Program-made: the position numbers and the translations under genes
Part shown: piece by piece, positions 1-64,000 of the stretch
Layout of the letters: every line of letters begins with the position of its first letter
Position numbering within the stretch: the first letter of the stretch is position 1
Assembly (NCBI RefSeq): GCF_004014715.1
Contig: NZ_CP034834.1
Span: 1,240,001-1,304,000, forward strand
Direction of reading: 5' to 3'
Length of the DNA stretch: 64,000 nt
DNA from: Pseudoalteromonas sp. R3
GTDB taxonomy: Bacteria; Pseudomonadota; Gammaproteobacteria; Enterobacterales; Alteromonadaceae
The notes under the pieces: generated by a model
What the model was told of the DNA's origin: nothing
Databases searched by the model: none
Seen by the model: the letters and a program-made list of their open reading frames with translations, nothing else

Positions 1-732
1 AACAACGGCAGTTATGCTCTGGTAGATCTGGTTTTGACCAAACAGGGGAAGAAACTGGTGGATGTCCACAATCATGTGTTTCGTTCCAGTGTCGTCAATT
101 ATCTGGGCGAATATGAAAAACATATTGAACAAAAAGGATATGATGACGCACTTACAAAAATAGAAGAGCAGATAGAGAATAATGATCCACAGTCGGCACT
201 GGAACATTATCTGGCCTTGCCCGAAGAGGTGCGTATGCTTGGGGTCGTACATGAATCATTGTTTCGATTTATTAAGCGTTGTAGCTCAGAGGCATATCAA
301 GCATTTTGCAACCGCGTTTTATCGGACAGTCAGCATGAGTACCAGGGCCTGCTAAGAGCAAATTTGTACAGCAACCTCAACGAGTATGCCAAGGCATTGT
401 CTGAGTACGAGCAAGTGCCCGAAGCAATACGTAGCAGCGCGCCAATTTTAATGGAAGAGGCCGTTTTACAGGCCCGTCAAGGGAATAAGCGGGAGGGCTT
501 TGCCCTGGCGCTAGATGCCCTATACCGAGCGTCGGGCCACTCCTATGGATACTTGATGTTACTACAGGTTTCTTTGTTCTCAGGTGAGCATGAGTTCTCG
601 GCAGAGCTACTTTCTTTTATTAAGAAGACCTTTGAAATCCAATTTACCGAGCAGGAACTGGCAGATTTTAGTGGTGACAGTGGGTTTATTCAGTCTGATC
701 AATACGCGCAGTTTAAGCTGAGCTATTTTTAA
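1..732 (+). CDS. C-terminal part of a helical-repeat (TPR-like) protein, 5' partial
   Basis: The reading frame is open to the left edge of the window, so this is the C-terminal 243 residues of a longer protein; the TTG at 34 is probably internal rather than a start. The visible part is almost all amphipathic helix in repeated pairs (for example the EYAKALSEYEQVPEAIRSSA stretch), like tetratricopeptide-type repeats, and it has no membrane segment. It ends 23 bases before the acetyltransferase gene, which has its own strong ribosome site. The N-terminal domain that would show its function lies outside the window. I do not recognise the family. Confidence 0.7.
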   Translation, partial: NNGSYALVDLVLTKQGKKLVDVHNHVFRSSVVNYLGEYEKHIEQKGYDDALTKIEEQIENNDPQSALEHYLALPEEVRMLGVVHESLFRFIKRCSSEAYQAFCNRVLSDSQHEYQGLLRANLYSNLNEYAKALSEYEQVPEAIRSSAPILMEEAVLQARQGNKREGFALALDALYRASGHSYGYLMLLQVSLFSGEHEFSAELLSFIKKTFEIQFTEQELADFSGDSGFIQSDQYAQFKLSYF

Positions 733-755
733 CCTAATTGAAAAAGGAGTAGATA

Positions 756-1340
756 ATGTGGATTAAGAATACGCCGCTGGAAGGCCAGTACATAAGGCTT
801 GAGCCCCTGGCTCTTGAACATGTTGATGAGCTTAAAGAAGCTGTTGAGGATGGCCAAAGTTGGAAGCTCTGGTATGCAAATGTGCCGTCACCCCAACAGA
901 TGCAACAGTATGTCGAAAAAGCGTTAAGTAAGGTTGCAGAGGATCAGGTGACCTTCGTTGTAAGATCGATAGCAAGCGGGCACATTGTTGGTACTACCCG
1001 CTATTACGATATTAAGCCCGAGCACAAACGCGCTTCGATTGGTTATACCTGGTATAGCGCAGCGGTCAGGCGAACACCGGTCAACACGGAGGCAAAACTC
1101 TTGTTGATGACAAACTTGTTCGAAACGTGTGGTGCGTTGTCACTGGAATTCAAAACGCACTTTTTTAATCACCCGTCACGACAAGCAATCGAGCGTTTAG
1201 GGGCTAAATTGGATGGCGTACTCAGAAGTCATCAGATTTTGGCGGATGGCTCTGTTCGTGATACCGCCGTGTATTCCATTCTGGCCTCTGAGTGGCCAGC
1301 GGTTCGCAACCATCTTAAAGCAAAACTCACAGCCCGTTAA
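756..1340 (+). CDS. GNAT N-acetyltransferase, RimJ/RimL type
   Basis: This 194-residue protein has the layout of the RimJ/RimL branch of acetyl-CoA-dependent N-acetyltransferases. It opens with 'LEGQYIRLEPL', has a central beta-strand and loop region (FVVRSIASGHIVGTTRYYDI), and a C-terminal block with HFFNHPSRQAIERLGAKLDG, matching the usual N-x-x-S-x-x-x-x-x-x-x-G motif of this group. A strong AAAAAGGAG site precedes the ATG. The substrate cannot be told from sequence; family members acetylate protein N-termini, amino acids or drugs. The stop codon overlaps that of the convergent DUF4153 gene inside a perfect hairpin. Confidence 0.85.
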   Translation: MWIKNTPLEGQYIRLEPLALEHVDELKEAVEDGQSWKLWYANVPSPQQMQQYVEKALSKVAEDQVTFVVRSIASGHIVGTTRYYDIKPEHKRASIGYTWYSAAVRRTPVNTEAKLLLMTNLFETCGALSLEFKTHFFNHPSRQAIERLGAKLDGVLRSHQILADGSVRDTAVYSILASEWPAVRNHLKAKLTAR

Positions 1341-1352
1341 AACGGGCTGTGA
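1327..1352. terminator. Hairpin spanning both convergent stop codons
   Basis: A perfect 12-bp inverted repeat with a 2-base centre. Both stop codons (TAA at 1338-1340 on plus, TAA at 1339-1337 on minus) lie at its centre. On the minus strand it is followed by a moderately T-rich stretch (GAGTTTTGCTTT); on the plus strand there is no T tract. It probably acts as a shared terminator, more clearly for the minus transcript. Confidence 0.6.
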
Positions 1353-3040
1353 AGCTCAAAGCGATGCCCGCCAATCTGGATGTCCTTAAATCTGGGCTCT
1401 ACAATCTCAAAGTTACCTGACTTAATGGCATCCAGCAGGTCGTCCGACTGTTCACCATAGACTTTCTGATCCAGATAGCCTGTTTGCCAGCCTTGTACAC
1501 CATTTACAGTGCCCAGGTAGAACACTCTGAGCTCAACTCTGCGCTGAGTCTTGGCAATGAACAAATATTCAGGCTCAGGTGTATTATCGAGCTCAATGGT
1601 GCGCAGCATTAGCTCTGAGGCGTCTTCAAACAAATGCGAGTTGTGTCTGGCAAAAGTCTCCAGAGCGGTCACTAAGTTCTGTGGTAGTGAATGCTTATCG
1701 TGCTCTGGCATTTCAATCAGATCCAATAAGGTTTGCGTCGTCAGTGGTTTTGTTTCCAGAGTCAGTGCAGTTTGGATCCGCCGCTTTAGTTGCTCGTCGC
1801 TGACTTCATGTTGTAGCGATTCGAGTGCAATCAGCCCTTTTTGTCCCAGCTCATTCACCAGATAGCGAGGGTCGAAGTCCGCAGGCTGGGTAATCCCGGC
1901 ATTGAGGCGCTTTATCTGAGAGTTAACACTCAGACCTCGAAAATCCAGCAATGGCGTTTGGGTCGTTATCAGCAGCCCAAGCAGACACAAAGTCAGCGGT
2001 CGATTAACTGCGCTCAATCGCTTGTGCCAGTCGCGCTTGTGAGCGGCGAGTTGCCACACATAACCAAGACAAACAGCCATGCTAACGCCTGCAATCAGCA
2101 CCGCCCAAAGTCGTGCCAGGCTTAGGCCGTATTGACCTATTCTGAGGTATAAACCCCAACCGCTGAGTGCCAGGTAGCAGGGCAAAAGGAGCAGACCTAT
2201 TGCAATGAAATGGCGATACCACCGGCGCTGAGTTAACGCGTCTCCAGACAGGTTTAAGCACAATACGATGGCCCCGACCAGCACAAAGATCAGGCTACTT
2301 CCGCCGTTGTGCCAGAGTGTGTCTAACTCACTGAATAACACAGCCACGAAAAACAGCATGGCCACAGCGCTCAATACAGGTAATAACAAGGTGGCAAAGT
2401 TTCGACAAATGGCGAATAGCTGATTGGCGAAGTTGCTGCGACTGCGCGCCTGGATAACGCCAATGGCCTGGCTTAATGTAATGGCTGGGTAGAAAAACCA
2501 GGGCTCAGAAAACAAATCGGTGAAAAACCCGATTTCAATCACTTCAAACAAACTGGCCCATAACATTAACAACATCAGTACAGACAGCGTAAATAACTGC
2601 GCCGCAGCGAAAACCAATAAAAAGCGACCCAGCGAGGCGCTTAGCAAATCGTAGCTGGGCAACCAGTTTGCTCGACTGTTTTGAGTTATCCATGGCACCA
2701 GTAATACAGAGGCCAGAAACACGATCAGTGGGTAAGGCCAGGCCTGAGAAGGTAAAGGTGCGCGTTCAGGAAGCAGCTGGCTGCCCAGATAAAAGCCACA
2801 CAGAGTGAATATCAGTGCATAGAGCCCCAGCTGGATATAAAACGACGCTCTAAGCTGAGCAAAGCTTGAAAAAATCAGGGTTGAGGGCACAAATATAATC
2901 AACGAATAGGCGGCAAACAGCCAGTGCGGTGATTGTCCTGGCCAAAACTCGAAGTTGACAGATTGATGCAGGATGATCAGAAAAAAGCTTTGCAGTAGTG
3001 CGACCAGTAGCAGTTTACGGCCAGCCAGCAATGGTTCCAT
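1337..3040 (-). CDS. DUF4153-type multi-pass membrane protein
   Basis: A 567-residue protein. Residues 1 to about 365 hold roughly ten hydrophobic segments; the last 200 residues are soluble, with a helical part (DPRYLVNELGQKGLIALESL) and a C-terminal beta-rich part ending in HSPF. This two-part layout fits DUF4153 family proteins, whose function is unknown. There is no signal peptide beyond the first membrane segment. It stands alone on the minus strand, with a long upstream gap and a convergent hairpin at its end, so it is probably a single-gene transcript. Confidence 0.75.
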   Translation of the reverse strand: MEPLLAGRKLLLVALLQSFFLIILHQSVNFEFWPGQSPHWLFAAYSLIIFVPSTLIFSSFAQLRASFYIQLGLYALIFTLCGFYLGSQLLPERAPLPSQAWPYPLIVFLASVLLVPWITQNSRANWLPSYDLLSASLGRFLLVFAAAQLFTLSVLMLLMLWASLFEVIEIGFFTDLFSEPWFFYPAITLSQAIGVIQARSRSNFANQLFAICRNFATLLLPVLSAVAMLFFVAVLFSELDTLWHNGGSSLIFVLVGAIVLCLNLSGDALTQRRWYRHFIAIGLLLLPCYLALSGWGLYLRIGQYGLSLARLWAVLIAGVSMAVCLGYVWQLAAHKRDWHKRLSAVNRPLTLCLLGLLITTQTPLLDFRGLSVNSQIKRLNAGITQPADFDPRYLVNELGQKGLIALESLQHEVSDEQLKRRIQTALTLETKPLTTQTLLDLIEMPEHDKHSLPQNLVTALETFARHNSHLFEDASELMLRTIELDNTPEPEYLFIAKTQRRVELRVFYLGTVNGVQGWQTGYLDQKVYGEQSDDLLDAIKSGNFEIVEPRFKDIQIGGHRFELHSPF

Positions 3041-3463
3041 AAGTTTCTCACAATATCAGTTCCTTGTTCCTGTCATTTAAACTTAACAGGGCTGAAATGC
3101 AAGTAAAAGAAGAACCCCAGTGAGTTAAATCTCTGAATTATGCAACAAAGCGTTTGACATATTATGTCTTGGTGTGGCAGATTGACTGTGTGGTAAACAG
3201 ACATCATTGATGTTTGAACCTGTCAAATAAGTGCCTGAAGACTCTAGCTTAAATGGTGCGAAAGAATCTTCCCATGGTTAGATATGCTGTTTGTATTTGG
3301 GCATATGGTACCCCATTCTCACATGCGGCTATCTGGCGATTTAAAGCGGCGCTTTTTACGTTTGTTTACCAAGCTGGCGTTTAGCAGGTGTTATGATTGC
3401 CATTACCACGCTATGCTCCTTTCGTTTTCATAAACGCAACAATTGCCCGTGTAAGGAGGAAAT
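3041..3463. other. Divergent intergenic region before the YqiJ/flotillin cassette
   Basis: This stretch must carry the promoters for the DUF4153 gene (leftward) and the YqiJ/flotillin cassette (rightward). A TTGACA box lies at 3154-3159 on the plus strand, but the hexamer 17 bases downstream (GCAGAT) is a poor -10. A small AAAGC/GCTTT hairpin followed by T residues lies at 3343-3357 and could be a weak terminator or leader structure. No gene was recognised. Confidence 0.4.
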
Positions 3464-4078
3464 ATGGACTTTTTAAACACGGCCTTCACTTTTCCCACAG
3501 TGGTCTACTCTACATTACTGCTGATAGTACTACTGTTTTGGCTGATTTCTTTAGCTGGTTTTGCCGACCCCGATATGCTCGATGGCGATGCCGATATCGA
3601 AGTTGAGGGGGGGGCTGACGGCGGCTCGTTATGGCAAATGGGCTTTGGCGGCGTACCCTTAACCGTGTCAATCAGCTTAATCGTTGCACTGAGCTGGGTG
3701 GTTAGCTTTTACGCTCAAAAACTATTTGCGTATCTGCTGGGCGATGGTGTGATGTTTTACCTGACAGGCGGCGCTTTTATGCTGGGTAGCCTGTTCGTGG
3801 CGTTGCCGTTGGCTGCAGCTGCAGTGCGACCCCTGCGTGGCTTATTTGAAAGTCAGCAAACAAGCAGTAAAGATGCGTTAGTCGGACTGGAATGTGTGAT
3901 TGCCACCGGAAAAGTCACCGCAACATTTGGCCAGGCGCGCGTTTCCTATGAGGGCAGCGAGCAGTTAGTCGAAGTCAGATGTGATGAAGAAAATACGTTT
4001 ACTCAGGGTGATAAAGCACTGCTGATTGAACACAACGCAACAACCCATAGCTATACAATCGTCACCAACCCCTGGTGA
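3464..4078 (+). CDS. yqiJ: YqiJ-like membrane protein with C-terminal OB-fold (NfeD-related)
   Basis: A 204-residue protein with N-terminal hydrophobic segments near residues 10-32, an acidic loop (DADIEVEGGADGG), two further membrane segments near 60-80 and 95-120, and a soluble C-terminal domain from about 135 of the OB-fold type seen in NfeD/YqiJ proteins. In Escherichia coli YqiJ is encoded next to the flotillin YqiK, and members of this family are thought to work with their flotillin in membrane microdomains. A perfect TAAGGAGG site sits before the ATG. The flotillin gene starts 67 bases downstream, so the two are probably co-transcribed. Confidence 0.85.
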   Translation: MDFLNTAFTFPTVVYSTLLLIVLLFWLISLAGFADPDMLDGDADIEVEGGADGGSLWQMGFGGVPLTVSISLIVALSWVVSFYAQKLFAYLLGDGVMFYLTGGAFMLGSLFVALPLAAAAVRPLRGLFESQQTSSKDALVGLECVIATGKVTATFGQARVSYEGSEQLVEVRCDEENTFTQGDKALLIEHNATTHSYTIVTNPW

Positions 4079-4145
4079 TGGCTCAATTTTAAACGGCGCC
4101 GGATAAGCGCCCGGGAATAACTTATAAAACTTATCAGGAAGAGAT

Positions 4146-6239
4146 ATGGAATTTTTAAATAACCTTGGACCTGTTTTGACTATCGCTGGTTTGGTCATCA
4201 CCGTTGTTTTTGCAGTCATTATGTTAATTGGTAAATTCTATCGTAAGGTGGAACAAGGCCATGCCCTGATCATCAATAAAACGAAGAATGAGCCAGATGT
4301 TACCACCACAGGCGGCATTGTTTATCCGGTGATCCACAAGATGGAAGTGATGGACATTTCGACCAAACGCATGGTGCTGGAGCGCCGCGACAGCAGTGGT
4401 TTGATCTGTAAAGACAACATTCGTGCCGACATTGCCATTACCTTTTATATCCGCGTGAATGAAAATAAAGAAGACATACTGCGGGTAGCAAAACAGGTAG
4501 GGTGTGCGCGCGCGTCTGAGCCGGAAACACTGCAAGAACTGTTTGAAGCCAAGTTCTCAGAAGCACTGAAAACTGTGGGTAAACAGATGAACTTTGAGGA
4601 GCTGTTCACACACCGTAATGAGTTCCGCGACAGCATCAAAGAGGTGATTGGTCAGGACCTGTCGGGCTATACATTAGAAGATGTGGCGATTGACTATCTG
4701 GAGCAAACCTCAATCCACAAGCTGGATGCAAGCAATATTCTCGATGCGGAAGGTATTCGCCGTATCACTGAAAAAACCGCAGCGCAAAACGTTGAAACCA
4801 ACCAGTTAAAGTGTGACGAGCAGGCGCAAATCGAGATCCAGAATCAGGCGGCACTGGAAAAAACGCTGGAAATTGAGCGTCAGAAAGAAGATGCCAAAGC
4901 GAAGCAAAAGCGTGAGATTGAAACCGTTCAGGCACGCGAAGAAGCCGAAGCTGAACGCGTCAAGCAAGAAGAGCGCCTGAAGTCTGAACAAGCGCGCCTT
5001 AAAGCCGATGAAGCAATCCAGATTGCAGAGCAGAACAGGCAGCGTGAAGTCGATATTGCTGAGCAAAATCGTCTGCGCGTGCTGGCCATTGAAGAAGAAA
5101 AAGTCGCCCGTTCGCGTGAAATTGAAGTCATTGAGCGTGAAAAAGAAACCGAGATCCTGCGCATTAACAAAGAAAAAGCGCTGGAAGTGGAGCGTAAAGA
5201 GATTGCAGATGTGCAACGTGACCGTGTTGCGGTTGAGAAAACCGTAGCCCAAGAGCAAGAGCGCATTAAAGACGTGCAGACACTGGCGGCTGCCGAGCGT
5301 GACAAGCAAGCCATTGTGATCCGTGCCCAGGCTGAAGCAGAGGAAGCTTTAGTGAAAGACATTGAAGCGGCAAAAGCACAAGAGCAGGCAGCAGAATTCA
5401 AAGCCCGTGAAATGGAAAAAATGGCTGAAGCTGAGCTGCGTATTGCAAACCAGCAGGCTGAGTCGAAGAAAATTCTGGCAGAGGCAATGCAGGTTGAAGC
5501 TGCTGCTTCAGGTCTGGCGGAAGCCGAGGTGATCAAGGCTAAAGCACAAGCCAACGCATTGCAGGGTGAAACAGACGCCAAAGTACTGCAGCAGAAGCTA
5601 GAAGCAGAGGCCCACGGTAAGCGCGATATTGGTCTGGCAGATGCCGAAGTACAAACTGCTATGGCAGAAGCCATGGAGAAACAGGGTGAAGCGGAAGCGA
5701 TTAACCTTGAGCGCAGAATGTCGGCCGAAGCCAAAGGTCTGGAAGAGAAGCTACAGGCCCTTAATGCTATGGATAAAGATGCCCGTGACTATGAAGGCTT
5801 TACGCTGCAACTGAACCAGCAAAAAGAGTTGACGCTGGCGCAGCTGGAAGCGAACAAAGAAATTGCAGCTCACCAGGCACAAGTGCTGGCTAAGGCACTG
5901 AGCGATGCAGACATTAACTTTATGGGTGGTGACGGCCAGTTCTTCAACCAGTTTATGAACGCCATCACACTGGGTAAATCCATTGATGGTTTGGTTAACG
6001 AAAGCCAGACAATGCAGACCGTGTTTAAAGATCACCTTAACGGTGAGCGGAATCTGATGGATGACCTCAAAGGCGTGCTGGCAGGTGCCAATGCTTCGTC
6101 TGAGACCCTGAAGAACATCAATATGAGTAAGTTTTTCCAGCAATTGAGCAACACATCAGATGCCGAAAAACAGCAATTGCTTAGCCTGCTTGGCAATTCA
6201 CTGAACGGTAATTCAGCTAAAAACACAACACAGGAATAA
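4146..6239 (+). CDS. yqiK: Flotillin family protein (YqiK-like)
   Basis: A 697-residue SPFH/band-7 scaffold protein. Residues about 8-28 are a membrane anchor, about 35-200 the SPFH domain (KVEQGHALIINKTKNEP onward), then a very long coiled coil from about 210 to 580 rich in A, E, K and Q with the EA-repeat character of flotillins (for example EVIKAKAQANALQGETDAKV), and a less charged tail containing an FMGGDGQFFNQF segment. Flotillins oligomerise on the inner face of the membrane and organise microdomains. Large antisense ORFs here are by-products of the repetitive coiled-coil codons. A terminator-like hairpin follows the stop. Confidence 0.93.
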   Translation: MEFLNNLGPVLTIAGLVITVVFAVIMLIGKFYRKVEQGHALIINKTKNEPDVTTTGGIVYPVIHKMEVMDISTKRMVLERRDSSGLICKDNIRADIAITFYIRVNENKEDILRVAKQVGCARASEPETLQELFEAKFSEALKTVGKQMNFEELFTHRNEFRDSIKEVIGQDLSGYTLEDVAIDYLEQTSIHKLDASNILDAEGIRRITEKTAAQNVETNQLKCDEQAQIEIQNQAALEKTLEIERQKEDAKAKQKREIETVQAREEAEAERVKQEERLKSEQARLKADEAIQIAEQNRQREVDIAEQNRLRVLAIEEEKVARSREIEVIEREKETEILRINKEKALEVERKEIADVQRDRVAVEKTVAQEQERIKDVQTLAAAERDKQAIVIRAQAEAEEALVKDIEAAKAQEQAAEFKAREMEKMAEAELRIANQQAESKKILAEAMQVEAAASGLAEAEVIKAKAQANALQGETDAKVLQQKLEAEAHGKRDIGLADAEVQTAMAEAMEKQGEAEAINLERRMSAEAKGLEEKLQALNAMDKDARDYEGFTLQLNQQKELTLAQLEANKEIAAHQAQVLAKALSDADINFMGGDGQFFNQFMNAITLGKSIDGLVNESQTMQTVFKDHLNGERNLMDDLKGVLAGANASSETLKNINMSKFFQQLSNTSDAEKQQLLSLLGNSLNGNSAKNTTQE

Positions 6240-6249
6240 ACCCTGCGCC

Positions 6250-6272
6250 GGGGCGTTGCCCCAATGTTTTTT
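6250..6272 (+). terminator. Terminator or attenuator between flotillin and ATPase genes
   Basis: GGGGC-GTT-GCCCC (6250-6262) is followed by AATG and six T residues (6267-6272), the layout of a short intrinsic terminator. The same-strand ATPase gene begins only 57 bases later with no room for much else. Partial read-through here would make the large ATPase less abundant than the flotillin scaffold. Confidence 0.6.
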
Positions 6273-6328
6273 AAGGTGCGTGATAGCGAACCGGTATTGC
6301 GCACCGGATATGATTACAGGAAAGTGAT

Positions 6329-9300
6329 ATGACGGAACCAACAAGCCAGGACACTGCATCACACAGCGCGCTGGAGCAGGGCTCCTATCAACTGATAAAG
6401 CGCCGTCTGAGTAACTTCGGTAGTGAGCTACGCACTCAGGTGGATGACCTCAATAGCCAGCGTGTTGATGCGTTTGGCAGCACTGAGCTGAAAGTACAGG
6501 GTCGTGCCCGGGTTCGCACTGAGCATAATTGTATTCCCAGAGACATAGTACTGATTGGCGACAAACTGATCTTTGCATACAACGTCTTTATGGGCCTCAA
6601 GCAAAGCACCCACGTCAGTGATGTATTTAGTGTACAAAAGCTGGTGCAGCAGGATGACCACTATGAGGTTGAACCTTACCCTTCAGAGACCAAGTTTCTG
6701 ACCGACGCCCGCTTTTTGCGGGACTTTGAAGAGCTTTATACCTATTACAAAGAAACCCGTTTGCAGCACCTGTTTGTGCAAGGTGGCAAGCTGTTTGCGC
6801 TGTTCCAGATTGGTGACAGGCTGAGCGATGTCAGGGTATTCCGCTGGCAAATTGCCGCGGACAATACGCTCGACTATATCGACAACCGTGGTGAACGAGA
6901 CATCTCAGAGCACAGCGGCTTTGATTTTGAATGGATTAAGACGGACCGTGCCCAGCATGAGGAAGGCCGACACCCGCACATTAATGTGCTCGACAAAGTG
7001 TTTGTCGAAACCGTTGGTGGCGACCTGACCATCAAAATAGAGAACAATACGGAAACTGGCGAAGGGATTTACAGCGAGCCGGTGGAAGACAGTAATCAGT
7101 CATTGGCAGACTGTGAGTTGTATTATGCTCAGGTGGGGGAATTGATCCTGCTCAGGGTATTACCCTATCGCGAAAAGCAGTGGCGTTACTTTATCTATAA
7201 TTGCCGCAGTCAACAGGTAGTGAGACAGGATGCCATCGGTCAGGCTTGTGTCCAGTTGCCTGAAGACCACGGTATCATTTTCCCGGGTGGATACTATTTG
7301 CAATCCGGCCAGACGCGCTATTTTGAAGATAAAATAGAGGATTTGGAGTTTCATCGTCAGCTGAAATCGCCTAATGGTGAAGACGTGCTGTACGTTTTTT
7401 ATGAGCCTACCGAAGGTCGCTATGCGCTGTTTGCCTACAACATCATCGAAAAGAACCTGCAAAACCCCATTTATTGTCATGGCTATGGCATTTATGAAGA
7501 CGGTTTAACGCTGACCTTTAAAGCAGAGCAGGAAGAAGCTGAGCGGGTTCATCCCATCCAGATCTGGCAAAGCCCCTTTTGTTCAGCAGAGTTTGCAGCC
7601 AATGCGCCGGCACCCACAAGCGGCCTTGGCCGTATAGGCAACCCGGATCTGGTCAGGGCTATCTCTGATTTATACAGTGTCTGTAAGGCCATCAGTGAAC
7701 AAAACCCCAGTGTCTTTCATTACGAGGATCTGATCTCCCATACCCGCGGAATACTTGACCGTTACCACTGGCTGGCAGAAGCGGATTTCAGCACCATTAA
7801 TTCGCAGCTGCATGACATCTTTGAAACCTCAGAGCAGGTGCTGGACGAGTTCGAAAAAGTCAGCCAGATCCAGCAAAGTGCCCGACAGGCCGAAGCGGAA
7901 ATTGAACAGGAAAGCCATCAGGTACTGCGTGAGGTACGCCCCGATAGCTTTAAACTGGCCAGCGAGTTTGTGGCCAGTCTGGATGCGCTGAAACTGCTCA
8001 AAGGGAAAGTGATCAGTCTGGAGGAAGTGAAATACATTAATCTGGATGTACTCAGTACCATTCAAAGCAATATTGATGAGCAGACTCGCATACTCAGCCA
8101 TGCCACGGCGACTTTCCTGCAGCAGGATAAAGCACTGGCGCCGTATCATGAGCAGTTGCAGGAAATTAATGAGAAAAGTGAGCAAAGCGACAGTGTCACT
8201 GAGCTCAAAGGGTATCTTGGTTCACTGGAAACGCTGGGCGGCGAGTTGGATCTGCTCAACCACACCATGCTGGATCTGGAGATTGAAGACAGCCGGGTAA
8301 GAACCCAAATTCTTGAAGACGTGAGTGGCGTCTATGCGCTGGTTAACCGCGCTAAAGCGGCCGTTGAGATCCGCCGTAAAAGTCTCGGGAGTGTTGAGGC
8401 CAAGGCCGAATTTGCCGCGCGCTTTAAGCTGTTCAGTCAGAGTATCACCAGTGCCCTGAGTGCCGCTAAAACGCCTGAACAATGTGACGAGCAGCTCTCT
8501 CGGTTGCTTATACAGCTTGAGGAGCTTGAGTCTCAGTTCAGTGAGTACGATGAGTTTCTGAGTGAGATCCTGGCAAAGCGGGATGATGTTTACGAAAGCT
8601 TTGAAGCGCATAAGCAGCAGCTGATTGACGAACGCCAACGTCGGGCACTGAATCTGGCAACCGCAGCAGAGCGGATTTTGCAGGGAGTAAGCCGTCGCAC
8701 CCAAAGCTTTACTGAGCTGGACCAGATAAACAGTTATTTTGCCTCTGACCCTATGATCAGTAAGCTGCGCAGTCTGACTCAGGAACTAAAAGAGCTTGGC
8801 GACGAGGTTAAAGCAGATGACATTGCCGCTAAGCTCAAAGCCAGTAAAGATCAGGGGATCCGTTCGCTCAGAGATAAACAGGATATCTATAGCGATGGCG
8901 GCAAAACCGTCAAAATCGGCAAGCATGGCTTTAGTGTTAATAAACAGGTGCTGGACCTGACGTTGTTGCCTCGAGATGACGAGTTAATGCTACACCTGAC
9001 CGGTACCGAGTACTTCGATGTTATTCCCGATCAGCAAGCCCGTTCACAGTTGGCACAGGCCGCGGATTACTGGGCGCAAACCTTGCCTTCCGAAAGTGCA
9101 GAGATTTATCGCGGTGAGTTTTTGTCAGCGCAGATCCTGCGTGCGGCGCAACGAGGTGAGTCTGGCTTGTCGATGGAACAGCTCCAGCGTGCACAGCAAG
9201 AAGACTCGTTACTGACTTTAGTGCAAGCATTTGCTGAGCCCAGATATCAGGAAGGCTATGAAAAAGGCATTCATGACTTTGATGCAACCCAGATCCTGAG

Positions 9301-12112
9301 TGCGTTACTGAAACAGAAAAGCGAGCTGGGGTTGCTGATCTATCCCGCCAGCTGCCGGGTGATGGCGCAGCTGTTTGTCTCTGCGTTAGAGCGTGAGAAA
9401 TTACAACCGTTGCAGCAACAAGCCACTCAGGCGCAATTGATGGCCACGACGCTGAACGATCCGCGCTTTAACCAGTTACTGATTGGTGAGCTAAGTGAAC
9501 AACTAAACCATTTTGCAGCGCAGCTGGGTGATTACACAGGGAGTCTGGCGCGTTATTCTGCGCCACTGAGCGCTGAATATCTCATTCAGGTGTTGGCAAG
9601 CAGTAACGACCAGCCGCAGTTTGAAGTGCAGGCAGACGCACGTAAACTGGCGGAGCAGTTCCAGAGTATGGCTAAAGCCAAAGGCTTCTGGCAGACGCTG
9701 CAAGAGACCTTTGCTGAGTTAACCACCTTGTCAGAGAAGTGCCGCCTGGCGTCTGGCTGGCTGAGTGCTTATGGCGAGCAACATGACGCGAGCCTCGACT
9801 GTCAGATTGAAGCGGCGAATTACTTGTTGCTGGTTGAGCACAAAGCACTCAGTTATCAGGTGCGGGATGTTCAGACGCAGACGCACGTATCCGGTTTGAT
9901 GGGGCAACACCTGCGTATTGAAGAGCAGACTCTGGCGCTCGATTATGCTGAGTTTTTGGCCCGGACCAGTGCTTACATTGAGCAGGCTTTACCTGCATAT
10001 CAGCACTATCAGCAGTTAAAAGCCGATGTGCTGCAGGCGCAAAAAGCGCGTCTGCAACTGGAAGAGTTTAAGCCCAGACCGCTGAGCTCATTTGTGCGTA
10101 ACCAGCTCATTGATAAGGTCTATTTTCCGATCATTGGCGATAACCTGGCCAAGCAAATCGGTGCCTCAGGCAGTGCTAAGCGCACCGATTTAATGGGCAT
10201 GTTATTGCTGATCTCGCCGCCGGGATACGGTAAAACCACTTTGATTGAATATGTGGCAAACCGTCTGGGGCTGACCTTTGTTAAAGTGAACTGTCCGTCT
10301 ATTGGTCATGATCAGGTCTCTTTAGATCCGTCGCAGGCAATCAATGCGACCGCCGCCAAAGAGATAGATAAAATCAACCAGAGCTTCGAAATGGGCAACA
10401 ACGTAATGCTCTATCTGGATGACATTCAGCATACCAACCCGGAGTTTTTACAAAAGTTTATTTCGTTGTGTGACGGCTCACGACGCATTGACGGGGTATG
10501 GAATGGTAAGAGTAAAACCTACGACCTGCGTGGTAAAAAGTTTGCAGTGGTGATGGCGGGTAACCCGTATACCGAATCGGGTGAAAGCTTTAAGATCCCG
10601 GACATGCTGGCGAACCGGGCTGACATTTACAACCTGGGCGATACACTGGCCGGGTGTGAGCAAGAGTTTGCCATGAGCTTTGTGGAGAACGCACTTACTT
10701 CCAATGCAGTGCTGGCGCCACTGGCAAACCGCAATATGGCTGATTTGTACAAGCTGGTCCGAATTGCGCAGGGGGAAGACATTTCTCTGAACGAGCTGGA
10801 ATATGGCTACTCTCAGGCACAGGCGAATGAAATTACAGCGGTACTTCAGAAGTTACTGGTCATTCGCGAAACCGTGCTTAAAGTAAACGCCCAATATATT
10901 GCCTCAGCAGCGCAGGACGATAATTATCGTACTGAGCCACCATTTAAGTTGCAGGGCAGTTACCGCAACATGAATAAGATGGCCGAAAAGGTAGTCGCCG
11001 CCATGAATCAGGCAGAACTGGAAAACCTGATCCGGGATCACTACCGGGGTGAAGCGCAAACACTGAGTAAGGGCAGTGAAGAAAACTTGCTTAAACTGGG
11101 TGAATTGCGCGATACCCTGACAGTACAGGAAAACGAGCGCTGGGCTCAGATCAAGGCGGACTATGCGCGCCTTAATCGGGCCAATGACGCAGGAAGTCCG
11201 GCATTGCTGGCGGTTGAGCAACTGGCTGAAGTGAGCGGGGCGTTGTCACAGATAGCGTCTCGTCTGGATAAAACGCAGTTAAGTCACAATTACAGTGAGC
11301 AGTTTGAAGGATTGCGAGCCATTCTTGGTGAACAGGGCGTGACAGCACAGCTGCAACAACTGACCCGACAAACTGAGCAGCCAGCCATCCTCACGGTGTT
11401 GGAGCAACTTGCTGAACAGCACAAGGCGCAAAACCAGCAACTACCGCATTGGCTGGAGACCATCACTGAGACAATAAACTCGGTCGCGCAGAACAGTGAC
11501 CGCGTCACTCGTCAGGGGCAGGCTGAGCTCAAAGAAGTGCTCGAAGTGCTGGTGGCTTATCAACAGTCAGGGCAAAGCGAGCTGGTTCAGACACTGAGCG
11601 AGACGGTTGGTCAGGCGATGGCTCAAAGCGATCAGCTTGCTGCCAGCAATCAGGCAACGCTGCGGTCCGCGCTGGACTCAGTGCTCAGGCAGCAGCAAAC
11701 CAACATGTCGGCTCAGGCTCAGGATATATCGAATGCACTGGCGCAGTCCGCTGCTGGGTTAGCGCATCATCAGAGCGCGCTGGATAACGTGCTGGCATCG
11801 CTGAGCAGTCAGCAACAGTCTGAACAGAGAAAGCAAAGTGATGCCCAGCAAGCACTGATTGGCGAATTAACCGCACAGCTGGCACGCATTCAGTCGGCTA
11901 ATGTACAGGTAGATAACTACAGTGATGATGCCAGTGCCCAGGCGTTAGCAGCGGTCACTGAGTTACTGAGCCAAATGCATCAGGCGTCGCAGCAGAGTAA
12001 TGATGCGGGGTTGCGGGCGCAACTCACAGAGATCCTTGATAAGCTTGAGAACTTGCAACTGGCGCCTGCTGATAGCAATGAACCAAGAGGAGAGAATCCT
12101 TATATGCTATAA
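6329..12112 (+). CDS. Giant AAA+ ATPase, DUF3686 ('DNA repair ATPase') family
   Basis: A 1927-residue cytoplasmic protein. The N-terminal half up to about residue 480 is a beta-rich region of the DUF3686 type; residues about 490-830 are coiled coil; a second globular/helical region follows; an AAA+ module occupies roughly 1260-1520, with Walker A (PPGYGKTTL, near residue 1297) and Walker B (NVMLYLDDIQ, near 1360). The last 350-400 residues are Q/A-rich coiled coil. The database label 'DNA repair ATPase' is historical and, as far as I know, has little experimental support. Sitting directly after YqiJ and a flotillin argues for a membrane-stress or remodelling role instead. The start has a modest site (ACAGGAAAG) before the ATG. 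Confidence 0.85.
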   Translation: MTEPTSQDTASHSALEQGSYQLIKRRLSNFGSELRTQVDDLNSQRVDAFGSTELKVQGRARVRTEHNCIPRDIVLIGDKLIFAYNVFMGLKQSTHVSDVFSVQKLVQQDDHYEVEPYPSETKFLTDARFLRDFEELYTYYKETRLQHLFVQGGKLFALFQIGDRLSDVRVFRWQIAADNTLDYIDNRGERDISEHSGFDFEWIKTDRAQHEEGRHPHINVLDKVFVETVGGDLTIKIENNTETGEGIYSEPVEDSNQSLADCELYYAQVGELILLRVLPYREKQWRYFIYNCRSQQVVRQDAIGQACVQLPEDHGIIFPGGYYLQSGQTRYFEDKIEDLEFHRQLKSPNGEDVLYVFYEPTEGRYALFAYNIIEKNLQNPIYCHGYGIYEDGLTLTFKAEQEEAERVHPIQIWQSPFCSAEFAANAPAPTSGLGRIGNPDLVRAISDLYSVCKAISEQNPSVFHYEDLISHTRGILDRYHWLAEADFSTINSQLHDIFETSEQVLDEFEKVSQIQQSARQAEAEIEQESHQVLREVRPDSFKLASEFVASLDALKLLKGKVISLEEVKYINLDVLSTIQSNIDEQTRILSHATATFLQQDKALAPYHEQLQEINEKSEQSDSVTELKGYLGSLETLGGELDLLNHTMLDLEIEDSRVRTQILEDVSGVYALVNRAKAAVEIRRKSLGSVEAKAEFAARFKLFSQSITSALSAAKTPEQCDEQLSRLLIQLEELESQFSEYDEFLSEILAKRDDVYESFEAHKQQLIDERQRRALNLATAAERILQGVSRRTQSFTELDQINSYFASDPMISKLRSLTQELKELGDEVKADDIAAKLKASKDQGIRSLRDKQDIYSDGGKTVKIGKHGFSVNKQVLDLTLLPRDDELMLHLTGTEYFDVIPDQQARSQLAQAADYWAQTLPSESAEIYRGEFLSAQILRAAQRGESGLSMEQLQRAQQEDSLLTLVQAFAEPRYQEGYEKGIHDFDATQILSALLKQKSELGLLIYPASCRVMAQLFVSALEREKLQPLQQQATQAQLMATTLNDPRFNQLLIGELSEQLNHFAAQLGDYTGSLARYSAPLSAEYLIQVLASSNDQPQFEVQADARKLAEQFQSMAKAKGFWQTLQETFAELTTLSEKCRLASGWLSAYGEQHDASLDCQIEAANYLLLVEHKALSYQVRDVQTQTHVSGLMGQHLRIEEQTLALDYAEFLARTSAYIEQALPAYQHYQQLKADVLQAQKARLQLEEFKPRPLSSFVRNQLIDKVYFPIIGDNLAKQIGASGSAKRTDLMGMLLLISPPGYGKTTLIEYVANRLGLTFVKVNCPSIGHDQVSLDPSQAINATAAKEIDKINQSFEMGNNVMLYLDDIQHTNPEFLQKFISLCDGSRRIDGVWNGKSKTYDLRGKKFAVVMAGNPYTESGESFKIPDMLANRADIYNLGDTLAGCEQEFAMSFVENALTSNAVLAPLANRNMADLYKLVRIAQGEDISLNELEYGYSQAQANEITAVLQKLLVIRETVLKVNAQYIASAAQDDNYRTEPPFKLQGSYRNMNKMAEKVVAAMNQAELENLIRDHYRGEAQTLSKGSEENLLKLGELRDTLTVQENERWAQIKADYARLNRANDAGSPALLAVEQLAEVSGALSQIASRLDKTQLSHNYSEQFEGLRAILGEQGVTAQLQQLTRQTEQPAILTVLEQLAEQHKAQNQQLPHWLETITETINSVAQNSDRVTRQGQAELKEVLEVLVAYQQSGQSELVQTLSETVGQAMAQSDQLAASNQATLRSALDSVLRQQQTNMSAQAQDISNALAQSAAGLAHHQSALDNVLASLSSQQQSEQRKQSDAQQALIGELTAQLARIQSANVQVDNYSDDASAQALAAVTELLSQMHQASQQSNDAGLRAQLTEILDKLENLQLAPADSNEPRGENPYML

Positions 12113-12134
12113 GGCCGCACAGTGCGGCCTTATA
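12108..12134. terminator. Bidirectional hairpin at the end of the ATPase gene
   Basis: Perfect 13-bp arms (12108-12120 and 12122-12134) around one base. It includes the TAA stop of the ATPase gene (12110-12112) and lies 9 bases before the end of the convergent YiaA-type gene. There is no clear T tract on either side, so it may act as an mRNA 3'-end stabiliser as well as a terminator. Confidence 0.6.
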
Positions 12135-12142
12135 AATTCTGC

Positions 12143-12589
12143 TTACTCCTCGCCTTCCGTGCTATTCGCGGTTGGTGCAGGAGTATCTGCCACTAAGCCC
12201 TGACTATCTCGGACGTTCTTTTGAACGGCAATTGCGGCATACAGGCTCATCAAATACGCGATACCATAAAAGCCCTTTTCACTGAGCAGTAGCTCGGCGC
12301 GCCACAGGGCAAATACCAGTAGCACTATGGCCAGAAGGGTGGAAGCCAGGCTCAAGACATAATACATGTTTGAGGTTGGGATTTGCTCCTGTCGGTCACG
12401 GATACACTTTTGCAGTGATACCGCAGAAAACAGGCCATACAGCAGGGCTATCAGGTAATACCCTTTTTCATTCAGTGCCATTTGCGCATTGAACAGGCCT
12501 ATCAGGTAGCAGGCAATACCAATAAGCAGGGCAGCAACAGAGGCCAGTCTAAATGCTTTACTCGGTGCATAAGGGGTTGTTGTTGTCAT
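12143..12589 (-). CDS. yiaA: YiaA/YiaB-type inner membrane protein
   Basis: A 148-residue protein with four membrane helices arranged as two copies of the YiaAB two-helix unit. Each copy contains the 'x-L-x-E-K-G-(Y/F)-Y' signature (NEKGYYLIALLYGLF near residue 34 and SEKGFYGIAYLMSLY near 100) and ends in a Q-K-x-x-R-D motif. The function of this family is unknown; E. coli YiaA is an inner membrane protein. It is the last gene of a three-gene minus-strand operon, starting 11 bases after DUF2145 with a good TTAGGAG site. The symbol is by family resemblance only. Confidence 0.85.
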   Translation of the reverse strand: MTTTTPYAPSKAFRLASVAALLIGIACYLIGLFNAQMALNEKGYYLIALLYGLFSAVSLQKCIRDRQEQIPTSNMYYVLSLASTLLAIVLLVFALWRAELLLSEKGFYGIAYLMSLYAAIAVQKNVRDSQGLVADTPAPTANSTEGEE

Positions 12590-12600
12590 ACTGTGTTCTC

Positions 12601-13413
12601 CTAAAGCGGGTATTTCAGTTCAACCGGGCCATCCGGCGTCAGCACGGTACTGTGTGCCAGCAACTGATTGTTCTTTAGATAGCGGGCTATAGAGGTAAAA
12701 GTGGTGGTTTTGACCTTACCCTGGTGATCACTACTGTCTATGCCATCGTTAAAGAAGGAGCCCAGCGCCAGTTTAAAGCGGCTGACATTGAGTGTTTGCG
12801 GCTCAAAATAAGCTCGCGTATTCACTTTAAGCTGTGCCATGTCCGTGGTGTTATATAAAGCGGCATTGATCACATTCAGCGTGTGTTCGGTGCAATTTTG
12901 CTTCTGGTTGTTAAATGGGTTGGCTACCACTGAATAACGCGGATTATGGACCTTGGCAGGCACTCCCTGCGCAATTGCATCCAGTAACTTTTGTTGCAAT
13001 GCCCGCGTGGGTATCGCAATGGCCGCTTTGAGGTCATGCACTGACCAGAAAAAGTCCGTCGGGTAATCCACTATCAGCTGGCTGGTGCCGGGGTCGTCGC
13101 TCAGTTGATATAAATTGTGAATAGCATAACCCTGCTTTTTCTCGCCATCTGTGGTCGTGAGTTCGGAGTAGACCGCCAGTGCAACATGGGTAAATTCTAT
13201 GCCCTCAGGTAAGTCATTCTCGGGACGACCGACCCGGCCGATAACAAATACATGCGCGCCTTGTTGTGCGCTGTAGCGCTCAACCTGTTTGGCAAACTGA
13301 GCAATCTGGTTAGCTTCAAAGCGGGCTTCACCACTGTTTTGGCTGCCTGCAATCGTATGTGTGCTGGCACATATTGCTGCGGCCACGCACAATCCTTGTA
13401 TCCAATTCATCAT
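12601..13413 (-). CDS. DUF2145 family secreted protein
   Basis: A 270-residue protein with a signal peptide (cleavage probably after STHTIAG, near residue 22). The body contains HVFVIGRVGRP, FTHVALAVYS and a conserved NCTEHTLNVINAALY segment with a cysteine, typical of DUF2145 proteins. Those histidine and cysteine positions recall papain-like/NlpC-type folds, but that is inference. Its start overlaps the stop of the upstream gene (TAATG), so the two are translationally coupled. No experimental function is known to me. Confidence 0.8.
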   Translation of the reverse strand: MMNWIQGLCVAAAICASTHTIAGSQNSGEARFEANQIAQFAKQVERYSAQQGAHVFVIGRVGRPENDLPEGIEFTHVALAVYSELTTTDGEKKQGYAIHNLYQLSDDPGTSQLIVDYPTDFFWSVHDLKAAIAIPTRALQQKLLDAIAQGVPAKVHNPRYSVVANPFNNQKQNCTEHTLNVINAALYNTTDMAQLKVNTRAYFEPQTLNVSRFKLALGSFFNDGIDSSDHQGKVKTTTFTSIARYLKNNQLLAHSTVLTPDGPVELKYPL

Positions 13414-13763
13414 TACAGCTCCTCGTTAAGGGCTTGTGAAGGTGCAGGTCCTGCGATTAATACATCGTCACAAATGGGCAAAGGTTTTGGGTTGGCGGCA
13501 TCAGATAAGCCTGCTGCGGCCTGGGTACTGGCAATACCTACTGAAATGGCACTGAATCCGATTATTGCGACGGGGATGGCAACAGCAACCATAGACACCG
13601 TTGCACCTTCAACGGCGCTTTCACCAACGCTAAGTGCACTGTACTTACTGGCCTGGCTACTATGATGGCTGGCCTGTGATGCATGGCTGTCATTGGCTGC
13701 TGCCTGCGTACAAACCATACTTAATAGTGCTGTGCATAAAACTGAACGAAGTAAGTGAGTCAT
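13413..13763 (-). CDS. Small secreted protein of unknown function
   Basis: A 116-residue protein. I placed the start at the ATG at 13763 because a perfect AGGAGGG site precedes it; the longer in-frame ORF has no such site. It has a signal peptide (TALLSMVCTQAAA), a Ser/His-rich spacer (HASQASHHSSQASKYS), a glycine- and alanine-rich hydrophobic segment near residues 55-85 and a C-terminal tail with one cysteine. It is the first gene of the DUF2145/YiaA operon. I do not recognise it; a role beside DUF2145 in the envelope is inferred from position only. Confidence 0.7.
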   Translation of the reverse strand: MTHLLRSVLCTALLSMVCTQAAANDSHASQASHHSSQASKYSALSVGESAVEGATVSMVAVAIPVAIIGFSAISVGIASTQAAAGLSDAANPKPLPICDDVLIAGPAPSQALNEEL

Positions 13764-13781
13764 ATCTTTCCCTCCTGGTAA

Positions 13782-13799
13782 GCAAACCATGTGGTTTGC
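13782..13799. promoter_or_regulatory. Palindrome upstream of the DUF2145 operon
   Basis: GCAAACCA-TG-TGGTTTGC is an exact palindrome with 8-bp arms, placed 19 bases upstream of the operon's first start codon and about 100 bases from the divergent XRE regulator gene. It could be an operator for that regulator or a leader hairpin that affects access to the ribosome site. Confidence 0.45.
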
Positions 13800-13896
13800 G
13801 TTGACTTGCTTTCCAATTTACCGGAGGGATTGAATTTGTATACTCAAAATTAATATGTATAGTAATTAGAGACTATAAGTATAGGAATTTAATACT

Positions 13897-14634
13897 TTGA
13901 GCCAGATCCCATTAATCACTTCAACGCTTAAACAGCTATTGAAGCAACACAAACTGACCTATAAAGAGGTTGCCAATGCACTGGATATGAGCGAGGCCAA
14001 TGTGAAGCGGGTCTTTGCCAGCGAGCAGTTTAGCTTGCAGCGACTTGAGCAGATCTGTGATCTGATGCAATTGTCTTTGGCTGATTTGTTTGCGCTTGGA
14101 GAGCAAAAGCAATCACTTATCAGCCAGCTCACGCAGGCGCAGGAGCAGGAGTTGATGGAGAATCCAAAGCTCTTTTTAGTGGCTGTGTGCGTGCGTGATG
14201 GCTGGCAGTTTGAAGACATCATTTCGCAGTATCTGATAGATGAACTGGAGTGTATCCGCTTGCTGGCGCGTTTAGACAGTCTGAACATGATCCAGCTGCT
14301 GCCTAATAATCGTTATAAATCGCTGGTTGCTCAAGACTTTCGTTGGATCTCCGGCGGCCCGCTTGAGCGGTTTATCGAACAACAGGTGTTGACCAAGTTT
14401 TTACAGGGAGATTTTAACCGTGAGGATAGCTTTCGGTTTTATTTACGCGGAAGCTACAGTGATGCCACCATCAGTGTGGTACGGCGTCGTCTTGAGCAGC
14501 TCACCAAAGAAGTTGCTCAGCTTAACCAACAGGATGCACGGTTACCTCTGGACAAGCGTCAGAGTGTGGGGCTATTCATGGCGATGCGCCCCTGGCAACT
14601 GGGGTTGTTTAATGATCTCAGGCGGGATGATTAA
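13897..14634 (+). CDS. XRE-family (helix-turn-helix) transcriptional regulator
   Basis: A 245-residue protein starting at TTG. Residues about 8-65 form a Cro/CI-type helix-turn-helix (LTYKEVANALDMSEANVKRV, then SLQRLEQICDLMQLSLADLF). The remaining 180 residues are helical, with a conserved-looking block around residues 150-190 (RWISGGPLERFIEQQ, FYLRGSYSDATISVVRRRL). The larger C-terminal domain suggests binding of a ligand or partner. It is divergent from the secreted protein/DUF2145/YiaA operon, with an AT-rich shared promoter region and an 18-bp palindrome, so it probably controls that operon and itself. Confidence 0.85.
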   Translation: MSQIPLITSTLKQLLKQHKLTYKEVANALDMSEANVKRVFASEQFSLQRLEQICDLMQLSLADLFALGEQKQSLISQLTQAQEQELMENPKLFLVAVCVRDGWQFEDIISQYLIDELECIRLLARLDSLNMIQLLPNNRYKSLVAQDFRWISGGPLERFIEQQVLTKFLQGDFNREDSFRFYLRGSYSDATISVVRRRLEQLTKEVAQLNQQDARLPLDKRQSVGLFMAMRPWQLGLFNDLRRDD

Positions 14635-14739
14635 AAACATATCTCATTAAGCTATGTCGACGAAAGGTTTCTTTGTTGTATTTAAATAGGTACGATGTCG
14701 GGTTTTTATTGACGATACAACATAGAACCCGGAGATACC

Positions 14740-15396
14740 ATGATAGATATCAGCTCACTGCCTTTGTTTTTTACGACCATTTTCTTTTTGGTAATCAGCC
14801 CGGGCCCTGATCTGATTCTTTTGTCCAGTTACTCTGCTACAAAGGGGTTTCGAGCGGGACTCTTCATTGCGTTGGGTATTTTGTTTGCGGGTGTGATTCA
14901 GACAGCGTTGGTGGCTTTTGGCCTCGGGCAGTTAATGCAGACCATGCCGCTTGTGGCTTTGATTATAAAGATGATCGGGGCGGGCTATCTCGCCTACTTG
15001 GGTGTGAAGATGTTGCTGCATTGGCACAAGCATAGTGACACAGCGCAGCCAGAGAGGAGCGCTGCTATGACCGATTCAGACCTTAATGGGTTAGAGCTGA
15101 TCAGGCGTGGATGCTTTAATAACTTACTTAATCCCAAAGCGTTGTTATTCTTCAGTTTGTTTTTACCTCAATTTACCTCTTCAGAGTATGCGATGACTAC
15201 ACAGTTAATTGTACTTGGGCTTCTGCTTAGTCTGTTTGCGTTTTTCATTAACCTGCTATTTGCTGCTGCTTTCAGTAATTTGGCAAAAACTATTGTAACA
15301 CGGGCAAAAAGCATTAAGCGCTGGGCTGTGCACCTAGACGGAATTTTGGGTACTTTGTTTATTGTGTTATCGGCACGGCTAGTGTTGAGTAAATGA
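14740..15396 (+). CDS. LysE/RhtB-family amino acid exporter
   Basis: A 218-residue inner membrane protein with about six hydrophobic segments. It has the family's N-terminal 'FxxxISPGPDLILLSSYSATKGFRAGL' region (SPGP near residue 23) and the mid-protein 'FNNLLNPKALLFF' motif. Family members export amino acids or homoserine lactones; the substrate here cannot be assigned. The ATG follows CCCGGAG. It is a single gene with no obvious partner. Confidence 0.88.
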   Translation: MIDISSLPLFFTTIFFLVISPGPDLILLSSYSATKGFRAGLFIALGILFAGVIQTALVAFGLGQLMQTMPLVALIIKMIGAGYLAYLGVKMLLHWHKHSDTAQPERSAAMTDSDLNGLELIRRGCFNNLLNPKALLFFSLFLPQFTSSEYAMTTQLIVLGLLLSLFAFFINLLFAAAFSNLAKTIVTRAKSIKRWAVHLDGILGTLFIVLSARLVLSK

Positions 15397-15676
15397 GAAT
15401 TCATTATATGGTAATAAGCAACAATTAAGGTTGGGGTGTTCCTTAATTAAATACATTTTGTCTACTTTTCCCGGGGCGGTGAATAATATATTTCCTGAAT
15501 CTAATCGAGAGAATACTTTATGTTTTAGCAAAGGTAACATGAATTTAATTGTAAATGACACGATATCATTGATTAATTTTTTCTAATTATTTAGTATTGC
15601 ATTCGCTTGGCTCCAAAAGTAGAACAATAATTAAACAATAAAACATTGCCCCGACAATGTGGCTTGACGGACCTAT

Positions 15677-16720
15677 ATGGAATTTGAAACAACACTGACG
15701 CGCTCTGCGCATTACCTGAAACAGGCTTTGCCGATCATGATCCGTTACCGGATCCCACTGACCCCGTTAAATTATTCGATTTGCTACTGCTATGTTGTGG
15801 GGTCGCAGCCTGAATTGAATGTCGAGTTAGATCAAATTTTGGCGCGCTACCAGAGTTGTCCTCCTCATTTAGCCAGAGAGTTGTTTGACAAGTATCTTTC
15901 TCAGCAAGATTTGGCGTTGTTTCATGAAATATCTCATTCTTTTCAGGGCACCATAGATCAGGTTCAGAATGAAATTTCGCAAACGCTCGAGACGTCACAG
16001 GATTTTTCTGCGTTTTTATCTGAATGCCACTATGGGTTGCACAACTTGAAAAGGCAGGGATCTGAACACGATCCTCGTGCTTACGACGAAGTATTGGATT
16101 ATGTATCCAGATTGACGCGCGAAGCAGTCATGATGCAGCAAAATGCGCTGGGTTTTCAGAATAAGCTGGAGGTGGCCTATGACGAAATCAAATTACTAAA
16201 AGAAGCTCTTTTTGCATCGCAACGAGAGGCCAGCACGGATAAGCTCACCGGCCTGCTGAATCGTGGTAAATTTGACGAAGATATTGTCAATTTCTGTACT
16301 CATCCGATGAGCAAGCAAAAGGTCTTGGTGTTTGTTGATATTGATCACTTCAAGCAATTCAATGACGACTTTGGTCATCAAAAAGGTGACGATATTCTTC
16401 GTAAAGTGGCCGAAAAGTTGGCGCATCATGCTCAGGGTCGTGGTGATGCATATCGTTATGGTGGTGAAGAGTTTTGCCTGACTTTATCACTCAGCAGTGT
16501 AAGTGAAGCGGTCAGTTTTGCTAATATGATCCGTCAGGATATTCGAAAACTTTCAGTAAAAGATAAGAAAACGGGCAATCCTATCAGGCAAATCACCGCC
16601 AGTTTTGGTATTGCACTACATAAAGAAGGTGCGCCATGGCAATCGCTTATTGAGCTGGCTGACAGGGCCTTGTATCTGGCCAAATCACATGGCCGTGACA
16701 GGGTAGAAGTGGCCGGTTAG
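15677..16720 (+). CDS. Diguanylate cyclase (GGDEF domain)
   Basis: A 347-residue cytoplasmic protein. Residues 1 to about 175 are an uncharacterised helical input domain with no membrane segment, and a short coiled coil leads into the GGDEF domain (about 185-345). The active-site loop reads RYGGEEF near residue 260, and the substrate-binding block VFVDIDHFKQFND is intact, so it should make cyclic di-GMP from GTP. The usual RxxD inhibitory site upstream of the active loop is not evident (GRGDAYRYGG instead), which suggests weak product inhibition. It stands alone. Confidence 0.92.
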   Translation: MEFETTLTRSAHYLKQALPIMIRYRIPLTPLNYSICYCYVVGSQPELNVELDQILARYQSCPPHLARELFDKYLSQQDLALFHEISHSFQGTIDQVQNEISQTLETSQDFSAFLSECHYGLHNLKRQGSEHDPRAYDEVLDYVSRLTREAVMMQQNALGFQNKLEVAYDEIKLLKEALFASQREASTDKLTGLLNRGKFDEDIVNFCTHPMSKQKVLVFVDIDHFKQFNDDFGHQKGDDILRKVAEKLAHHAQGRGDAYRYGGEEFCLTLSLSSVSEAVSFANMIRQDIRKLSVKDKKTGNPIRQITASFGIALHKEGAPWQSLIELADRALYLAKSHGRDRVEVAG

Positions 16721-17030
16721 TCGGCTACTGACACTGGACCTGCATAACAATTTCTGTCAGCAAAAAGAACCATTAACTTTCCTCATATATATTATTCCCC
16801 GAATTACATACGTTAATAAAAGTTTAATTTTCATTCATTTTGTGGTTGATTTTTGATCATATACTCATTAGCTTATTATTCGCTTTACCAAAAGGTCAGA
16901 CGTCAGATGAGTGTCACATTTGTGCAATTTCGCCAGTAGGTAGTGTCGTGGCATGGCAAATTGCCGACTGATACAAGTTTGAAGGCTGGTCACAGAACAC
17001 AATGATTTTAATAGGATTAAAGAGGAAATT
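16721..17030. other. Intergenic region before the lipase gene
   Basis: AT-rich, no gene seen. It must hold the promoter of the lipase operon. A TGGCATGGCAAATTGCC stretch at 16949-16965 resembles a -24/-12 promoter but the GG-to-GC spacing is one base too long. The lipase ATG is preceded by AAAGAGGAAATT. Confidence 0.4.
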
Positions 17031-18092
17031 ATGCAGCACAAAATCAAATACTACCTGCGCCTGTCTTGGCTTTTCCTGCTAAGTTCGGTGGCATTTAATA
17101 CGTTTGCAAGTGGTTACAAAGTTGTACTTATTCACGGTCTTCAGACCAGTCAGGTGACCTCAGGTTACCCAATTGATGTAACGGGCGATGGTGAGTCATA
17201 CTGGTCAGAATTTTGGGGTCAACATGCTGATGTTCGCATTGACTGGCCTGCACTTGAGCGCATTGAAGGCAAGATAGCCAGTGACTATGTCTGGCCAAAA
17301 TTAAAGCAAATGTCACAACAGGGAACCTGTCAGCCGGGTTGTATTCTGGTTACGCATTCAACAGGTGATTTAGTTGCCCGTTACTTACTGGATAATCAGG
17401 CGAACTGGCTGGAAAATGCAGGTATGACGCCTCTGAATATCGTTGCCACTTTTGACATTGCCGGAGCCGGTGGTGGTAGTGAGCTGGCCGACTTGGCTGT
17501 CAGCGTTGCACAGGGAACTGCGGGTCTGAACCCACTTCTTGAAGCGGCGATCAGAGCCTGGCTGGGTGGCTCTGTAGAAGGTCGGTTAGGTGTTTTGAAT
17601 GATCTGAAAGTGAACAACGCAAGGCAAATAGCAGCGCTACCTGAAGCAAGAACACCAAGACTGCGTTTTGTTGCGGATGGCACACTGTTTCTCGGTGCAA
17701 CCAAGCTTTTCTTAAAAGGAACAGACGATAGTGTCGTTGCAACACACTCCGCGTGTGGCGCAAGTCGTGCTGACGATTTTGGCAGCTGTAGCACAAGTAT
17801 CGCTACCAGCGGAAAAATCGCGTCTCAAAGTGATGCTGTTAGTGGGTTCATGCCATATCACTACCCAATGTTGATGAGCGATAACTACGACCATTTCTCT
17901 GTGATCAATGACCGTGCAGAAGGCAAAGTGACCGCCGCTCAGACCAGCAAACAGCTGCTTGATGGCAATACCGTTAACTTTAATACTTACAACGAAGAAA
18001 CGGGTGCCTGGTTCTGGAAAAGTACCTATCGTTATGTTGAAAACTCAGGGAATAACAGCCTGTCTCGTCTAATGCTTAATGCGATGCAATAG
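17031..18092 (+). CDS. Secreted lipase/esterase, alpha/beta hydrolase
   Basis: A 353-residue protein with a signal peptide (cleavage near FNTFA-SG, residue 27). The mature part begins with the hydrophobic strand and HG oxyanion motif (VVLIHGLQ, residues 31-38) and has the nucleophile elbow VTHSTGD with Ser110; the usual G-x-S-x-G is replaced by H-S-T-G in a T-H-S-T-G context. Candidate His near the end: the NYDHFSVIND segment. Several cysteines (CQPGC, ACGAS, GSC) suggest disulfides in the exported enzyme. It forms an operon with the downstream gene (11-base gap). Confidence 0.8.
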   Translation: MQHKIKYYLRLSWLFLLSSVAFNTFASGYKVVLIHGLQTSQVTSGYPIDVTGDGESYWSEFWGQHADVRIDWPALERIEGKIASDYVWPKLKQMSQQGTCQPGCILVTHSTGDLVARYLLDNQANWLENAGMTPLNIVATFDIAGAGGGSELADLAVSVAQGTAGLNPLLEAAIRAWLGGSVEGRLGVLNDLKVNNARQIAALPEARTPRLRFVADGTLFLGATKLFLKGTDDSVVATHSACGASRADDFGSCSTSIATSGKIASQSDAVSGFMPYHYPMLMSDNYDHFSVINDRAEGKVTAAQTSKQLLDGNTVNFNTYNEETGAWFWKSTYRYVENSGNNSLSRLMLNAMQ

Positions 18093-18103
18093 GAGAGAAA
18101 GGT

Positions 18104-19159
18104 ATGAAGCCCCGGATGTTCATTATTCTGATGTTTGTGGCAATCGGGCTTGGTTACTGGTGGCTCAGCGGTGACGCTGAGCCTGCTCAGGTTCAAACCG
18201 AAACTAACAAAAATACGCCAGCGAAAGCGCCACTTGTTAAAAAAGCGAAAGCAGCTGCTGAGGTGGCGCCACAAACAACACCCCTGCAAAAACGAGACAG
18301 ACATATTCCCGTGCAAATGACGGAAGCCGCAGAACACATTGCTCAGCATTATGAACAGCAATTGCAGTTTGCACCTTATTCACAGCCATTAACAGCGGCA
18401 GATGCTGACAGACTCAAGCCTAATCATTTTTATCCCGTCACCATTCCAACGCAGAATATAGACGAGGTATTGACGCTCAAGCTTAGCCAATATCGTTTTG
18501 TATACCCAGAGCCGATAGAGTTAGTACTAACGGGCAGCGATATATACAGCGCCACAGTAACGGTCAGCGAAGTCGACAGTAACAAAGTACTGACTACCCA
18601 AAGCTTGGTAGAACAAGAAGGCAGCTACACATCGCGTATTAAGGGAAAGAAAACATTTCCCAGGGAGCTACAACTGACTGTTCGCGCTCACGTCAGAGGA
18701 GATGAAATTCCCTTGGTGGCGCAGATCCACTATATGAAACCCAGTGCCGAATTACTTAACCTGGAACAGCCGCAGGTACAGGGCAGCGATCTGCTTGTAT
18801 ATGCCAGGCTTAAAGTGCAAGAGGCTGGGATCTATCGAGTCAGGGCTAATCTGTTTTCGGGCGATCAGCCATTGTCTCATGTTGTGGCGAGAAAACGCCT
18901 GAGTGAAGGAACGCAAATATTGCCACTTAAAATCCACCAAAGTGTTCTACCGCAGCATGCTTCAGCGCTTAAGTTAACAACCTTTGTGGTAGAACGTATG
19001 TCTGGTTCGCCGCAGGAGAAAGCACGCTATGGCCGCAGTAACGTGGATACCTATATGCTCGATGGTGTGGACTTATCTGAACTGAGCAGAGTGCCCTATA
19101 CACCCACTGAGCAGGAACGACAAAAACTGGCATTTTTGAAACAGTTGGGTGCTCAATAA
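18104..19159 (+). CDS. Membrane-anchored exported protein paired with the lipase
   Basis: A 351-residue protein. Residues about 5-22 form an uncleaved membrane anchor, followed by a Pro/Ala/Lys-rich linker to about residue 65, then a mostly beta-strand body (residues about 110-330) resembling tandem immunoglobulin-like folds (YPEPIELVLTGSDIYSATV; ARLKVQEAGIYRVRANLF). The gene starts 11 bases after the lipase with an AGGAGAGAAAGG site. Position suggests a partner of the lipase, but it lacks the features of classical Lif foldases, so no function is assigned. Confidence 0.6.
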   Translation: MKPRMFIILMFVAIGLGYWWLSGDAEPAQVQTETNKNTPAKAPLVKKAKAAAEVAPQTTPLQKRDRHIPVQMTEAAEHIAQHYEQQLQFAPYSQPLTAADADRLKPNHFYPVTIPTQNIDEVLTLKLSQYRFVYPEPIELVLTGSDIYSATVTVSEVDSNKVLTTQSLVEQEGSYTSRIKGKKTFPRELQLTVRAHVRGDEIPLVAQIHYMKPSAELLNLEQPQVQGSDLLVYARLKVQEAGIYRVRANLFSGDQPLSHVVARKRLSEGTQILPLKIHQSVLPQHASALKLTTFVVERMSGSPQEKARYGRSNVDTYMLDGVDLSELSRVPYTPTEQERQKLAFLKQLGAQ

Positions 19160-19411
19160 GCTCAACATTCTCTTGCATGTCCAGTAGAATAAGGCAAACC
19201 TGCGGATTGATTTGCTGCGTGACCAGACAATTAAAGGTCAACGCACACCTCAGGTATAAGTCCACGCAGCAGATTTGCCATTTTTCTTATGACTAAGCGC
19301 TTTGTAAGTACGTGATGCTCAATCACCGGGTTTGCTTGATCCTTGAGCGATTGTTCGCTAGTGTTTTTGTTCCCAATTTTGTTGATATGTTATAACGATG
19401 TAAGGATAGGT

Positions 19412-19888
19412 ATGGTCGTCATCGAAAAGTTATCTCCAGCCCACATGGCTGTTGTTAAAATGATACAGCTTGCACCAGATCAAATTCGTTTTGCCGGCAC
19501 ACCGGACGAGTTTTTAGAAGACCAGTGTGATACTACACACTTACATGTCATCAAGCTCGATGATACTCTGGTTGGTTACTTCAAGCTTGATTTGGCTTAT
19601 GACAAAAAATATGAATATTGTCCGGCTGGCGCTATTGGGTTACGTGCATTTGTAATTGATAAACAATATCAGGGTAAAGGGCTGGGGACTGAAGCGGTAA
19701 AAGCACTGCTGGCTTATTTGTTTGTCCACTATTCGTCGTATCATTGGTTATATTTGGGGGTCAATTGTCAAAATCTGGGCGCTTATACTTGTTATCTAAA
19801 AGCAGGGCTGGCAGTTTGTGATGATAAGTATCTGGGTGGCCCTGCGGGTCCGCAATATATTATGTATGGTAAAATCTCCTCCAGTTAA
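19412..19888 (+). CDS. GNAT-family N-acetyltransferase
   Basis: A 158-residue protein. The start at 19412 is chosen because TAAGGATAGGT precedes it; a longer in-frame ORF from a TTG at 19343 has no ribosome site and would add a hydrophobic stretch foreign to the family. The acetyl-CoA binding motif is clear: LRAFVIDKQYQGKGLGTEAV (Q-x-x-G-x-G), followed by the 'CQNLGAYTCYLKAGL' helix. Substrate unknown. Confidence 0.85.
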   Translation: MVVIEKLSPAHMAVVKMIQLAPDQIRFAGTPDEFLEDQCDTTHLHVIKLDDTLVGYFKLDLAYDKKYEYCPAGAIGLRAFVIDKQYQGKGLGTEAVKALLAYLFVHYSSYHWLYLGVNCQNLGAYTCYLKAGLAVCDDKYLGGPAGPQYIMYGKISSS

Positions 19889-19908
19889 TTGGGATGTATG
19901 AAAGGAAA

Positions 19909-20055
19909 TCATATGGCCTGACTTATCTCGAGGATGTGTCCTTTCATCGCCTCATGGCTGTGATACGCAATTAACAACAGGGCGAGCGCTTCAACAGACA
20001 CCCGGGACTGTGTCTCACACCACCGCTGTGCAGCCTTGGTTATATTCAGTTGCAT
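19909..20055 (-). CDS. Possible small ORF (48 residues), doubtful
   Basis: A minus-strand ORF between the acetyltransferase and peroxidase genes, MQLNITKAAQRW to EISQAI. It is helical in character but has only a weak ribosome site, and I recognise no family. It may be a chance ORF in the peroxidase promoter region. Confidence 0.2.
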   Translation of the reverse strand: MQLNITKAAQRWCETQSRVSVEALALLLIAYHSHEAMKGHILEISQAI

Positions 20056-20131
20056 GGAAAGCTTTTCGTTTGAGTGGTCTATACTTATACCATTGTCGGG
20101 GTCTGAGAAACTCTTCAGGGATGGGAACTGT

Positions 20132-21157
20132 ATGAGTACCAACTATGTGGTGATTGTATTCAGTGGGCTGGTGGCTGTGTTTTTGAGCCTAATGATACAA
20201 TTTTATTTCTTCGATGGTAGCCGTGGCCGTGAGGCTACGGTTAACAACATGGAGCTGGTCACTTACTCCACACAATGGGTTGATGCTGCTATTCAGCCGT
20301 TGCCACGCCTGGAACAGTATGATGTTGGCTGGGTCCAGCTTGGTAAAGCACTGTTTAAAAGTCCCTTGCTCTCAGCAGACAATACTACCTCATGCGCATC
20401 TTGCCATGATTTGTACAATGGAGGAGACGATGGGTTTCCGGTATCCGTTGGTATAAATCAGCAATTGGGCAGCCGAAATGCCCCGAGCGTGATAAACGCC
20501 GTGTTTAATTTCCGGCAGTTCTGGGATGGGCGTAGCCCAGACCTGACCAGCCAGTTGCCGTTACCTATTCATAATCCATTAGAAATGGCCAGTAACTGGT
20601 CTCAGGTTATTGCCAAGCTGCAGCAGCAGCCTCACTTTGTCAGTAGTTTCAGCGCGGTGTCAGATGAGGGCATCACGCCAGAAAATATCACTAAGGCCAT
20701 CGTTGCATTCCAGATGTCACTGGTATCTGAAAATACCCCGATTGATGCCTATCTGCTCGGCGAAAAAAACGCCTTAACGGCGCAACAGCAACGCGGCTAT
20801 CGTAAATTCGTGGAACTGGGGTGTGTGACCTGCCATCAGGGTCGCAATATTGGCGGCAATATCTATCAGAAAATGGGCCGCCTGGAGAGAATGCCCAATG
20901 AATTATTGAATGACTTTGGTCGTTATCAGTTAACCCGTAACGAGCAGGACAAGTTTGTATTCAAAGTCCCAAGTCTGCGTAATGTCGCCAATACCGGACC
21001 CTATTTCCATAATGGCTCGGTGGCTAGTTTGTCGGATGCAATAAAGCTGATGGCAAGAGGGCAGTTGGGTTTGGAACTCAACGAGGAGGATATCGCTGAT
21101 CTGGAAGCTTTGCTGCAAGCTTTTTCAGGTGAACTACCGAGGTCATTGAAAGAGTGA
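20132..21157 (+). CDS. Di-heme cytochrome c peroxidase (MauG/CcpA type)
   Basis: A 341-residue protein anchored by a single N-terminal membrane helix (residues 5-25). It has two heme-binding motifs, CASCH (residues 88-92) and CVTCH (231-235), and the family's conserved RNAPSVINAVFN, FWDGR and KVPSLRNVANTGPYFHNGS segments. Such periplasmic enzymes reduce hydrogen peroxide or carry out MauG-like oxidation. I start at 20132 because earlier in-frame methionines lack a ribosome site. Its TGA overlaps the GTG start of the sensor kinase (GTGA), so the two are translationally coupled, suggesting that the peroxidase feeds or modulates the sensor. Confidence 0.88.
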   Translation: MSTNYVVIVFSGLVAVFLSLMIQFYFFDGSRGREATVNNMELVTYSTQWVDAAIQPLPRLEQYDVGWVQLGKALFKSPLLSADNTTSCASCHDLYNGGDDGFPVSVGINQQLGSRNAPSVINAVFNFRQFWDGRSPDLTSQLPLPIHNPLEMASNWSQVIAKLQQQPHFVSSFSAVSDEGITPENITKAIVAFQMSLVSENTPIDAYLLGEKNALTAQQQRGYRKFVELGCVTCHQGRNIGGNIYQKMGRLERMPNELLNDFGRYQLTRNEQDKFVFKVPSLRNVANTGPYFHNGSVASLSDAIKLMARGQLGLELNEEDIADLEALLQAFSGELPRSLKE

Positions 21158-22749
21158 AATACATACTTGAAGGGATAATTCTGTTACTGATTTGGTGGCT
21201 CGGTTCAAACGCGATTGGTGAATACCATCAGTTACGGGATATGCAGGCTACACTGGCTTTGAAGGAGCGGCTCAACAGAGCCACTAGTGAGTTATCGCTT
21301 GAAACTTTGTCAGCTATGGATAGCAATATTTATCATTTTGACAAGCATGCACAAAAGCAGCTTGAATTTGAAAGTATTTATAATGAGCTGGTGTCACAAC
21401 AGCTGCTGAGTGAAGAGATGAATGTGGCAATATCGCACTTTCACGATGCCATTGATACTTACATGCAGCTCGCCTCTATGCTCAAAACATCATATCGCTA
21501 TATTGCAAAACAAGAGTTAGAAAGTAGTACATTTTCACCACAAGCACAGTTAATTGTCAGTAGAAGTGCGGCACTGGTATCTAATCTGCAGGTGACAAAT
21601 TCGCATACGGTCATTGAGCAGGTCCGTCAGCAACTTGCACAGTCTATGGTGACACTTGCTCAGCTTGAGCAGGAAAGACGTTCTTTCAGGGTCATGCGCT
21701 TACATATTGAGTTCATACTGGAAAATGCTTTGGCGGCTTCTAATTTACTGGTGCCAATACAAAACAGTAGCTTATCGACTGCTATCCTGGGGGAGACACA
21801 ACAACTGAGCAATCAAGTCGATAGCGTATACTGGCAGATGATACACTCCGTTTTTTGGTTTCTTTTACTGGTATTTACGCTGATTTTAATCGTCTTATTA
21901 CGGCTTATGAGCGGTTTGAAGCGTGCCAATGAACAGGCAAATCAGGCTGCTGAAACTAAGTCTTTGTTTCTATCTAATATGTCTCATGAGATCAGAACGC
22001 CGATGAATGGCATTATGGGGCTGACGGATATTCTTTTGTCCACCGAATTGACCAGTGTGCAAAGAAATTATCTGGAAAAAGTAAGGTTTTCGGCAAACGC
22101 ACTGACGACCATAATCAATGATATTCTGGATTTCTCCAAAATTGAGTCAAAGAAACTCAATATTGAACAAATTCCCTTTCAGTTTGAGGAGCTGCTGGAT
22201 AACTTACGCTCGCTGATCACACCCATCGCCAATACCAAAGGGGTAAAGTTGGTTTTTGATATCGACCCAAACCTCAATGAATGGTATATCGGCGATCCGG
22301 TTAGAATTAATCAGATAATGCTTAACTTTGCTTCTAACGCCGCAAAGTTCACTGAAGAGGGCACCATTACTTTAGCGGTGCACAGGCAACCCAAAGATGC
22401 CGCCAGTGACTGGCTTGAAATTTCGGTGAGCGATACGGGCATTGGCATAGAGCAGGACAAAGTTGCCGTGCTGTTTGAGCGTTTCACTCAGGCCGAATCC
22501 TCGACCACTCGGCGCTATGGAGGAACCGGACTAGGGTTGACCATCTGTAAATTACTCGCTGAGCTGATGGAAGGAGAAATCAGCGTAACCAGCGAGGTTG
22601 GCGTTGGCTCAACGTTTATGGTTCGCTTGCCGATGGCAACATTGAGTCATGCCCCAATGCCGAGTGAGAGAGCAGAAAAATCATGCTGGACGGCTCAATA
22701 CTTATCGTGGAAGACGATCCGGTATATATGGAAGTCAGTGTTAATATAG
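21154..22749 (+). CDS. Membrane sensor histidine kinase, C-terminus out of frame
   Basis: A 531-residue ORF with a GTG start overlapping the peroxidase stop. Layout: membrane helix about 5-20, all-helical periplasmic sensor about 25-228, second membrane helix about 232-252, HisKA domain with phospho-accepting His278 (NMSHEIRTPMNGIMG), and a HATPase with DTGIGI and GGTGLGLTI motifs. The last 25 residues are foreign: a -1 shift at the A5 run at 22676-22680 continues directly into the double-receiver ORF. The intact protein would then be a hybrid kinase with two receivers, about 774 residues. Confidence 0.85.
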   Translation: MKYILEGIILLLIWWLGSNAIGEYHQLRDMQATLALKERLNRATSELSLETLSAMDSNIYHFDKHAQKQLEFESIYNELVSQQLLSEEMNVAISHFHDAIDTYMQLASMLKTSYRYIAKQELESSTFSPQAQLIVSRSAALVSNLQVTNSHTVIEQVRQQLAQSMVTLAQLEQERRSFRVMRLHIEFILENALAASNLLVPIQNSSLSTAILGETQQLSNQVDSVYWQMIHSVFWFLLLVFTLILIVLLRLMSGLKRANEQANQAAETKSLFLSNMSHEIRTPMNGIMGLTDILLSTELTSVQRNYLEKVRFSANALTTIINDILDFSKIESKKLNIEQIPFQFEELLDNLRSLITPIANTKGVKLVFDIDPNLNEWYIGDPVRINQIMLNFASNAAKFTEEGTITLAVHRQPKDAASDWLEISVSDTGIGIEQDKVAVLFERFTQAESSTTRRYGGTGLGLTICKLLAELMEGEISVTSEVGVGSTFMVRLPMATLSHAPMPSERAEKSCWTAQYLSWKTIRYIWKSVLI

Positions 22750-23477
22750 CGTCTTCAGTTGGGCTGAGCGTAGCGCGTGCCCAGACTGGGGTGGAAGCTG
22801 AAGCGCGGCTGTCGGCCGAAACATTTGATATGTTACTGCTAGACTGGGTGTTACCCGATTGCGAGGCCAACGAATTATTAGAACGACTTGATGCCCTGGC
22901 GATACTGCCTGCCAAGGTCGTTATTTACACGGCACACACAGAGCAAAGCATAACCCCCAAAGTCGATTATCCTATATTGTATAAGCCCCTGTTAAAACGT
23001 GATCTAATCAGTATTTTTATTAAAGATAATCTTAATGAGGGCTCGCCTGTGAATGAGCCGGTGGCATCTACACCAACAGGTGCCACCGCAGAGAACCAAA
23101 CATTTAGCGTGTTGCTGGTAGAGGATAATGAAATCAACCGCATTGTCGCCACCAAACTCCTTGACCGGTTTAATGTAGAAATAGTAATTGCACAAAATGG
23201 TCAGCAAGCGGTTGATGCAATCAAGGCATGTGATGGCGCGTTTGATTTGGTTTTGATGGATATTCAGATGCCGGTAATGGATGGAATGGAGGCCACACGC
23301 ATTGTGCGAGAAATATACAGTAAGGAAGTGCTTAAGATTATTGCGTTAACTGCCAACGTAATGCAAAGCGAGGTGGATAAATATCTGAGTATTGGTATGA
23401 ACGATCACCTTGGAAAGCCGTTTAAGACCGACGAGCTGGATAAAATATTGAACAAATATTTGTTCAATATACAATAG
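22683..23477 (+). CDS. Double receiver (REC-REC) protein or kinase C-terminus
   Basis: A 264-residue ORF with two CheY-like receiver domains. The first (about 4-118) has ILIVEDD and the phospho-acceptor block MLLLDWVLPD; the second (about 140-262) has VLLVEDNEINR and LVLMDIQMPVMDGMEA, typical of receivers fused to hybrid kinases. It overlaps the kinase ORF by 67 bases in the -1 frame. Only a weak GAGAG site precedes its ATG, which favours either fusion through a frameshift or a sequence error over independent translation. Confidence 0.8.
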   Translation: MLDGSILIVEDDPVYMEVSVNIASSVGLSVARAQTGVEAEARLSAETFDMLLLDWVLPDCEANELLERLDALAILPAKVVIYTAHTEQSITPKVDYPILYKPLLKRDLISIFIKDNLNEGSPVNEPVASTPTGATAENQTFSVLLVEDNEINRIVATKLLDRFNVEIVIAQNGQQAVDAIKACDGAFDLVLMDIQMPVMDGMEATRIVREIYSKEVLKIIALTANVMQSEVDKYLSIGMNDHLGKPFKTDELDKILNKYLFNIQ

Positions 23478-23652
23478 CGTCGCGTTTAGTTATGCAAATG
23501 TGCCAGAATAACCAATTGGTATAAATAACCACAAGGCCAGCAACTTGGCTCAAAAGAGACCAGAATGCATAATTTGAAACTGAAAGTCAGTTTTGCTGTT
23601 TTGGGACACTGATGGTGTTCTATTTTAGAGGCTAACAAAAGAGATAGATACG

Positions 23653-23988
23653 ATGAAAAATGTGTTTTTTATGTTGTTTTTACTGATTTCCTGCGATGCT
23701 CTATCGGCAGAGCGGCTTGTGTCAAATGCCTCTGTGACGTCATTGAAGGTATATGAAACAAACGATGACTCTGTACGTGTCTGGATGCACATTAATGGCA
23801 GTGGCAGGGTTGGGCCCAATCCCGCAAATCCGGAAGTGACCTGTGAGTTATGGACCAACAGCTCATTAGTGCATGGGTCGGCATTGGCTGCATTAATGGG
23901 CAAGAAGAAGGTCAATATTTGGTATGCAGACAGAGGTGATAAATCAAACTGGTGTAAAGTGAAGGTCTTAGAAGTAATTGATAGTTAA
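23653..23988 (+). CDS. Small secreted protein of unknown function
   Basis: A 111-residue protein with a signal peptide (cleavage near SCDALSA, residue 19). The mature 90 residues are beta-rich with two cysteines (VTCELW, NWCKVKV) likely to form a disulfide, and a small-residue segment (VHGSALAALMGKKK). The layout resembles short secreted OB-fold-like subunits, but I cannot assign a family. It stands alone, 176 bases after the double receiver gene. Confidence 0.6.
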   Translation: MKNVFFMLFLLISCDALSAERLVSNASVTSLKVYETNDDSVRVWMHINGSGRVGPNPANPEVTCELWTNSSLVHGSALAALMGKKKVNIWYADRGDKSNWCKVKVLEVIDS

Positions 23989-24396
23989 ATTAGAGCCACC
24001 CTGTTTTACGCCAGACTTGGCTGAGTAGCAGTATTTTAGTTAGTGTTACAAAAGCCATCTCTTAAAAAGCCAGTTAACGGATCAATGCAGCAAGACTTTA
24101 GTTCACCACCCAGTACATTCTTAGCCATGTTTGATTTCCATTAATTAGATAAGTGGACATTATACGTGTGCGACTGCAATGAAGTTTACTCTGAGTGGAA
24201 TATGAAGGGCGCTCGATTTAGAGCCTGTACATCGAAGAAAAAAGTCGCATGACTTGGCTCAATTACATGCTACCGCTTTCTTATTTCGTGTTTGCTCCTG
24301 TAACTACTGAGCATAATGTTTTATCACGCAGTTTGTTACGCTATTATGCCCGTGACTTAGCTAAATTATGGATATTTTAATAAAGGATGTATCAAA
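23989..24396. other. Intergenic region, no gene seen
   Basis: About 400 bases of non-coding sequence between two small genes of unknown function. I found no tRNA-like fold, clear promoter or repeat. The next gene's AAAGGA site is at its right end. Confidence 0.5.
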
Positions 24397-25065
24397 GTGA
24401 AAGCCAATGAGTTTTATAGCCTGTCAAAAGAACTAGGCAGTGAGTATCTATTGCCGCTTGGGTTCAAGTTCAATAATGGCGGCTGGTACTTGGCTAACGA
24501 TAAGTATATGTTGGCCTTTGAGCTAGCTAATATTTCTCATTCCCAAAGCATTTTTCTTAAATATCTGACAGTGGTTTTCTATAACTATGTTAAGCGTGAG
24601 GATTTTCAGGCGATGCAGCCGATGCAGCATGCTGATCACTATGGTCCGGTGCAGATAAATCCCATGCAACTTCCTGAGTATAAACAGTGGCAGTATACCA
24701 ATGCGCACAATAGTCGTGGAGAAACATCAGCTTATTTCCCTCTGTACTATGGCGGACTTATTGAAGCTGAGCCTATAAAACAAGGTTTTTTTGTTAAAAA
24801 ACAGTGGGAAATGCCAAAGGGGTTACTTCGTGGCTGGATCACTGAGCGTGGTGCCGATATCGTTACTGAAGAAGAAGCCAGAGAGTTGCTGAAAAAGGCG
24901 ATGATCAACACCGCTGAGTATGTGTTTAAATGGGCTGATACACTAACATCACATGAAATCATCCGCCAGATTGAAGAAAATGGTGATGACTGGTTTGTCG
25001 AAAAGGAGTGGGTAAAAGCTTACAAACTGCACCAGGCATCGCAACTTCAAATGAGTCAGAAATGA
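24397..25065 (+). CDS. Cytoplasmic protein of unknown function
   Basis: A 222-residue protein starting at GTG after an AAAGGA site. It begins like small DUF4304-type proteins (EFYSLSKELGSEYLLPLGFKF... GGWYLANDKYMLAFELA), with alternating strand and helix, no signal peptide and no membrane segment, and it ends in charged helices. Such proteins are often found in scattered single copies or with polymorphic-toxin immunity genes, but no toxin gene is next to it. Function not assigned. Confidence 0.55.
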   Translation: MKANEFYSLSKELGSEYLLPLGFKFNNGGWYLANDKYMLAFELANISHSQSIFLKYLTVVFYNYVKREDFQAMQPMQHADHYGPVQINPMQLPEYKQWQYTNAHNSRGETSAYFPLYYGGLIEAEPIKQGFFVKKQWEMPKGLLRGWITERGADIVTEEEARELLKKAMINTAEYVFKWADTLTSHEIIRQIEENGDDWFVEKEWVKAYKLHQASQLQMSQK

Positions 25066-25148
25066 AAGCTGGTACAAATGGGGTTGTTCAAGTCTTTGTC
25101 CAGCTTTGCCGTAACCCAGATATATGAGATCTGATGTGTTACCTAGTC

Positions 25149-26039
25149 TCACCCTTGCAACAGCAAAAACACGCCAAATAGTGCAATTGCGCCGCCGCAT
25201 AACATAGCTTTGGTCACTGCTTCTTTGCGGATCAAGCTTAAGGTCATCACCATCAAAGGGGCTGTCGCAAAAATGGTTTGTGCGATTGCAGGGTCCGTGT
25301 TATTCACGGATATAAGTTGCAACCACAGGCCGATAAAGGTGCCGAAAAATACCGCGATAAACAACCAACGTTTACCTGATATTTGTTTTAGTGTCAGTGC
25401 TTTATTGAGATTGTGGGATTTCAGACAGGCAACCAGACAAGCAACAAATAAGGTGCCGGATGCAAGACGGATCAATGCGGCCCACAAGCTGCTTATTTCC
25501 TCGTTGTTTAATGCGCCTTTTGAGAGCACCATACCGGCGGCCTGACATGTTGCTGCCGTCAGCGCAAAGGATACGCCCAGCAGATAATGGGTTTTGTCCG
25601 GGAGCGGTTGAGCTTTATTAGGTTTTATCGCCAGAATAACACCAAAAGTTGTCACCGCGATGCCAAGCCAGGCAACAGGTCCGAGGTAAACTCCCAGAAT
25701 CAGGATATTCAGAATGCCGGCAATGGCGGGGGCCAGGCTTTCAATCACCAAGGTACGTGCCGGGCCAATGTTTCTGAGTGCTGCAAAATAGGCGCTGTCA
25801 CCAATGGCAATACCCAATACCCCACTGGCTATCAGCCAGGCCCAGCTTGATGATTGCGCTGGATATACTGTATCTTGCGCAACGAGCAGGCATAGTGCCA
25901 TCAGTACAGATGCAATGACGCCTTTACTGACATTTAACTCGAATGGACTCAGATGGTGGCTAAACCGCTTGTATAAAAGGGTCGAAAATGCCCAAACAAG
26001 TGCTGCGCTGATGGCTGCACCTTCGCCTATTCCAATCAT
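25149..26039 (-). CDS. EamA/DMT-family metabolite transporter
   Basis: A 296-residue inner membrane protein with ten predicted helices in two EamA repeats (about 5-140 and 150-295). Family features include GDSAYFAALRNIGPARTLV at the end of the first repeat and the matching DPAIAQTIFATAPLMVMTL in the second. Such carriers export amino acids or other metabolites. The ribosome site is weak (AGAAGA). It is transcribed divergently from the NhaC-type antiporter. Confidence 0.88.
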   Translation of the reverse strand: MIGIGEGAAISAALVWAFSTLLYKRFSHHLSPFELNVSKGVIASVLMALCLLVAQDTVYPAQSSSWAWLIASGVLGIAIGDSAYFAALRNIGPARTLVIESLAPAIAGILNILILGVYLGPVAWLGIAVTTFGVILAIKPNKAQPLPDKTHYLLGVSFALTAATCQAAGMVLSKGALNNEEISSLWAALIRLASGTLFVACLVACLKSHNLNKALTLKQISGKRWLFIAVFFGTFIGLWLQLISVNNTDPAIAQTIFATAPLMVMTLSLIRKEAVTKAMLCGGAIALFGVFLLLQG

Positions 26040-26291
26040 CTTATTATTCTTCTGCTGAACTAAAAGCGGCTAGTATACATAAATCACACGAAGGAGGCAT
26101 GGTAGCAGCCTCAGCTGAATAAGAATCGTAAAAAAGTAACTAAAAAATGATTGACGTCGTGTTGAACTAAGTTTAATTTCGCTGCGATGTTTCAATGAGG
26201 GCCATACAGCATTTAGTCAACCCAAAATTAGGCAGAACTTACTCGCCTTGTCAGGCGTGTTTTTGTGTTTATAGAAATTTGGGAAATGGTT

Positions 26292-27674
26292 ATGGCTGAG
26301 CCCTGTGCAATTAGCATTATTCCCCCTGTTGTCGTGTTAACACTGGCAATTATTCTTCGTCGTCCAATTTTATCTCTGGTGATTGGGGCTTTGGTTGGCC
26401 TGGCTTTAGTGGATATATCGGGCGTACTGGCAAACTTTGCTGCGGTATCGCTTAAAGTGATGGGCGATGAAACCATCGGCTGGCTGATTTTAGTGTGTGG
26501 CTCCTTTGGTGCCCTGATTGCGTTGCTGGTGCATACCGGTGGTGCGCTGGCTTTTGGCCGCAGTGCTTTGAAACTGGCCAAAGGACCCAAGTCGTCGCTA
26601 CTGATGACTTATGTATTGGGCGTTGTGATCTTTATAGACGACTATCTTAATGCCCTGACCGTGGGTGAAACTATGCGCCGGGTGACCGACAAATTTAAAA
26701 TCTCCCGAGAAATGCTGGCTTATGTTGTGGATTCTACAGCGGCACCTATCTGTGTGCTGGTTCCATTGTCGACATGGGCAGTATTCTTTGGCGGCCTTTT
26801 GGTTGATAACGGTGTGGCCCTTGAGGGGCAAGGGATCAGTACGTATATTACGGCTATTCCTTACATGCTGTACGCATGGGTGGCCGTGATTATGGTGCCG
26901 CTGGTGGTGCTGGGTGTGATCCCGCTCTTTGGCCCCATGAAAAAAGCAGAGCTGGCGGCGCGTGGCGGAGATCCTGCGTTGGCGCAAGTTGATCTTGAAG
27001 AAGTGCAAACCCCGGATCAGTATGCCGCAAAGGCGATAGAGCAGGAGTTTGAACAGGCAGATACCCAAGGTAAATTGTACAATTTCTTGCTGCCTTTGGG
27101 TTTGTTGGTAGCCTTTACAGTATATTTTGATATTGACGTGTGGAAAGGTTTGCTGGCGACGCTGGCAGTGACCATGCCGTTTTATCTGGCACAGCGATTG
27201 ATGCCACTGGCTGATATGCTGGAGCAGATGATTAATGGGTTTAAATGTATGTTACCGGCCATTGGCACTGTGATTGCGGCATTTATTTTTAAGGATGTGT
27301 GTGACCAATTACTGTTACCACAGTATGTGATCAACACGCTAAGCCCCTACATGACGGCAGAATTGCTACCGGCAATGGTGTTTTTATCTATGGCTATTTT
27401 AGCTTTTGCAACCGGGTCGAGCTGGGGGATTTTTGCTGTAACTATTCCCATTGTATTGCCTTTGGCTGTAGCAGTTGACGCAAACATACCATTGGTGATT
27501 GGTGCATTGTTGTCGGCATCATCTTTTGGTAGTCAGGCATGCTTTTACTCAGATTCCACCGTGTTAGCGGCACAAGGCTCAGATTGTAACCTGATAAGCC
27601 ACGCCATTACTCAGTTACCGTATGCGTTACTGGCAGCAGGCATTGCTTTCGTGGGTTTTTTAATAATTGCATAA
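26292..27674 (+). CDS. NhaC-family Na+/H+ antiporter
   Basis: About 460 residues with eleven or twelve membrane helices. The conserved blocks of the NhaC family are present, including FIDDYLNALTVGETMRRVTD near residue 120 and the C-terminal SSWGIFAVTIPIVLPLAVAV and SFGSQACFYSDSTVLAA segments. I chose the ATG at 26292 because GGGA lies 7 bases upstream; a GTG at 26265 or the ATG at 26286 are alternatives. Exchanges sodium for protons, or an organic acid in some members. Confidence 0.85.
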   Translation: MAEPCAISIIPPVVVLTLAIILRRPILSLVIGALVGLALVDISGVLANFAAVSLKVMGDETIGWLILVCGSFGALIALLVHTGGALAFGRSALKLAKGPKSSLLMTYVLGVVIFIDDYLNALTVGETMRRVTDKFKISREMLAYVVDSTAAPICVLVPLSTWAVFFGGLLVDNGVALEGQGISTYITAIPYMLYAWVAVIMVPLVVLGVIPLFGPMKKAELAARGGDPALAQVDLEEVQTPDQYAAKAIEQEFEQADTQGKLYNFLLPLGLLVAFTVYFDIDVWKGLLATLAVTMPFYLAQRLMPLADMLEQMINGFKCMLPAIGTVIAAFIFKDVCDQLLLPQYVINTLSPYMTAELLPAMVFLSMAILAFATGSSWGIFAVTIPIVLPLAVAVDANIPLVIGALLSASSFGSQACFYSDSTVLAAQGSDCNLISHAITQLPYALLAAGIAFVGFLIIA

Positions 27675-27839
27675 TAATATTTCAAAGATAAAGAGCGTTG
27701 CTGCCTTTCAATAACTGTAGTGGTATGCGTCCTTCTAACAGGGGGAATAAGGCAGTCCACTAAATAGCAAGGCTGAGTGCATTGATAGGTTGTTAAATTA
27801 CACGTCTGATGGGGACGCTGCGTCTTTATCGGGTCAACG

Positions 27840-27878
27840 AAAACTCTTCTCAGCCGGATGTGCACTGAGAAGAGTTTT
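27840..27878. terminator. Bidirectional terminator
   Basis: Fourteen-bp perfect arms (27840-27853 and 27865-27878) around an 11-base loop, with A4 and T4 at the two outer ends. It lies between the convergent antiporter and lectin-like genes and should terminate both. Confidence 0.75.
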
Positions 27879-27893
27879 ATGTACTGTGAGTGG

Positions 27894-29840
27894 TTATTTA
27901 ATGTAATACCATAAAGCGTTTTGTTCCTGAGCACTGAAGCGTTCATCCGCATAGGGCCACACATCGAACTTAACGTCGAACTGGAACAAAGATGCGCCAG
28001 AGATCAGATAGCTCTCACCACGCGCACCGTATTTGGTGCCTAAAGCAATGTAAGAGTAGTCAAGCCCACTCAGGCTACAGCCATTTTGTTCATTCTGCCA
28101 CAATACGTATGTGTCGTAAGGCGCTGCAGGACTCATCAGGTTTGAAGTCTGGCTGAGGTTAGCACAGTTACCATTGTCCAGCTTGGCCTTACTGATCATA
28201 GAAACGCGCTGGTGCTCATCTACGAACATCATACCTGTTGTCATGTTATCACGTGCGCTTTGCCACTCAGTAGTGCCGGTTACACCGATAGACTGAGGAA
28301 CCAAAGGGGTGACGCTGTTAAGTGTATCCAGCCCGTCTTGGTGACTGGCAACCAGCATCCAGCCACCACCCAGGTGATTCATTTCACAATAAGCATCAAA
28401 GGCATCGTGACCGCCGTGGCCGTCGGGGTCAACCTGATAAAGGCCTGAAGCGGCGGATGGATTAGCTGCTTTGATGGATTCGCAGGTCGTGCCCTGAGCA
28501 CTTGCGGGTGGTTCTACAGGATCAGTGATTTCACCTTTGACAAAGCCGCCATAGTATTCAAGTTCACTGATCACATGGTAACGGTGTCCCTGAGTTGAAT
28601 CGATCTGCAGACGTATGTATTTGCCAACAGCGGGTTTGCTGAGCTTAATGGTTTGATCAAGCGATTTTTCGAGTGTAAAAGACTCATGATCGGTGAAAGT
28701 CTGACCGTCATATGAAACTTGCAACGTCACATCTTTAGGTCCCATGCCCGGATCTGATGCTTCTTTATACTGGACAATCCGGAATGAAGTGATGTAGGCA
28801 GCTTGGTTAAATGCAACCTGTAGCCAATGTTTTTCGTCGACGGTAGAGATCCAAATCCCCTTAGTCACTTTCCCAGGAGAGTCACTATTGATCAAGGTTC
28901 CGCTGTTGTAACCGTCAAATCCGCCTGCGGTTTTGTGATGTGAGTGAGTTCTGCTGGCTGTATATGATGCTTCAGTCAGGCCATTGGTGCCCAACAGAGC
29001 GATATTACCAAATTCACCGGTTTGTTCGCCTGGTTCAATAATATAGTCAACCGGCGCCTGATAGCGTAATGACATAGGATCAGAACCGTAGCGAGTGTTG
29101 TCTTGCGCGAACAACTGATTGCCAACTGTAAGCAGGCTGGTTAGTTCAAGCAAGTGAGCCGTTTCCTGATCTTTAGATTGCTCTTCCTGGATCAGTAAAG
29201 TACCCGGCTCGACACTCAGGCCGTCCTGATTAATGGCTTCCTGGCGCAATGTATAATAAAGGCCGTCAGTGTCCAGTGCGCCGCGCTTTTCCTGGCTAAA
29301 TACGGCAAGGTAACCGATGGATTCTTCGCCATGTCCGTTACCGTCTTCCTGCTCCTGAAGCGTTACGCCAAAAGTTTGGCTGGAAGCACTTGAAACGCGC
29401 AGTGCAAATGCATCGCTTTCATTTTGGGATTGCGCGGTCAGTAATACATGGGGGGTGTGCTCAAAGCTCTCTTTGAAAAATACATGACTGCTACCACTTT
29501 GCATCGGGAATTTACCCGCTTCCCACACGCTGCCATCAGCTAGTGTGTGGCGGCCTTTTTCTATAACAAAGAAAGAGACCGACTCTTCACCGTGCACACC
29601 ATCCAGATAAGGCCATTCTTTAAATTGCACATCGAAGCTGCTTGATGTCACGTTAGAAATGGATATCACACCAGCATCTTTGTCATTCATGGTTGGTACA
29701 GATGCAATAATAACCGGATCGGTATAGCCGTGAATGGCAACAGTTATAGGGTCGCTGGAAACTTTAATATCTTCGATGAGGGTAAATGCGTTGGCCATTG
29801 ACGACATCATCAAACAGCAACTCAGAGCTATTTTTTTCAT
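27894..29840 (-). CDS. Secreted multidomain lectin-like protein (F5/8C and fibrinogen-like domains)
   Basis: A 648-residue protein with a signal peptide (cleavage near MANA-FT, residue 18). The N-terminal half has two related beta-sandwich units (residues about 50-135 and 145-245) with the pattern 'HGEESV/IGY/SFF...', like H-type lectin-like modules. Residues about 265-425 resemble an F5/8 type C (discoidin) domain, and residues about 445-648 a fibrinogen-like C-terminal domain (CESIKAANPSAASGLYQVDP, AYCEMNHLGGGWMLVASH). All are carbohydrate- or glycoprotein-binding folds. It is probably secreted for attachment to a host or particle. Confidence 0.75.
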   Translation of the reverse strand: MKKIALSCCLMMSSMANAFTLIEDIKVSSDPITVAIHGYTDPVIIASVPTMNDKDAGVISISNVTSSSFDVQFKEWPYLDGVHGEESVSFFVIEKGRHTLADGSVWEAGKFPMQSGSSHVFFKESFEHTPHVLLTAQSQNESDAFALRVSSASSQTFGVTLQEQEDGNGHGEESIGYLAVFSQEKRGALDTDGLYYTLRQEAINQDGLSVEPGTLLIQEEQSKDQETAHLLELTSLLTVGNQLFAQDNTRYGSDPMSLRYQAPVDYIIEPGEQTGEFGNIALLGTNGLTEASYTASRTHSHHKTAGGFDGYNSGTLINSDSPGKVTKGIWISTVDEKHWLQVAFNQAAYITSFRIVQYKEASDPGMGPKDVTLQVSYDGQTFTDHESFTLEKSLDQTIKLSKPAVGKYIRLQIDSTQGHRYHVISELEYYGGFVKGEITDPVEPPASAQGTTCESIKAANPSAASGLYQVDPDGHGGHDAFDAYCEMNHLGGGWMLVASHQDGLDTLNSVTPLVPQSIGVTGTTEWQSARDNMTTGMMFVDEHQRVSMISKAKLDNGNCANLSQTSNLMSPAAPYDTYVLWQNEQNGCSLSGLDYSYIALGTKYGARGESYLISGASLFQFDVKFDVWPYADERFSAQEQNALWYYIK

Positions 29841-29861
29841 TGATTCATTCCTTTTATGAGA

Positions 29862-29881
29862 GTCTAATCGGGCGATTAGAC
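29862..29881. promoter_or_regulatory. 20-bp palindrome upstream of the lectin-like gene
   Basis: GTCTAATCG-GG-CGATTAGAC has perfect 9-bp arms and lies 21 bases upstream of the start codon. Its size and symmetry fit a repressor operator; it could also form a leader hairpin in the mRNA. No adjacent regulator gene is obvious. Confidence 0.5.
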
Positions 29882-30007
29882 ATAAAATATTCTATCGCCA
29901 TTGCATGGTACAAAACAAGGAACTAAATCAAGTTTGGAGCATAAGTGTTTAACCTTTATGCTGTTTGCGGTATTTTTTTGCCAGAAATTTGGGGTTAAGT
30001 GGTTAAA

Positions 30008-30033
30008 AGTGAGTCTCAGTAATAAGACTCACT
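30008..30033 (-). terminator. Terminator of the flavin reductase gene
   Basis: Nine-bp arms (AGTGAGTCT and AGACTCACT) around an 8-base loop, followed on the minus strand by TTTTAACC. It lies 25 bases after the flavin reductase stop codon. Confidence 0.65.
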
Positions 30034-30057
30034 GAAGTGGAATGATAGAAGAGCAGC

Positions 30058-30672
30058 TTATTCAGGTCTTGTCTTGGTAAACGGTGCTGTTATTCCCGAA
30101 TACTCTGCACTGCCAAGGCGCGCCAGAGGGGCGGCTTTATCAGCCAGGACCTTAAGGCGTTGTTTGTGGTCCAGCTCGGTGACTTTATCGCTCAGATACA
30201 AGCTGACTATCTTCACAAACACCAGGTTTTGCGGTGTGTCGCCGATCTCCTGTACTTCATACAGCTCACACCCGTAGGCAATATCGCAGTGGGCGATCCG
30301 TGGCAGTGAAAAGCCGTTAAATTCAGCAAGCGCTATGTTGTTTGCAGAGACTTCCGATTCGCCATGGGGCAAAGTTGCGGCGGTTTGCGTCACTAACTCC
30401 GCATCCTGCTCAGAGGCAATGTGGATCACACAGCGCCGTGTGGCTTTGATGTTTTTCACTGTGTCTTTGATTTCTCCGCCTGGCTTTTTTCCTGCTGAAA
30501 ACATCAGCAAAGGCGGGGCGCTGGATACCGCGGTAAAATAAGAAAAGGGCGCCAGGTTATAGTTTTGAGCGCCGGACTCGGTTAACACCCAGGCGATGGG
30601 CCTTGGGATCACTGTCTGAGTCATCAGGTGATAAATCTGGGTTGGCGAGAAGTCGGCAAAGTTCAGTTCCAT
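30058..30672 (-). CDS. Flavin reductase family protein (FMN-binding split barrel)
   Basis: About 204 residues. The start at 30672 gives the usual family N-terminus (MELNFADFSPTQIYHLMTQT, then VIPRPIAWVLTESG). The segments LAPFSYFTAVSSAPPLLMFS and TRRCVIHIASEQDAELV match the FMN-binding part of the flavin reductase-like family. No good ribosome site precedes this ATG, so a start at 30714 is possible, although the extra residues look foreign. Divergent from, and close to, the deacetylase gene. Confidence 0.83.
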   Translation of the reverse strand: MELNFADFSPTQIYHLMTQTVIPRPIAWVLTESGAQNYNLAPFSYFTAVSSAPPLLMFSAGKKPGGEIKDTVKNIKATRRCVIHIASEQDAELVTQTAATLPHGESEVSANNIALAEFNGFSLPRIAHCDIAYGCELYEVQEIGDTPQNLVFVKIVSLYLSDKVTELDHKQRLKVLADKAAPLARLGSAEYSGITAPFTKTRPE

Positions 30673-30777
30673 AAAACACAAATATGCAAAGTTAAGGGAC
30701 AACCATGGTGCCATACTAACCAACAGGAGGAAAGATGGGTTACACTCATGCCATCCGTGTTTTGGTTTGTTTTGGAT

Positions 30778-31701
30778 ATGTATATAAATCGCCAACCTTT
30801 TAACACCAGGCTGCCTTTGGTGTACCACCCCAACTATTCATTTAGTTTTGACCCGAATCACCGCTTTGTAATGAGTAAATTTGCTAATTTATATCAGCAG
30901 GTGAAGGCAATGGGATTGATTGGTGATAATGTGCATCAGCCTCAACTGGGCTCGCCAGAGCCGCTGGAAACGGTCCATTGTGACACCTACCTGTGGGACC
31001 TTTGGCGTAACCAGCTTTGTGCAAAGGCCATGCGGCGTATTGGCCTGCCCTGGTCTGAGCAGTTGATGGCAAGGACGTTTACAGCACCGCTGGGGACACT
31101 CAAAACGGCTGAACTGGCTTTACAACATGGCGTGGCCTGTCACCTTGCTGGCGGGACTCACCATGCACACTATGATTTTGGCTCCGGTTACTGCATGGTG
31201 AACGACCTGGCATTTACTTCTACAACACTGATTGAGCAGGGGAAGGTCGACAATGTGCTGATCTTTGACCTGGATGTCCATCAGGGAGATGGCACGGCAG
31301 CTATGTTAAAGCATCACCCTTATGTGTTTACCTGTTCCATCCATTGCGAAAAGAATTTTCCGTTTAGAAAACACAGTAGCGATCTGGATATTGGTCTTAC
31401 GAACAACCTAAAAGATGCAGAATATCTGCATATTGTAGAAGACACTCTGAAAGGCCTGCTCGAAGACCTAAATCCGGATCTGGTCTTGTACGACGCAGGT
31501 GTGGATATTTGGGAACACGATGGTCTGGGCAAATTGGATATCAGCTGGCAGGGTCTGGAACAGCGTGACGCCCTGGTACTGAAAACCTGTCAGCAAGCAG
31601 GCGTACCGGTTGCCACTGTGATTGGCGGCGGTTACGACAAAGATCACCTGCGCCTGGCTCAGCGTCATGCTATTGTGGTTGAACAGGCGGCATTGCTTTA
31701 A
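30778..31701 (+). CDS. Histone deacetylase-family enzyme
   Basis: About 307 residues of the class II/arginase-fold deacetylase family. Motifs (numbered from 30778): LPLVYHPNYSF (12-22), AGGTHHAH (124-131) with the catalytic histidines, DLDVHQGDGT (164-173) with zinc ligands, and YDAGVD further on. Bacterial members deacetylate acetylpolyamines, acetoin-related or other small molecules. The start is uncertain: 30778 or 30748. A perfect AGGAGG at 30725-30730 fits instead an out-of-frame 22-codon ORF (30735-30803) overlapping the gene start. Confidence 0.85.
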   Translation: MYINRQPFNTRLPLVYHPNYSFSFDPNHRFVMSKFANLYQQVKAMGLIGDNVHQPQLGSPEPLETVHCDTYLWDLWRNQLCAKAMRRIGLPWSEQLMARTFTAPLGTLKTAELALQHGVACHLAGGTHHAHYDFGSGYCMVNDLAFTSTTLIEQGKVDNVLIFDLDVHQGDGTAAMLKHHPYVFTCSIHCEKNFPFRKHSSDLDIGLTNNLKDAEYLHIVEDTLKGLLEDLNPDLVLYDAGVDIWEHDGLGKLDISWQGLEQRDALVLKTCQQAGVPVATVIGGGYDKDHLRLAQRHAIVVEQAALL

Positions 31702-31780
31702 ACTCATTTATACGTGATTAAGGCTCAATTGAACAATAATTGGTCTGCACTTGTTAGTGAATAATTATAAAAGGAATAAT

Positions 31781-32227
31781 ATGAAGTACTTTTTGGCAAT
31801 CATCTTACTTGTGATTTCAATGCAAGGCGCTGCACAAACTGAAAACAGGCAGCCATCGTTAGTATGTATGCAGTTGATCCAAATCGTAGATTCTGCATTC
31901 TCACACAAAAGCCAGGGGAAAACCAAACAACAAATGCTGGCCCCCTTACCATCAAAAGACGTATTAGCAGGTTATCCAAAGAGTATGTCTGCACAGCGGC
32001 TATTGGGTGAGCAGATGCTCGAGGTGGTTGCGGATATATATTCTCATGAAGCGCTGCCTAAAGTGGCATATTCAGCTTACCGCGCAGAGAGTTGTCATCG
32101 CAGCACCACAGGTCAGCCTGTCGTTAAAGATTTTGCAAAGGTAACCGCTCAACTATCACAGTGTGGCAGTTTAGAAAAAGAAGCGCAGTACAAATGTGGG
32201 TTTGAGCTTGCAAAGCCAGTGCTCTAA
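31781..32227 (+). CDS. Small secreted protein of unknown function
   Basis: A 148-residue protein; start at 31781 after AAAAGGA. Signal peptide to about residue 19 (VISMQGAAQ). Four cysteines in the mature part (VCMQL, ESCHRS, SQCGSL, YKCGFE) probably form two disulfides. The body is helical. I do not recognise the family. It follows the deacetylase gene after 79 bases and could be independently transcribed. Confidence 0.6.
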   Translation: MKYFLAIILLVISMQGAAQTENRQPSLVCMQLIQIVDSAFSHKSQGKTKQQMLAPLPSKDVLAGYPKSMSAQRLLGEQMLEVVADIYSHEALPKVAYSAYRAESCHRSTTGQPVVKDFAKVTAQLSQCGSLEKEAQYKCGFELAKPVL

Positions 32228-32247
32228 TTGATACGCCACACTTGTCA

Positions 32248-32300
32248 TCCCGGGCGCTTGCGACCCGGGAACCGCTTGACGCCACTCGGTTCTATAACCG
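32248..32300. repeat. Double-hairpin intergenic repeat (REP-like)
   Basis: Two adjacent inverted repeats: TCCCGGG (32248-32254) with CCCGGGA (32264-32270), and CGGTT (32287-32291) with AACCG (32296-32300), joined by ACCGCTTGACGCCACT. The arrangement is that of a dispersed palindromic repeat; the leading GTCATCCCGGG text is common to such elements in marine gammaproteobacteria. It also lies where the terminator of the small secreted protein gene would be. Confidence 0.5.
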
Positions 32301-32388
32301 GGAGGGTTTAGTCCAGAGTGATAAGTGCTCTATGCACTTATATCTAGCGGCTGGCGTTGATATCGCTCAACCTCTGACCCGAATCACT

Positions 32389-33369
32389 TCACCCTGCGCG
32401 CTGGCTATCAACCAGTTGTGCAAGCTCACTGCGGCTGTTGATGCCAATCTTGTCGTAAATACGGTACAGATGATTAGACACGGTTGAAGGGGCGACATCC
32501 AGTTGCCTGGCTACTTCTTTGAAAGTCAGGCCTTTGCATACCCATTCCACAATTTGTGTTTCGCGCTGACTTAACAGGTCTAATGGGCCCGGTATTCGCA
32601 ATGTTACTATCATCAGCTCGCCCTGTGCTTTAAAAGAAACCGCCAGGTTATTGATCTGCGTTGTGGAATTGTCTTTGCCAATGGCAAAGGGCAGGGTAAC
32701 GCCCGAGCGATTGGGAAAATACTCGTTGAGCAAAGTAACAAAGCGAGGCTGGACCTCGTGAAAACACCCGTTTAAGTCGCATATCGCAGATGCAGCGTGC
32801 TGCTTTGTGTGGAGTTCATTCCCCGCATGCAAGTGCAAAAAGAAAGCATGAGAGGCGGCATTGACCAGATGAAACACAAGTCGTTCCTGTAATTGACGTT
32901 CGCGTTCGGTAAATATCTTTGCTCTGTCAAAGCGGTATAAACTGAGCAGCGAATACAGACCATTGTCCTTGTCAAAATGTCCAGCAGCCAGGATACGTTC
33001 GATACCATATGGTTGAAACAATTGTCGGTATAAATGAGATTGATAAAAATCATCGTCAGCAATCACATCCTGCATATTAACCGGCTTACCCAGGTTATTA
33101 ATCACGGCGTCTTTGATTGGGTTAATGGGCAGTGTTTTTTGCAGGTGACAGGCATAATGTTCATCCAAACCAATGTGGCAAACATAATGAAAGTGAATAT
33201 CAGCACTGTTGCCACTGCCCCAAAATGCCGCATCAAAGTCGATGACTCGGGATAGCTGTTCTAACGCCCATACACGATATTCATCCGGCGGTATACGCGC
33301 GGCTTCACGGTAGAGTTTGCTGATAAAGGCTTCTGGATCCGAGGCGGCAAAATTCAAAGGGGTTGTCAT
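32389..33369 (-). CDS. LuxR-family transcriptional regulator
   Basis: A 326-residue regulator. The C-terminal 60 residues are a LuxR/GerE helix-turn-helix (LSQRETQIVEWVCKGLTFKE, then VAPSTVSNHLYRIYDKIGI). The N-terminal 250 residues look like a GAF/PAS-type sensing domain but lack the conserved acyl-homoserine-lactone residues in recognisable form. No ribosome site precedes the ATG at 33369. It is divergent from the acetoacetate decarboxylase-family gene, separated by 174 bases, and is the likely regulator of it. Confidence 0.85.
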   Translation of the reverse strand: MTTPLNFAASDPEAFISKLYREAARIPPDEYRVWALEQLSRVIDFDAAFWGSGNSADIHFHYVCHIGLDEHYACHLQKTLPINPIKDAVINNLGKPVNMQDVIADDDFYQSHLYRQLFQPYGIERILAAGHFDKDNGLYSLLSLYRFDRAKIFTERERQLQERLVFHLVNAASHAFFLHLHAGNELHTKQHAASAICDLNGCFHEVQPRFVTLLNEYFPNRSGVTLPFAIGKDNSTTQINNLAVSFKAQGELMIVTLRIPGPLDLLSQRETQIVEWVCKGLTFKEVARQLDVAPSTVSNHLYRIYDKIGINSRSELAQLVDSQRAG

Positions 33370-33543
33370 AATGTTATTTTGTCCGTGTTGATAATACCTG
33401 TTGTGTTTATCTGTATTTTTACGCCGTTCTGGCAGTAAGCGGGTGGATGGCCATGCAATCGGCGTGTTTTTAGGTTAAATCTACTATTGGCCAACTCCGC
33501 TTGGCTGTTCACTATTGGCCGTCATAAATTTGAAGGGCCCAAT

Positions 33544-34425
33544 ATGAAACCTAATTATCAGCTCTCACCTGAACTGTTAAACAATCGCACACAGTTTAGT
33601 GCGCCATTTTTTCAGCGTTTTACACTTCGCCATGACCGGGCGCCACTGCAATTAAATACCCATATAAGCAAAAATTACTTATTTCCTACGTTTTACGGCG
33701 ATGTCAGTTGCGCGATTGGGGTGTTCTTGTGTGACTACCAAAAAGCGCAGGCATTGTTGCCACACCCTGAGATGAAACCCGTGGCTATGCCCAAAGGGAG
33801 GGCGCTGGTTACGTTCTCATGCTATCAATATAAGCAAGTGTTAGGTATGGCACCTTATAATGAAATTGCTATGACAATTCCGGTGATGGTTGGCGCAGCG
33901 GTAAATGTACCTGTATTACCAATGATTGTACCTGGCTTCAAAAAGTTTGGTTTTTACGTGTTTCATATGCCGGTTACCTCAGAAGAGAACCGCATTCGCG
34001 GCCAGCAGATCTGGGGGTTGCCTAAAGCTGTTGAAACAGTAGAAATAGCAGAGGATAGTCAGTTCTCCACAACACAGGCCTATGATGGTGAAGACAAGCC
34101 ATATTTTACGCTGCGGGTGCCGACGCAGGGCAAGGCGACGGCGTTTGATGTTTCGTCCAACCTGTATTCTCTGCGCGATAATCGTTTGTTGCAAAGTCCT
34201 ACCCATTTTAAAGGCACCTTCAGGGTAAATAAATACCTCAGCCGGCTTTGGCAAAAAGGCGGGGATGATCCCAAAATGCTGATCCTGGGTAAGGGTCCCA
34301 GAGCGCAGATGCTTAAGTCGCTGGATATTGATCCGCAGCCGTTTCAGTTTCGCTATGCTGCAACAATGAATGCGTGTTTTGATTTGCCCAATGTGGATTA
34401 TGTGGCGCCGGTGGGGTTGCGTTGA
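33544..34425 (+). CDS. Acetoacetate decarboxylase (ADC)-family protein
   Basis: A 293-residue protein; start at 33544 after a GAAGGG site. The family's catalytic lysine is present in IWGLPKAVE (Lys161), where the Schiff base forms in true decarboxylases, and a conserved glutamate precedes it in YNEIAM (Glu107). The mid segment VGAAVNVPVLPMIVPGFKKF also fits. Many ADC-family proteins act on other substrates, and the extended N-terminus (about 40 residues) is more typical of those, so acetoacetate is not assured. Confidence 0.78.
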   Translation: MKPNYQLSPELLNNRTQFSAPFFQRFTLRHDRAPLQLNTHISKNYLFPTFYGDVSCAIGVFLCDYQKAQALLPHPEMKPVAMPKGRALVTFSCYQYKQVLGMAPYNEIAMTIPVMVGAAVNVPVLPMIVPGFKKFGFYVFHMPVTSEENRIRGQQIWGLPKAVETVEIAEDSQFSTTQAYDGEDKPYFTLRVPTQGKATAFDVSSNLYSLRDNRLLQSPTHFKGTFRVNKYLSRLWQKGGDDPKMLILGKGPRAQMLKSLDIDPQPFQFRYAATMNACFDLPNVDYVAPVGLR

Positions 34426-34437
34426 GGACTTGATATT

Positions 34438-34489
34438 GTGGCCTGATGAGGCCACTCGGATAACCAGGCCATACAGAGTTGGCCTGGTT
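34438..34489. terminator. Tandem hairpins between convergent genes
   Basis: GTGGCC/GGCCAC (34438-34443, 34450-34455) and AACCAGGCC/GGCCTGGTT (34462-34470, 34481-34489). They lie between the ADC-family gene and the convergent ceramidase gene and probably terminate both; there is no strong T tract. Confidence 0.55.
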
Positions 34490-34512
34490 GGTCAGCTTAT
34501 AATGTTGCCAGT

Positions 34513-36621
34513 TTATTTGACAGTAAAGGTTCGGCTCTTGCCTGAGTAACTCTTTATTTTTCCACCCCAGCCGCTCTTCCAGTGGCCATTGTGTTTAATG
34601 CGATAGGTACCTGTGGGCATGGCCGGATTGATAGTCCATTCCAGCTGCGCGAACGAGCAGGCCATACAATCCGCCGCAGTATCGCGGATCCAGGTGAACT
34701 TAGTGCTCAGGTCATTATCAGTTAAGACGGTTGACCAGCTACCATTTTCATAGCGCTGCACCTCCATAAAGCTCGACATGGTTTTAAAGTTATTCTGAGG
34801 GTGGCCGGAGCGAAACTTCACCTTAACCGTATTACCACGCACGTAACTGCTGTTGGCATCATTCCAGGTTTGTCCGAATGACTCCCACAATCGTTTATCA
34901 TCGTAAACCACACCAATGGCATAGACTTTTTGTTTGTTGGACCAGTCCAGCGGGCTCGGACCTGTGTCAAGGGTATCGCCGTTTACCAAAGCATTGGCAA
35001 GTCCGCTAAAAATTTGCCGATATGCCGCCAGGCTGTACTGACCAAACAAGGTATGTGCACCTTCGTAGTACTGGATCTGATACTCTTCTTTGGTTGTGAT
35101 ATATCCACCATAAGCATTGGCCAGCCCGGCAAAGACCACAGTGGTGATGCCACGAGGGGCAAGTGCTGCCTGTAAATCGCTGCGCAGGCGGCGCGCGGCC
35201 ATGGTCGTCATTTCCCCCGGGATCCCCACAAGTGCCATATTGCCAATCTGAAAGAGCTGAAAAGGTAAGGTATCTGTATACAGGTGTGCGCCGGAGCCCA
35301 GTTGAGTGGGTAAAAAGGTGGGTTTAGGATACTGACATACCTCGTGGGTTTTGCTGCCCAGCACGTTTTTATCAAACCCGAGCAGGCCTGCAAAATCATT
35401 GATGAATTTAAACGCACCACCCACAGCACCAATCACCGTACTGCGATCCCAGCTGGTTCCTTCGTTATCCTGTGTCATGCCTTCAAATACACCCGACTGG
35501 CCAGAAGGACCATCATAGGTGGCACCCGCAGTCATTGAAAAGCCAATGGCGCCTTCACACAAAGACTGTGCTCCATTGCCCGTGTAGTGCCCCGAGATAT
35601 TCAGGCCAGGTAACTTAACGTACTGAAAGCGTACGTCTAATGCACCACTGAGCATGTCTGTTGCATTGTTATAAAGGCTCAGCGCTTTGTTATATTGCTT
35701 GTTTGCCGATAGCGCAACGTTGGCTTCATTGCTACCCGCACAGCCATTTTCAGGACCGCATACATTGGGCGAAACATCGCCTTCTTCACTGTTGGCAAAG
35801 GCGGCAACAAACTGACCAGACAGTGGCCAGTTAGCCCCCTTTTGCTTTTCAAATAGCTGGGCGGCAACGCCTTTGTTGTCTCCGGTGATAAGGCGCTGGC
35901 TCTGGTTGCTCGACACATTGTGCACGCCAAACCAGTTGATCATACCAATCTCCTGGCCATTGCTTTTCACCAGCTTTAGCAAGGTCATGGTTTCATTAAC
36001 TTGAGTGTCGTATTCGTCGGCATCTGGGTTTTGGTTGTAGGCGGTAAGATTGCGGTTCACTGCCGCGCCGGATAATTGCCCCTGATTGATGTGAATACTG
36101 CCTAAACCTCTGCTCAGATAGGCGTTACGGATGGACAGGTAGATACCATTGACTATGGTGTTGAAATTATCTTCGTCATAACCCAGCGCACTCATATTCA
36201 GCATTATATTGTGATCATAACCACCAGGCCCGACATGAACATGCGTTGCGCTGAGCATCACATTATTCTGGTTAAAAAATGGCGCAATTAGCGGGTCGCT
36301 TGCGATTTTTTTGAGCACACCCTGATGTACACCCTGGGTAATGCTTTGCAGATCTGCACTGACAAAGGTAACAAGCTGATTGGAATTTGGTTTGCCAATT
36401 ACAAATGCACGAGACCAAAGGCGTGTATGTATCCCTTTGGTGGTTTGCCCAACATCGCCATAGCCTACCATGCCCCGATCGGCGGCCGGTCCGGTAATAT
36501 CATAGATCCCAGAGCCAATGATCCAGTCACTATTTGCTTTTGTACCCAGGCTAACAAGCATCAGCGCTAAGCTGCTGACTCTAATCAGCCAGGTTTTATA
36601 TCTTGCGTGTAAAGTAGTCAT
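34513..36621 (-). CDS. Secreted neutral/alkaline ceramidase
   Basis: A 702-residue enzyme that hydrolyses ceramide to sphingosine and fatty acid. Start at 36621 after CTGGGGGATTAGT. A signal peptide ends near residue 29 (LVSLGTKA). Active-site hallmarks of the zinc-dependent family are all visible: SATHVHVGPGG (His127, His129), NWFGVHNVSS (His234) and the nucleophile block EEGDVSPNV (Ser284). The C-terminal about 150 residues form the immunoglobulin-like domain found in family members (VKVKFRSGHPQNNFKTMSSF; PTGTYRIKHNGHWK). In bacteria such enzymes attack host or eukaryotic sphingolipids. Confidence 0.93.
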   Translation of the reverse strand: MTTLHARYKTWLIRVSSLALMLVSLGTKANSDWIIGSGIYDITGPAADRGMVGYGDVGQTTKGIHTRLWSRAFVIGKPNSNQLVTFVSADLQSITQGVHQGVLKKIASDPLIAPFFNQNNVMLSATHVHVGPGGYDHNIMLNMSALGYDEDNFNTIVNGIYLSIRNAYLSRGLGSIHINQGQLSGAAVNRNLTAYNQNPDADEYDTQVNETMTLLKLVKSNGQEIGMINWFGVHNVSSNQSQRLITGDNKGVAAQLFEKQKGANWPLSGQFVAAFANSEEGDVSPNVCGPENGCAGSNEANVALSANKQYNKALSLYNNATDMLSGALDVRFQYVKLPGLNISGHYTGNGAQSLCEGAIGFSMTAGATYDGPSGQSGVFEGMTQDNEGTSWDRSTVIGAVGGAFKFINDFAGLLGFDKNVLGSKTHEVCQYPKPTFLPTQLGSGAHLYTDTLPFQLFQIGNMALVGIPGEMTTMAARRLRSDLQAALAPRGITTVVFAGLANAYGGYITTKEEYQIQYYEGAHTLFGQYSLAAYRQIFSGLANALVNGDTLDTGPSPLDWSNKQKVYAIGVVYDDKRLWESFGQTWNDANSSYVRGNTVKVKFRSGHPQNNFKTMSSFMEVQRYENGSWSTVLTDNDLSTKFTWIRDTAADCMACSFAQLEWTINPAMPTGTYRIKHNGHWKSGWGGKIKSYSGKSRTFTVK

Positions 36622-36676
36622 ACTAATCCCCCAGCCATACCAGGCAGTACGGCTGTTTTCGTTCATTGTTTAGGAT

Positions 36677-36701
36677 AAGCACCCATTTGGAATGGGTGCT
36701 T
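36677..36701. promoter_or_regulatory. Strong hairpin in the ceramidase upstream region
   Basis: Perfect 11-bp arms (36677-36687, 36691-36701) around 3 bases, with T residues following on the plus strand (the direction opposite to ceramidase). It lies 56 bases upstream of the ceramidase start. It could block antisense transcription entering the ceramidase gene, act as a leader structure, or be an operator. Confidence 0.45.
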
Positions 36702-37049
36702 TTGATACTCGCGAGATTGAGGGACTATTAAATCTTGGTTATCAATGTAACGAAATAGTAATATTAACCTAACAAGCCGATACCGTGAGAGCTGACCATT
36801 TACGTTTTACGAGCGAAAATACAGTCACGGAAGCTGCCAGTCTATTTAGACAATAAATAAGCTTTGCCAGAAATCCACAACACTGCATTCCAGGCGGTAA
36901 TATCATATCCAGTTACAAAACATGTTTTGCTAATAGGAACTGTTACATTGTAAAAAAGAGACGCGCGACGTGTTATGTAGAAGGGCTTTCACGGAACCTC
37001 TGTGCATTTACAGGCAGAGGTTATGAGTTAGAGACGTTTTGGAAAAAAT
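36702..37049. other. Divergent intergenic region
   Basis: About 350 AT-rich bases between the ceramidase gene and a small membrane protein gene. It should contain both promoters. No other gene or repeat was recognised. Confidence 0.4.
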
Positions 37050-37436
37050 ATGATGAAGAAAGTAGCTTTTACACTGGTATTACTTATGGCTGTGCTACAA
37101 GGCTTTTATGCCATATTCGCCTATATCCAGCCCGTGGGTTTTTCTGACATTAGGGGCACTGCGCTGGCCTCTCCACAAGACCTGGACTGGATACACATAT
37201 ATGCATCTCGCACCTTGTTTATTTCTCTCATTATCGGTGTATTGTTATATTTCAGGAATTATCAAACGCTATTTTGGGCGGCACTTTTGGGCACTGTGAT
37301 GCCATTAACGGATGGGTGGCTTGCGTACCAATCTGGAGCTGCCGCTGGTGTAATCGCCAAACATATTGCAACAGTCGTTTATTTGCTTGCTACAGCGTTG
37401 GTATTGCGCACTGTGGTGAAAAGAGAAGGTAGCTGA
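37050..37436 (+). CDS. Small four-helix membrane protein
   Basis: A 128-residue protein with four hydrophobic helices (about 5-25, 48-66, 71-88, 98-120) and a conserved-looking SRTLF segment near residue 53. It resembles DUF4267-like small membrane proteins, but I am not certain of the family. The ATG follows a weak GGAAAA site. Single gene. Confidence 0.6.
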   Translation: MMKKVAFTLVLLMAVLQGFYAIFAYIQPVGFSDIRGTALASPQDLDWIHIYASRTLFISLIIGVLLYFRNYQTLFWAALLGTVMPLTDGWLAYQSGAAAGVIAKHIATVVYLLATALVLRTVVKREGS

Positions 37437-37457
37437 ATGACTTTAAGCATTTCAGTA

Positions 37458-37485
37458 TGGGTTACCCGTTTCCTATGGTAACCCA
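37458..37485. terminator. Hairpin between convergent genes
   Basis: TGGGTTACC / GGTAACCCA (37458-37466, 37477-37485) around a 10-base loop, between the small membrane protein gene and the fibronectin-III gene. No long T tract. Confidence 0.55.
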
Positions 37486-37499
37486 CTTGATATGAAAAG

Positions 37500-38633
37500 T
37501 TAGTTACTTACCACATTAGATGCAGCAGATGCACCGTAACAAACCCCGCTACTCGTACAGGCTTTTACTCGATATTGCCGATTTCCCGAGCCCAGATTTG
37601 ACCAAGACATACTCGATGTGTTTGGCGCACTGGAGTATCTAAAGTCGGTCCAATTATTGTTGTTGTACTTTATGGAAAGTACATATTGGTAAGCGCCAGG
37701 CACATCGTTCCAATCTACAACGATTGTATTGCCTATGAGCCTTGCCACTGGTGCATTGGGTGTACCCAGACGTGAACTGACTGTGGCCGTATTTGAGATG
37801 GGGGAAGGCTCTGAGCAACCGTAACTGTTACAGGCGATGACACGATAGCGACGATTTCCATCGTTTAAGTTTTGCCAGCCCATGTAAGACGCTGAGGCAG
37901 GGCTTGGAATATATTGATAGTCGGTCCAGCTGTTATTATTGTACTGAATAGCAACTTTATAGGTTGCACCACTAACAGGTTCCCAGTTTACATTCACATT
38001 GTTGCCTGAAACGGATGCATTGATCCAGCCAGGTGCATCTGGCACACCTGGTACTTCATATTCATAATCAACGCCTATGGTGTATTCGAAGTACATATAA
38101 TCTTCACACTCAGCCGGGTTTCTATTGGCACATCGTAAACTGACACTGTTGTTTAGTTGCGCCTGCAGGTTGAATGACAGATTATCTAAGCGAACACCAT
38201 TAAAAGGAAGGTGAACCGTTGAAGACCCTAACGAGTTTGCACCGTATGCCGACATAATGGCTTTAACCTGACCAGTTAACGGGTTAGATAAATAGGGGGA
38301 AGTTGCGCTAACCGTAAGAATATAATCGCCCAACAGCAGGCCCCGGGTCAGTATTTGTCTATTTGCATAGGCTGTAAAACTGGCGCGAATATTGGTGATG
38401 GTCGCATTGCCTGGGACTTCACAGCTCTCAGCGCCATAGGCGGAGTATTTGGCGGTCGTTACGTAGTCATTGTTGTCCCAGCTCATAGGCGGGGCGCCCG
38501 GTTGGGTTCTGGATATTTCACAATGTCCACTTTGCGTCGCTGCGGTGGCAGAGAAAGTGGGCAGGAGCCCGAGTGCCAGAGTAGCGCTCATACACAGCGC
38601 TGAAGCACAGCTTGGTAATAACTTAGAGATCAT
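37500..38633 (-). CDS. Secreted protein with two fibronectin type III domains
   Basis: A 377-residue protein; start at 38633 after AAAAGGAAAG. Signal peptide to about residue 31 (LPTFSATA). Residues about 35-190 form an unrecognised beta-rich domain with four cysteines, followed by two fibronectin III-like repeats (about 195-285 and 290-375) that each contain a near-identical 'YNNNxWTDxxY' core and an NDGNRRYRV/GSGNRQYRV segment. Repeated units like these support binding or spacing in extracellular proteins. No catalytic motif seen. Confidence 0.75.
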   Translation of the reverse strand: MISKLLPSCASALCMSATLALGLLPTFSATAATQSGHCEISRTQPGAPPMSWDNNDYVTTAKYSAYGAESCEVPGNATITNIRASFTAYANRQILTRGLLLGDYILTVSATSPYLSNPLTGQVKAIMSAYGANSLGSSTVHLPFNGVRLDNLSFNLQAQLNNSVSLRCANRNPAECEDYMYFEYTIGVDYEYEVPGVPDAPGWINASVSGNNVNVNWEPVSGATYKVAIQYNNNSWTDYQYIPSPASASYMGWQNLNDGNRRYRVIACNSYGCSEPSPISNTATVSSRLGTPNAPVARLIGNTIVVDWNDVPGAYQYVLSIKYNNNNWTDFRYSSAPNTSSMSWSNLGSGNRQYRVKACTSSGVCYGASAASNVVSN

Positions 38634-38905
38634 ACTTACTTTCCTTTTAAAGTCTGTCCTAAAAATGTGAGGCTGGTAACTCTTGTCAGCCATGAGGGAA
38701 GTGCACTTTTAATAACAAAGGCCATTTGATGTTATATTAAAATATTCATCAGGCAATTGATTTAATCGGCATTCCAGATGCGAATTTTCGAAGTTGGAAA
38801 GCCTTGAGTGTTCATTACCAACAGACAAAAGACACTGAGTCATCACATTCTTGCAAGTTCGTATCAATATTGAGACAGTGAACTTACCTAACATCCAGAC
38901 AAGGA

Positions 38906-39384
38906 ATGACACCATTGGAATTTTGTTTTCTTGCCGAGCGGCCGGAGTTTAAGGCGCTGATTGCTCACTGGTATCTTGAACAGTGGGGCGCTATCGTGCC
39001 CGATGCTTCTTTGTCTTCGTTTGAAGACAAGCTCACTGAGTATCTGCAAACGGACGCTATCCCTTTAATCGTACTCTTGATGCAAGATAATGCGCCCATT
39101 GGCGCGGCTCAGCTGCGTTTTCATGAAATGACCATCTATCCGGATAAAACCCACTGGTTGGGTGGGGTGTATGTTGCCCCCATGCAAGAGGCAACAAAGC
39201 CGCATCGGCACTGGTACAAAAAATCGAGCAGCTTGCAGCCTCTTTTGGCGTCCGGGAATTGCATTTGCAAACCGAACAGCAAGACGGCGGGCTCTACACA
39301 CGTTTAGGCTGGCAGGCTCTGGAGCGTGTGAATTATCGCGGCGTGGATGTGGTTGTGATGTACAAGCGTTTAGCACATTCGTAA
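38906..39384 (+). pseudogene. GNAT acetyltransferase gene interrupted by a single-base frameshift
   Basis: The first ORF (38906-39307) matches a GNAT domain up to 'WLGGVYVAP' and then turns to nonsense. One additional C in the C5 run at 39177-39181 restores VAPHARGNKAASALV, the canonical acetyl-CoA loop (R-G-x-K/G-x-A), and the frame continues to the TAA at 39382-39384 (ends KRLAHS), 15 bases before the FosA-like gene. The corrected protein would be about 159 residues. It is either a sequencing error or a recent pseudogene. Confidence 0.75.
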
Positions 39385-39398
39385 CGATTGGAGGGGGC

Positions 39399-39797
39399 AT
39401 GATCACAGGATTAAACCATATCACTATAGCAGTCAGTGATTTACAGCAATCTATCCACTTTTATATGGACGTATTGGGCTTTACCGGTCATGTCAAATGG
39501 GAAACGGGTGCGTACTTATCAGTCGGTGAGCTGTGGTTTTGCCTGTCGAGCGATACTCTGTGTGCCAAAACGGACTATACGCACATTGCTTTTACAGTAT
39601 CGGACGCGGACTTTTCCGACTATTGCCAGAAGGTGTTGGCTGGGGGCACAAAACAGTGGAAGCAAAATACCAGTGAAGGTGATTCTTTGTACATTCTGGA
39701 CCCGGACGGCCACAAACTGGAACTGCACGCAGGCAACCTGAACAGCCGTTTGAACGCACTTAAAGTAAAGCCTTATAAGAATCTGGTGTGGCTCTAA
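39399..39797 (+). CDS. fosA: FosA-like glutathione S-transferase (glyoxalase fold)
   Basis: A 132-residue vicinal-oxygen-chelate protein with a strong GGAGGGGG ribosome site. Metal ligands of the FosA family are present: His7 (GLNHITIAVSDL), His62 (YTHIAFTVSDA) and Glu108 (DPDGHKLELH). Other substrate-site residues also match the family by position: Tyr39, Lys88, Ser92 and Arg117. FosA enzymes inactivate fosfomycin by adding glutathione. Activity is inferred from these residues. Directly downstream of the frameshifted acetyltransferase gene, so probably one transcript. Confidence 0.85.
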   Translation: MITGLNHITIAVSDLQQSIHFYMDVLGFTGHVKWETGAYLSVGELWFCLSSDTLCAKTDYTHIAFTVSDADFSDYCQKVLAGGTKQWKQNTSEGDSLYILDPDGHKLELHAGNLNSRLNALKVKPYKNLVWL

Positions 39798-39939
39798 CTG
39801 AACGTCAGAACGCCGCTTAGTTGTGTGACCTTATAACACGTCGGGTTTTTATCTGCTTTTATCGCGTATCAAGTGACATCTGTGGCGCACTGCATAACTA
39901 TGTGGCTCTTATTAAAACGACAACAATAGGAGGCTGTCT

Positions 39940-41973
39940 ATGCCTTTTGGACTCAAACGTACTTTGCAATGCTCCTTGCTGGCGTTTGCAACATTACCCG
40001 TATTGGCGCAGGCAAGTGCCGGGCTACAGGCTGAAGATATTTTTGAGCTGGAGTATGCAAGCGATCCGCAGATTTCGCCCAATGGTGAGCAAGTGGTGTA
40101 CGTGCGTAACAGCAACGATGTAATGAAAGATGCCAAAAGGCAAAATCTGTGGCTGGTGGATGCCAAAACAGGCGTCCAGTCTCCGTTGTTTTCTGACGAA
40201 AACCGCTACTATCAGCCGCGCTGGTCGCCCGATGGCAGTAAAATTGCTTTTCTGAGCGATGTGTCTGGCAGCACTCAGGTGCACGTGCATTATATTGCGC
40301 AAAACCGCACGGCTTTGCTGACTCAGTTACAGTCTGGGATAAGTGACCTGACCTGGTCGCCAGATGGTAAATGGCTGGCATTTAGCCAGAAAGTAGAAGA
40401 AAAGCCGGCGGTTATCGCAAAAATGCCAGCTAAGCCAAAAGGCGCGCAGTGGTCAGAGTCGGCCATTGTGATTGATAAAGCCTATTATCAGGCGGACGGG
40501 CGCGGTCTGGTTAAGCCCGGGTACAGACAAATTTTTGTGTTGCCAAGCGAAGGCGGTACGCCTCGTCAGCTGACTTCAGGTAACTACCATCACAGTGGTA
40601 AACTGGCCTGGCGCAGCGACTCTAAAGGCATCGTGTTCTCAGCAAACCGCATTGCTGACTGGGAATATAAACGCTTAGAAGGCGATCTGTTCGAGGTTGA
40701 TTTTGCTGGGAAAATCACACAGTTGACCAATGCACCGGGTCGTGAGCACTCTCCAAGCTTTTCAGAAAATGGCAAGCAGCTGGCGTTTTTGAGCTCATCG
40801 GGCGAGCTGAACCCGTATCGCAATCACAAACTGAACATTATGAACTGGCAAAGCAAAGAGTCGCGCATGATTGCGAAAGACTTTGACCGTTCAATCCAAA
40901 GCCCAAGCTGGATAGGCAGCGCTAAGCTGGCCATCGCCTATGATGACCACGGTATGCGCAAGCTGGCCACCATTACCACCAAAGGTAAAATTAAAGATCT
41001 GACTGATACGCTGTCGGGCACCACGCTGGGCCGTCCCTATCTGAGCGGTCAGTTCAGTGCTAGCTTCGATGGTGAGATTGCTTTTACCAAAGGCTCAAGC
41101 TCGCGTCCTGCGGATGTGGCAGTGACAACCGGTAAAGGTAAAGTGAAGTCGCTGACTGCGCTGAACGAAGACTTACTGGCGCATAAAACACTGGGTAAAG
41201 TGCACGAGATCACTTACAAGTCATCGTTCGATGGTGAACCCATTCAGGGCTGGTATATCACGCCGCCGGATTTTGATCCGAGCAAAAAGTACCCGCTGCT
41301 GATGGAAATCCACGGTGGTCCACACCTGGCTTATGGCCCTCATTTCTCGGCCGAGCTGCAGCGCTATGCAGCCCAGGGTTATGTGGTGTTTTACGATAAC
41401 CATCGTGGTAGTAGCTCATATGGTGAACGCTTTGCCATGTTGCTCAAATACAAGTACAGCTCAAAAGAAGACTTTGCCGATCATAACTCAGGTGTAGACG
41501 CCATGATTGCCAAAGGCTTTATCGACCAGAATAACCTGTTTATCGCAGGTGGCTCAGCGGGCGGTATTGCCACGGCGTATGCCATTGGCCTGACCAACCG
41601 CTTTAACGCCGCTGTTGTGGTTAAGCCGGTGATCAACTGGTTGAGTAAAGTGCTGACGGCCGACAGTGGTTTGGTGCAGATCCCCACTCAGTTCCCGGGG
41701 ATGCCGTGGGAGCATGTTGACCATTACTGGGAGCGCTCGCCGCTGTCTCTGGTTGGCAATGTCACCACGCCGACTATGCTGATGACGGGCGAGGAAGACT
41801 TGCGTACCCCAATGGCTGAAACAGAGCAGTTCTATCAGGCACTAAAACACCGTAAGATAGACTCTGTACTGGTGAAAATTCCGGGCGCACCCCATGGTAT
41901 TGCCGGGCGTCCTTCGCGGATGATCAGTAAAATAGAACACACGCTTGCGTGGTTCGAAAAATATAAAAAATAA
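39940..41973 (+). CDS. Secreted S9-family serine peptidase (acylaminoacyl-peptidase type)
   Basis: A 677-residue protein with an N-terminal signal peptide (near residue 27) and a strong AGGAGG site. The N-terminal half is a beta-propeller with TolB-like repeats (for example SPDGKWLAFSQ). The C-terminal catalytic alpha/beta-hydrolase domain has Ser in FIAGGSAGGIATAY (about residue 535), Asp in GEEDLRTPM and His in APHGIAG. Such enzymes release short peptides or acylated N-terminal residues. A clear terminator follows. Confidence 0.9.
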   Translation: MPFGLKRTLQCSLLAFATLPVLAQASAGLQAEDIFELEYASDPQISPNGEQVVYVRNSNDVMKDAKRQNLWLVDAKTGVQSPLFSDENRYYQPRWSPDGSKIAFLSDVSGSTQVHVHYIAQNRTALLTQLQSGISDLTWSPDGKWLAFSQKVEEKPAVIAKMPAKPKGAQWSESAIVIDKAYYQADGRGLVKPGYRQIFVLPSEGGTPRQLTSGNYHHSGKLAWRSDSKGIVFSANRIADWEYKRLEGDLFEVDFAGKITQLTNAPGREHSPSFSENGKQLAFLSSSGELNPYRNHKLNIMNWQSKESRMIAKDFDRSIQSPSWIGSAKLAIAYDDHGMRKLATITTKGKIKDLTDTLSGTTLGRPYLSGQFSASFDGEIAFTKGSSSRPADVAVTTGKGKVKSLTALNEDLLAHKTLGKVHEITYKSSFDGEPIQGWYITPPDFDPSKKYPLLMEIHGGPHLAYGPHFSAELQRYAAQGYVVFYDNHRGSSSYGERFAMLLKYKYSSKEDFADHNSGVDAMIAKGFIDQNNLFIAGGSAGGIATAYAIGLTNRFNAAVVVKPVINWLSKVLTADSGLVQIPTQFPGMPWEHVDHYWERSPLSLVGNVTTPTMLMTGEEDLRTPMAETEQFYQALKHRKIDSVLVKIPGAPHGIAGRPSRMISKIEHTLAWFEKYKK

Positions 41974-41976
41974 CGG

Positions 41977-42002
41977 AAAAGCCGCACAATGCGGCTTTTT
42001 TT
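41977..42002 (+). terminator. Intrinsic terminator after the S9 peptidase
   Basis: AAAAGCCGCA / TGCGGCTTTT (41977-41986, 41990-41999) around CAA, followed by TTT. It is a classic rho-independent terminator. Confidence 0.85.
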
Positions 42003-42025
42003 AACGATGTAGTTCAGGAGTTTTA

Positions 42026-42784
42026 ATGAAGTTTTTAAAAGGATTTGGTTTGGTAACTGCCTGTTGGTTGGGTACCGCAGCGGCCGAGGTTCAACCTGCC
42101 AGCGTTTACGATAAAGCCCGTGACAGAGCCATCCCGGTTGAGATCACTTATCCCGAGTCCCAGGCGCAATGCAGTGAAAAAGCCCCTTGTCCGGTGGCGT
42201 TCCTTGGCGCGGGCTACGGCATGTCGCATACTGATTACACCTTTTTAGCCAAAGTGCTGAATAAACACGGGTATCTGGTGGTCGCAATCGGACACGAATT
42301 ACCGGGCGATCCGCCGCTTTCAGTCTCTGGTAATTTGTTTGAAACGCGCAGTGAAAACTGGCAGCGTGGTGCAAAAACACTGGCGTTTCTACACGGTGAA
42401 TTGCAACGCAGCATAACAGGGTACGATTTTAATAATCTAACTTTGGTTGGCCACTCAAATGGGGGTGATATTTCTGCCTGGCTGGGTAATGAAGGCAAGC
42501 CCTATGTTAAACAGATCATTACCTTAGACCATCGCCGTGTGCCATTACCAAAAACTAAGGATATCAAGGTACTGTCTATACGTGCCAGCGACTTCCCGGC
42601 AGACTCGGGTGTGCTGCCCAGCGAAGCGGAGCAAGTCGAGTTTGGCAGCTGCGTGGTGACCATTCCAAAAGCACGCCATGATGATATTGCTGACTTTGGT
42701 CCAGGCTGGTTGAAGGATAAGATCACGCAGTTGGTGCAGTTACATCTGGATGGGAAGCCGTGTTCACAATTGCAAAAAGCGTAA
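42026..42784 (+). CDS. Exported alpha/beta hydrolase
   Basis: A 252-residue protein with a signal peptide (about residue 20, LGTAAA). It has the nucleophile elbow VGHSNGGD, an oxyanion-strand region near FLGAGYGMSH, and a C-terminal histidine candidate in KARHDDIAD. Two or three cysteine pairs (QCSEKAPC and near the end) suggest an exported enzyme. Esterase or lipase-like activity is inferred; the substrate is unknown. A TCAGGAG site precedes the start. Confidence 0.8.
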   Translation: MKFLKGFGLVTACWLGTAAAEVQPASVYDKARDRAIPVEITYPESQAQCSEKAPCPVAFLGAGYGMSHTDYTFLAKVLNKHGYLVVAIGHELPGDPPLSVSGNLFETRSENWQRGAKTLAFLHGELQRSITGYDFNNLTLVGHSNGGDISAWLGNEGKPYVKQIITLDHRRVPLPKTKDIKVLSIRASDFPADSGVLPSEAEQVEFGSCVVTIPKARHDDIADFGPGWLKDKITQLVQLHLDGKPCSQLQKA

Positions 42785-42866
42785 TTGCCTGATAGAAAGT
42801 ACAGTGGCAGTGTGCGAGTCACACTGCCAATTCCAAAACTCACCATAATAATAAGAGCAACTTCAA

Positions 42867-43157
42867 ATGAAATACTTATTGACCGTCCTGTTTACCCTGG
42901 TTTTTATCGGCGGCTGCACGTCAACTTCGCAGTCAGATCCTCAGATTAAAAACGGCTATGTTCAGATGCAATTCGATATTAACGAGCAAGGCAGGCCCGA
43001 GAACATCCGTATTATTGAGTCAAGTCACAATGGCTTATTTGACCAAGAAGCCATACGCTCACTAAAAGAATGGAAATATAACCCTAAAATTGAAAATGGC
43101 ACACCCGTCAGGCAAACCAACCAAAAGGTGCAGCTGGACTTTGATATCAAAAATTAA
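42867..43157 (+). CDS. Lipoprotein with TonB C-terminal-type domain
   Basis: A 96-residue protein with a lipobox (VFIGGC, Cys17). The body YVQMQFDINEQGRPENIRII, then EAIRSLKEWKYNPKIENGTP, is the TonB C-terminal fold found in energy transducers. Here it is a stand-alone, lipid-anchored module with no proline-rich arm or N-terminal TonB helix, so it may not transduce energy. Preceded by a modest AGAGCAACTTC leader. Confidence 0.75.
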   Translation: MKYLLTVLFTLVFIGGCTSTSQSDPQIKNGYVQMQFDINEQGRPENIRIIESSHNGLFDQEAIRSLKEWKYNPKIENGTPVRQTNQKVQLDFDIKN

Positions 43158-43178
43158 GCAGACAGTTCGTAAACGAGT

Positions 43179-43517
43179 TTATTTCGTTTTGTTCCGCGCA
43201 TAGGCAATGCGACGCGCGGTTCTTCGTTTAGTGCCTATTTGGGATTTGACTTTCATCGGGCATAACAATGCAGCAATAGCGGCCAACAGTGGAGTTATTA
43301 CAGCGCCCAACAAAATCAAGTCGACAGACCGTATGGTAAAAGCAAAGATTGATACAAGCATAAGACTCAGGTTCATTGCGCCTGTTATCGTCCATAAAGC
43401 GCCTTTGTGAAGATAAAGTAGCGAACCACATAGTCTACAACGGACTTTTGTATCAAAGATGAGAAGCGATTTCTGCAGTGGAGAAATCCCATTTTGGGCA
43501 CAATCAGGGCACTTCAT
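43179..43517 (-). CDS. Zinc-ribbon membrane protein
   Basis: A 112-residue protein with an N-terminal zinc ribbon (Cys3, Cys6, Cys27, Cys30; CPDC and CRLC) followed by two membrane helices (about 45-62 and 67-88) and a basic tail (KRRTARRIAYARNKTK). It looks like the small CXXC-type membrane proteins of unknown function found in many proteobacteria. A MITE-like element lies just upstream of its start. Confidence 0.65.
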   Translation of the reverse strand: MKCPDCAQNGISPLQKSLLIFDTKVRCRLCGSLLYLHKGALWTITGAMNLSLMLVSIFAFTIRSVDLILLGAVITPLLAAIAALLCPMKVKSQIGTKRRTARRIAYARNKTK

Positions 43518-43664
43518 TCACAATTCCCATTGAGCAAGATGAGTAATACCAATTTGCTTAATTAAGAGTTCTATCTTGAGGCGAGAAAATATCGTCGATA
43601 ATAAGGCAAAAATTTCGCTATTTAGTTGTTCTAAATTAGAAATTTTTAACACCGTTAGCGGCAT
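43518..43664 (-). CDS. Small ORF (48 codons) carried by the MITE-like element
   Basis: Reads MPLTVLKISNLEQLNSEIFA onward, a helix-forming sequence with I, L and K. A good AAGGAG site lies 7 bases before the ATG and both lie inside the element; the ORF runs 26 bases past the element's left end. It might be translated, or simply be an internal ORF conserved with the repeat. Whether it makes a functional peptide is unknown. Confidence 0.35.
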   Translation of the reverse strand: MPLTVLKISNLEQLNSEIFALLSTIFSRLKIELLIKQIGITHLAQWEL

Positions 43665-43709
43665 TTTTGCTCCTTCAAATTGAACAGGTATTAAGTGAAA
43701 TTGGTATAA
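43544..43709. mobile_element. MITE-like element, 166 bp
   Basis: Terminal inverted repeats TAATACCAATTTGCTTAAT (left) and, inverted, TTATACCAATTTCACTTAAT (right) match except for a 2-3 base difference. The interior is AT-rich and carries a 48-codon ORF with a good ribosome site. Size, terminal repeats and lack of a transposase fit a miniature inverted-repeat element; elements with TACCAATTT ends are known in related genera from my recollection. Confidence 0.6.
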
Positions 43710-43748
43710 GATATTACTTTGATTTAACAGCAATTGATATGGGCGCTG

Positions 43749-43776
43749 AGCCCCGTTGCGTAAGCAGTTCGGGGCT
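43749..43776 (-). terminator. Terminator of the sigma factor operon
   Basis: AGCCCCG / CGGGGCT arms (43749-43755, 43770-43776) around 14 bases, just beyond the stop codon of the membrane partner gene. No strong T tract. Confidence 0.5.
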
Positions 43777-43781
43777 TGTGC

Positions 43782-44384
43782 TTATTCGTCATTGAGTTCA
43801 CTAAGCTGCTGTTCGACGCGCGCCAGCAAAGGTCCAAACCTTTTTTCGGCGGCGCGTTTATTCCAAAAGTAGATCCCCACCATGCCAAGCAGCACAATCA
43901 GGTAATACACTTGCATATGGCTCTCGAGTCGAATTACTCCTTCATCATCCATATTGGCGCCCAGCGTGATCAGCATGACACTGACAAAAATGGGGGCTAT
44001 ATACCACCATACTATGCCCTCCAGGAGTTGTTTTTGCTGAGCCAGCCTTTGCTGTTCCTGAGCCAAATATGCCCGGATGCTGTCATCTTTGCAGGGTGAA
44101 GTTCGTCTGGCTTTAAGCAGTTTATAAGGGATATACAGGCTGGTCAGGATAGCCAGAACACAGCCTGAAGACTGGACCCAGTTTAAGCTGATTGTGAGGC
44201 CGTACAGCCAGACAGGAATAAGCAATAATGAAATGGAGATTTCCATAAAATCGCGCACTTTAATATCTCGCTGATATTTCTTTGTTTTAGTCTTAAGCTC
44301 ATCGATCTGCAATGCCAGTTTCGCTTCTGAGCTGCTGGTTTCAATTTGCTGTGCAAAGTTGTGCTTTAGATCATCCAGTTTCAT
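43782..44384 (-). CDS. Membrane partner of the ECF sigma factor (possible anti-sigma factor)
   Basis: A 200-residue protein with a cytoplasmic N-terminal region of about 45 residues, four hydrophobic segments (about 50-65, 70-88, 123-142, 158-175) and a helical C-terminus. Its start overlaps the sigma factor stop (ATGA), so the two are translationally coupled. Position and topology suggest that it restrains the sigma factor, but no ZAS or RsgI motif is visible, so this role is inferred from context. Confidence 0.6.
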   Translation of the reverse strand: MKLDDLKHNFAQQIETSSSEAKLALQIDELKTKTKKYQRDIKVRDFMEISISLLLIPVWLYGLTISLNWVQSSGCVLAILTSLYIPYKLLKARRTSPCKDDSIRAYLAQEQQRLAQQKQLLEGIVWWYIAPIFVSVMLITLGANMDDEGVIRLESHMQVYYLIVLLGMVGIYFWNKRAAEKRFGPLLARVEQQLSELNDE

Positions 44385-44869
44385 GACTCGTCTCCTACAA
44401 AGTTTTGTTCAAACTCACGTTTAATGCGCTTTATTCGTGAGCGCACTGCGTTGTCACTTATCCCTAATACCTGTGCAATGTCTTCCGATTTCAGGCCATC
44501 CAGATACATCATCAGCACGCCGGCATCGATATCACTGAGCTTATCCATAAACTGATTTAGAATATCGGCCTGACAGCCAGCCTGTTCAGCTTGAGGTTGC
44601 TGTTTGCTGTGCCTCGTAATGGATTGTTTAATGTCATTATGTTTAATTCGGGTTTTAACAAAGGTGTTGGCCGTATTCAGCGCTACCTTATACACCCAGG
44701 TGCCGATGGAGGACTGCCCCGAAAAGCTTTCATAACTGCGCCACAATTGCAGCAGGATCTCCTGATACATATCATCGCGCTCACTGGCTCCGCCATAGCG
44801 CTCAGCTATGTATCGGATCCGCCCGTCGTTGTCAGCGAGCATCTGTTTGAATGAATGTTGTGTGTTCAC
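44381..44869 (-). CDS. ECF-type RNA polymerase sigma factor
   Basis: A 162-residue protein with sigma regions 2 (ASERDDMYQEILLQLWRSYE near residue 30; SSIGTWVYKVALNTA) and 4 (GLKSEDIAQVLGISDNAVRS). Group: sigma-70 extracytoplasmic function family. It is the first gene of a two-gene minus-strand operon and is divergent from nothing close; a 178-base gap separates it from the downstream peptidase gene. The target promoter is not known. Confidence 0.88.
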   Translation of the reverse strand: MNTQHSFKQMLADNDGRIRYIAERYGGASERDDMYQEILLQLWRSYESFSGQSSIGTWVYKVALNTANTFVKTRIKHNDIKQSITRHSKQQPQAEQAGCQADILNQFMDKLSDIDAGVLMMYLDGLKSEDIAQVLGISDNAVRSRIKRIKREFEQNFVGDES

Positions 44870-45007
44870 TGTGTCCCTGCTTGTTGTTATTGATGATACT
44901 TAGTTAGTCGGCCACATGAGTGAAATGTGTCACAGCTTGGCAAAAAAGATAAGTGAATTTGGCTAAAAGCAGGAAATGTGCAGGGTTGCGGTGGAGCATG
45001 ATGATTT

Positions 45008-45035
45008 ACCAAAGCCCTGCCAGGAGGGCTTTGGT
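45008..45035 (-). terminator. Hairpin after the oligopeptidase gene
   Basis: ACCAAAGCCCT / AGGGCTTTGGT (45008-45018, 45025-45035) around 6 bases, 12 bases after the stop codon. It has a strong stem but no T run. Confidence 0.6.
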
Positions 45036-45047
45036 ATTAGTACGCGG

Positions 45048-47210
45048 TTACAGTTTGCCCTCAGCCAGGCCAATGATAAAGCCATAGCTCAGCGCTATAT
45101 CGTTGATGCGCTTAAAGCGGCCCGACGCACCGCCGTGTCCGGCTTCCATATCGGTTTTTAACAGCAAGGTGTTGTCGTCTGTTTTATACTCGCGCAGCTT
45201 GGCTACCCATTTAGCTGGCTCAAAGTATTGTACCTGAGAGTCATGCAGACCGGTTGTAACTAGCATGTTCGGGTAATTTTGAGCACTGACTTGATCATAA
45301 GGTGAGTAAGAGCGCATATAGTCAAAATAGACTTTGTCATTCGGGTTACCCCATTCATCATACTCATTGGTTGTCAGCGGTAATGATTCATCCAGCATGG
45401 TATTGATCACGTCCACAAAGGGCACTGCAGAGTGAACGCCATGATACAGTTCAGGTTCCTGATTGATCACCGCGCCCATTAGCAGACCGCCAGCACTACC
45501 ACCACGGGCGTACAAACGTTTTGCATCGCCATAACCTGATTTAGTCAATGCCTTGGTGACGTCGATGAAGTCATTAAAGGTGTTTTTCTTATTGAGTTTT
45601 TTACCATCTTCATACCAAGGTCTGCCTAACGCCTGAGAGCCACGAATGTGGGCAATGGCATAAACAAAGCCCCGGTCCAGCAGGCTCAACGTACTGACTC
45701 GGAAGTAAGGGTCGCGAGTTGAACCGTAAGAACCATAACCATATTGCAGCAGTGGATTGGTCCCATCTTTTTTGAACATGGCTTTTTTGTAAACCAGTGT
45801 GACGGGGACTTTCACGCCATCTCTGGCTGTAATGAATAGACGCTCGGAAGCGTATTCATCGGCGTTGAAATCGCCCAGTACTTTGGTTTGCTTGCGCTGC
45901 GTTTTTTCCAGTGTATTCAGGTCGATATCATAGATGGTCTCAGGCGTAGTCATGCTCTCGTAGCTTACCCTGACAAAACTGCTGCCCAGCTCCTTGTTGC
46001 CAGTCATCTCTGCCATATAGGCCGGATCATTAAACGTCAGGGTTTTATGTGAGCGAGTTTTTAAATCAAGCACATTCAGAGTGCCTACACCTTCAACCCG
46101 TGATTGGTATACCAGATGATTGTCAAAAAGCTCAACGTCTTCCAGCTTGGCCTCAGGGTTGTGGGCAATGATGGTCTTCCATTTACGTTTATCCGACACC
46201 TCATCTTTGTGCGCTTTCATAAGCTTAAAGTTGACGGCATTGTCATTGGTATAAACAAAATAGTAGTCGCCCTGCTTGAGCACATTGTACTCATGCCCTT
46301 TGGTGCCAGGCAGCAGGCGATATGGCTTTGCTTGTTTGTTGTTGGCATCAATAACGGACAGACCCTTGGCTTCTGTGCTGTCGTGGACGATGTAAATTTC
46401 ACTGCCGTCTTTGCTTCTTTCCAGGTAGGTGTAATAGGTATTGTCTTTTTCTTCATACACCAGCTCATCTTGTGACTGGTCCTGACCCAGCACGTGACGA
46501 TACACCTGATAGCCGAGTAAGGTCACAGGGTCTTTCTTGATGTAATAAATACTGCGGTTGTCATTGCCCCACTGGATGCTGTCGGAGGCGCCTTCTAATT
46601 TGTCTGTGTAAACTTCTCCAGTTTCAAGGTTTTTCACACTGACCGTATATATGCGACGACTTAGCGTATCTTCTGCAAAGGCCATGAGCTTGCCGTCCGG
46701 GCTTACGCTTAGTGCACCCAGGCCGTAGTAAGCCTGGCCTTCAGCCCGCTCGTTGGCATCAAATAGTTGGGTAGCTTTGGTGCCGTCTGGGTTTTTACTG
46801 CGGTAGTAAATACGATATTCCTGATCGCCTTTTACTTCACTGAAGTAGTAATAGTCACCGCGTTTGTACGGCACACTGCGGTCATCCTTATCGATTTTAT
46901 TTTTGATTTCTTCAAACAAGTCTTTGCGCAATGACTCGATAGGAGCCAGCTTTGCATCTGCATAGCGGTTCTCCTGCTCAAGATGAGACAGCACTTTCTC
47001 TGAACTTCGGGTGTCGTCGCGTAACCAGTGATAGTTATCAACCAGGTCATAACCATGGATCTGGGTGATGTGAGGAATTTTTTGTGCAACAGGAGGCTGA
47101 ACTTGTTGCTGGCTTACTTGAGTGTCTGTGTTTTGTTCTGTCATAGTCTGGCTGCACGCGCTGGCCAGCATAATTGCACCTGCAATGGCGCTGAATTTGA
47201 GGGTTGTCAT
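45048..47210 (-). CDS. ptrB: Oligopeptidase B-like S9A peptidase, exported lipoprotein
   Basis: About 720 residues. Start at 47210 after AAAAGGATAGAC. The N-terminus has a lipoprotein-type signal (IMLASAC) instead of the cytoplasmic start of E. coli PtrB. The N-terminal part shows prolyl oligopeptidase signature HITQIHGYDLVDNYHWLRDD, followed by a propeller. The catalytic domain has Ser in ARGGSAGGLLMGAV, Asp in TGLHDSQVQY and His in EAGHGGASGR. It cleaves short basic peptides by family knowledge; here it is probably periplasmic or outer-membrane attached. Confidence 0.9.
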   Translation of the reverse strand: MTTLKFSAIAGAIMLASACSQTMTEQNTDTQVSQQQVQPPVAQKIPHITQIHGYDLVDNYHWLRDDTRSSEKVLSHLEQENRYADAKLAPIESLRKDLFEEIKNKIDKDDRSVPYKRGDYYYFSEVKGDQEYRIYYRSKNPDGTKATQLFDANERAEGQAYYGLGALSVSPDGKLMAFAEDTLSRRIYTVSVKNLETGEVYTDKLEGASDSIQWGNDNRSIYYIKKDPVTLLGYQVYRHVLGQDQSQDELVYEEKDNTYYTYLERSKDGSEIYIVHDSTEAKGLSVIDANNKQAKPYRLLPGTKGHEYNVLKQGDYYFVYTNDNAVNFKLMKAHKDEVSDKRKWKTIIAHNPEAKLEDVELFDNHLVYQSRVEGVGTLNVLDLKTRSHKTLTFNDPAYMAEMTGNKELGSSFVRVSYESMTTPETIYDIDLNTLEKTQRKQTKVLGDFNADEYASERLFITARDGVKVPVTLVYKKAMFKKDGTNPLLQYGYGSYGSTRDPYFRVSTLSLLDRGFVYAIAHIRGSQALGRPWYEDGKKLNKKNTFNDFIDVTKALTKSGYGDAKRLYARGGSAGGLLMGAVINQEPELYHGVHSAVPFVDVINTMLDESLPLTTNEYDEWGNPNDKVYFDYMRSYSPYDQVSAQNYPNMLVTTGLHDSQVQYFEPAKWVAKLREYKTDDNTLLLKTDMEAGHGGASGRFKRINDIALSYGFIIGLAEGKL

Positions 47211-47380
47211 GTCTATCCTTTTTGACATTCGGGGTATGCCCGGTTGGTCAGTAAAATGAGTCGGTGCTCAAATGTGTTTAATTTGATTGTTGTCGGATTG
47301 TAATCTCATCTTTAACAAAAGTACAAAGGGCCTGAGATAAGTGGAGTGGTTTGGCGGGCAGGTGTAATAATTTGGCAAGG

Positions 47381-47402
47381 GCCAGCTCTGTGACGAGCTG
47401 GC
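47381..47402 (-). terminator. Terminator of the stress-gene operon
   Basis: GCCAGCTC / GAGCTGGC arms (47381-47388, 47395-47402) around 6 bases, 11 bases after the small lipoprotein stop codon. Confidence 0.6.
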
Positions 47403-47413
47403 ATATCCTGATG

Positions 47414-47605
47414 TTAGCAGTTTTCGTTTTCTGCATTGAGGTTTTCTTTGGCTTTTTCACACAAGTCTTCGGCCTTGTTTTGTACATCTGTGATGGTCTC
47501 GTCAACGCGCTCGCCCGCGTCTTCTGCCGGGCCGTCAGAACAGCCAGCCAGGCCCAAAACAGTGATAAATAAAGTGGCTTGTAGTGCAGTAATCATGTTG
47601 TTCAT
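47414..47605 (-). CDS. Small lipoprotein
   Basis: A 63-residue protein; start at 47605 because AAGGAGCACATT precedes it. Lipobox VLGLAGC (Cys22), then a Glu/Asp/Lys-rich helix (DETITDVQNKAEDLCEKAKE). This is the design of small stress-induced envelope lipoproteins (entericidin- and YtxH-like), though the exact family is not clear. Last gene of the stress cluster. Confidence 0.7.
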   Translation of the reverse strand: MNNMITALQATLFITVLGLAGCSDGPAEDAGERVDETITDVQNKAEDLCEKAKENLNAENENC

Positions 47606-47647
47606 AATGTGCTCCTTAATCAATTCAATGAGGTTACTTGTGGCTTA

Positions 47648-47818
47648 CTATGCGTTTGGCTTTTTAATCACAGGCAGCACAAACGACAGCAAAACCAGGG
47701 CAATAAAAACAAAGAACAATATCTGTGCAATGCCTGCTGCGGCACCGGCGATACCACTAAAACCCAGAATGGCACTGATCAGTGCAAGTACTAAAAATCC
47801 GAGTGACCAACGTAACAT
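47648..47818 (-). CDS. DUF1328 small membrane protein (YtjA-like)
   Basis: A 56-residue, two-helix membrane protein: [20 protein letters not shown], then a second hydrophobic helix with a [11 protein letters not shown] linker. This matches the DUF1328/YtjA family of small inner membrane proteins often induced by stress. The start at 47818 is set by AGGAGGTTCAC; the longer ORF upstream is out of character. Lies between the PA2169-type and lipoprotein genes. Confidence 0.85.
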
Positions 47819-47845
47819 GTGAACCTCCTGTTTGTGTGTAATCAG

Positions 47846-47860
47846 GCAGGGCCTGTGCCC
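47846..47860 (-). promoter_or_regulatory. Possible sigma-54 promoter upstream of DUF1328 (or terminator hairpin)
   Basis: On the minus strand GGGCACA-GGCC-CTGC has GG and GC at exact -24/-12 spacing. The same bases also form a perfect palindrome (GCAGGGC / GCCCTGC), so a terminator after the PA2169-type gene is an equal explanation. Confidence 0.35.
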
Positions 47861-47889
47861 TGCGTTATCAAAGGTGCGACCGTGACGCC

Positions 47890-48336
47890 CTAAGCAGTCA
47901 GCTCCTGCAGCGTTTTCATTTCGTTGTGACATGCTTGCATGCGAACCTGAACCTGCCTTAAGTCCTGAACACACTGAGGCGGCAATTGTTGCTCTAACGC
48001 ATCGGCCACTTTTTCCAGCACCTTATCCTCTACTTCTTCCAGCTGCGAGATGTAGGTGTGTGTTTTGTCAGTACTCAATACACCCAGCACCTTAGTGTAA
48101 TGCTCACGCAGCGTGACCAGCATGTCAGAGTCAGTTTCGCGCTCGCCTTCGTCAATCAGCGCGTAGGTTTGCAATTTCGAAATTGCCTGAACCTTTTCCG
48201 TGATCATTTTGTTGAAAATGGCACTGATATGCTCGTCGTCCACTTTTTCTTTGGCATCTTTGTAAAATTCAACACCACCATTAAGCACCTTTACTAACTC
48301 CTTTAAAGGTTCCATATCGTAGTTTGAATGTGTCAT
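47890..48336 (-). CDS. PA2169/DUF2383-type four-helix bundle protein
   Basis: A 148-residue, all-helical cytoplasmic protein of the ferritin-like PA2169 family (DUF2383). It opens with [20 protein letters not shown] and has the expected spacing of Glu/His-containing helices. Family proteins appear in envelope- and general-stress clusters; their exact role is not established. ATG after AAGGAGTTTAAC. Candidate -24/-12 promoter lies 51 bases upstream. Confidence 0.85.
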
Positions 48337-48386
48337 AGTTAAACTCCTTACTTGATTGCTTAAGTTTGTTTGTTACTTTAACTAAT

Positions 48387-48401
48387 GCATGGCCTATACC
48401 A
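48387..48401 (-). promoter_or_regulatory. Candidate sigma-54 (-24/-12) promoter upstream of the PA2169-type gene
   Basis: Minus strand reads TGGTATAGGCCATGCAT, with -24 GG (48400-48399) and -12 GC (48388-48387) at exact spacing and a TGCAT downstream element. Only the GG and the TGCAT part match the consensus, so this is weaker than the pair flanking the BON gene. Confidence 0.45.
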
Positions 48402-48488
48402 GTTTTAAATTTGATTAATATCAATGCGTTGTGGGTTTTAAAGTAAACGGGCGATGCAAGCTTTACCTTGTGTCTGTAACTTTTACGC

Positions 48489-49433
48489 TTAACTACTGTG
48501 TACTTCTTTCTCACCTTGCTGTTTGTGTGTTCGCTGGCGCATGTTGATTTGCATGTCCTCCAGATTAGCACCGCCTTTGGCATTAAAATCCAGCGTACGT
48601 ATAGGAAAGGGAATAAGAATATCGTTTTCTTCCAGGGTTCTGTGGATTGCAATAATGGCTTTGTGGCGCATCTGCATAAAGCCAATCTCACCGGGATAGT
48701 CAATCCAGAACCACACCAGCAGATTGACAGAGCTGTCGCCAAACCCACAGGCATACACATCCGTTTCGTGTTGTTTTATTACGCCATCCAGAGCATTTAT
48801 TGCGTCCACAATGACAGATTCGGCCTGCTCAATGTCATCGGCATAGGAGATCCCCACCTCAATTTCTATCCGACGAGTGGCCAGACGCGAGTAATTGATC
48901 AGCTCGTTTTTAAACAGGATCTTGTTAGGTACTATGGCCAGCTGGCCATAAAAGTTCTCTATTAAGGTATTGCGCAGGTTAACCCGACGGACCGTGCCGA
49001 AGGTGTCACCGGCTTCCACGACATCGCCAACCCTAAAGGGTTTACGGATGCCCATTACGACCCCGGCAATCATATTTTCGGTCATATCCTGAAAGGCAAA
49101 ACCGATTGCCAGGCCGATGATGCCGGCCCCGGCAAGTAACGAAGCTACCGCTTTTGACAGCCCCATAATATCCAGCGCGAAGAAAAAGCCGATTGCAACC
49201 AGGATCATGCGGCAGATCCCCGCAATCAGTCCGGCAATCTGGTTTGACTCAAATAAGCGTTTCAGCAAAGTCAGTAGCCAGCGTGCAAGGAGTTTAGACA
49301 GGAACACAAACACAATAAAAATGAGTGTTGCAATGACCAGGTTGGGTAAATTCTTAATCGTCAGTTCGGCCCAGTGCACGAGCTTTTCATTGATGAGCGA
49401 CCAGAAGTCTTGTGGGGTAAATGTAAATGACAT
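48489..49433 (-). CDS. mscS: Small-conductance mechanosensitive channel (MscS family)
   Basis: A 314-residue inner membrane protein. Start at 49433 after AAAGGAGGCG. Three membrane helices precede the MscS pore helix and signature (SLLAGAGIIGLAIGFAFQDM, then GVVMGIRKPFRVGDVV), with a beta domain and C-terminal region after. It opens to release solutes during hypo-osmotic shock. First gene of the stress cluster; its promoter region is divergent from the BON gene. Confidence 0.92.
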   Translation of the reverse strand: MSFTFTPQDFWSLINEKLVHWAELTIKNLPNLVIATLIFIVFVFLSKLLARWLLTLLKRLFESNQIAGLIAGICRMILVAIGFFFALDIMGLSKAVASLLAGAGIIGLAIGFAFQDMTENMIAGVVMGIRKPFRVGDVVEAGDTFGTVRRVNLRNTLIENFYGQLAIVPNKILFKNELINYSRLATRRIEIEVGISYADDIEQAESVIVDAINALDGVIKQHETDVYACGFGDSSVNLLVWFWIDYPGEIGFMQMRHKAIIAIHRTLEENDILIPFPIRTLDFNAKGGANLEDMQINMRQRTHKQQGEKEVHSS

Positions 49434-49465
49434 AACGCCTCCTTTATATGTATCTGGTGATAGCA

Positions 49466-49480
49466 GCAGGGAGCGTGCCA
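49466..49480 (-). promoter_or_regulatory. Sigma-54 promoter for the mscS cluster
   Basis: Minus strand reads TGGCACG-CTCC-CTGC. It matches the sigma-54 consensus TGGCACG-N4-TTGC at all positions but one, with the exact spacing between GG and GC. The -12 element lies 33 bases before the mscS start codon, which suits a short leader. No overlapping strong sigma-70 promoter was noticed. Confidence 0.75.
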
Positions 49481-49565
49481 TTGGACTATATATTTAATTT
49501 CAATGGGTTAGTAAAAAGTGTGATGGTCTGTGTAGAATTTTCCAGTAAATAGTTCCACACCGGTA

Positions 49566-49578
49566 TGTAAAATATACA
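49566..49578. promoter_or_regulatory. Possible activator (enhancer) site
   Basis: TGTA-AAATA-TACA is a dyad of the TGT-N(7)-ACA type used by NtrC-like activators. It lies between the two divergent -24/-12 promoters, about 55 bases from one and 87 bases from the other. Low information content; offered as a candidate only. Confidence 0.3.
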
Positions 49579-49631
49579 GGCAAAAGGCTGGGGAATTATC
49601 TAACCATATGATTTTAAATGGCTAAATCGGT

Positions 49632-49646
49632 TGGCACGTAAGCTGC
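49632..49646 (+). promoter_or_regulatory. Sigma-54 promoter for the double-BON gene
   Basis: Plus strand reads TGGCACG-TAAG-CTGC followed by A. It differs from the sigma-54 consensus TGGCACG-N4-TTGC at one base and has exact GG-to-GC spacing. The start codon is 38 bases downstream of the -12 element. Confidence 0.78.
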
Positions 49647-49683
49647 ACCTGTCAAAGTGAACTCATCCACAAGGAGAATGATT

Positions 49684-50244
49684 ATGAAACGCACAATTCT
49701 AACACTTGCTTTTGCTACGGCTTTTTCAACTTCTGCGGTTAATGCTGCTGACAATCAGTGGGAAAAAGAGGCCAGCGACGCCTGGATAGACGGTAAAGCT
49801 GAAGCCACTTTGTTATTCAATGGCAACCTGAATTCGTTCGACATCAACACAGATGTGAAAAACGGCGTGGTGGTCCTTACAGGTAAAGTAGACCACAGCG
49901 TTGATAAAAAACTGGCAACTGAGCTGTTGATCGGTATCGACGGTGTGAAAGAAGTAGACAACCGTTTAACGGTAGTACCAGAGGTACAGGATAAAGACGA
50001 CGACGGCAATGCCGAGTCTGACTTTGTTGATGCCAAAATCGCGACAGTCATTAAAACCCGTCTGCTGTTTGATACTGACATCAGCGGTACCGACATCGAC
50101 GTTGATGTCGACAATCAAACCGTCACGCTTACCGGTGAAGTCGAGTCAGACGCCGAGAAGCAGCTGGTGGTAAATATTGCGACCAATGCAGACGATGTGA
50201 AACGCGTTAACAACAAGCTGACCGTTATTGATGAACGCTCATAG
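49684..50244 (+). CDS. Periplasmic protein with two BON domains (OsmY-like)
   Basis: A 186-residue protein; the start at 49684 follows AAGGAG with good spacing. Signal peptide ends near SAVNAA (residue 22). Two BON domains (about 40-100 and 120-186), each with the family's 'VxNGVVxLTGxV' and 'GVKEVDNRLTVV/DVKRVNNKLTVI' cores, are separated by an acidic linker (VQDKDDDGNAESD). OsmY-like proteins stabilise periplasm and membranes during osmotic or envelope stress. Divergent from mscS; terminator follows. Confidence 0.88.
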   Translation: MKRTILTLAFATAFSTSAVNAADNQWEKEASDAWIDGKAEATLLFNGNLNSFDINTDVKNGVVVLTGKVDHSVDKKLATELLIGIDGVKEVDNRLTVVPEVQDKDDDGNAESDFVDAKIATVIKTRLLFDTDISGTDIDVDVDNQTVTLTGEVESDAEKQLVVNIATNADDVKRVNNKLTVIDERS

Positions 50245-50271
50245 AGCAACACAGTTACTCCGTTGACTTTT

Positions 50272-50295
50272 AGGCACGCTTAGCGTGCCTTTTTT
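50272..50295 (+). terminator. Intrinsic terminator after the BON gene
   Basis: AGGCACGC / GCGTGCCT (50272-50279, 50283-50290) around TTA, then T5. The T tract overlaps the end of the convergent hybrid kinase gene at 50294. Confidence 0.85.
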
Positions 50296-52243
50296 ATGCG
50301 TTGTGTACAATGGCTGCCAGGTCGGGAAGTGAAACGGGTTTTAGTAACACCTGGCTGACCGGGTAAGAGAGCAGGGCGTCTGGGTCGGGTTCACTGCCAC
50401 TAACCACCACCAGCTTAGCTGAGCTTTGGCGCTTATGAACAGCCTCAACCAGCGCCAGTCCGGAGCCATCGGGTAAATTTAAATCTAGCATTACCACATT
50501 AAAGTCAGCGTGTTTGTCCAGCTCGCTCAGGCCCTCAGCGCAGCTGCCGGCAGCAACGACTTCACACTCTAATGACTCCAGCAAGAGCTTCATTAAGTTG
50601 CGCGCATCCGGGTCGTCTTCAACTAGTAAAATCCGCTTGCTCTTGGCGTTTGGATCGCCGTGCTGTGAGGTGAGCATGTTTTGTGCAGGCTGGGCGGATA
50701 AATAATCCTTTAAGCAGGATTCAAGCCGAGTAAGGTTAATGGGTTTGGTCAGGGTATCGTTAAAGCCGAGGGCTTTAAGGGTGTCCAGATTACTTTTCTG
50801 AGCTGCGGCGGTTAGTGAGATAATGGGTGTACTAATACCCTGAGCGCGCAGTTTAACAATGGCGTCTTTGCCGTTTAATACTGGCATGTGTAAGTCCATG
50901 AACACCAGGTCAAAGTCCGCATCAGCGTGAGTGAGTAAATCACAGGCAACTTTGCCATTTTCCGCATAGCTGACGTTGGCACCGGTGGCTGTAATGAGTT
51001 GCCCCAGCAACTGGCGAATTTCGGGCAAATCTTCAACGATGAGTACCTTGCCGGATAAATCGGTTACCCTGGCCGAAGGTCGGTTCACAGTGGTACCGAG
51101 CAGATCTAGCTGGCCAAGTTGTCCGGAACATCGGCCCGGCTCGATGGTAAAGCTGAAGGTACTGCCGCTGCCCACGCTTGATTCAACCTGTAAACTCCCA
51201 CCAAGCAGGCGGATCAGGGCTGAGCTGATGGCCAGTCCAAGGCCGGCGCCTTCCTCAGAGCGCGTGGTACTGTCCTGCACCTGCTCAAAGGGCTTAAAAA
51301 TATGTGCCAATTTATCCTGAGGAATACCAATGCCGGTATCTTCAATCGCAAAACAGAGTTTGCCTTCAGCTGCTGGCCGTACCTCAATTGAAACTTGCCC
51401 ACTTGGCGTGAATTTTATGGCGTTGTAAACCAGGTTTATTAACACCTGCTTCAGCCGTTTTTCATCGGACTCGATATAGGCGGGTAAGGGCGCGTCGGTG
51501 TGAATTGCAAACTGAATGCTCTTTTTATCCGCAGCCATGGAAAACAGGCTGTGCAGATCGGCAAGCAATGAGGCCAGGCAGATCTCGCTGGGCTCAACTT
51601 GCAGGCTGTTGGCGTTGATTTTCGACAAATCCAGTACGTCATTAAGCAGATTTAGCAAATGCTGGCTGTTATTGTGAATGATAGACAGCTCTGGTTTGAT
51701 ATTGTCCAGCTCGCTGCGGGTCAGTAACAGATCGGTATAGCCCATGATAGAGGTCAGGGGAGTGCGCAACTCATGACTCAGGTGCGCCAGAAAGCGGTCC
51801 TTGGCGCGGCTGGTGGCCTGTGCCCGCAGCCGCTCCAGGCGCTCACTTTCAAGCTCCCGACGGGACAGAGCATAGCGGATCGCGCGGATAAAGCGTGGGC
51901 TGCTGATCTCAGATTTAAGCAAGAAATCTTGCGCACCCAGTGCTAAGGCGTCGGCGTCCAATACCTCGTCGGCCTGACCTGTGAGCATCATAAATGAGGT
52001 ATTGATGGGCAGCGCTTTGGCGGCTTCAAGAATGGTCAGGCCGGTATGTTTGCCAAGCTGATGGTCGAGCAGGCAAAGATCGAATTGATCAGACTCAAGT
52101 GCCTGAAGCACTTCATCGAATTCACTGAGCCAGGTGACTTCAAACTGATAGTTTGGTATTTGCTGTAAGTAATCCAGTGCCAGTATATAGTCGTCTTCAT
52201 CATCCTCTACCAGCAGTAGCTTGACCACCTGCGCATGTTGCAT
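50294..52243 (-). CDS. Hybrid histidine kinase with three receiver domains (REC-HK-REC-REC)
   Basis: A 649-residue soluble protein. Domains in order: receiver about 6-125 (LCLLDHQLGKHTG), HisKA near 155-215 (LAHLSHELRTPLTSIMGYTD), HATPase about 260-370 (DTGIGIPQDKLA; GAGLGLAIS), receiver about 398-515 (LVFMDLHMPVLNGKD), receiver about 535-645 (VVMLDLNLPDGSGLAL). No membrane segment or sensor, so it works in the cytosol, receiving phosphoryl groups through its first receiver. Last gene of the operon; an AGGAGGG site is 9 bases from the preceding REC gene. Confidence 0.9.
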   Translation of the reverse strand: MQHAQVVKLLLVEDDEDDYILALDYLQQIPNYQFEVTWLSEFDEVLQALESDQFDLCLLDHQLGKHTGLTILEAAKALPINTSFMMLTGQADEVLDADALALGAQDFLLKSEISSPRFIRAIRYALSRRELESERLERLRAQATSRAKDRFLAHLSHELRTPLTSIMGYTDLLLTRSELDNIKPELSIIHNNSQHLLNLLNDVLDLSKINANSLQVEPSEICLASLLADLHSLFSMAADKKSIQFAIHTDAPLPAYIESDEKRLKQVLINLVYNAIKFTPSGQVSIEVRPAAEGKLCFAIEDTGIGIPQDKLAHIFKPFEQVQDSTTRSEEGAGLGLAISSALIRLLGGSLQVESSVGSGSTFSFTIEPGRCSGQLGQLDLLGTTVNRPSARVTDLSGKVLIVEDLPEIRQLLGQLITATGANVSYAENGKVACDLLTHADADFDLVFMDLHMPVLNGKDAIVKLRAQGISTPIISLTAAAQKSNLDTLKALGFNDTLTKPINLTRLESCLKDYLSAQPAQNMLTSQHGDPNAKSKRILLVEDDPDARNLMKLLLESLECEVVAAGSCAEGLSELDKHADFNVVMLDLNLPDGSGLALVEAVHKRQSSAKLVVVSGSEPDPDALLSYPVSQVLLKPVSLPDLAAIVHNA

Positions 52244-52252
52244 CTTTCCCTC

Positions 52253-52699
52253 CTAAGGTAATTCGACGATTTCGATCCAATACTTGCCCAGCTGACGCAT
52301 CAGCTCCACCAGGCCATCAAAGTTCACGGGTTTGGAGATGTACGACGCGGCGCCAAGGTCATATCCTCTGAGTTTGTCTTCTTCTTCCTTAGAGGTAGTG
52401 AGGATCACCACCGGAATTGAGCGCAGCGTTGGGTCGCTCTTAATTTTGTGCAGCGCCTCACGGCCATCCATGCGTGGCATGTTCAAATCCAGCAGGATAA
52501 TACTGGGCCGGGGGTGTTTGGTTTTGTCTTCGAACGGCGGCTCATTGTTAAGATACGCCAGCAGCTCAACACCATCTTGCACAAAGTTCAGGTTGTTTAA
52601 CACCCGGCTTTCCTGCAGGGCGTCCTGAGTCAGCAAACGATCATCTTCATCGTCGTCTGCCATCAAAATATTAATGCGTCTGGTTGATAAGCTGCTCAT
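52253..52699 (-). CDS. Single-domain response regulator (REC)
   Basis: A 148-residue CheY-like protein with the acidic pair near the start (ILMADDDEDDR), the phospho-acceptor aspartate in IILLDLNMPRMDGREAL (about residue 68) and the conserved lysine near YISKPVNFDG. The start lies inside the end of the kinase gene upstream (29-base overlap), after an AAGGA site in the kinase coding sequence. No output domain, so it probably shuttles phosphate within the relay. Confidence 0.9.
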   Translation of the reverse strand: MSSLSTRRINILMADDDEDDRLLTQDALQESRVLNNLNFVQDGVELLAYLNNEPPFEDKTKHPRPSIILLDLNMPRMDGREALHKIKSDPTLRSIPVVILTTSKEEEDKLRGYDLGAASYISKPVNFDGLVELMRQLGKYWIEIVELP

Positions 52700-54194
52700 C
52701 GGCGGTGTCCTTTAATGTGAGAGTGGAAGCAAGGTCGGGTATCAGGATCCGAAAAGTGGTGCCCTGGCCTTCAATACTGTGTGCGCTGATCTGTCCGCCA
52801 TGGCGCTCAACAATGCGACGGCACACGGCAAGACCAATGCCTGTCCCTTCATAAGATTTGCGGGTATGCAGGCGCTGAAACGGCGTAAAAATTTTCTCAT
52901 TGTATTCGGCGGCAAAGCCAATACCATTGTCGGTGATGTCAATTTCCAGCCAGTCACACTCAATGTCTTCAAGTAACTTGCTGGGAGCGGCGGTTTTGCT
53001 CATGGTAATGACAATTTGTGGCGGCACGCCTTCGCGGCGGAATTTAATGGCGTTAGATAACAAGTTTAAAAACAACTGGTGAAGCTGTATTGGGTCGCCT
53101 TCAATGGTCGGTAATGGGTCAACCTGAATGCGGGCATTGGCGTCGCTGATGGTTATCTCCAGGTCATCCAGCACAGTCTCTATGAGTGGATTAAGTGCGA
53201 CGTCTTCGAAATCCTTTCCTTTGGTCGTCACTCTGGATAAGGAGAGCAGATCGGTGATTAGTACCGACATCCGCTTGGCTGCGTTGTCCATTCTGGACAG
53301 GTAATCTTTACCTTTGTCATCCAGCAGCGCTTCGTAATTGGCCTTGATGCGATCAGAAAACGCGCGAATTTTTCGAAGTGGCTCCTGTAAGTCATGAGAA
53401 GCGATAAACGCAAAGTCTTCGAGCTCGCGATTGCTGCGGGTCAGTTCATCCGCGTAAAGCTCCAGTGCCTGAGTACGCTCTTTTACTTTGTCTTCGAGTT
53501 GCTCATTGTAGCGTTCCAGCTGCTCTTTTGAGCGACGCACACTGTGCAGGTGCTTAATTAAAAACACCAAAAACAGGGTGCTGATCAGGGTGCTTAATAC
53601 TGTGAACCAGATCAGGTTGTCTTTTGCGGTTTCCCGTGCCTGCGTCAGGCGCGCCATCAGCAGATTTCTGATCTCGGTTTCTTCTGCCATGATGGTGGCG
53701 TACAGGGTGCGTAAGTCAATCCCGGTACTTCGCACATCGTCCAGCATCCTGTGTGGTTCAAGCTGCTCATTGTCCCTAGCCTGCGCTACACTAGCAGACA
53801 GTGATTCAAATTTAATCTGAGCATGCTGAATGTAACGTTCCAGGCGCCGCTGCTGAGGGGGGCTTTCCGAACGGATCGTCTGAGCCTTGCTCAGGCTATG
53901 TTCAAATTTTTTCAGTGCAATCTGATAAGGAGCCAGATCGCTTTCGCGCTGGGAAATGAGATAACCTCGTTGTCCGGATTCGGCATTCAGAATGTCAATG
54001 TGCAGCTGATCGACCCTAAGCATGACTTCGCCGGTATTTTGCAAACTTTGTTGAATTCGGGCGATTTCGTCGGTGTTTCTTAATCCCAAAGAGGCCACTA
54101 ATATAACTCCAGCCAGGATCAGCAGCGGGATTAGCCACACCATATTCTGCATACGGCGGGAGTAATTAAATGCGCGCACTGTAGCTCCCGTCAA
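52671..54194 (-). CDS. CHASE3-domain membrane histidine kinase
   Basis: A 507-residue kinase. Helices at about 18-36 and 195-214 flank a periplasmic CHASE3-type sensor containing the typical LNAESGQRGYLISQRES segment. HisKA has His267 in FAFIASHDLQEPLRKIRAFS and the HATPase has DNGIGFAAEYNEKIFTPFQR and GTGIGLAVCRR. Overlaps the preceding mini-HisKA gene by 4 bases (ATGA) and the downstream REC gene by 29, so the three are tightly coupled. The signal sensed is unknown. Confidence 0.9.
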   Translation of the reverse strand: MTGATVRAFNYSRRMQNMVWLIPLLILAGVILVASLGLRNTDEIARIQQSLQNTGEVMLRVDQLHIDILNAESGQRGYLISQRESDLAPYQIALKKFEHSLSKAQTIRSESPPQQRRLERYIQHAQIKFESLSASVAQARDNEQLEPHRMLDDVRSTGIDLRTLYATIMAEETEIRNLLMARLTQARETAKDNLIWFTVLSTLISTLFLVFLIKHLHSVRRSKEQLERYNEQLEDKVKERTQALELYADELTRSNRELEDFAFIASHDLQEPLRKIRAFSDRIKANYEALLDDKGKDYLSRMDNAAKRMSVLITDLLSLSRVTTKGKDFEDVALNPLIETVLDDLEITISDANARIQVDPLPTIEGDPIQLHQLFLNLLSNAIKFRREGVPPQIVITMSKTAAPSKLLEDIECDWLEIDITDNGIGFAAEYNEKIFTPFQRLHTRKSYEGTGIGLAVCRRIVERHGGQISAHSIEGQGTTFRILIPDLASTLTLKDTADEQLINQTH

Positions 54195-54391
54195 TCTTGC
54201 GTCATCAAGGTTTGGAGCAATTCGCTACACGCCTTGCTGGCTTTAATGATATCGTCGGCTGATTGCTGAATCTCAGCTTCTGAACCTGGCTTCTGGCTTA
54301 GGATCTTAATCAATTCTGCGTGCATAGAAATATGGTTGAGTGGCTTTCTGGCATCATGAATGAGCGTTGCTATATCAGGCTTGTCTGTCAT
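54191..54391 (-). CDS. 66-residue stand-alone HisKA (H-box) protein
   Basis: A 66-residue, all-helical protein. It contains LIHDARKPLNHISMHAEL, an H-box like those in HisKA domains (H-x-x-R-x-P-L-x-x-I) with candidate phospho-acceptor His12, followed by a second helix (EAEIQQSADDIIKASKACSE) as in a helical hairpin. There is no ATPase domain, so it cannot phosphorylate itself. GAGGGGG site before the ATG; it begins 14 bases after the NtrC-type gene and overlaps the kinase gene by 4 bases. Probably a phosphotransfer module or dimerisation modulator of the relay. Confidence 0.75.
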   Translation of the reverse strand: MTDKPDIATLIHDARKPLNHISMHAELIKILSQKPGSEAEIQQSADDIIKASKACSELLQTLMTQD

Positions 54392-54405
54392 CTTTCCCCC
54401 TCGCT

Positions 54406-55791
54406 TTACTTTGTTTCTTCAGGTGTTGATTGCTCATACGCATTCAGGCGGTTGTACAGTGTTTTAGTGCTGATCCCCAGCATTTTTGCGGCCAGAGTTT
54501 TATTGCCATCGACCGACTCCAGAGTCTGGTAAATCAGTTTTCGCTCGACCTCTTCAATGGTTTCTCCGACTTTAACCGGCGCGGACAGGGTTGTGGCAGA
54601 TGTGGCTGGTGCCTGAGATGGAGCTTGAACGTCAGGCTCCTGAGCACTCGCGAATGGTGAGCTGACAATCTCATCTATCATCAGTGTGGTTGTATCGGGA
54701 TCTGCCATAATAAATGCGCGATGAATACAGTGTTTCAGCTCTCGAATATTGCCTGGCCAGCTGTGTGCAGCCAGTACAGCATGAGCCTGCTCGGTGAGTT
54801 GATATTGTGTTTTGTATTCTTCATTGAGCTGGTGGACAAAAAACTCACTCAGCAGCGGTATATCCTGAGGACGTGCCCGCAGCGGTGGGATTTCAATGGG
54901 GAAGACGGCAAGGCGAAAATAAATGTCTTCGCGCAGTACGTTTTTTTGCGCGATTTCGGCCAGCGTCCGGTTGGTGGCAGATACCACACGACAATTGACC
55001 TCTATGGGCTTAGCCCCTCCCACCCGGGTAATGGTTTGCGTTTCCAGTGCCCTGAGCAGGTTAGGCTGCATTTCAATGGGCATTTCTGTGACTTCATCCA
55101 GGAATAATGTGCCATTTTGTGCCAGCTCAAATACGCCTTTCTTTTGGTTGATTGCGCCGGTAAAGGCGCCTTTTTCATGACCAAATAATTCGCTGCCGAT
55201 CAGATCTTTGGCAATCGCGCCACAGTTCACAGATACTTGATCACCGCTGCACTGGCTGGCATTGTGGATGGCCTTAGCAACGACTTCTTTACCTGACCCA
55301 CTTTCTCCCATTAACAATACGTTGGCATTGGTTTTAGCGACCCGATCTATCATAGTAACCAGCTTTTTCATGGCGGGCGAGTGGCCGATCAAGCAGCCAA
55401 AATGACGCTCAAAGGGATCGGTTTGGGTATGATGAGTGGCGGACTTTTTGTTTAATACGCGCTTCACGTCATCGGCTTCAATGGGCTTGGTCAGGTAATT
55501 GATTTGCTCGTCGCACATGCTGGCCAGTGCTGCTTTGACCGAAGGGTGGCCTGTTATCAGGGTAATTTGTGCTGATAATTTAAGGCTACGTATGTGATCT
55601 ATGAGATGTAAGCCACTGCCATCGGGGAGCATAAAGTCGAGGAACAGGTGGTCAAAGCGCATATCAGTAAGCCACTGTTTTGCTTCGTCAATACTGCCTG
55701 CGGTGTATACATCACAGCCTATAAATTCAATGATCCGAGCGGCGATAGTCGTAAATTCATGGTCATCATCAACCAGCAGAACGGTCTTCAT
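54406..55791 (-). CDS. NtrC-type sigma-54-dependent response regulator
   Basis: A 461-residue regulator. Receiver about 4-115 (FLDFMLPDGSG), AAA+ sigma-54 interaction domain about 130-355 with Walker A GESGSGKE and the GAFTGA loop (EKGAFTGAINQ), and a Fis-type helix-turn-helix at the C-terminus (NKTLAAKMLGISTKTLYNRL). The GAFTGA loop shows that it can activate sigma-54 RNA polymerase. Sigma-54-type promoters lie about 5-6 kb away in front of the BON and mscS genes. Located 12 bases after the phosphatase/lipid kinase gene. Confidence 0.93.
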   Translation of the reverse strand: MKTVLLVDDDHEFTTIAARIIEFIGCDVYTAGSIDEAKQWLTDMRFDHLFLDFMLPDGSGLHLIDHIRSLKLSAQITLITGHPSVKAALASMCDEQINYLTKPIEADDVKRVLNKKSATHHTQTDPFERHFGCLIGHSPAMKKLVTMIDRVAKTNANVLLMGESGSGKEVVAKAIHNASQCSGDQVSVNCGAIAKDLIGSELFGHEKGAFTGAINQKKGVFELAQNGTLFLDEVTEMPIEMQPNLLRALETQTITRVGGAKPIEVNCRVVSATNRTLAEIAQKNVLREDIYFRLAVFPIEIPPLRARPQDIPLLSEFFVHQLNEEYKTQYQLTEQAHAVLAAHSWPGNIRELKHCIHRAFIMADPDTTTLMIDEIVSSPFASAQEPDVQAPSQAPATSATTLSAPVKVGETIEEVERKLIYQTLESVDGNKTLAAKMLGISTKTLYNRLNAYEQSTPEETK

Positions 55792-55803
55792 TCGGGATCC
55801 TTG

Positions 55804-57438
55804 TTAGTTTGAATGTGTCGACTCTGAAGCCATGATCCACAAGGAAGCCTGATTCACTTCAATGTTAAGGCTGTCGGCACTTTTTACTTCACCATCAATA
55901 CTATACTGTATTTGCTCTGAGTCTGCGTGTAAAGTGACTTGCTTGCAGTGGGCGTGTGAAACGGCACTTTCCTGTGCTGCTTTACCAGATACGCCGGTGG
56001 CGATTAGCTGTGCCACACTCAGCGCACGAGATGCAGACTCTGGCTCATGACGGATCAGCGTTAGATCCAGCAAGCCATCCTGATAATCTGGTTCACCACC
56101 TCCTTGCGCCAGCACTGTGGTTATGGGAGCTGCGTTGGCGACCACCAGACTGGCAATATCCAAGCTTTGTTCTGGCTGATTATCTGTGCGCAATGTTACG
56201 TGTTGTTTATGTCCATCAGAGAGTGCATTGATAAAGCCACTGATGTAGGCCAGCTGGCCACTGCGATTTTTTTCGCTGCGATTGGCGTGCTCAATCATTT
56301 GTGCCTCAAATCCAAAGGCGGCAACCAACAGGCCCGTCTCGCCGTTGCAGGTCATGGTATCTATTTGTATGTGATGTTCACTCAAAAGCACGTCACAGGC
56401 ACTGCTGACAGGATCAACTTTACTGCGTATCCCCAGCAGTACGTGTGCCAGCGCATTGGCTGTGCCAAGCGGAATAAAGCCCAATTTACATTCACTGTTT
56501 ACCAGCGCATGAGCAACGGCGGTCAGCGTACCATCACCGCCACAGGCAATCAGGCGCTCTGTGTCTTGACTTAGCTTAGCGGCCAGCGCTGCAACGTCTG
56601 TGTCCTGTTCGGTAAAGTGCAGAACAAGCGTATACTGGCTGCACAGCAGGCCAATCACCTGGTTGTCGTATAAGTGCCACTTTCCGCCACCCGAAACAGG
56701 GTTGATGATTATCGGCAGGCGTACGCTTGGGGCTTCATGCACGCGATGCATGAGCGAGCTAAGACGGCGGTGTTGGTAACGATTTAAGCGCGCTGTCTGG
56801 CGTTTGCCATTGATAAATTGCATGGCATCATCCACGGATAAGGATGGGTCCTGCAGCATCAGGTAAGCAGCAACGACAAATACTGAGCGGCCACGTCCCA
56901 GCGCACAATGGACGACTACTTTCTTGTTGAGCTGATGCATCACGGTAATCCAGTTCAGCGCATGTCGCAATTGGGTTTCACTGGGAGTTTGATGGTCCAA
57001 AATGGGTATATTCAGGTAGTACAAGCCTTGCTCTTCGGCAGACCAGTTCAGGCCGTCGAATTCGGCAGTAACATCCAGTATTGCTTCAACTTGTTTGGAT
57101 TGCAGCATGGGGATATCACTGGGAAACAAACGACAGGCTAAAAACAAGTTGTCTTTCACTTCTTGTACCGGTGGCACACTGTCCTGGTATCGTTGCCAGG
57201 CATTATAGAGCTGCGCCCCTATAAAATAGGGTAGCAGCAATACTTTGATATAAAATGGTACTTGCCCCGTGGTGCGTTTACGGAACAGTTCTGGTCTGTC
57301 TAGCGCATAAGCTACGTAGACGCAGGCAATAGACGCACTGAGCCAGATAGATGGCAAAAGCATCAAGTTGTTCAGGTTCAATATGATTAGTGGCAGGGTA
57401 AACAGCAGTAAAACAAGATAGTAGTGCGCTGTGCTCAT
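55804..57438 (-). CDS. Membrane fusion of dual-specificity phosphatase and diacylglycerol-kinase-type enzyme
   Basis: A 544-residue protein; start at 57438 after TTAGGAG. Two N-terminal membrane helices (about 7-45) and a third near 60-80 precede a dual-specificity phosphatase domain (about 90-225) with the catalytic loop VHCALGRGRSV (HCxxGxxRS), then a DAGK/sphingosine-kinase-type domain (about 245-540) with INPVSGGG and CGGDGT. The phosphatase may act on proteins or lipids, and the kinase domain phosphorylates a lipid such as diacylglycerol. First gene of the phosphorelay operon. Confidence 0.88.
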   Translation of the reverse strand: MSTAHYYLVLLLFTLPLIILNLNNLMLLPSIWLSASIACVYVAYALDRPELFRKRTTGQVPFYIKVLLLPYFIGAQLYNAWQRYQDSVPPVQEVKDNLFLACRLFPSDIPMLQSKQVEAILDVTAEFDGLNWSAEEQGLYYLNIPILDHQTPSETQLRHALNWITVMHQLNKKVVVHCALGRGRSVFVVAAYLMLQDPSLSVDDAMQFINGKRQTARLNRYQHRRLSSLMHRVHEAPSVRLPIIINPVSGGGKWHLYDNQVIGLLCSQYTLVLHFTEQDTDVAALAAKLSQDTERLIACGGDGTLTAVAHALVNSECKLGFIPLGTANALAHVLLGIRSKVDPVSSACDVLLSEHHIQIDTMTCNGETGLLVAAFGFEAQMIEHANRSEKNRSGQLAYISGFINALSDGHKQHVTLRTDNQPEQSLDIASLVVANAAPITTVLAQGGGEPDYQDGLLDLTLIRHEPESASRALSVAQLIATGVSGKAAQESAVSHAHCKQVTLHADSEQIQYSIDGEVKSADSLNIEVNQASLWIMASESTHSN

Positions 57439-57611
57439 GAATACTCCTAATGTGAGAGACTGATAGACACTATTCAATTTTCATTCCGCTTTGCAGGCCC
57501 TTAAAACAGCGTCTCCAGACTTCAGCGTAGGAGGGTTTTACAGAGTATGTAAAATTTACCGGCCTGATTATGAATTAATTGCTTGATTCTGATCATTAAG
57601 AACAGGGCAAT

Positions 57612-58484
57612 TTAGTTGGTGAAATATTCATGAAGAAAATCAAGCATAGTGCGCAATCTCGTTGGCATAAACTCGGTATGCTTATAGAGCGCGTACATCG
57701 GCAGTGTATGACCTTGCCTGTCTTCAAATAATTTAATGAGCGTGCCTTCTGCCAGGTGTGTATCAACCATCCAGCTCGGCATGGCTGCAACGCCTAACCC
57801 TGAAAGGGCTAATTTAACAATCATTTCCGGACTGTCAGATCTGATATATTCATTAACAGTGTAGTGTTTGTTATCTAACTGCCAGATATTAGAGGGATTA
57901 CTGAGAGCATAGGTGATGCATCGATGGGTTAAAAGTGATTCGGGGGTAGATGGCGTGCCATTCAGCTTTAGATATTGAGGCGCTGCGAAGTAGCAAGCAT
58001 CGTGGTCCAGCAACTTCTTTGCCTTAAGCCCCGAGTCTTTTAGCGCTGAAGCCCGGATTGCAATGTCTACGTCCTCATTTATCAGGTCTACATGCTGATC
58101 GCTTACACTTACATCCAGAGTCACTTTAGGGTAGCGGTGCATAAACTCACAAAGCGGATCTGCCAGACGCTGCGTTGCGAAAGCACTGGGTGCAGAGATT
58201 TTAATATGGCCACTGATCTGTGTTTGTTCATCACGGATCTGGTGCTCTATTTCGCTCATAGTGTCGAGCAGCGATTGGCTGTATTTAAGGTATGTCTTTC
58301 CTGATGTGGTTAGTGCAATAGCGCGAGATGTTCTGTGAAACAGGGTAAAGCCAAGGTGCTGCTCAAGCCAGGCAATTTTTTTGCTTACCGCACTTTGAGT
58401 CATATTGAGCGCATTTGCTGTGTGGGTAAAGCTTCCTCTTTTAGCCACTTCAGTAAATAGCCTAATACAGGTCAGTTTGTCCAT
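57612..58484 (-). CDS. LysR-family transcriptional regulator
   Basis: A 290-residue regulator (MDKLTCIRLF start). N-terminal winged helix-turn-helix (GSFTHTANALNMTQSAVSKKIAW), then a substrate-binding domain of the LysR type. The ATG at 58484 is chosen because GGA lies 7 bases upstream; one at 58490 is possible. Divergent from the DoxX-like gene, separated by about 100 bases that hold a palindrome. Confidence 0.9.
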   Translation of the reverse strand: MDKLTCIRLFTEVAKRGSFTHTANALNMTQSAVSKKIAWLEQHLGFTLFHRTSRAIALTTSGKTYLKYSQSLLDTMSEIEHQIRDEQTQISGHIKISAPSAFATQRLADPLCEFMHRYPKVTLDVSVSDQHVDLINEDVDIAIRASALKDSGLKAKKLLDHDACYFAAPQYLKLNGTPSTPESLLTHRCITYALSNPSNIWQLDNKHYTVNEYIRSDSPEMIVKLALSGLGVAAMPSWMVDTHLAEGTLIKLFEDRQGHTLPMYALYKHTEFMPTRLRTMLDFLHEYFTN

Positions 58485-58488
58485 GGTC

Positions 58489-58503
58489 ATTCCATTTTGG
58501 AAT
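58489..58503. promoter_or_regulatory. Candidate LysR operator
   Basis: ATTCC-ATTTT-GGAAT is a perfect dyad with a 5-base spacer that fits the T-N11-A type LysR box. It overlaps the start of the LysR gene in the divergent region to the DoxX-like gene. A half copy TTGGAAT occurs near 58540. Confidence 0.45.
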
Positions 58504-58585
58504 ACATTCTAGGTAAACAATACTATTCATTGAGTTTAATTGGAATGCTTTAATGCTCCTCCTTAGCCCTATTAGGAGGATATTG

Positions 58586-58939
58586 ATGGTTATAATTGCT
58601 ACTTTGCTGGCTGTTTTCTTTACTCTGGCTGGCTCTCAAAAGATTTTTGCCTGGAGCGCTGGTGTGTTCAAAATACAAAGTGAATTTTTCAGGCGATACG
58701 GGCTTGGCAGAAGGCACATGTATGGGATCGGTATCATTGAATCGGCCGCTGCCGGATTGCTAGCCTTTGCTATAATCGCTGAACAAGAAAAAGCTTTGCA
58801 GCTTGGCTCGGTCCTAATACTACTGACCTCTGTTGGTGCATGTTACTTCCACTTCAAATATGACACATTCAAAGACGCCATTGCTGCGATACTAACCGGG
58901 TGCGGTTCAGTTTCCCTGCTCGTTTGTGGGTTACTGTAG
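58586..58939 (+). CDS. DoxX-like membrane protein
   Basis: A 117-residue protein with four membrane helices; start at 58586 after TTAGGAGGA. The N-terminal motif LAVFFTLAGSQKIFAW and the C-terminal FHFKYDTFKDA are those of small DoxX-like proteins, whose roles include quinone or thiosulfate related redox functions in some family members but are usually unknown. Divergently placed from a LysR regulator that probably controls it. Confidence 0.8.
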   Translation: MVIIATLLAVFFTLAGSQKIFAWSAGVFKIQSEFFRRYGLGRRHMYGIGIIESAAAGLLAFAIIAEQEKALQLGSVLILLTSVGACYFHFKYDTFKDAIAAILTGCGSVSLLVCGLL

Positions 58940-58945
58940 TTCGCT

Positions 58946-58970
58946 AATGGGCGCCATGATGGAGCCCATT
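58946..58970. terminator. Hairpin between convergent genes
   Basis: AATGGGC / GCCCATT arms (58946-58952, 58964-58970) around 11 bases, between the DoxX-like gene and the convergent TPR gene. Confidence 0.55.
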
Positions 58971-58983
58971 ATTATTGATGACT

Positions 58984-59972
58984 TTACGCTCTGGCCAATT
59001 TCTTCAACGCGGAGCGGGCTTTTTTCTTGAGGCGCTCACTAAGCGTTTCGGTAATGACCTCGTTCAATAGCTGTTTTGCAACTGTGGTTTTGCTGCGATC
59101 TATCGCAATTTCGGCCAGCCTGAATTTGACCTGGCTTTTATCTGGCATATCGTAGTAGTGCGAAGCTTCATCCAGATACTGCCTTAATGCCGCTTCACCC
59201 TCGTCATGGTGTTTACCCAGTTGCTGGCTGAGTACACCAATGAGCACCAGTGAATGGTTTCTGGCTTTCTCCTGTTGAGTGGTCGCTGTTTTCATGGTCG
59301 CAGCTTTGCGGAACTGGCGTAAAGCTTCTTCGCTCTGGTCAAGCTCGTGATATACCTGACCCAGAGTGTAAAAGAATCTAGGCTCTGCAGCATATTGTTT
59401 CTGTCCGATGGCAATTAAGCGAGCGAACTCATCATGTTCACCTGTTTTACCTAACAGATGCAAGCGAGTAAGGAAGGCTTCAAAAGGGGCGATTTTTTCT
59501 AATTCGTTAATATGTGTCAAAGCGGCCTGTTCATCGCCTCCAAACATAGAAGGGGCATTGATATAAAACTTGATCAGTGCAGTGCGATATTCCGTATTAC
59601 CCGGGGCCAAATCCACAGCTTTGATAAACGATGCTTTGAGCTTTTTAATATAACCAGAGACACTGAAAATACTTGCCTGCTCGGCAATTTTGGCGACCAC
59701 TTCAACATGGGCAAAATAGAGCTCTGGATTGTTCGGGTGCTGAGCGAGTGCATCTTCTATATGCTGTAGCGCAACTTCATCTTTATCGCTTTTCAGCGCA
59801 ATACGTGCCAGAAGCAGCGGCTTGTGATAATCAGAGGTCTGCTGTTGCAGCAAAAGAGACTGTGCGAGGCGTAGATTGCCTTTTTCAAATTCTGCCCGAC
59901 CCTGTTCAATACTGGCAGTGGCTGTAGTGCTGCAAATTAGCAGTGCAAGGGCATGAGTCGTGTGTTATTCAT
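58984..59972 (-). pseudogene. Exported TPR protein gene with a single-base frameshift
   Basis: The intact part (58984-59853 and its open upstream frame) is an all-helical tetratricopeptide protein (for example EALRQFRKAATMKTATTQQ). The start and signal peptide are out of frame: ATG at 59972 with an AAGGAA site. Adding one G to the GGG run at 59949-59951 (a C on the coding strand) gives MNNTRLMPLALLICSTTATA, a classic signal peptide joined to SIEQGRAEF and the TPR part. Corrected length about 329 residues. Probably a sequence error, or a recent loss of export. Confidence 0.7.
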
Positions 59973-60052
59973 GTGTATGTTTCCTTCTAAGTATCTAAAA
60001 TAAATAGTGTTACTTTTTAAGCTGTCGCTCAGTGAACGTACTGGTTTGCGAC

Positions 60053-60508
60053 TTAATTGACGGGGCTTCCGATTGGGTGTGCGGCAGGGGCATGCCAACG
60101 GATGGCCGTCCAGGCAATGGATAAAAGTAAGCTAAGTTGAATGGCGGCCAGAAACAGGTAAAAGGGAGCGGTTTCCACACCCCCCAGTACAAACACAAAG
60201 GTAAGCGGGACGGCCACAAGGTTACATAACCGGTTTATTCGGTAGCCGAGAAACTGGGATAAAAAAATCATCATAATGGGAATTTCGATGAGTACGGCGC
60301 TGATCAGTAGCAGTGGCTGTGATAGTTTGACTGAGCCGGAATAGCCACTCATCAATGTCTCAATGACGCCAGGCGTGATAAAAGCCGAGACAAAGGCCAG
60401 GATATCGGCATAAATCATATTGAGCATCACCAGCAACCAAAGCGTTGCAAGTTTAATGCGAATACGGCCATCGGATATTTCGCTAGCGGTTGAATTTGGG
60501 TTTGTCAT
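60053..60508 (-). CDS. DUF6326-type small membrane protein
   Basis: A 151-residue protein with four membrane helices. The N-terminal 'RIRIKLATLWLLVMLNMIYADIL' stretch and EIPIMMIFLSQFL fit small membrane proteins of the DUF6326 type, function unknown. ATG after AAGGAAC. No close partner: it is separated from the TPR gene by 80 bases and from the AraC gene by about 200. Confidence 0.72.
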   Translation of the reverse strand: MTNPNSTASEISDGRIRIKLATLWLLVMLNMIYADILAFVSAFITPGVIETLMSGYSGSVKLSQPLLLISAVLIEIPIMMIFLSQFLGYRINRLCNLVAVPLTFVFVLGGVETAPFYLFLAAIQLSLLLSIAWTAIRWHAPAAHPIGSPVN

Positions 60509-60705
60509 ACGTGGTTCCTTAGTTCATATTGGGGTCCATGTAAAAAGGTTTGCCCGGCTGTATCCAGGTAGCACTCAGACTAACTGCTCTGAGCTAAGGC
60601 GTCGTCCCAGCGTAAAGGCGCGGACAGATTTGCGAGAAATGAAAATTAAAAGTAGCTAAAACAAATAATTACGGATAACTTTGTTTCAACTGTCAGGGGA
60701 GAGAA

Positions 60706-61878
60706 GTGGCTGAAACTATTGTGATGGTACTTACGGCGATGCTAATTGGGCAAGTTGCCTTGAGTGTACCTGTGTTGCTAATAAAGCAGTCAACACGCGC
60801 TTATCGAATACCGCTGGTGGTATTTCTCAGTGCCTGTGGCGTGCTGGCCCTGAATGCAATCGTGCCGGTTGTAATACCTGACTGGTATCAGGCGTATACG
60901 GTTATTGGTTTTCCTATGCTGTTTGTGCTTTGCCCTGCATTACGCCTTTATATAGAGGGGATCACGACACACAAAAGTCGGACTTTGTATAAACTGAATC
61001 CAAAAAAGTTCGTTTTGTTATGGCCCGCAATAGTGGTTTCAAGCATCATTGCTACCTTGCCATCACAACAGCACCGGGCACTTTTTGTTACCGATGAAAT
61101 ACCTACTGGGTTACATGCTGTGGTACTGGCTGGTGCGATGCTGGCCCTGATATGTGCCTGGCTGGTTGAATGCGGATTGACCATAGTGGTATTAATAAAA
61201 CACCTGATGGTATTCAGAACTGAACTAAAAGCTCACTATTCTAACCTTGATGACCCCAGGATATTCGCGACAAAACGGCTTATTTTTATGGCCATGTGTA
61301 TCTGGGTTTTAGCGCTGAGCTGCGCTTTTCTGTCCAGCCTGTTTGGACATGCTATATTGACGCTTAGCGCTGAAATACTGACTGCATTGATACTTACCTG
61401 GAGCCTGACCTTTTTTGCCATGCAACAAACCACCCCATTGCTTATTCCTGCTTTGGATAATGAGGTAGACAGGGTGAATGCTCTGGATAAACCAAGTAGC
61501 CAAGATACACTCAATAAGTACCATAAATCGGCTCTGGATAAGGACCGCTCCGCCCGGATAGTCAAAAAAGTCACCTCAGCGATGCAGGATGATAAGCTCT
61601 ATCTGGATGCCGATCTGACGTTACAAAAGCTTTCCGATGCAAGCGGCGTATCAGCCAACTACCTTTCTCAGGTGTTAAACGAAACACTGAAAGTGAACTT
61701 CTTCGATTTTGTGAATCACTGGCGCATCGAGGCTGCAAAAGCGCGTTTACTGGCTAGTAAAGACTCAGTGCTACATATTGCGCTTGAGGTTGGATTTAAC
61801 GCACGCTCTTCATTTTATAAGGCATTTAAAAAGGAAACGGGACTGACGCCGAGTGAGTATAGGCGAGTCGGCAAGTGA
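60706..61878 (+). CDS. Membrane-anchored AraC-family regulator
   Basis: A 390-residue protein with a GTG start (TCAGGGGAGAGAA upstream). Residues about 5-245 carry seven hydrophobic segments, and the last 110 residues are an AraC helix-turn-helix pair (LQKLSDASGVSANYLSQVLN and VLHIALEVGFNARSSFYKAF with the PSEYRR end). Such proteins appear to sense signals directly at the membrane. Start of a plus-strand stretch followed by the surface lipoprotein after about 210 bases. Confidence 0.9.
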   Translation: MAETIVMVLTAMLIGQVALSVPVLLIKQSTRAYRIPLVVFLSACGVLALNAIVPVVIPDWYQAYTVIGFPMLFVLCPALRLYIEGITTHKSRTLYKLNPKKFVLLWPAIVVSSIIATLPSQQHRALFVTDEIPTGLHAVVLAGAMLALICAWLVECGLTIVVLIKHLMVFRTELKAHYSNLDDPRIFATKRLIFMAMCIWVLALSCAFLSSLFGHAILTLSAEILTALILTWSLTFFAMQQTTPLLIPALDNEVDRVNALDKPSSQDTLNKYHKSALDKDRSARIVKKVTSAMQDDKLYLDADLTLQKLSDASGVSANYLSQVLNETLKVNFFDFVNHWRIEAAKARLLASKDSVLHIALEVGFNARSSFYKAFKKETGLTPSEYRRVGK

Positions 61879-62091
61879 ATAGCTAATAATGATGAGCCAC
61901 TGTCTTGTAAGCCTGTTATTGGGTATTCTGACTAAATGAGTCACAGGGAAATTTTCTATCATTGAATGTAAATCATACAAAAGTTAATGTAATCATAGGT
62001 TTATGAATTTTACATCTTGAGGTTGTTTCTTAAAAGGGTATAATTGGCTGGATTTATTTCCCTCTTATGCTTCAAGGATTAAGTTTAGCTC

Positions 62092-64000
62092 ATGGAATCG
62101 TTCCGTTATTTTTCCCGTCTCTTTTTTATTATTCTGACTATAAATACGTTGGTTGCGTGTGGTGGTAGCAGCAGTAGCAATGAAGCTCAGCAACCCACCT
62201 TAAAGCCGATGGTCGTTGAGGTCACAGGTAATAAAGAAGTCGCAGAATTAACTTCGCACACCTTAACCTCAAGTGTTGATAACTCCTCTGGCGCAGTAAC
62301 TTATCAATGGCATTATGAATCAGAACTGGCGCTGGACGTATCGGACCTGACGCAGTCGAGTCTGACTGTAACCAGCCAGGACATTGAAGCAGATGGTGAT
62401 GCGGTGTTTACGTTAACCGTAACGGATGAGCTGGACAGGACAGTGCAAGCCAGTCATACCATTGTATTCAAAGCAGGTGAGTCGGTGACAGTTTCAGTAG
62501 TCGGTCCTGAAAAGATCACAGATGCTGACACCGTGACATTTGAAGGGCAGGCTGACGGTCTGGAGGTGGTCAGTTATCAGTGGCAACATGACAGCGAGCT
62601 TGAGCTAAACCTCTCAGGGCAAGAATCAGCGGTGTTGACGGTGGCAACACCTACATTGTCCTCACCTGTGGTTGTGACTTTTACCCTTTCGGTGAAAGAT
62701 GTACATGGGCGTACTTATCAGTTTGCACACGTTGTCACATTTGCTGCAAACAGCACCGGACCATCAGACTCCGAGCCAAATAAAGCACCCATTGTCAGTA
62801 TTGAAGGGGCTGACCAAGCCCGTGTGCAAGATACCGTAATACTCAGTGCGAATGCCAGCGACCCGGATGGGAAGATTAGTCAATACCAATGGTCTTCAGA
62901 TAGCAGCCTGCCACTGCAATTGTCAAACGTTCACACACCTGAGCTTAGCTTTACTGTTCCTCAGATAAATGAACCACAGACTGTTACCTTTACGCTTGTG
63001 GTCAGTGATGATGAGGCGCTGTCGGCTCAGGCTACCCATTTGGTCGAGTTACTTCCTTTCCCAAATCGTTCCCCTGAAGTGACCTTGGTGTCCCCATTGG
63101 AAGTGATGGAAAACCACAGTGTGACTATTACCGCACAAGCGAATGATCCTGACGGTGAAATTAGTCACTATGAATGGGGCTACGAAGGCGATGTATCACT
63201 CAGTATTGGTGACAATACGGGGGCCGAGTTGGTGCTCAGCCACATGGACGTCAGGCAAGACACAGAGCTGAACATATTTGTCATCGTGACGGATGACGAC
63301 GGTGCTCAAAGCCGTACAGAGACAAATATAACAGTACGTGCTCTGCCGGAGGTGTCCATAAACGTAGGGCCACAAGCTCTCATAGAGCAGCAGCCTGTCA
63401 CCTTTAGCGCGCAACTTTATGACCCTCATAACCGGGTAGCCAGCTATACCTGGACACATAACGGTAAAGACCTGCTAAGTGCTGAAGGGGATCTTAGCGA
63501 GCAAATGACGTTGCAAAGTACTGATATTCAGGAAGACTTACCTGTTACAGTAAGTCTTATGGTCAAAGATACTCTGGGTAATCAGGTACAGGCACAGACA
63601 GAGCTGACAATTCAGGCGCTCAAGCATATGTTGACCATTTCAGGTGAGGTATTTGCTAAGGAACTCCCCGTCAGCAATACCCAAGTGACCGCACAGGTTG
63701 ACGACGTCGCGCAGACTGTGGCTGTCGATGAAGCAGGGCGTTACGTCCTGACATTGGAGCTGGATGAGTCGCAAGCGAACGCCATGATTGTATTAACAGC
63801 ACATCAAGAGAATAACCCCATGCGTGCAGCGGCTTCTGTGTTGGGGGAAGTAAAGCACCTGATTGCGCTTGGGGGGACGACAAGGTCCTGACAGAAGAGG
63901 AGTTGTTTGCTGTCAATATCAACGCGGCAACGACTGCAGAATTTGCGCTACTGCAAAGCGACCTGGGGCTACCAATCACCCAGCAGCAATTGCGTGAAGC
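62092..64000 (+). CDS. Large PKD/Ig-like repeat lipoprotein, frameshifted and 3' partial
   Basis: A lipoprotein signal (LVAC, Cys23) is followed by a Ser-rich linker and about five PKD/Ig-like beta-sandwich repeats of about 100 residues, several with a DPDG motif in the loop (ASDPDGKISQYQW, ANDPDGEISHYEW). The apparent stop at 63889-63891 comes from a missing base in the G6 run at 63871-63876: with seven G residues the frame continues as LGGDDKVLTEEELFAVNINA to the window edge. It is probably an outer-surface protein; the C-terminal domain is not seen. Confidence 0.8.

Follow-up and report, generated by a model that had tools for sequence, protein, structure and literature searches.

The window, a stretch of 64,000 nucleotides from Pseudoalteromonas sp. 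R3, carries at 50294-57438, on the minus strand, a six-gene operon that is adjoined by a set of putative stress effector genes (Table 1). Profile searches recovered every domain that a preliminary description had assigned to the operon, each in its place. The effector block named there (BON, MscS, PA2169-type, DUF1328 and lipoprotein) is also present; four of its members were identified by profile search, and no Pfam family was found for the 64-residue lipoprotein. The lipoprotein gene adjoins DUF1328 in the sampled genomes, linked and unlinked alike.

Table 1. Features of the operon, the effector genes and their putative control sites (positions in the window).
Feature	Position	Strand	Basis
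Small acidic lipoprotein, 64 aa	47414..47608	-	lipobox LAGC read from sequence
DUF1328 small membrane protein, YtjA-like	47648..47818	-	profile searches
Doubtful -24/-12 candidate before DUF1328	47845..47861	-	PWM 10.1
PA2169-family/DUF2383 four-helix protein	47890..48336	-	profile searches
DUF2383 -24/-12 promoter CTGGTATAGGCCATGCA	48386..48402	-	pattern + PWM
Two enhancer-like sites before DUF2383	48474-48489, 48454-48469	-	79 and 59 bp upstream of -24 element
MscS-type mechanosensitive channel	48489..49433	-	profile searches
MscS -24/-12 promoter ATGGCACGCTCCCTGCT	49465..49481	-	pattern + PWM
Three enhancer-like sites between divergent MscS and BON promoters	49530-49545, 49543-49558, 49565-49580	.	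motif scan
BON -24/-12 promoter TTGGCACGTAAGCTGCA	49631..49647	+	pattern + PWM
Double-BON protein, OsmY-like	49684..50244	+	profile searches
Terminator-like inverted repeat then T run, between convergent BON and operon ends	50273..50289	.	read from sequence
Hybrid kinase REC-HisKA-HATPase-REC-REC	50294..52243	-	profile search
Single-domain receiver protein	52253..52699	-	REC
CHASE3 sensor histidine kinase	52671..54194	-	CHASE3 + HisKA + HATPase
Stand-alone DHp (HisKA) protein without ATPase domain, 66 aa (mini-DHp)	54191..54391	-	weak HisKA match
NtrC-type sigma-54 activator	54406..55791	-	REC + AAA+ Sigma54_activat (GAFTGA) + HTH_8 Fis-type HTH
Dual-specificity phosphatase + diacylglycerol/lipid kinase fusion, PRK12361 family, first gene of operon	55804..57438	-	DSPc + DAGK; PRK12361 E 6e-194
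Enhancer-like sites before operon	57528..57562	-	motif scan

The residues expected to act in signalling are strongly conserved. Sites for a His-Asp-His-Asp chain are all present: the kinase His (43/43 homologues, as is its ASHDLQEPL motif), the Asp of the single-domain receiver (43/43), the mini-DHp His (45/45) and the Asp of the activator's receiver (45/45). The hybrid kinase keeps its His in 44/44 homologues and the Asp of its three receivers in 42/44, 44/44 and 43/44, and the HCALGRGRS (phosphatase) and GGDGT (kinase) residues of the first protein are invariant in 15/15. The activator has the make-up of a sigma-54 enhancer-binding protein (bEBP), with a phospho-Asp receiver, a Fis-type HTH and an AAA+ sigma-54 interaction domain bearing the GAFTGA loop; its Walker-A Lys is kept in 45/45 homologues and each GAFTGA letter in 43-45 of 45. 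NtrC, ZraR, AtoC and FlbD were rejected as its named equivalog, since the activator scored below the NCBIfam cut-off for the best 25 of 85 families (top score 336 bits, against 750).

The mini-DHp protein matches HisKA with E 7.7e-5 and 23.1 bits, under the Pfam gathering score of 26.9. Thirteen columns, H12, D13, R15, L18 and N19 among them, are invariant across 16 homologues. Its predicted structure is a two-helix hairpin (pLDDT 89.5), for which the best Foldseek match is an HK853 complex (TM 0.74, probability 0.99, but E 0.65). The helical hairpin and H box that define a HisKA/DHp domain are thus both found, on a sub-gathering match and a predicted structure. We propose that this protein is the His phosphotransferase of a relay; if so, few His phosphotransferases would be as small as this bare hairpin of 66 residues. 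Assignment to the Spo0B/ChpT type was rejected, as the protein ends after the hairpin and has no C-terminal kinase-like domain.

The promoter pattern TGGYAYRNNNNHTGCW matches 31 times in the 5.82-Mb genome, against 22 matches for a reversed control pattern. BON, MscS and DUF2383 are each preceded by one of the 31, and these three cluster in 1.3 kb (Poisson P 5e-8 for one given 1.3-kb stretch, ~2e-4 after multiplication by the number of bins). Relatives carry -24/-12 elements in the same places: within the genus an element (PWM >= 9) precedes 20/20 BON, 15/17 MscS and 17/19 DUF2383 genes sampled. Outside the genus it precedes only 1/5 MscS genes, and at some loci of other genera MscS is placed after the phosphatase/lipid-kinase gene. 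Promoters had been suggested before three or four effectors; the first three stand, whereas that of DUF1328 is not conserved: its score drops from 10.1 to 5.7 in G033, a close relative, and none of the nine DUF1328 genes examined from other linked genomes reaches the threshold. DUF1328 and the lipoprotein gene are therefore probably transcribed from the DUF2383 promoter in linked genomes. Altogether, 62 of 75 effector genes sampled from 18 of 108 genus genomes have an element, against 5/337 control ORFs; of the 13 without one, nine are DUF1328 copies from linked genomes.

A palindromic enhancer motif, CnGTAAAnnTTTACnG, was found de novo in the genus (LLR 107, against 34-47 in three shuffled controls). 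It reaches 7 bits in 38/62 promoter stretches and 15/62 control stretches within the genus; in held-out genera it does so at 44-110 bp in 11/16 promoters and in 0/16 equal stretches farther up. Its distances are phased at 11.3 bp, in helical register, and this period, chosen on the genus and then applied to the held-out genera, gave R 0.67 there (p ~3e-4). Among 30 pattern-match loci of the R3 genome, only BON, MscS and DUF2383 have two sites of >= 5 bits at 55-95 bp, the first two sites between MscS and BON overlapping. Predicted enhancer sites upstream of -24/-12 promoters, as bEBP control entails, are accordingly present. They are clear at dispersed BON and DUF1328 genes, weak at dispersed DUF2383 and weak or absent at dispersed MscS. 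No good -24/-12 element was found upstream of the operon in the window; in relatives its first gene has a candidate in G024 (10.1) and G066 (10.7), the other seven sampled copies scoring < 9.

Among 108 Pseudoalteromonas genomes, an activator orthologue occurs in 69, DUF2383 in 69, DUF1328 in 69, MscS in 67 and a strong BON match in 70. Activator and DUF2383 are both present in 68 genomes and both absent from 38, with one exception in each direction. Yet 47 of the 69 genomes with the activator have no BON or DUF2383 gene within ~20 kb of it on the same contig, and the dispersed effectors sampled in the genus retain -24/-12 elements. A gyrB tree covering 70 of the 108 genomes shows 11 changes in the presence of the activator, and over 11 independent pairs DUF2383 moves with it in 9.9, BON in 10.9 and MscS in 9.8 (averages). 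Most co-losses on the tree occur in clades with linked genes, so that a single deletion could take out all of them; G005 is the clear loss from a clade in which the genes are dispersed. The sole genus exception, G097, keeps all four effectors with -24/-12 elements, lacks the core and carries a second type of activator.

In the wider family the mini-DHp occurs in 17 other genera, with the full core in 15. In the family loci opened, the five-gene core is kept in 18/20 and an effector homologue lies nearby in 16/20; one natural variant, L264, consists of the activator, the mini-DHp and a single CHASE3-HK-REC-REC protein. Of 248 control ORFs in family loci, 17 reach the promoter threshold, seven of these with the enhancer motif; some may be further regulon members and some chance matches. 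DUF1328 promoters score >= 9 in 19/20 genes from mini-DHp-bearing family genomes. However, 84 of 274 family genomes without mini-DHp still have DUF1328, and 10/20 DUF1328 genes from such genomes still carry the element, so that a -24/-12 promoter is no proof of the operon's activator. Of the 19 core-lacking family genomes examined, 11 carry a related activator whose receiver is degenerate, usually next to the same effectors. The proposal that operon and effectors form one system is therefore well supported in the genus, where they are gained and lost together though mostly unlinked. Independence of the two blocks in most genomes, which the preliminary description named as grounds for refutation, is not what the genus shows; the wider family departs from this in part.

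The best explanation, which we regard as likely, is that the operon is a phosphorelay with a sigma-54 enhancer-binding protein as output and the effector set as regulon. For the predicted regulon by itself, the sequence support is good. It would comprise BON, MscS and DUF2383-DUF1328-lipoprotein, to which DUF883/ElaB-like and hemerythrin-HHE genes are probably added in relatives. The CHASE3 kinase would autophosphorylate and charge the single-domain receiver, the conserved His of the mini-DHp would take over the phosphoryl group, and from there the group would pass to the Asp in the activator's receiver. We infer the stimulus, the binding of the activator to CnGTAAAnnTTTACnG sites ~55-105 bp upstream, which its KTLYNRL recognition helix would mediate, and the transcription of the effectors. 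Sigma-54 transcription requires an ATP-driven activator, and this one would remodel sigma-54 polymerase at the -24/-12 promoters. The REC-HK-REC-REC protein may be a second input or a phosphate sink.

Most probably the system is the sigma-54 equivalent of a general/envelope stress response, with effector sets such as those under RpoS, AlgU and EcfG elsewhere. CHASE3 kinases belong to the membrane-bound sensors, and the envelope is where MscS and BON proteins act. The effector families and papers on their relatives make the envelope-stress reading plausible: inhibition of lipoprotein transport raises osmY, ytjA and elaB in E. coli and PA2169 in Pseudomonas aeruginosa, according to PMC5105897 and PMC7685553. 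A general stress response (stationary-phase, osmotic or cold), rather than one to envelope stress, suits the data equally, and we give it a nearly even chance. Both osmY (PMC5105897) and ytjA, a DUF1328 gene (PMC5437024), are listed under sigma-S, and a PA2169-family gene of P. haloplanktis TAC125 is reported among the five most down-regulated at 15 versus 0 degrees C (log2FC -4.33; PMC10134870).

Within the proposed phosphorelay, we consider the order CHASE3 kinase, receiver, mini-DHp, activator to be about evenly balanced. Alternatively, the CHASE3 kinase might phosphorylate the activator directly, with the mini-DHp as kinase inhibitor or dimer partner, or as phosphatase; the mini-DHp gene sits between those of activator and kinase, its product has no ATPase domain, and small HisKA-like modulators are conceivable. 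Thr or Asn at His+4 is typical of HisKA phosphatases, whereas this position is Lys or Ala in the 16 aligned mini-DHp sequences. The H-box His, Asp, Arg, Leu and Asn are kept in 45/45, beyond the need of a mere binding scaffold, and the receiver has stayed a gene of its own, like that of the Pak-SdrG-PhyT-PhyR relay (PMC5898713). Direct transfer is a substantial possibility, at appreciably less than an even chance.

It is unlikely that the effectors are a true sigma-54 regulon under another bEBP, such as the degenerate-receiver type, while the operon does something else. G097 fits such an arrangement, with effectors and promoters, no core and the second activator present, and among family genomes without mini-DHp the element precedes 9/12 DUF1328 genes where the second activator is encoded and 1/8 where neither is (a post hoc comparison, p 0.02). 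Against it, the genus effectors track the operon's activator through 11 changes, and one other bEBP match opened in the R3 genome and one in G028 proved not to be of the second type. Moreover, a KTLYN(R/K)L helix is common to both activators, which makes them look like alternatives on the same sites. That a shared genomic island explains the co-occurrence, with promoters due to chance, is very improbable: BON or DUF2383 lies within ~20 kb of the activator in 22/69 genomes, where one deletion could clear all, but the unlinked effectors sampled have promoters, control ORFs rarely do, and motif and phasing were reproduced in held-out genera.

No described system with this gene set was found in an open-access library that leaves out most subscription journals, in agreement with the preliminary description. 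The REC-AAA+-Fis layout, enhancer sites and -24/-12 promoters recall the NtrC, ZraR, AtoC and FlbD two-component systems, but the relay components and regulon differ. The phage shock response also places envelope-protective genes under sigma-54; PspF, however, has no receiver, whereas the activator here has one. Identity with phage shock was rejected at this locus, where no PspA-like family was found among the operon and effector proteins scanned. The Spo0F-Spo0B-Spo0A phosphorelay likewise combines a stand-alone receiver with a DHp-type His phosphotransferase that feeds a transcription factor, but Spo0B has a kinase-like C-terminal domain and the mini-DHp is the hairpin alone. ChpT acts similarly and resembles histidine kinases (PMC3433190), while the mini-DHp stops after the hairpin. 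No kinship of sequence with either is apparent.

RpoS and AlgU are sigma-70-family sigma factors, in contrast to the -24/-12 promoters and enhancer sites found here. Their regulons nevertheless draw on the same families: besides OsmY and YtjA in enterics, ElaB is placed under RpoS (PMC6389858), and AlgU of Pseudomonadaceae controls a BON protein and a hemerythrin-HHE protein (PMC10651043). The alphaproteobacterial general stress response (GSR; Pak-SdrG-PhyT-PhyR-EcfG, and PhyK/MrrA in Caulobacter) has the succession of kinase, single-domain receiver, His phosphotransferase and regulator that is proposed here (PMC5898713, PMC5964349), and EcfG targets in Sphingopyxis include an mscS gene (PMC7083833). 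There, however, the output is PhyR/EcfG, and none of PhyR, NepR and EcfG was found in profile searches of the six operon proteins. In contrast to the proposed 66-residue hairpin, PhyT sits in the membrane (PMC5898713), and PhyK, which resembles histidine kinases, works as a phosphotransferase (PMC5964349).

Members of one small and poorly understood stress set (OsmY-like BON, YtjA/DUF1328, PA2169/DUF2383, ElaB-like, hemerythrin and MscS) answer to RpoS in enterics, to AlgU in Pseudomonadaceae and to EcfG in alphaproteobacteria. If true, a sigma-54 version would show an effector module conserved while its master regulator was swapped. The enhancer motif and signal chain that it defines, together with a natural activator pair, can be tested in tractable marine bacteria, and the regulon offers a way to learn what DUF1328 and DUF2383 do. 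Taken jointly, an Alteromonadaceae sigma-54 general/envelope stress response with RpoS/AlgU/EcfG-type effectors, a minimal four-step relay and two interchangeable activators is a tentative reading, to which we give somewhat less than even weight. The second activator type is found in two further families of the order and may be older than the phosphorelay type, in which case a regulon already in place would have acquired the phosphorelay later. It is encoded opposite a DUF2383-like gene, the product of which might be its sensor or antagonist.

The gene content proposed for this locus, a six-gene operon beside BON, MscS, DUF2383 (PA2169 family), DUF1328 and small lipoprotein genes, proved to be right. 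At its 3' end the operon closes with a terminator-like repeat, opposite the end of BON; immediately past it follow BON on the plus strand and then MscS, DUF2383, DUF1328 and the small lipoprotein gene, all on the minus strand. Enhancer-like sites are present upstream of the operon, which may thus be subject to sigma-54 autoregulation. Among nine copies, only those of genomes G024 and G066 have a -24/-12 element scoring above 9 before the phosphatase/lipid-kinase gene; in other genera, -24/-12 candidates precede the activator gene at loci L257, L271 and L273.

Judged from sequence, the operon and the effectors would indeed form one system, as the preliminary description had suggested. The names of matching proteins place the window in Pseudoalteromonas. 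An orthologue of the activator (E <= 1e-120) is present in 69 of the 108 Pseudoalteromonas genomes, DUF2383 and DUF1328 each in 69/108, MscS (E <= 1e-50) in 67/108 and a strong BON match in 70/108; the activator and DUF2383 occur together in 68 genomes and are both absent from 38. Genome G072 carries the activator but lacks both DUF2383 and DUF1328, and its contig breaks inside MscS; G097 has the effectors only, without the core activator. By match positions, the activator has BON or DUF2383 within ~20 kb in 22 of the 69 genomes and neither of them in 47, among them G120, in which DUF1328 adjoins the activator locus. A gyrB tree was built for 70 of the 108 genomes, namely the 39 lacking the activator and 31 of the 69 that have it; on this tree, activator presence requires 11 changes. 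MscS was coded as absent from G092, G121 and G131, which have the activator. Across 11 independent pairs, DUF2383, BON and MscS changed in the same direction as the activator in 9.9, 10.9 and 9.8 pairs on average, and in the opposite direction in none (sign test p 0.001-0.004). In most of these pairs the close relatives carry the genes linked, and a single deletion might then account for their common disappearance; genome G005 is the clear instance of loss from a clade with dispersed genes.

Features at the locus (positions in the window unless a locus is named) and genes seen beside second-activator loci
Feature	Location	Strand	Remarks
Operon	57438-50294	minus	tight: neighbouring genes overlap or lie 9-14 bp apart
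LysR-type regulator divergent from DoxX-like gene	57612-58939		upstream of operon
Rejected -24/-12 candidate	47845-47861		before DUF1328; GC-rich near-palindrome mimicking a -24/-12 element
ECF-type sigma factor gene	44381-44869		
Membrane-protein-like gene	43782-44384		follows the sigma factor gene; no Pfam match; possible anti-sigma factor
DUF883/ElaB-like gene, then YqjE-like gene	L034, 4030-5037		
DUF1328 beside second activator	G440, G480, G152, G374, G310		by eye
BON beside second activator	G151; in G440 slightly farther out		by eye
Phosphatase/lipid-kinase fusion beside second activator	G366		by eye
Hemerythrin beside second activator	G274		Pfam
DUF883-like gene beside second activator	G284, G310		by eye

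The -24/-12 candidates reported earlier before three or four of the effectors were retained for BON, MscS and DUF2383; the fourth, before DUF1328, was rejected for lack of conservation among the linked relatives that were compared. This near-palindrome may reflect RNA structure in the DUF2383-DUF1328 spacer. A strict -24/-12 pattern has 31 matches in the 5.82-Mb genome of the strain and 22 for the reversed control; three of the 31 fall inside 1.3 kb, upstream of BON, MscS and DUF2383, and this single pattern may overlook regulon members whose elements are weaker. We then scored 18 of the 108 genus genomes (17 with the operon's core, plus G097) with a weight matrix (threshold 9, <=110 bp from the start), the scores of which are relative since it approximates published promoter compilations. 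An element precedes 20/20 BON genes, 15/17 MscS genes (the other two score 8.9 and 8.3) and 17/19 DUF2383 genes, with one other at 8.8 and that of G120 having none within 110 bp and one of 9.7 at -154; among control ORFs, 5/337 have one. For DUF1328 the count is 10/19. All nine genes lacking the element are in genomes whose effectors lie close to the core, and most of them come immediately after DUF2383; the ten bearing it comprise eight dispersed genes, one adjoining the core (G120) and the doubtful candidate of the window. The distance from element to start is similar for genes near or far from the operon (BON ~-53). Some genomes have two BON copies, each with its own element (loci L149-L150 of G066, L147 of G125); G066 also has two copies each of DUF2383 and DUF1328.

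A palindrome, CnGTAAAnnTTTACnG, emerged from a de novo search of 47 stretches upstream of the elements, with an LLR of 107 compared with 34-47 for three shuffled sets. The motif was trained on 47 of 65 genus promoter regions scoring above 8 bits, the family promoters alone being held out. In these held-out promoters of other genera, a site of >=7 bits lies at 44-110 bp in 11/16 cases versus 0/16 equal stretches further up; the corresponding counts for genus promoters are 38/62 and 15/62. Sites are frequently paired, 21-22 bp or ~13 bp apart. Measured upstream from the -24 element, the wider pairs lie at 91 and 69 bp for dispersed BON and DUF1328 genes and at 79 and 58 bp for linked DUF2383 genes; the ~13-bp spacing is that of MscS and BON in the window, whose intergenic sites occupy 49530-49580; sites are weak before dispersed DUF2383 and weak or absent before dispersed MscS. 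Site distances in the genus have an 11.3-bp period, for which the held-out promoters yield R 0.67 (Rayleigh p ~3e-4; 2/20,000 uniform draws equally phased), p values that are optimistic because sites shared by divergent promoters and overlapping palindrome registers inflate the number of distances. Among 30 own-genome pattern matches examined, a pair of sites of at least 5 bits at 55-95 bp is confined to the three matches in this locus.

A profile of the mini-DHp, the 66-aa HisKA protein of the operon, matched 543 proteins in a large protein collection, the best 7991 candidates being scored; Aliiglaciecola and Paraglaciecola are among the 120 matches listed. Within the Alteromonadaceae, it is found in 121/395 genomes and 18/52 genera, including Pseudoalteromonas. 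In 20 loci opened from the 17 other genera, activator identity is 54-73%, the full five-gene core is present in 18 (15/17 genera), and at least one homologue of BON, MscS, DUF2383 or DUF1328 lies within the 15-18-kb stretch in 16. Locus L264 combines the activator and mini-DHp with one CHASE3-HisKA-HATPase-REC-REC protein, and L267 has only activator and mini-DHp, beside BON. The -24/-12 element precedes BON in 5/6 cases, DUF1328 in 8/10, DUF2383 in 2/2 and MscS in 1/5; it also precedes 17/248 control ORFs, seven of which have the motif as well, and some of these look like further regulon members. At L259, L268 and L275, a hemerythrin-HHE-like gene (by Pfam at L259) with element and enhancer sites directly follows the hybrid kinase. 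DUF883/ElaB-like genes with both features, their Pfam match weak or absent, occur at L270 of another genus and at L035 and L147 of the genus; they are possible additional regulon members.

DUF1328 is present in 119/121 family genomes with the mini-DHp and in 84/274 without it. When its upstream regions were compared between 20 mini-DHp genomes and 20 genes from 19 genomes lacking the mini-DHp, the element was found in 19/20 and 10/20, respectively. The latter count speaks against a simple one-activator reading, and the 19 genomes and G097 were therefore searched with the activator. The search returned no core activator in any of them; a related activator (46-50% identity, matching from residues 101-130 to 453-458) was found in 11 of the 19 and in G097. 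This second activator was unexpected. In its degenerate receiver region the phospho-Asp is replaced by Gln or Glu in 11/12 (Asp in L328), the switch Lys is lost in 11/12 (retained in L325), and Pfam detected no receiver in the three scanned. The recognition helix, KTLYNKL, is close to the KTLYNRL of the window's activator, unlike those of two other activators compared. At 9 of the 12 loci an effector-family gene is seen in the 1.5-kb flanks; none was seen there in G241, G180 and G097, the divergent gene aside. That gene, of 146-171 aa, is divergent from the activator at 12/12 loci, and in the four scanned DUF2383 was above the Pfam cut-off in two (including G097), weak in one and absent in one. 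In G040 and G049, from other families of the order, the second activator is accompanied by BON, a DUF1328-like gene, -24/-12 elements and enhancer sites at ~70-92 bp. The second-activator loci are L317-L328 and L339-L342. Counted by gene, the DUF1328 element is present in 28/32 cases with either activator versus 1/8 with neither (G270), a post hoc split of the family genomes made after the 19/20 and 10/20 result had been seen. The presence of this second type would account for the effectors of G097 and may mean that the regulon predates the phosphorelay. Two sigma-54 activator matches, in the strain's own genome and in G028, were rejected as second-type activators: their receiver is intact and a kinase-like gene adjoins (by eye).

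The phospho-sites of the operon's proteins are kept nearly throughout: the CHASE3-kinase His in 43/43, the receiver Asp in 43/43, the mini-DHp His in 45/45, the activator Asp in 45/45, and in the hybrid kinase the His in 44/44 and the three Asps in 42/44, 44/44 and 43/44. The mini-DHp is confidently predicted as a two-helix hairpin (pLDDT 89.5) and has no ATPase domain. Phosphoryl groups would pass from the CHASE3 kinase to the receiver, the mini-DHp and then the activator. Most simply, the mini-DHp would act as a phosphotransferase, since its gene has stayed separate and stands next to that of a single-domain receiver; direct phosphorylation of the activator by the kinase, with a modulatory mini-DHp, is a possible if somewhat doubtful alternative. 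The variant at L264 retains the parts required by a phosphotransferase relay. Among solved structures, the mini-DHp profile matched a single entry, which carries no meaning, and the best of 369 Foldseek matches, HK853 (E 0.65), is no proof of kinship because a two-helix hairpin is too generic.

The layout is like that of the Spo0F-Spo0B-Spo0A relay. Similar layouts are described for Pak-SdrG-PhyT-PhyR (PMC5898713) and MrrA-PhyK-PhyR (PMC5964349). The output protein and phosphotransferase architecture of all three differ from those of the window's system, which is therefore not a member of these relays; we found no description of it in an open-access library. According to the respective papers, relatives of the effectors and of genes seen with them are controlled by sigma-S (osmY, PMC5105897; ytjA, PMC5437024; ElaB, PMC6389858), AlgU (a BON protein and hemerythrin, PMC10651043) and EcfG (mscS, PMC7083833). 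When lipoprotein transport is inhibited, E. coli is described as raising osmY, ytjA and elaB (PMC5105897), and P. aeruginosa as raising PA2169 (PMC7685553), for which no AlgU dependence was noted there. These responses favour the word envelope in the name first given to the system, an envelope-stress phosphorelay; envelope stress would be a plausible type of stimulus. In P. haloplanktis TAC125, a PA2169-family gene, PSHA_RS08940, ranks among the five most down-regulated at 15 versus 0 degrees C (PMC10134870); we infer that it is the orthologue of the window's DUF2383 gene, as the family is nearly always single-copy in genomes of the genus.
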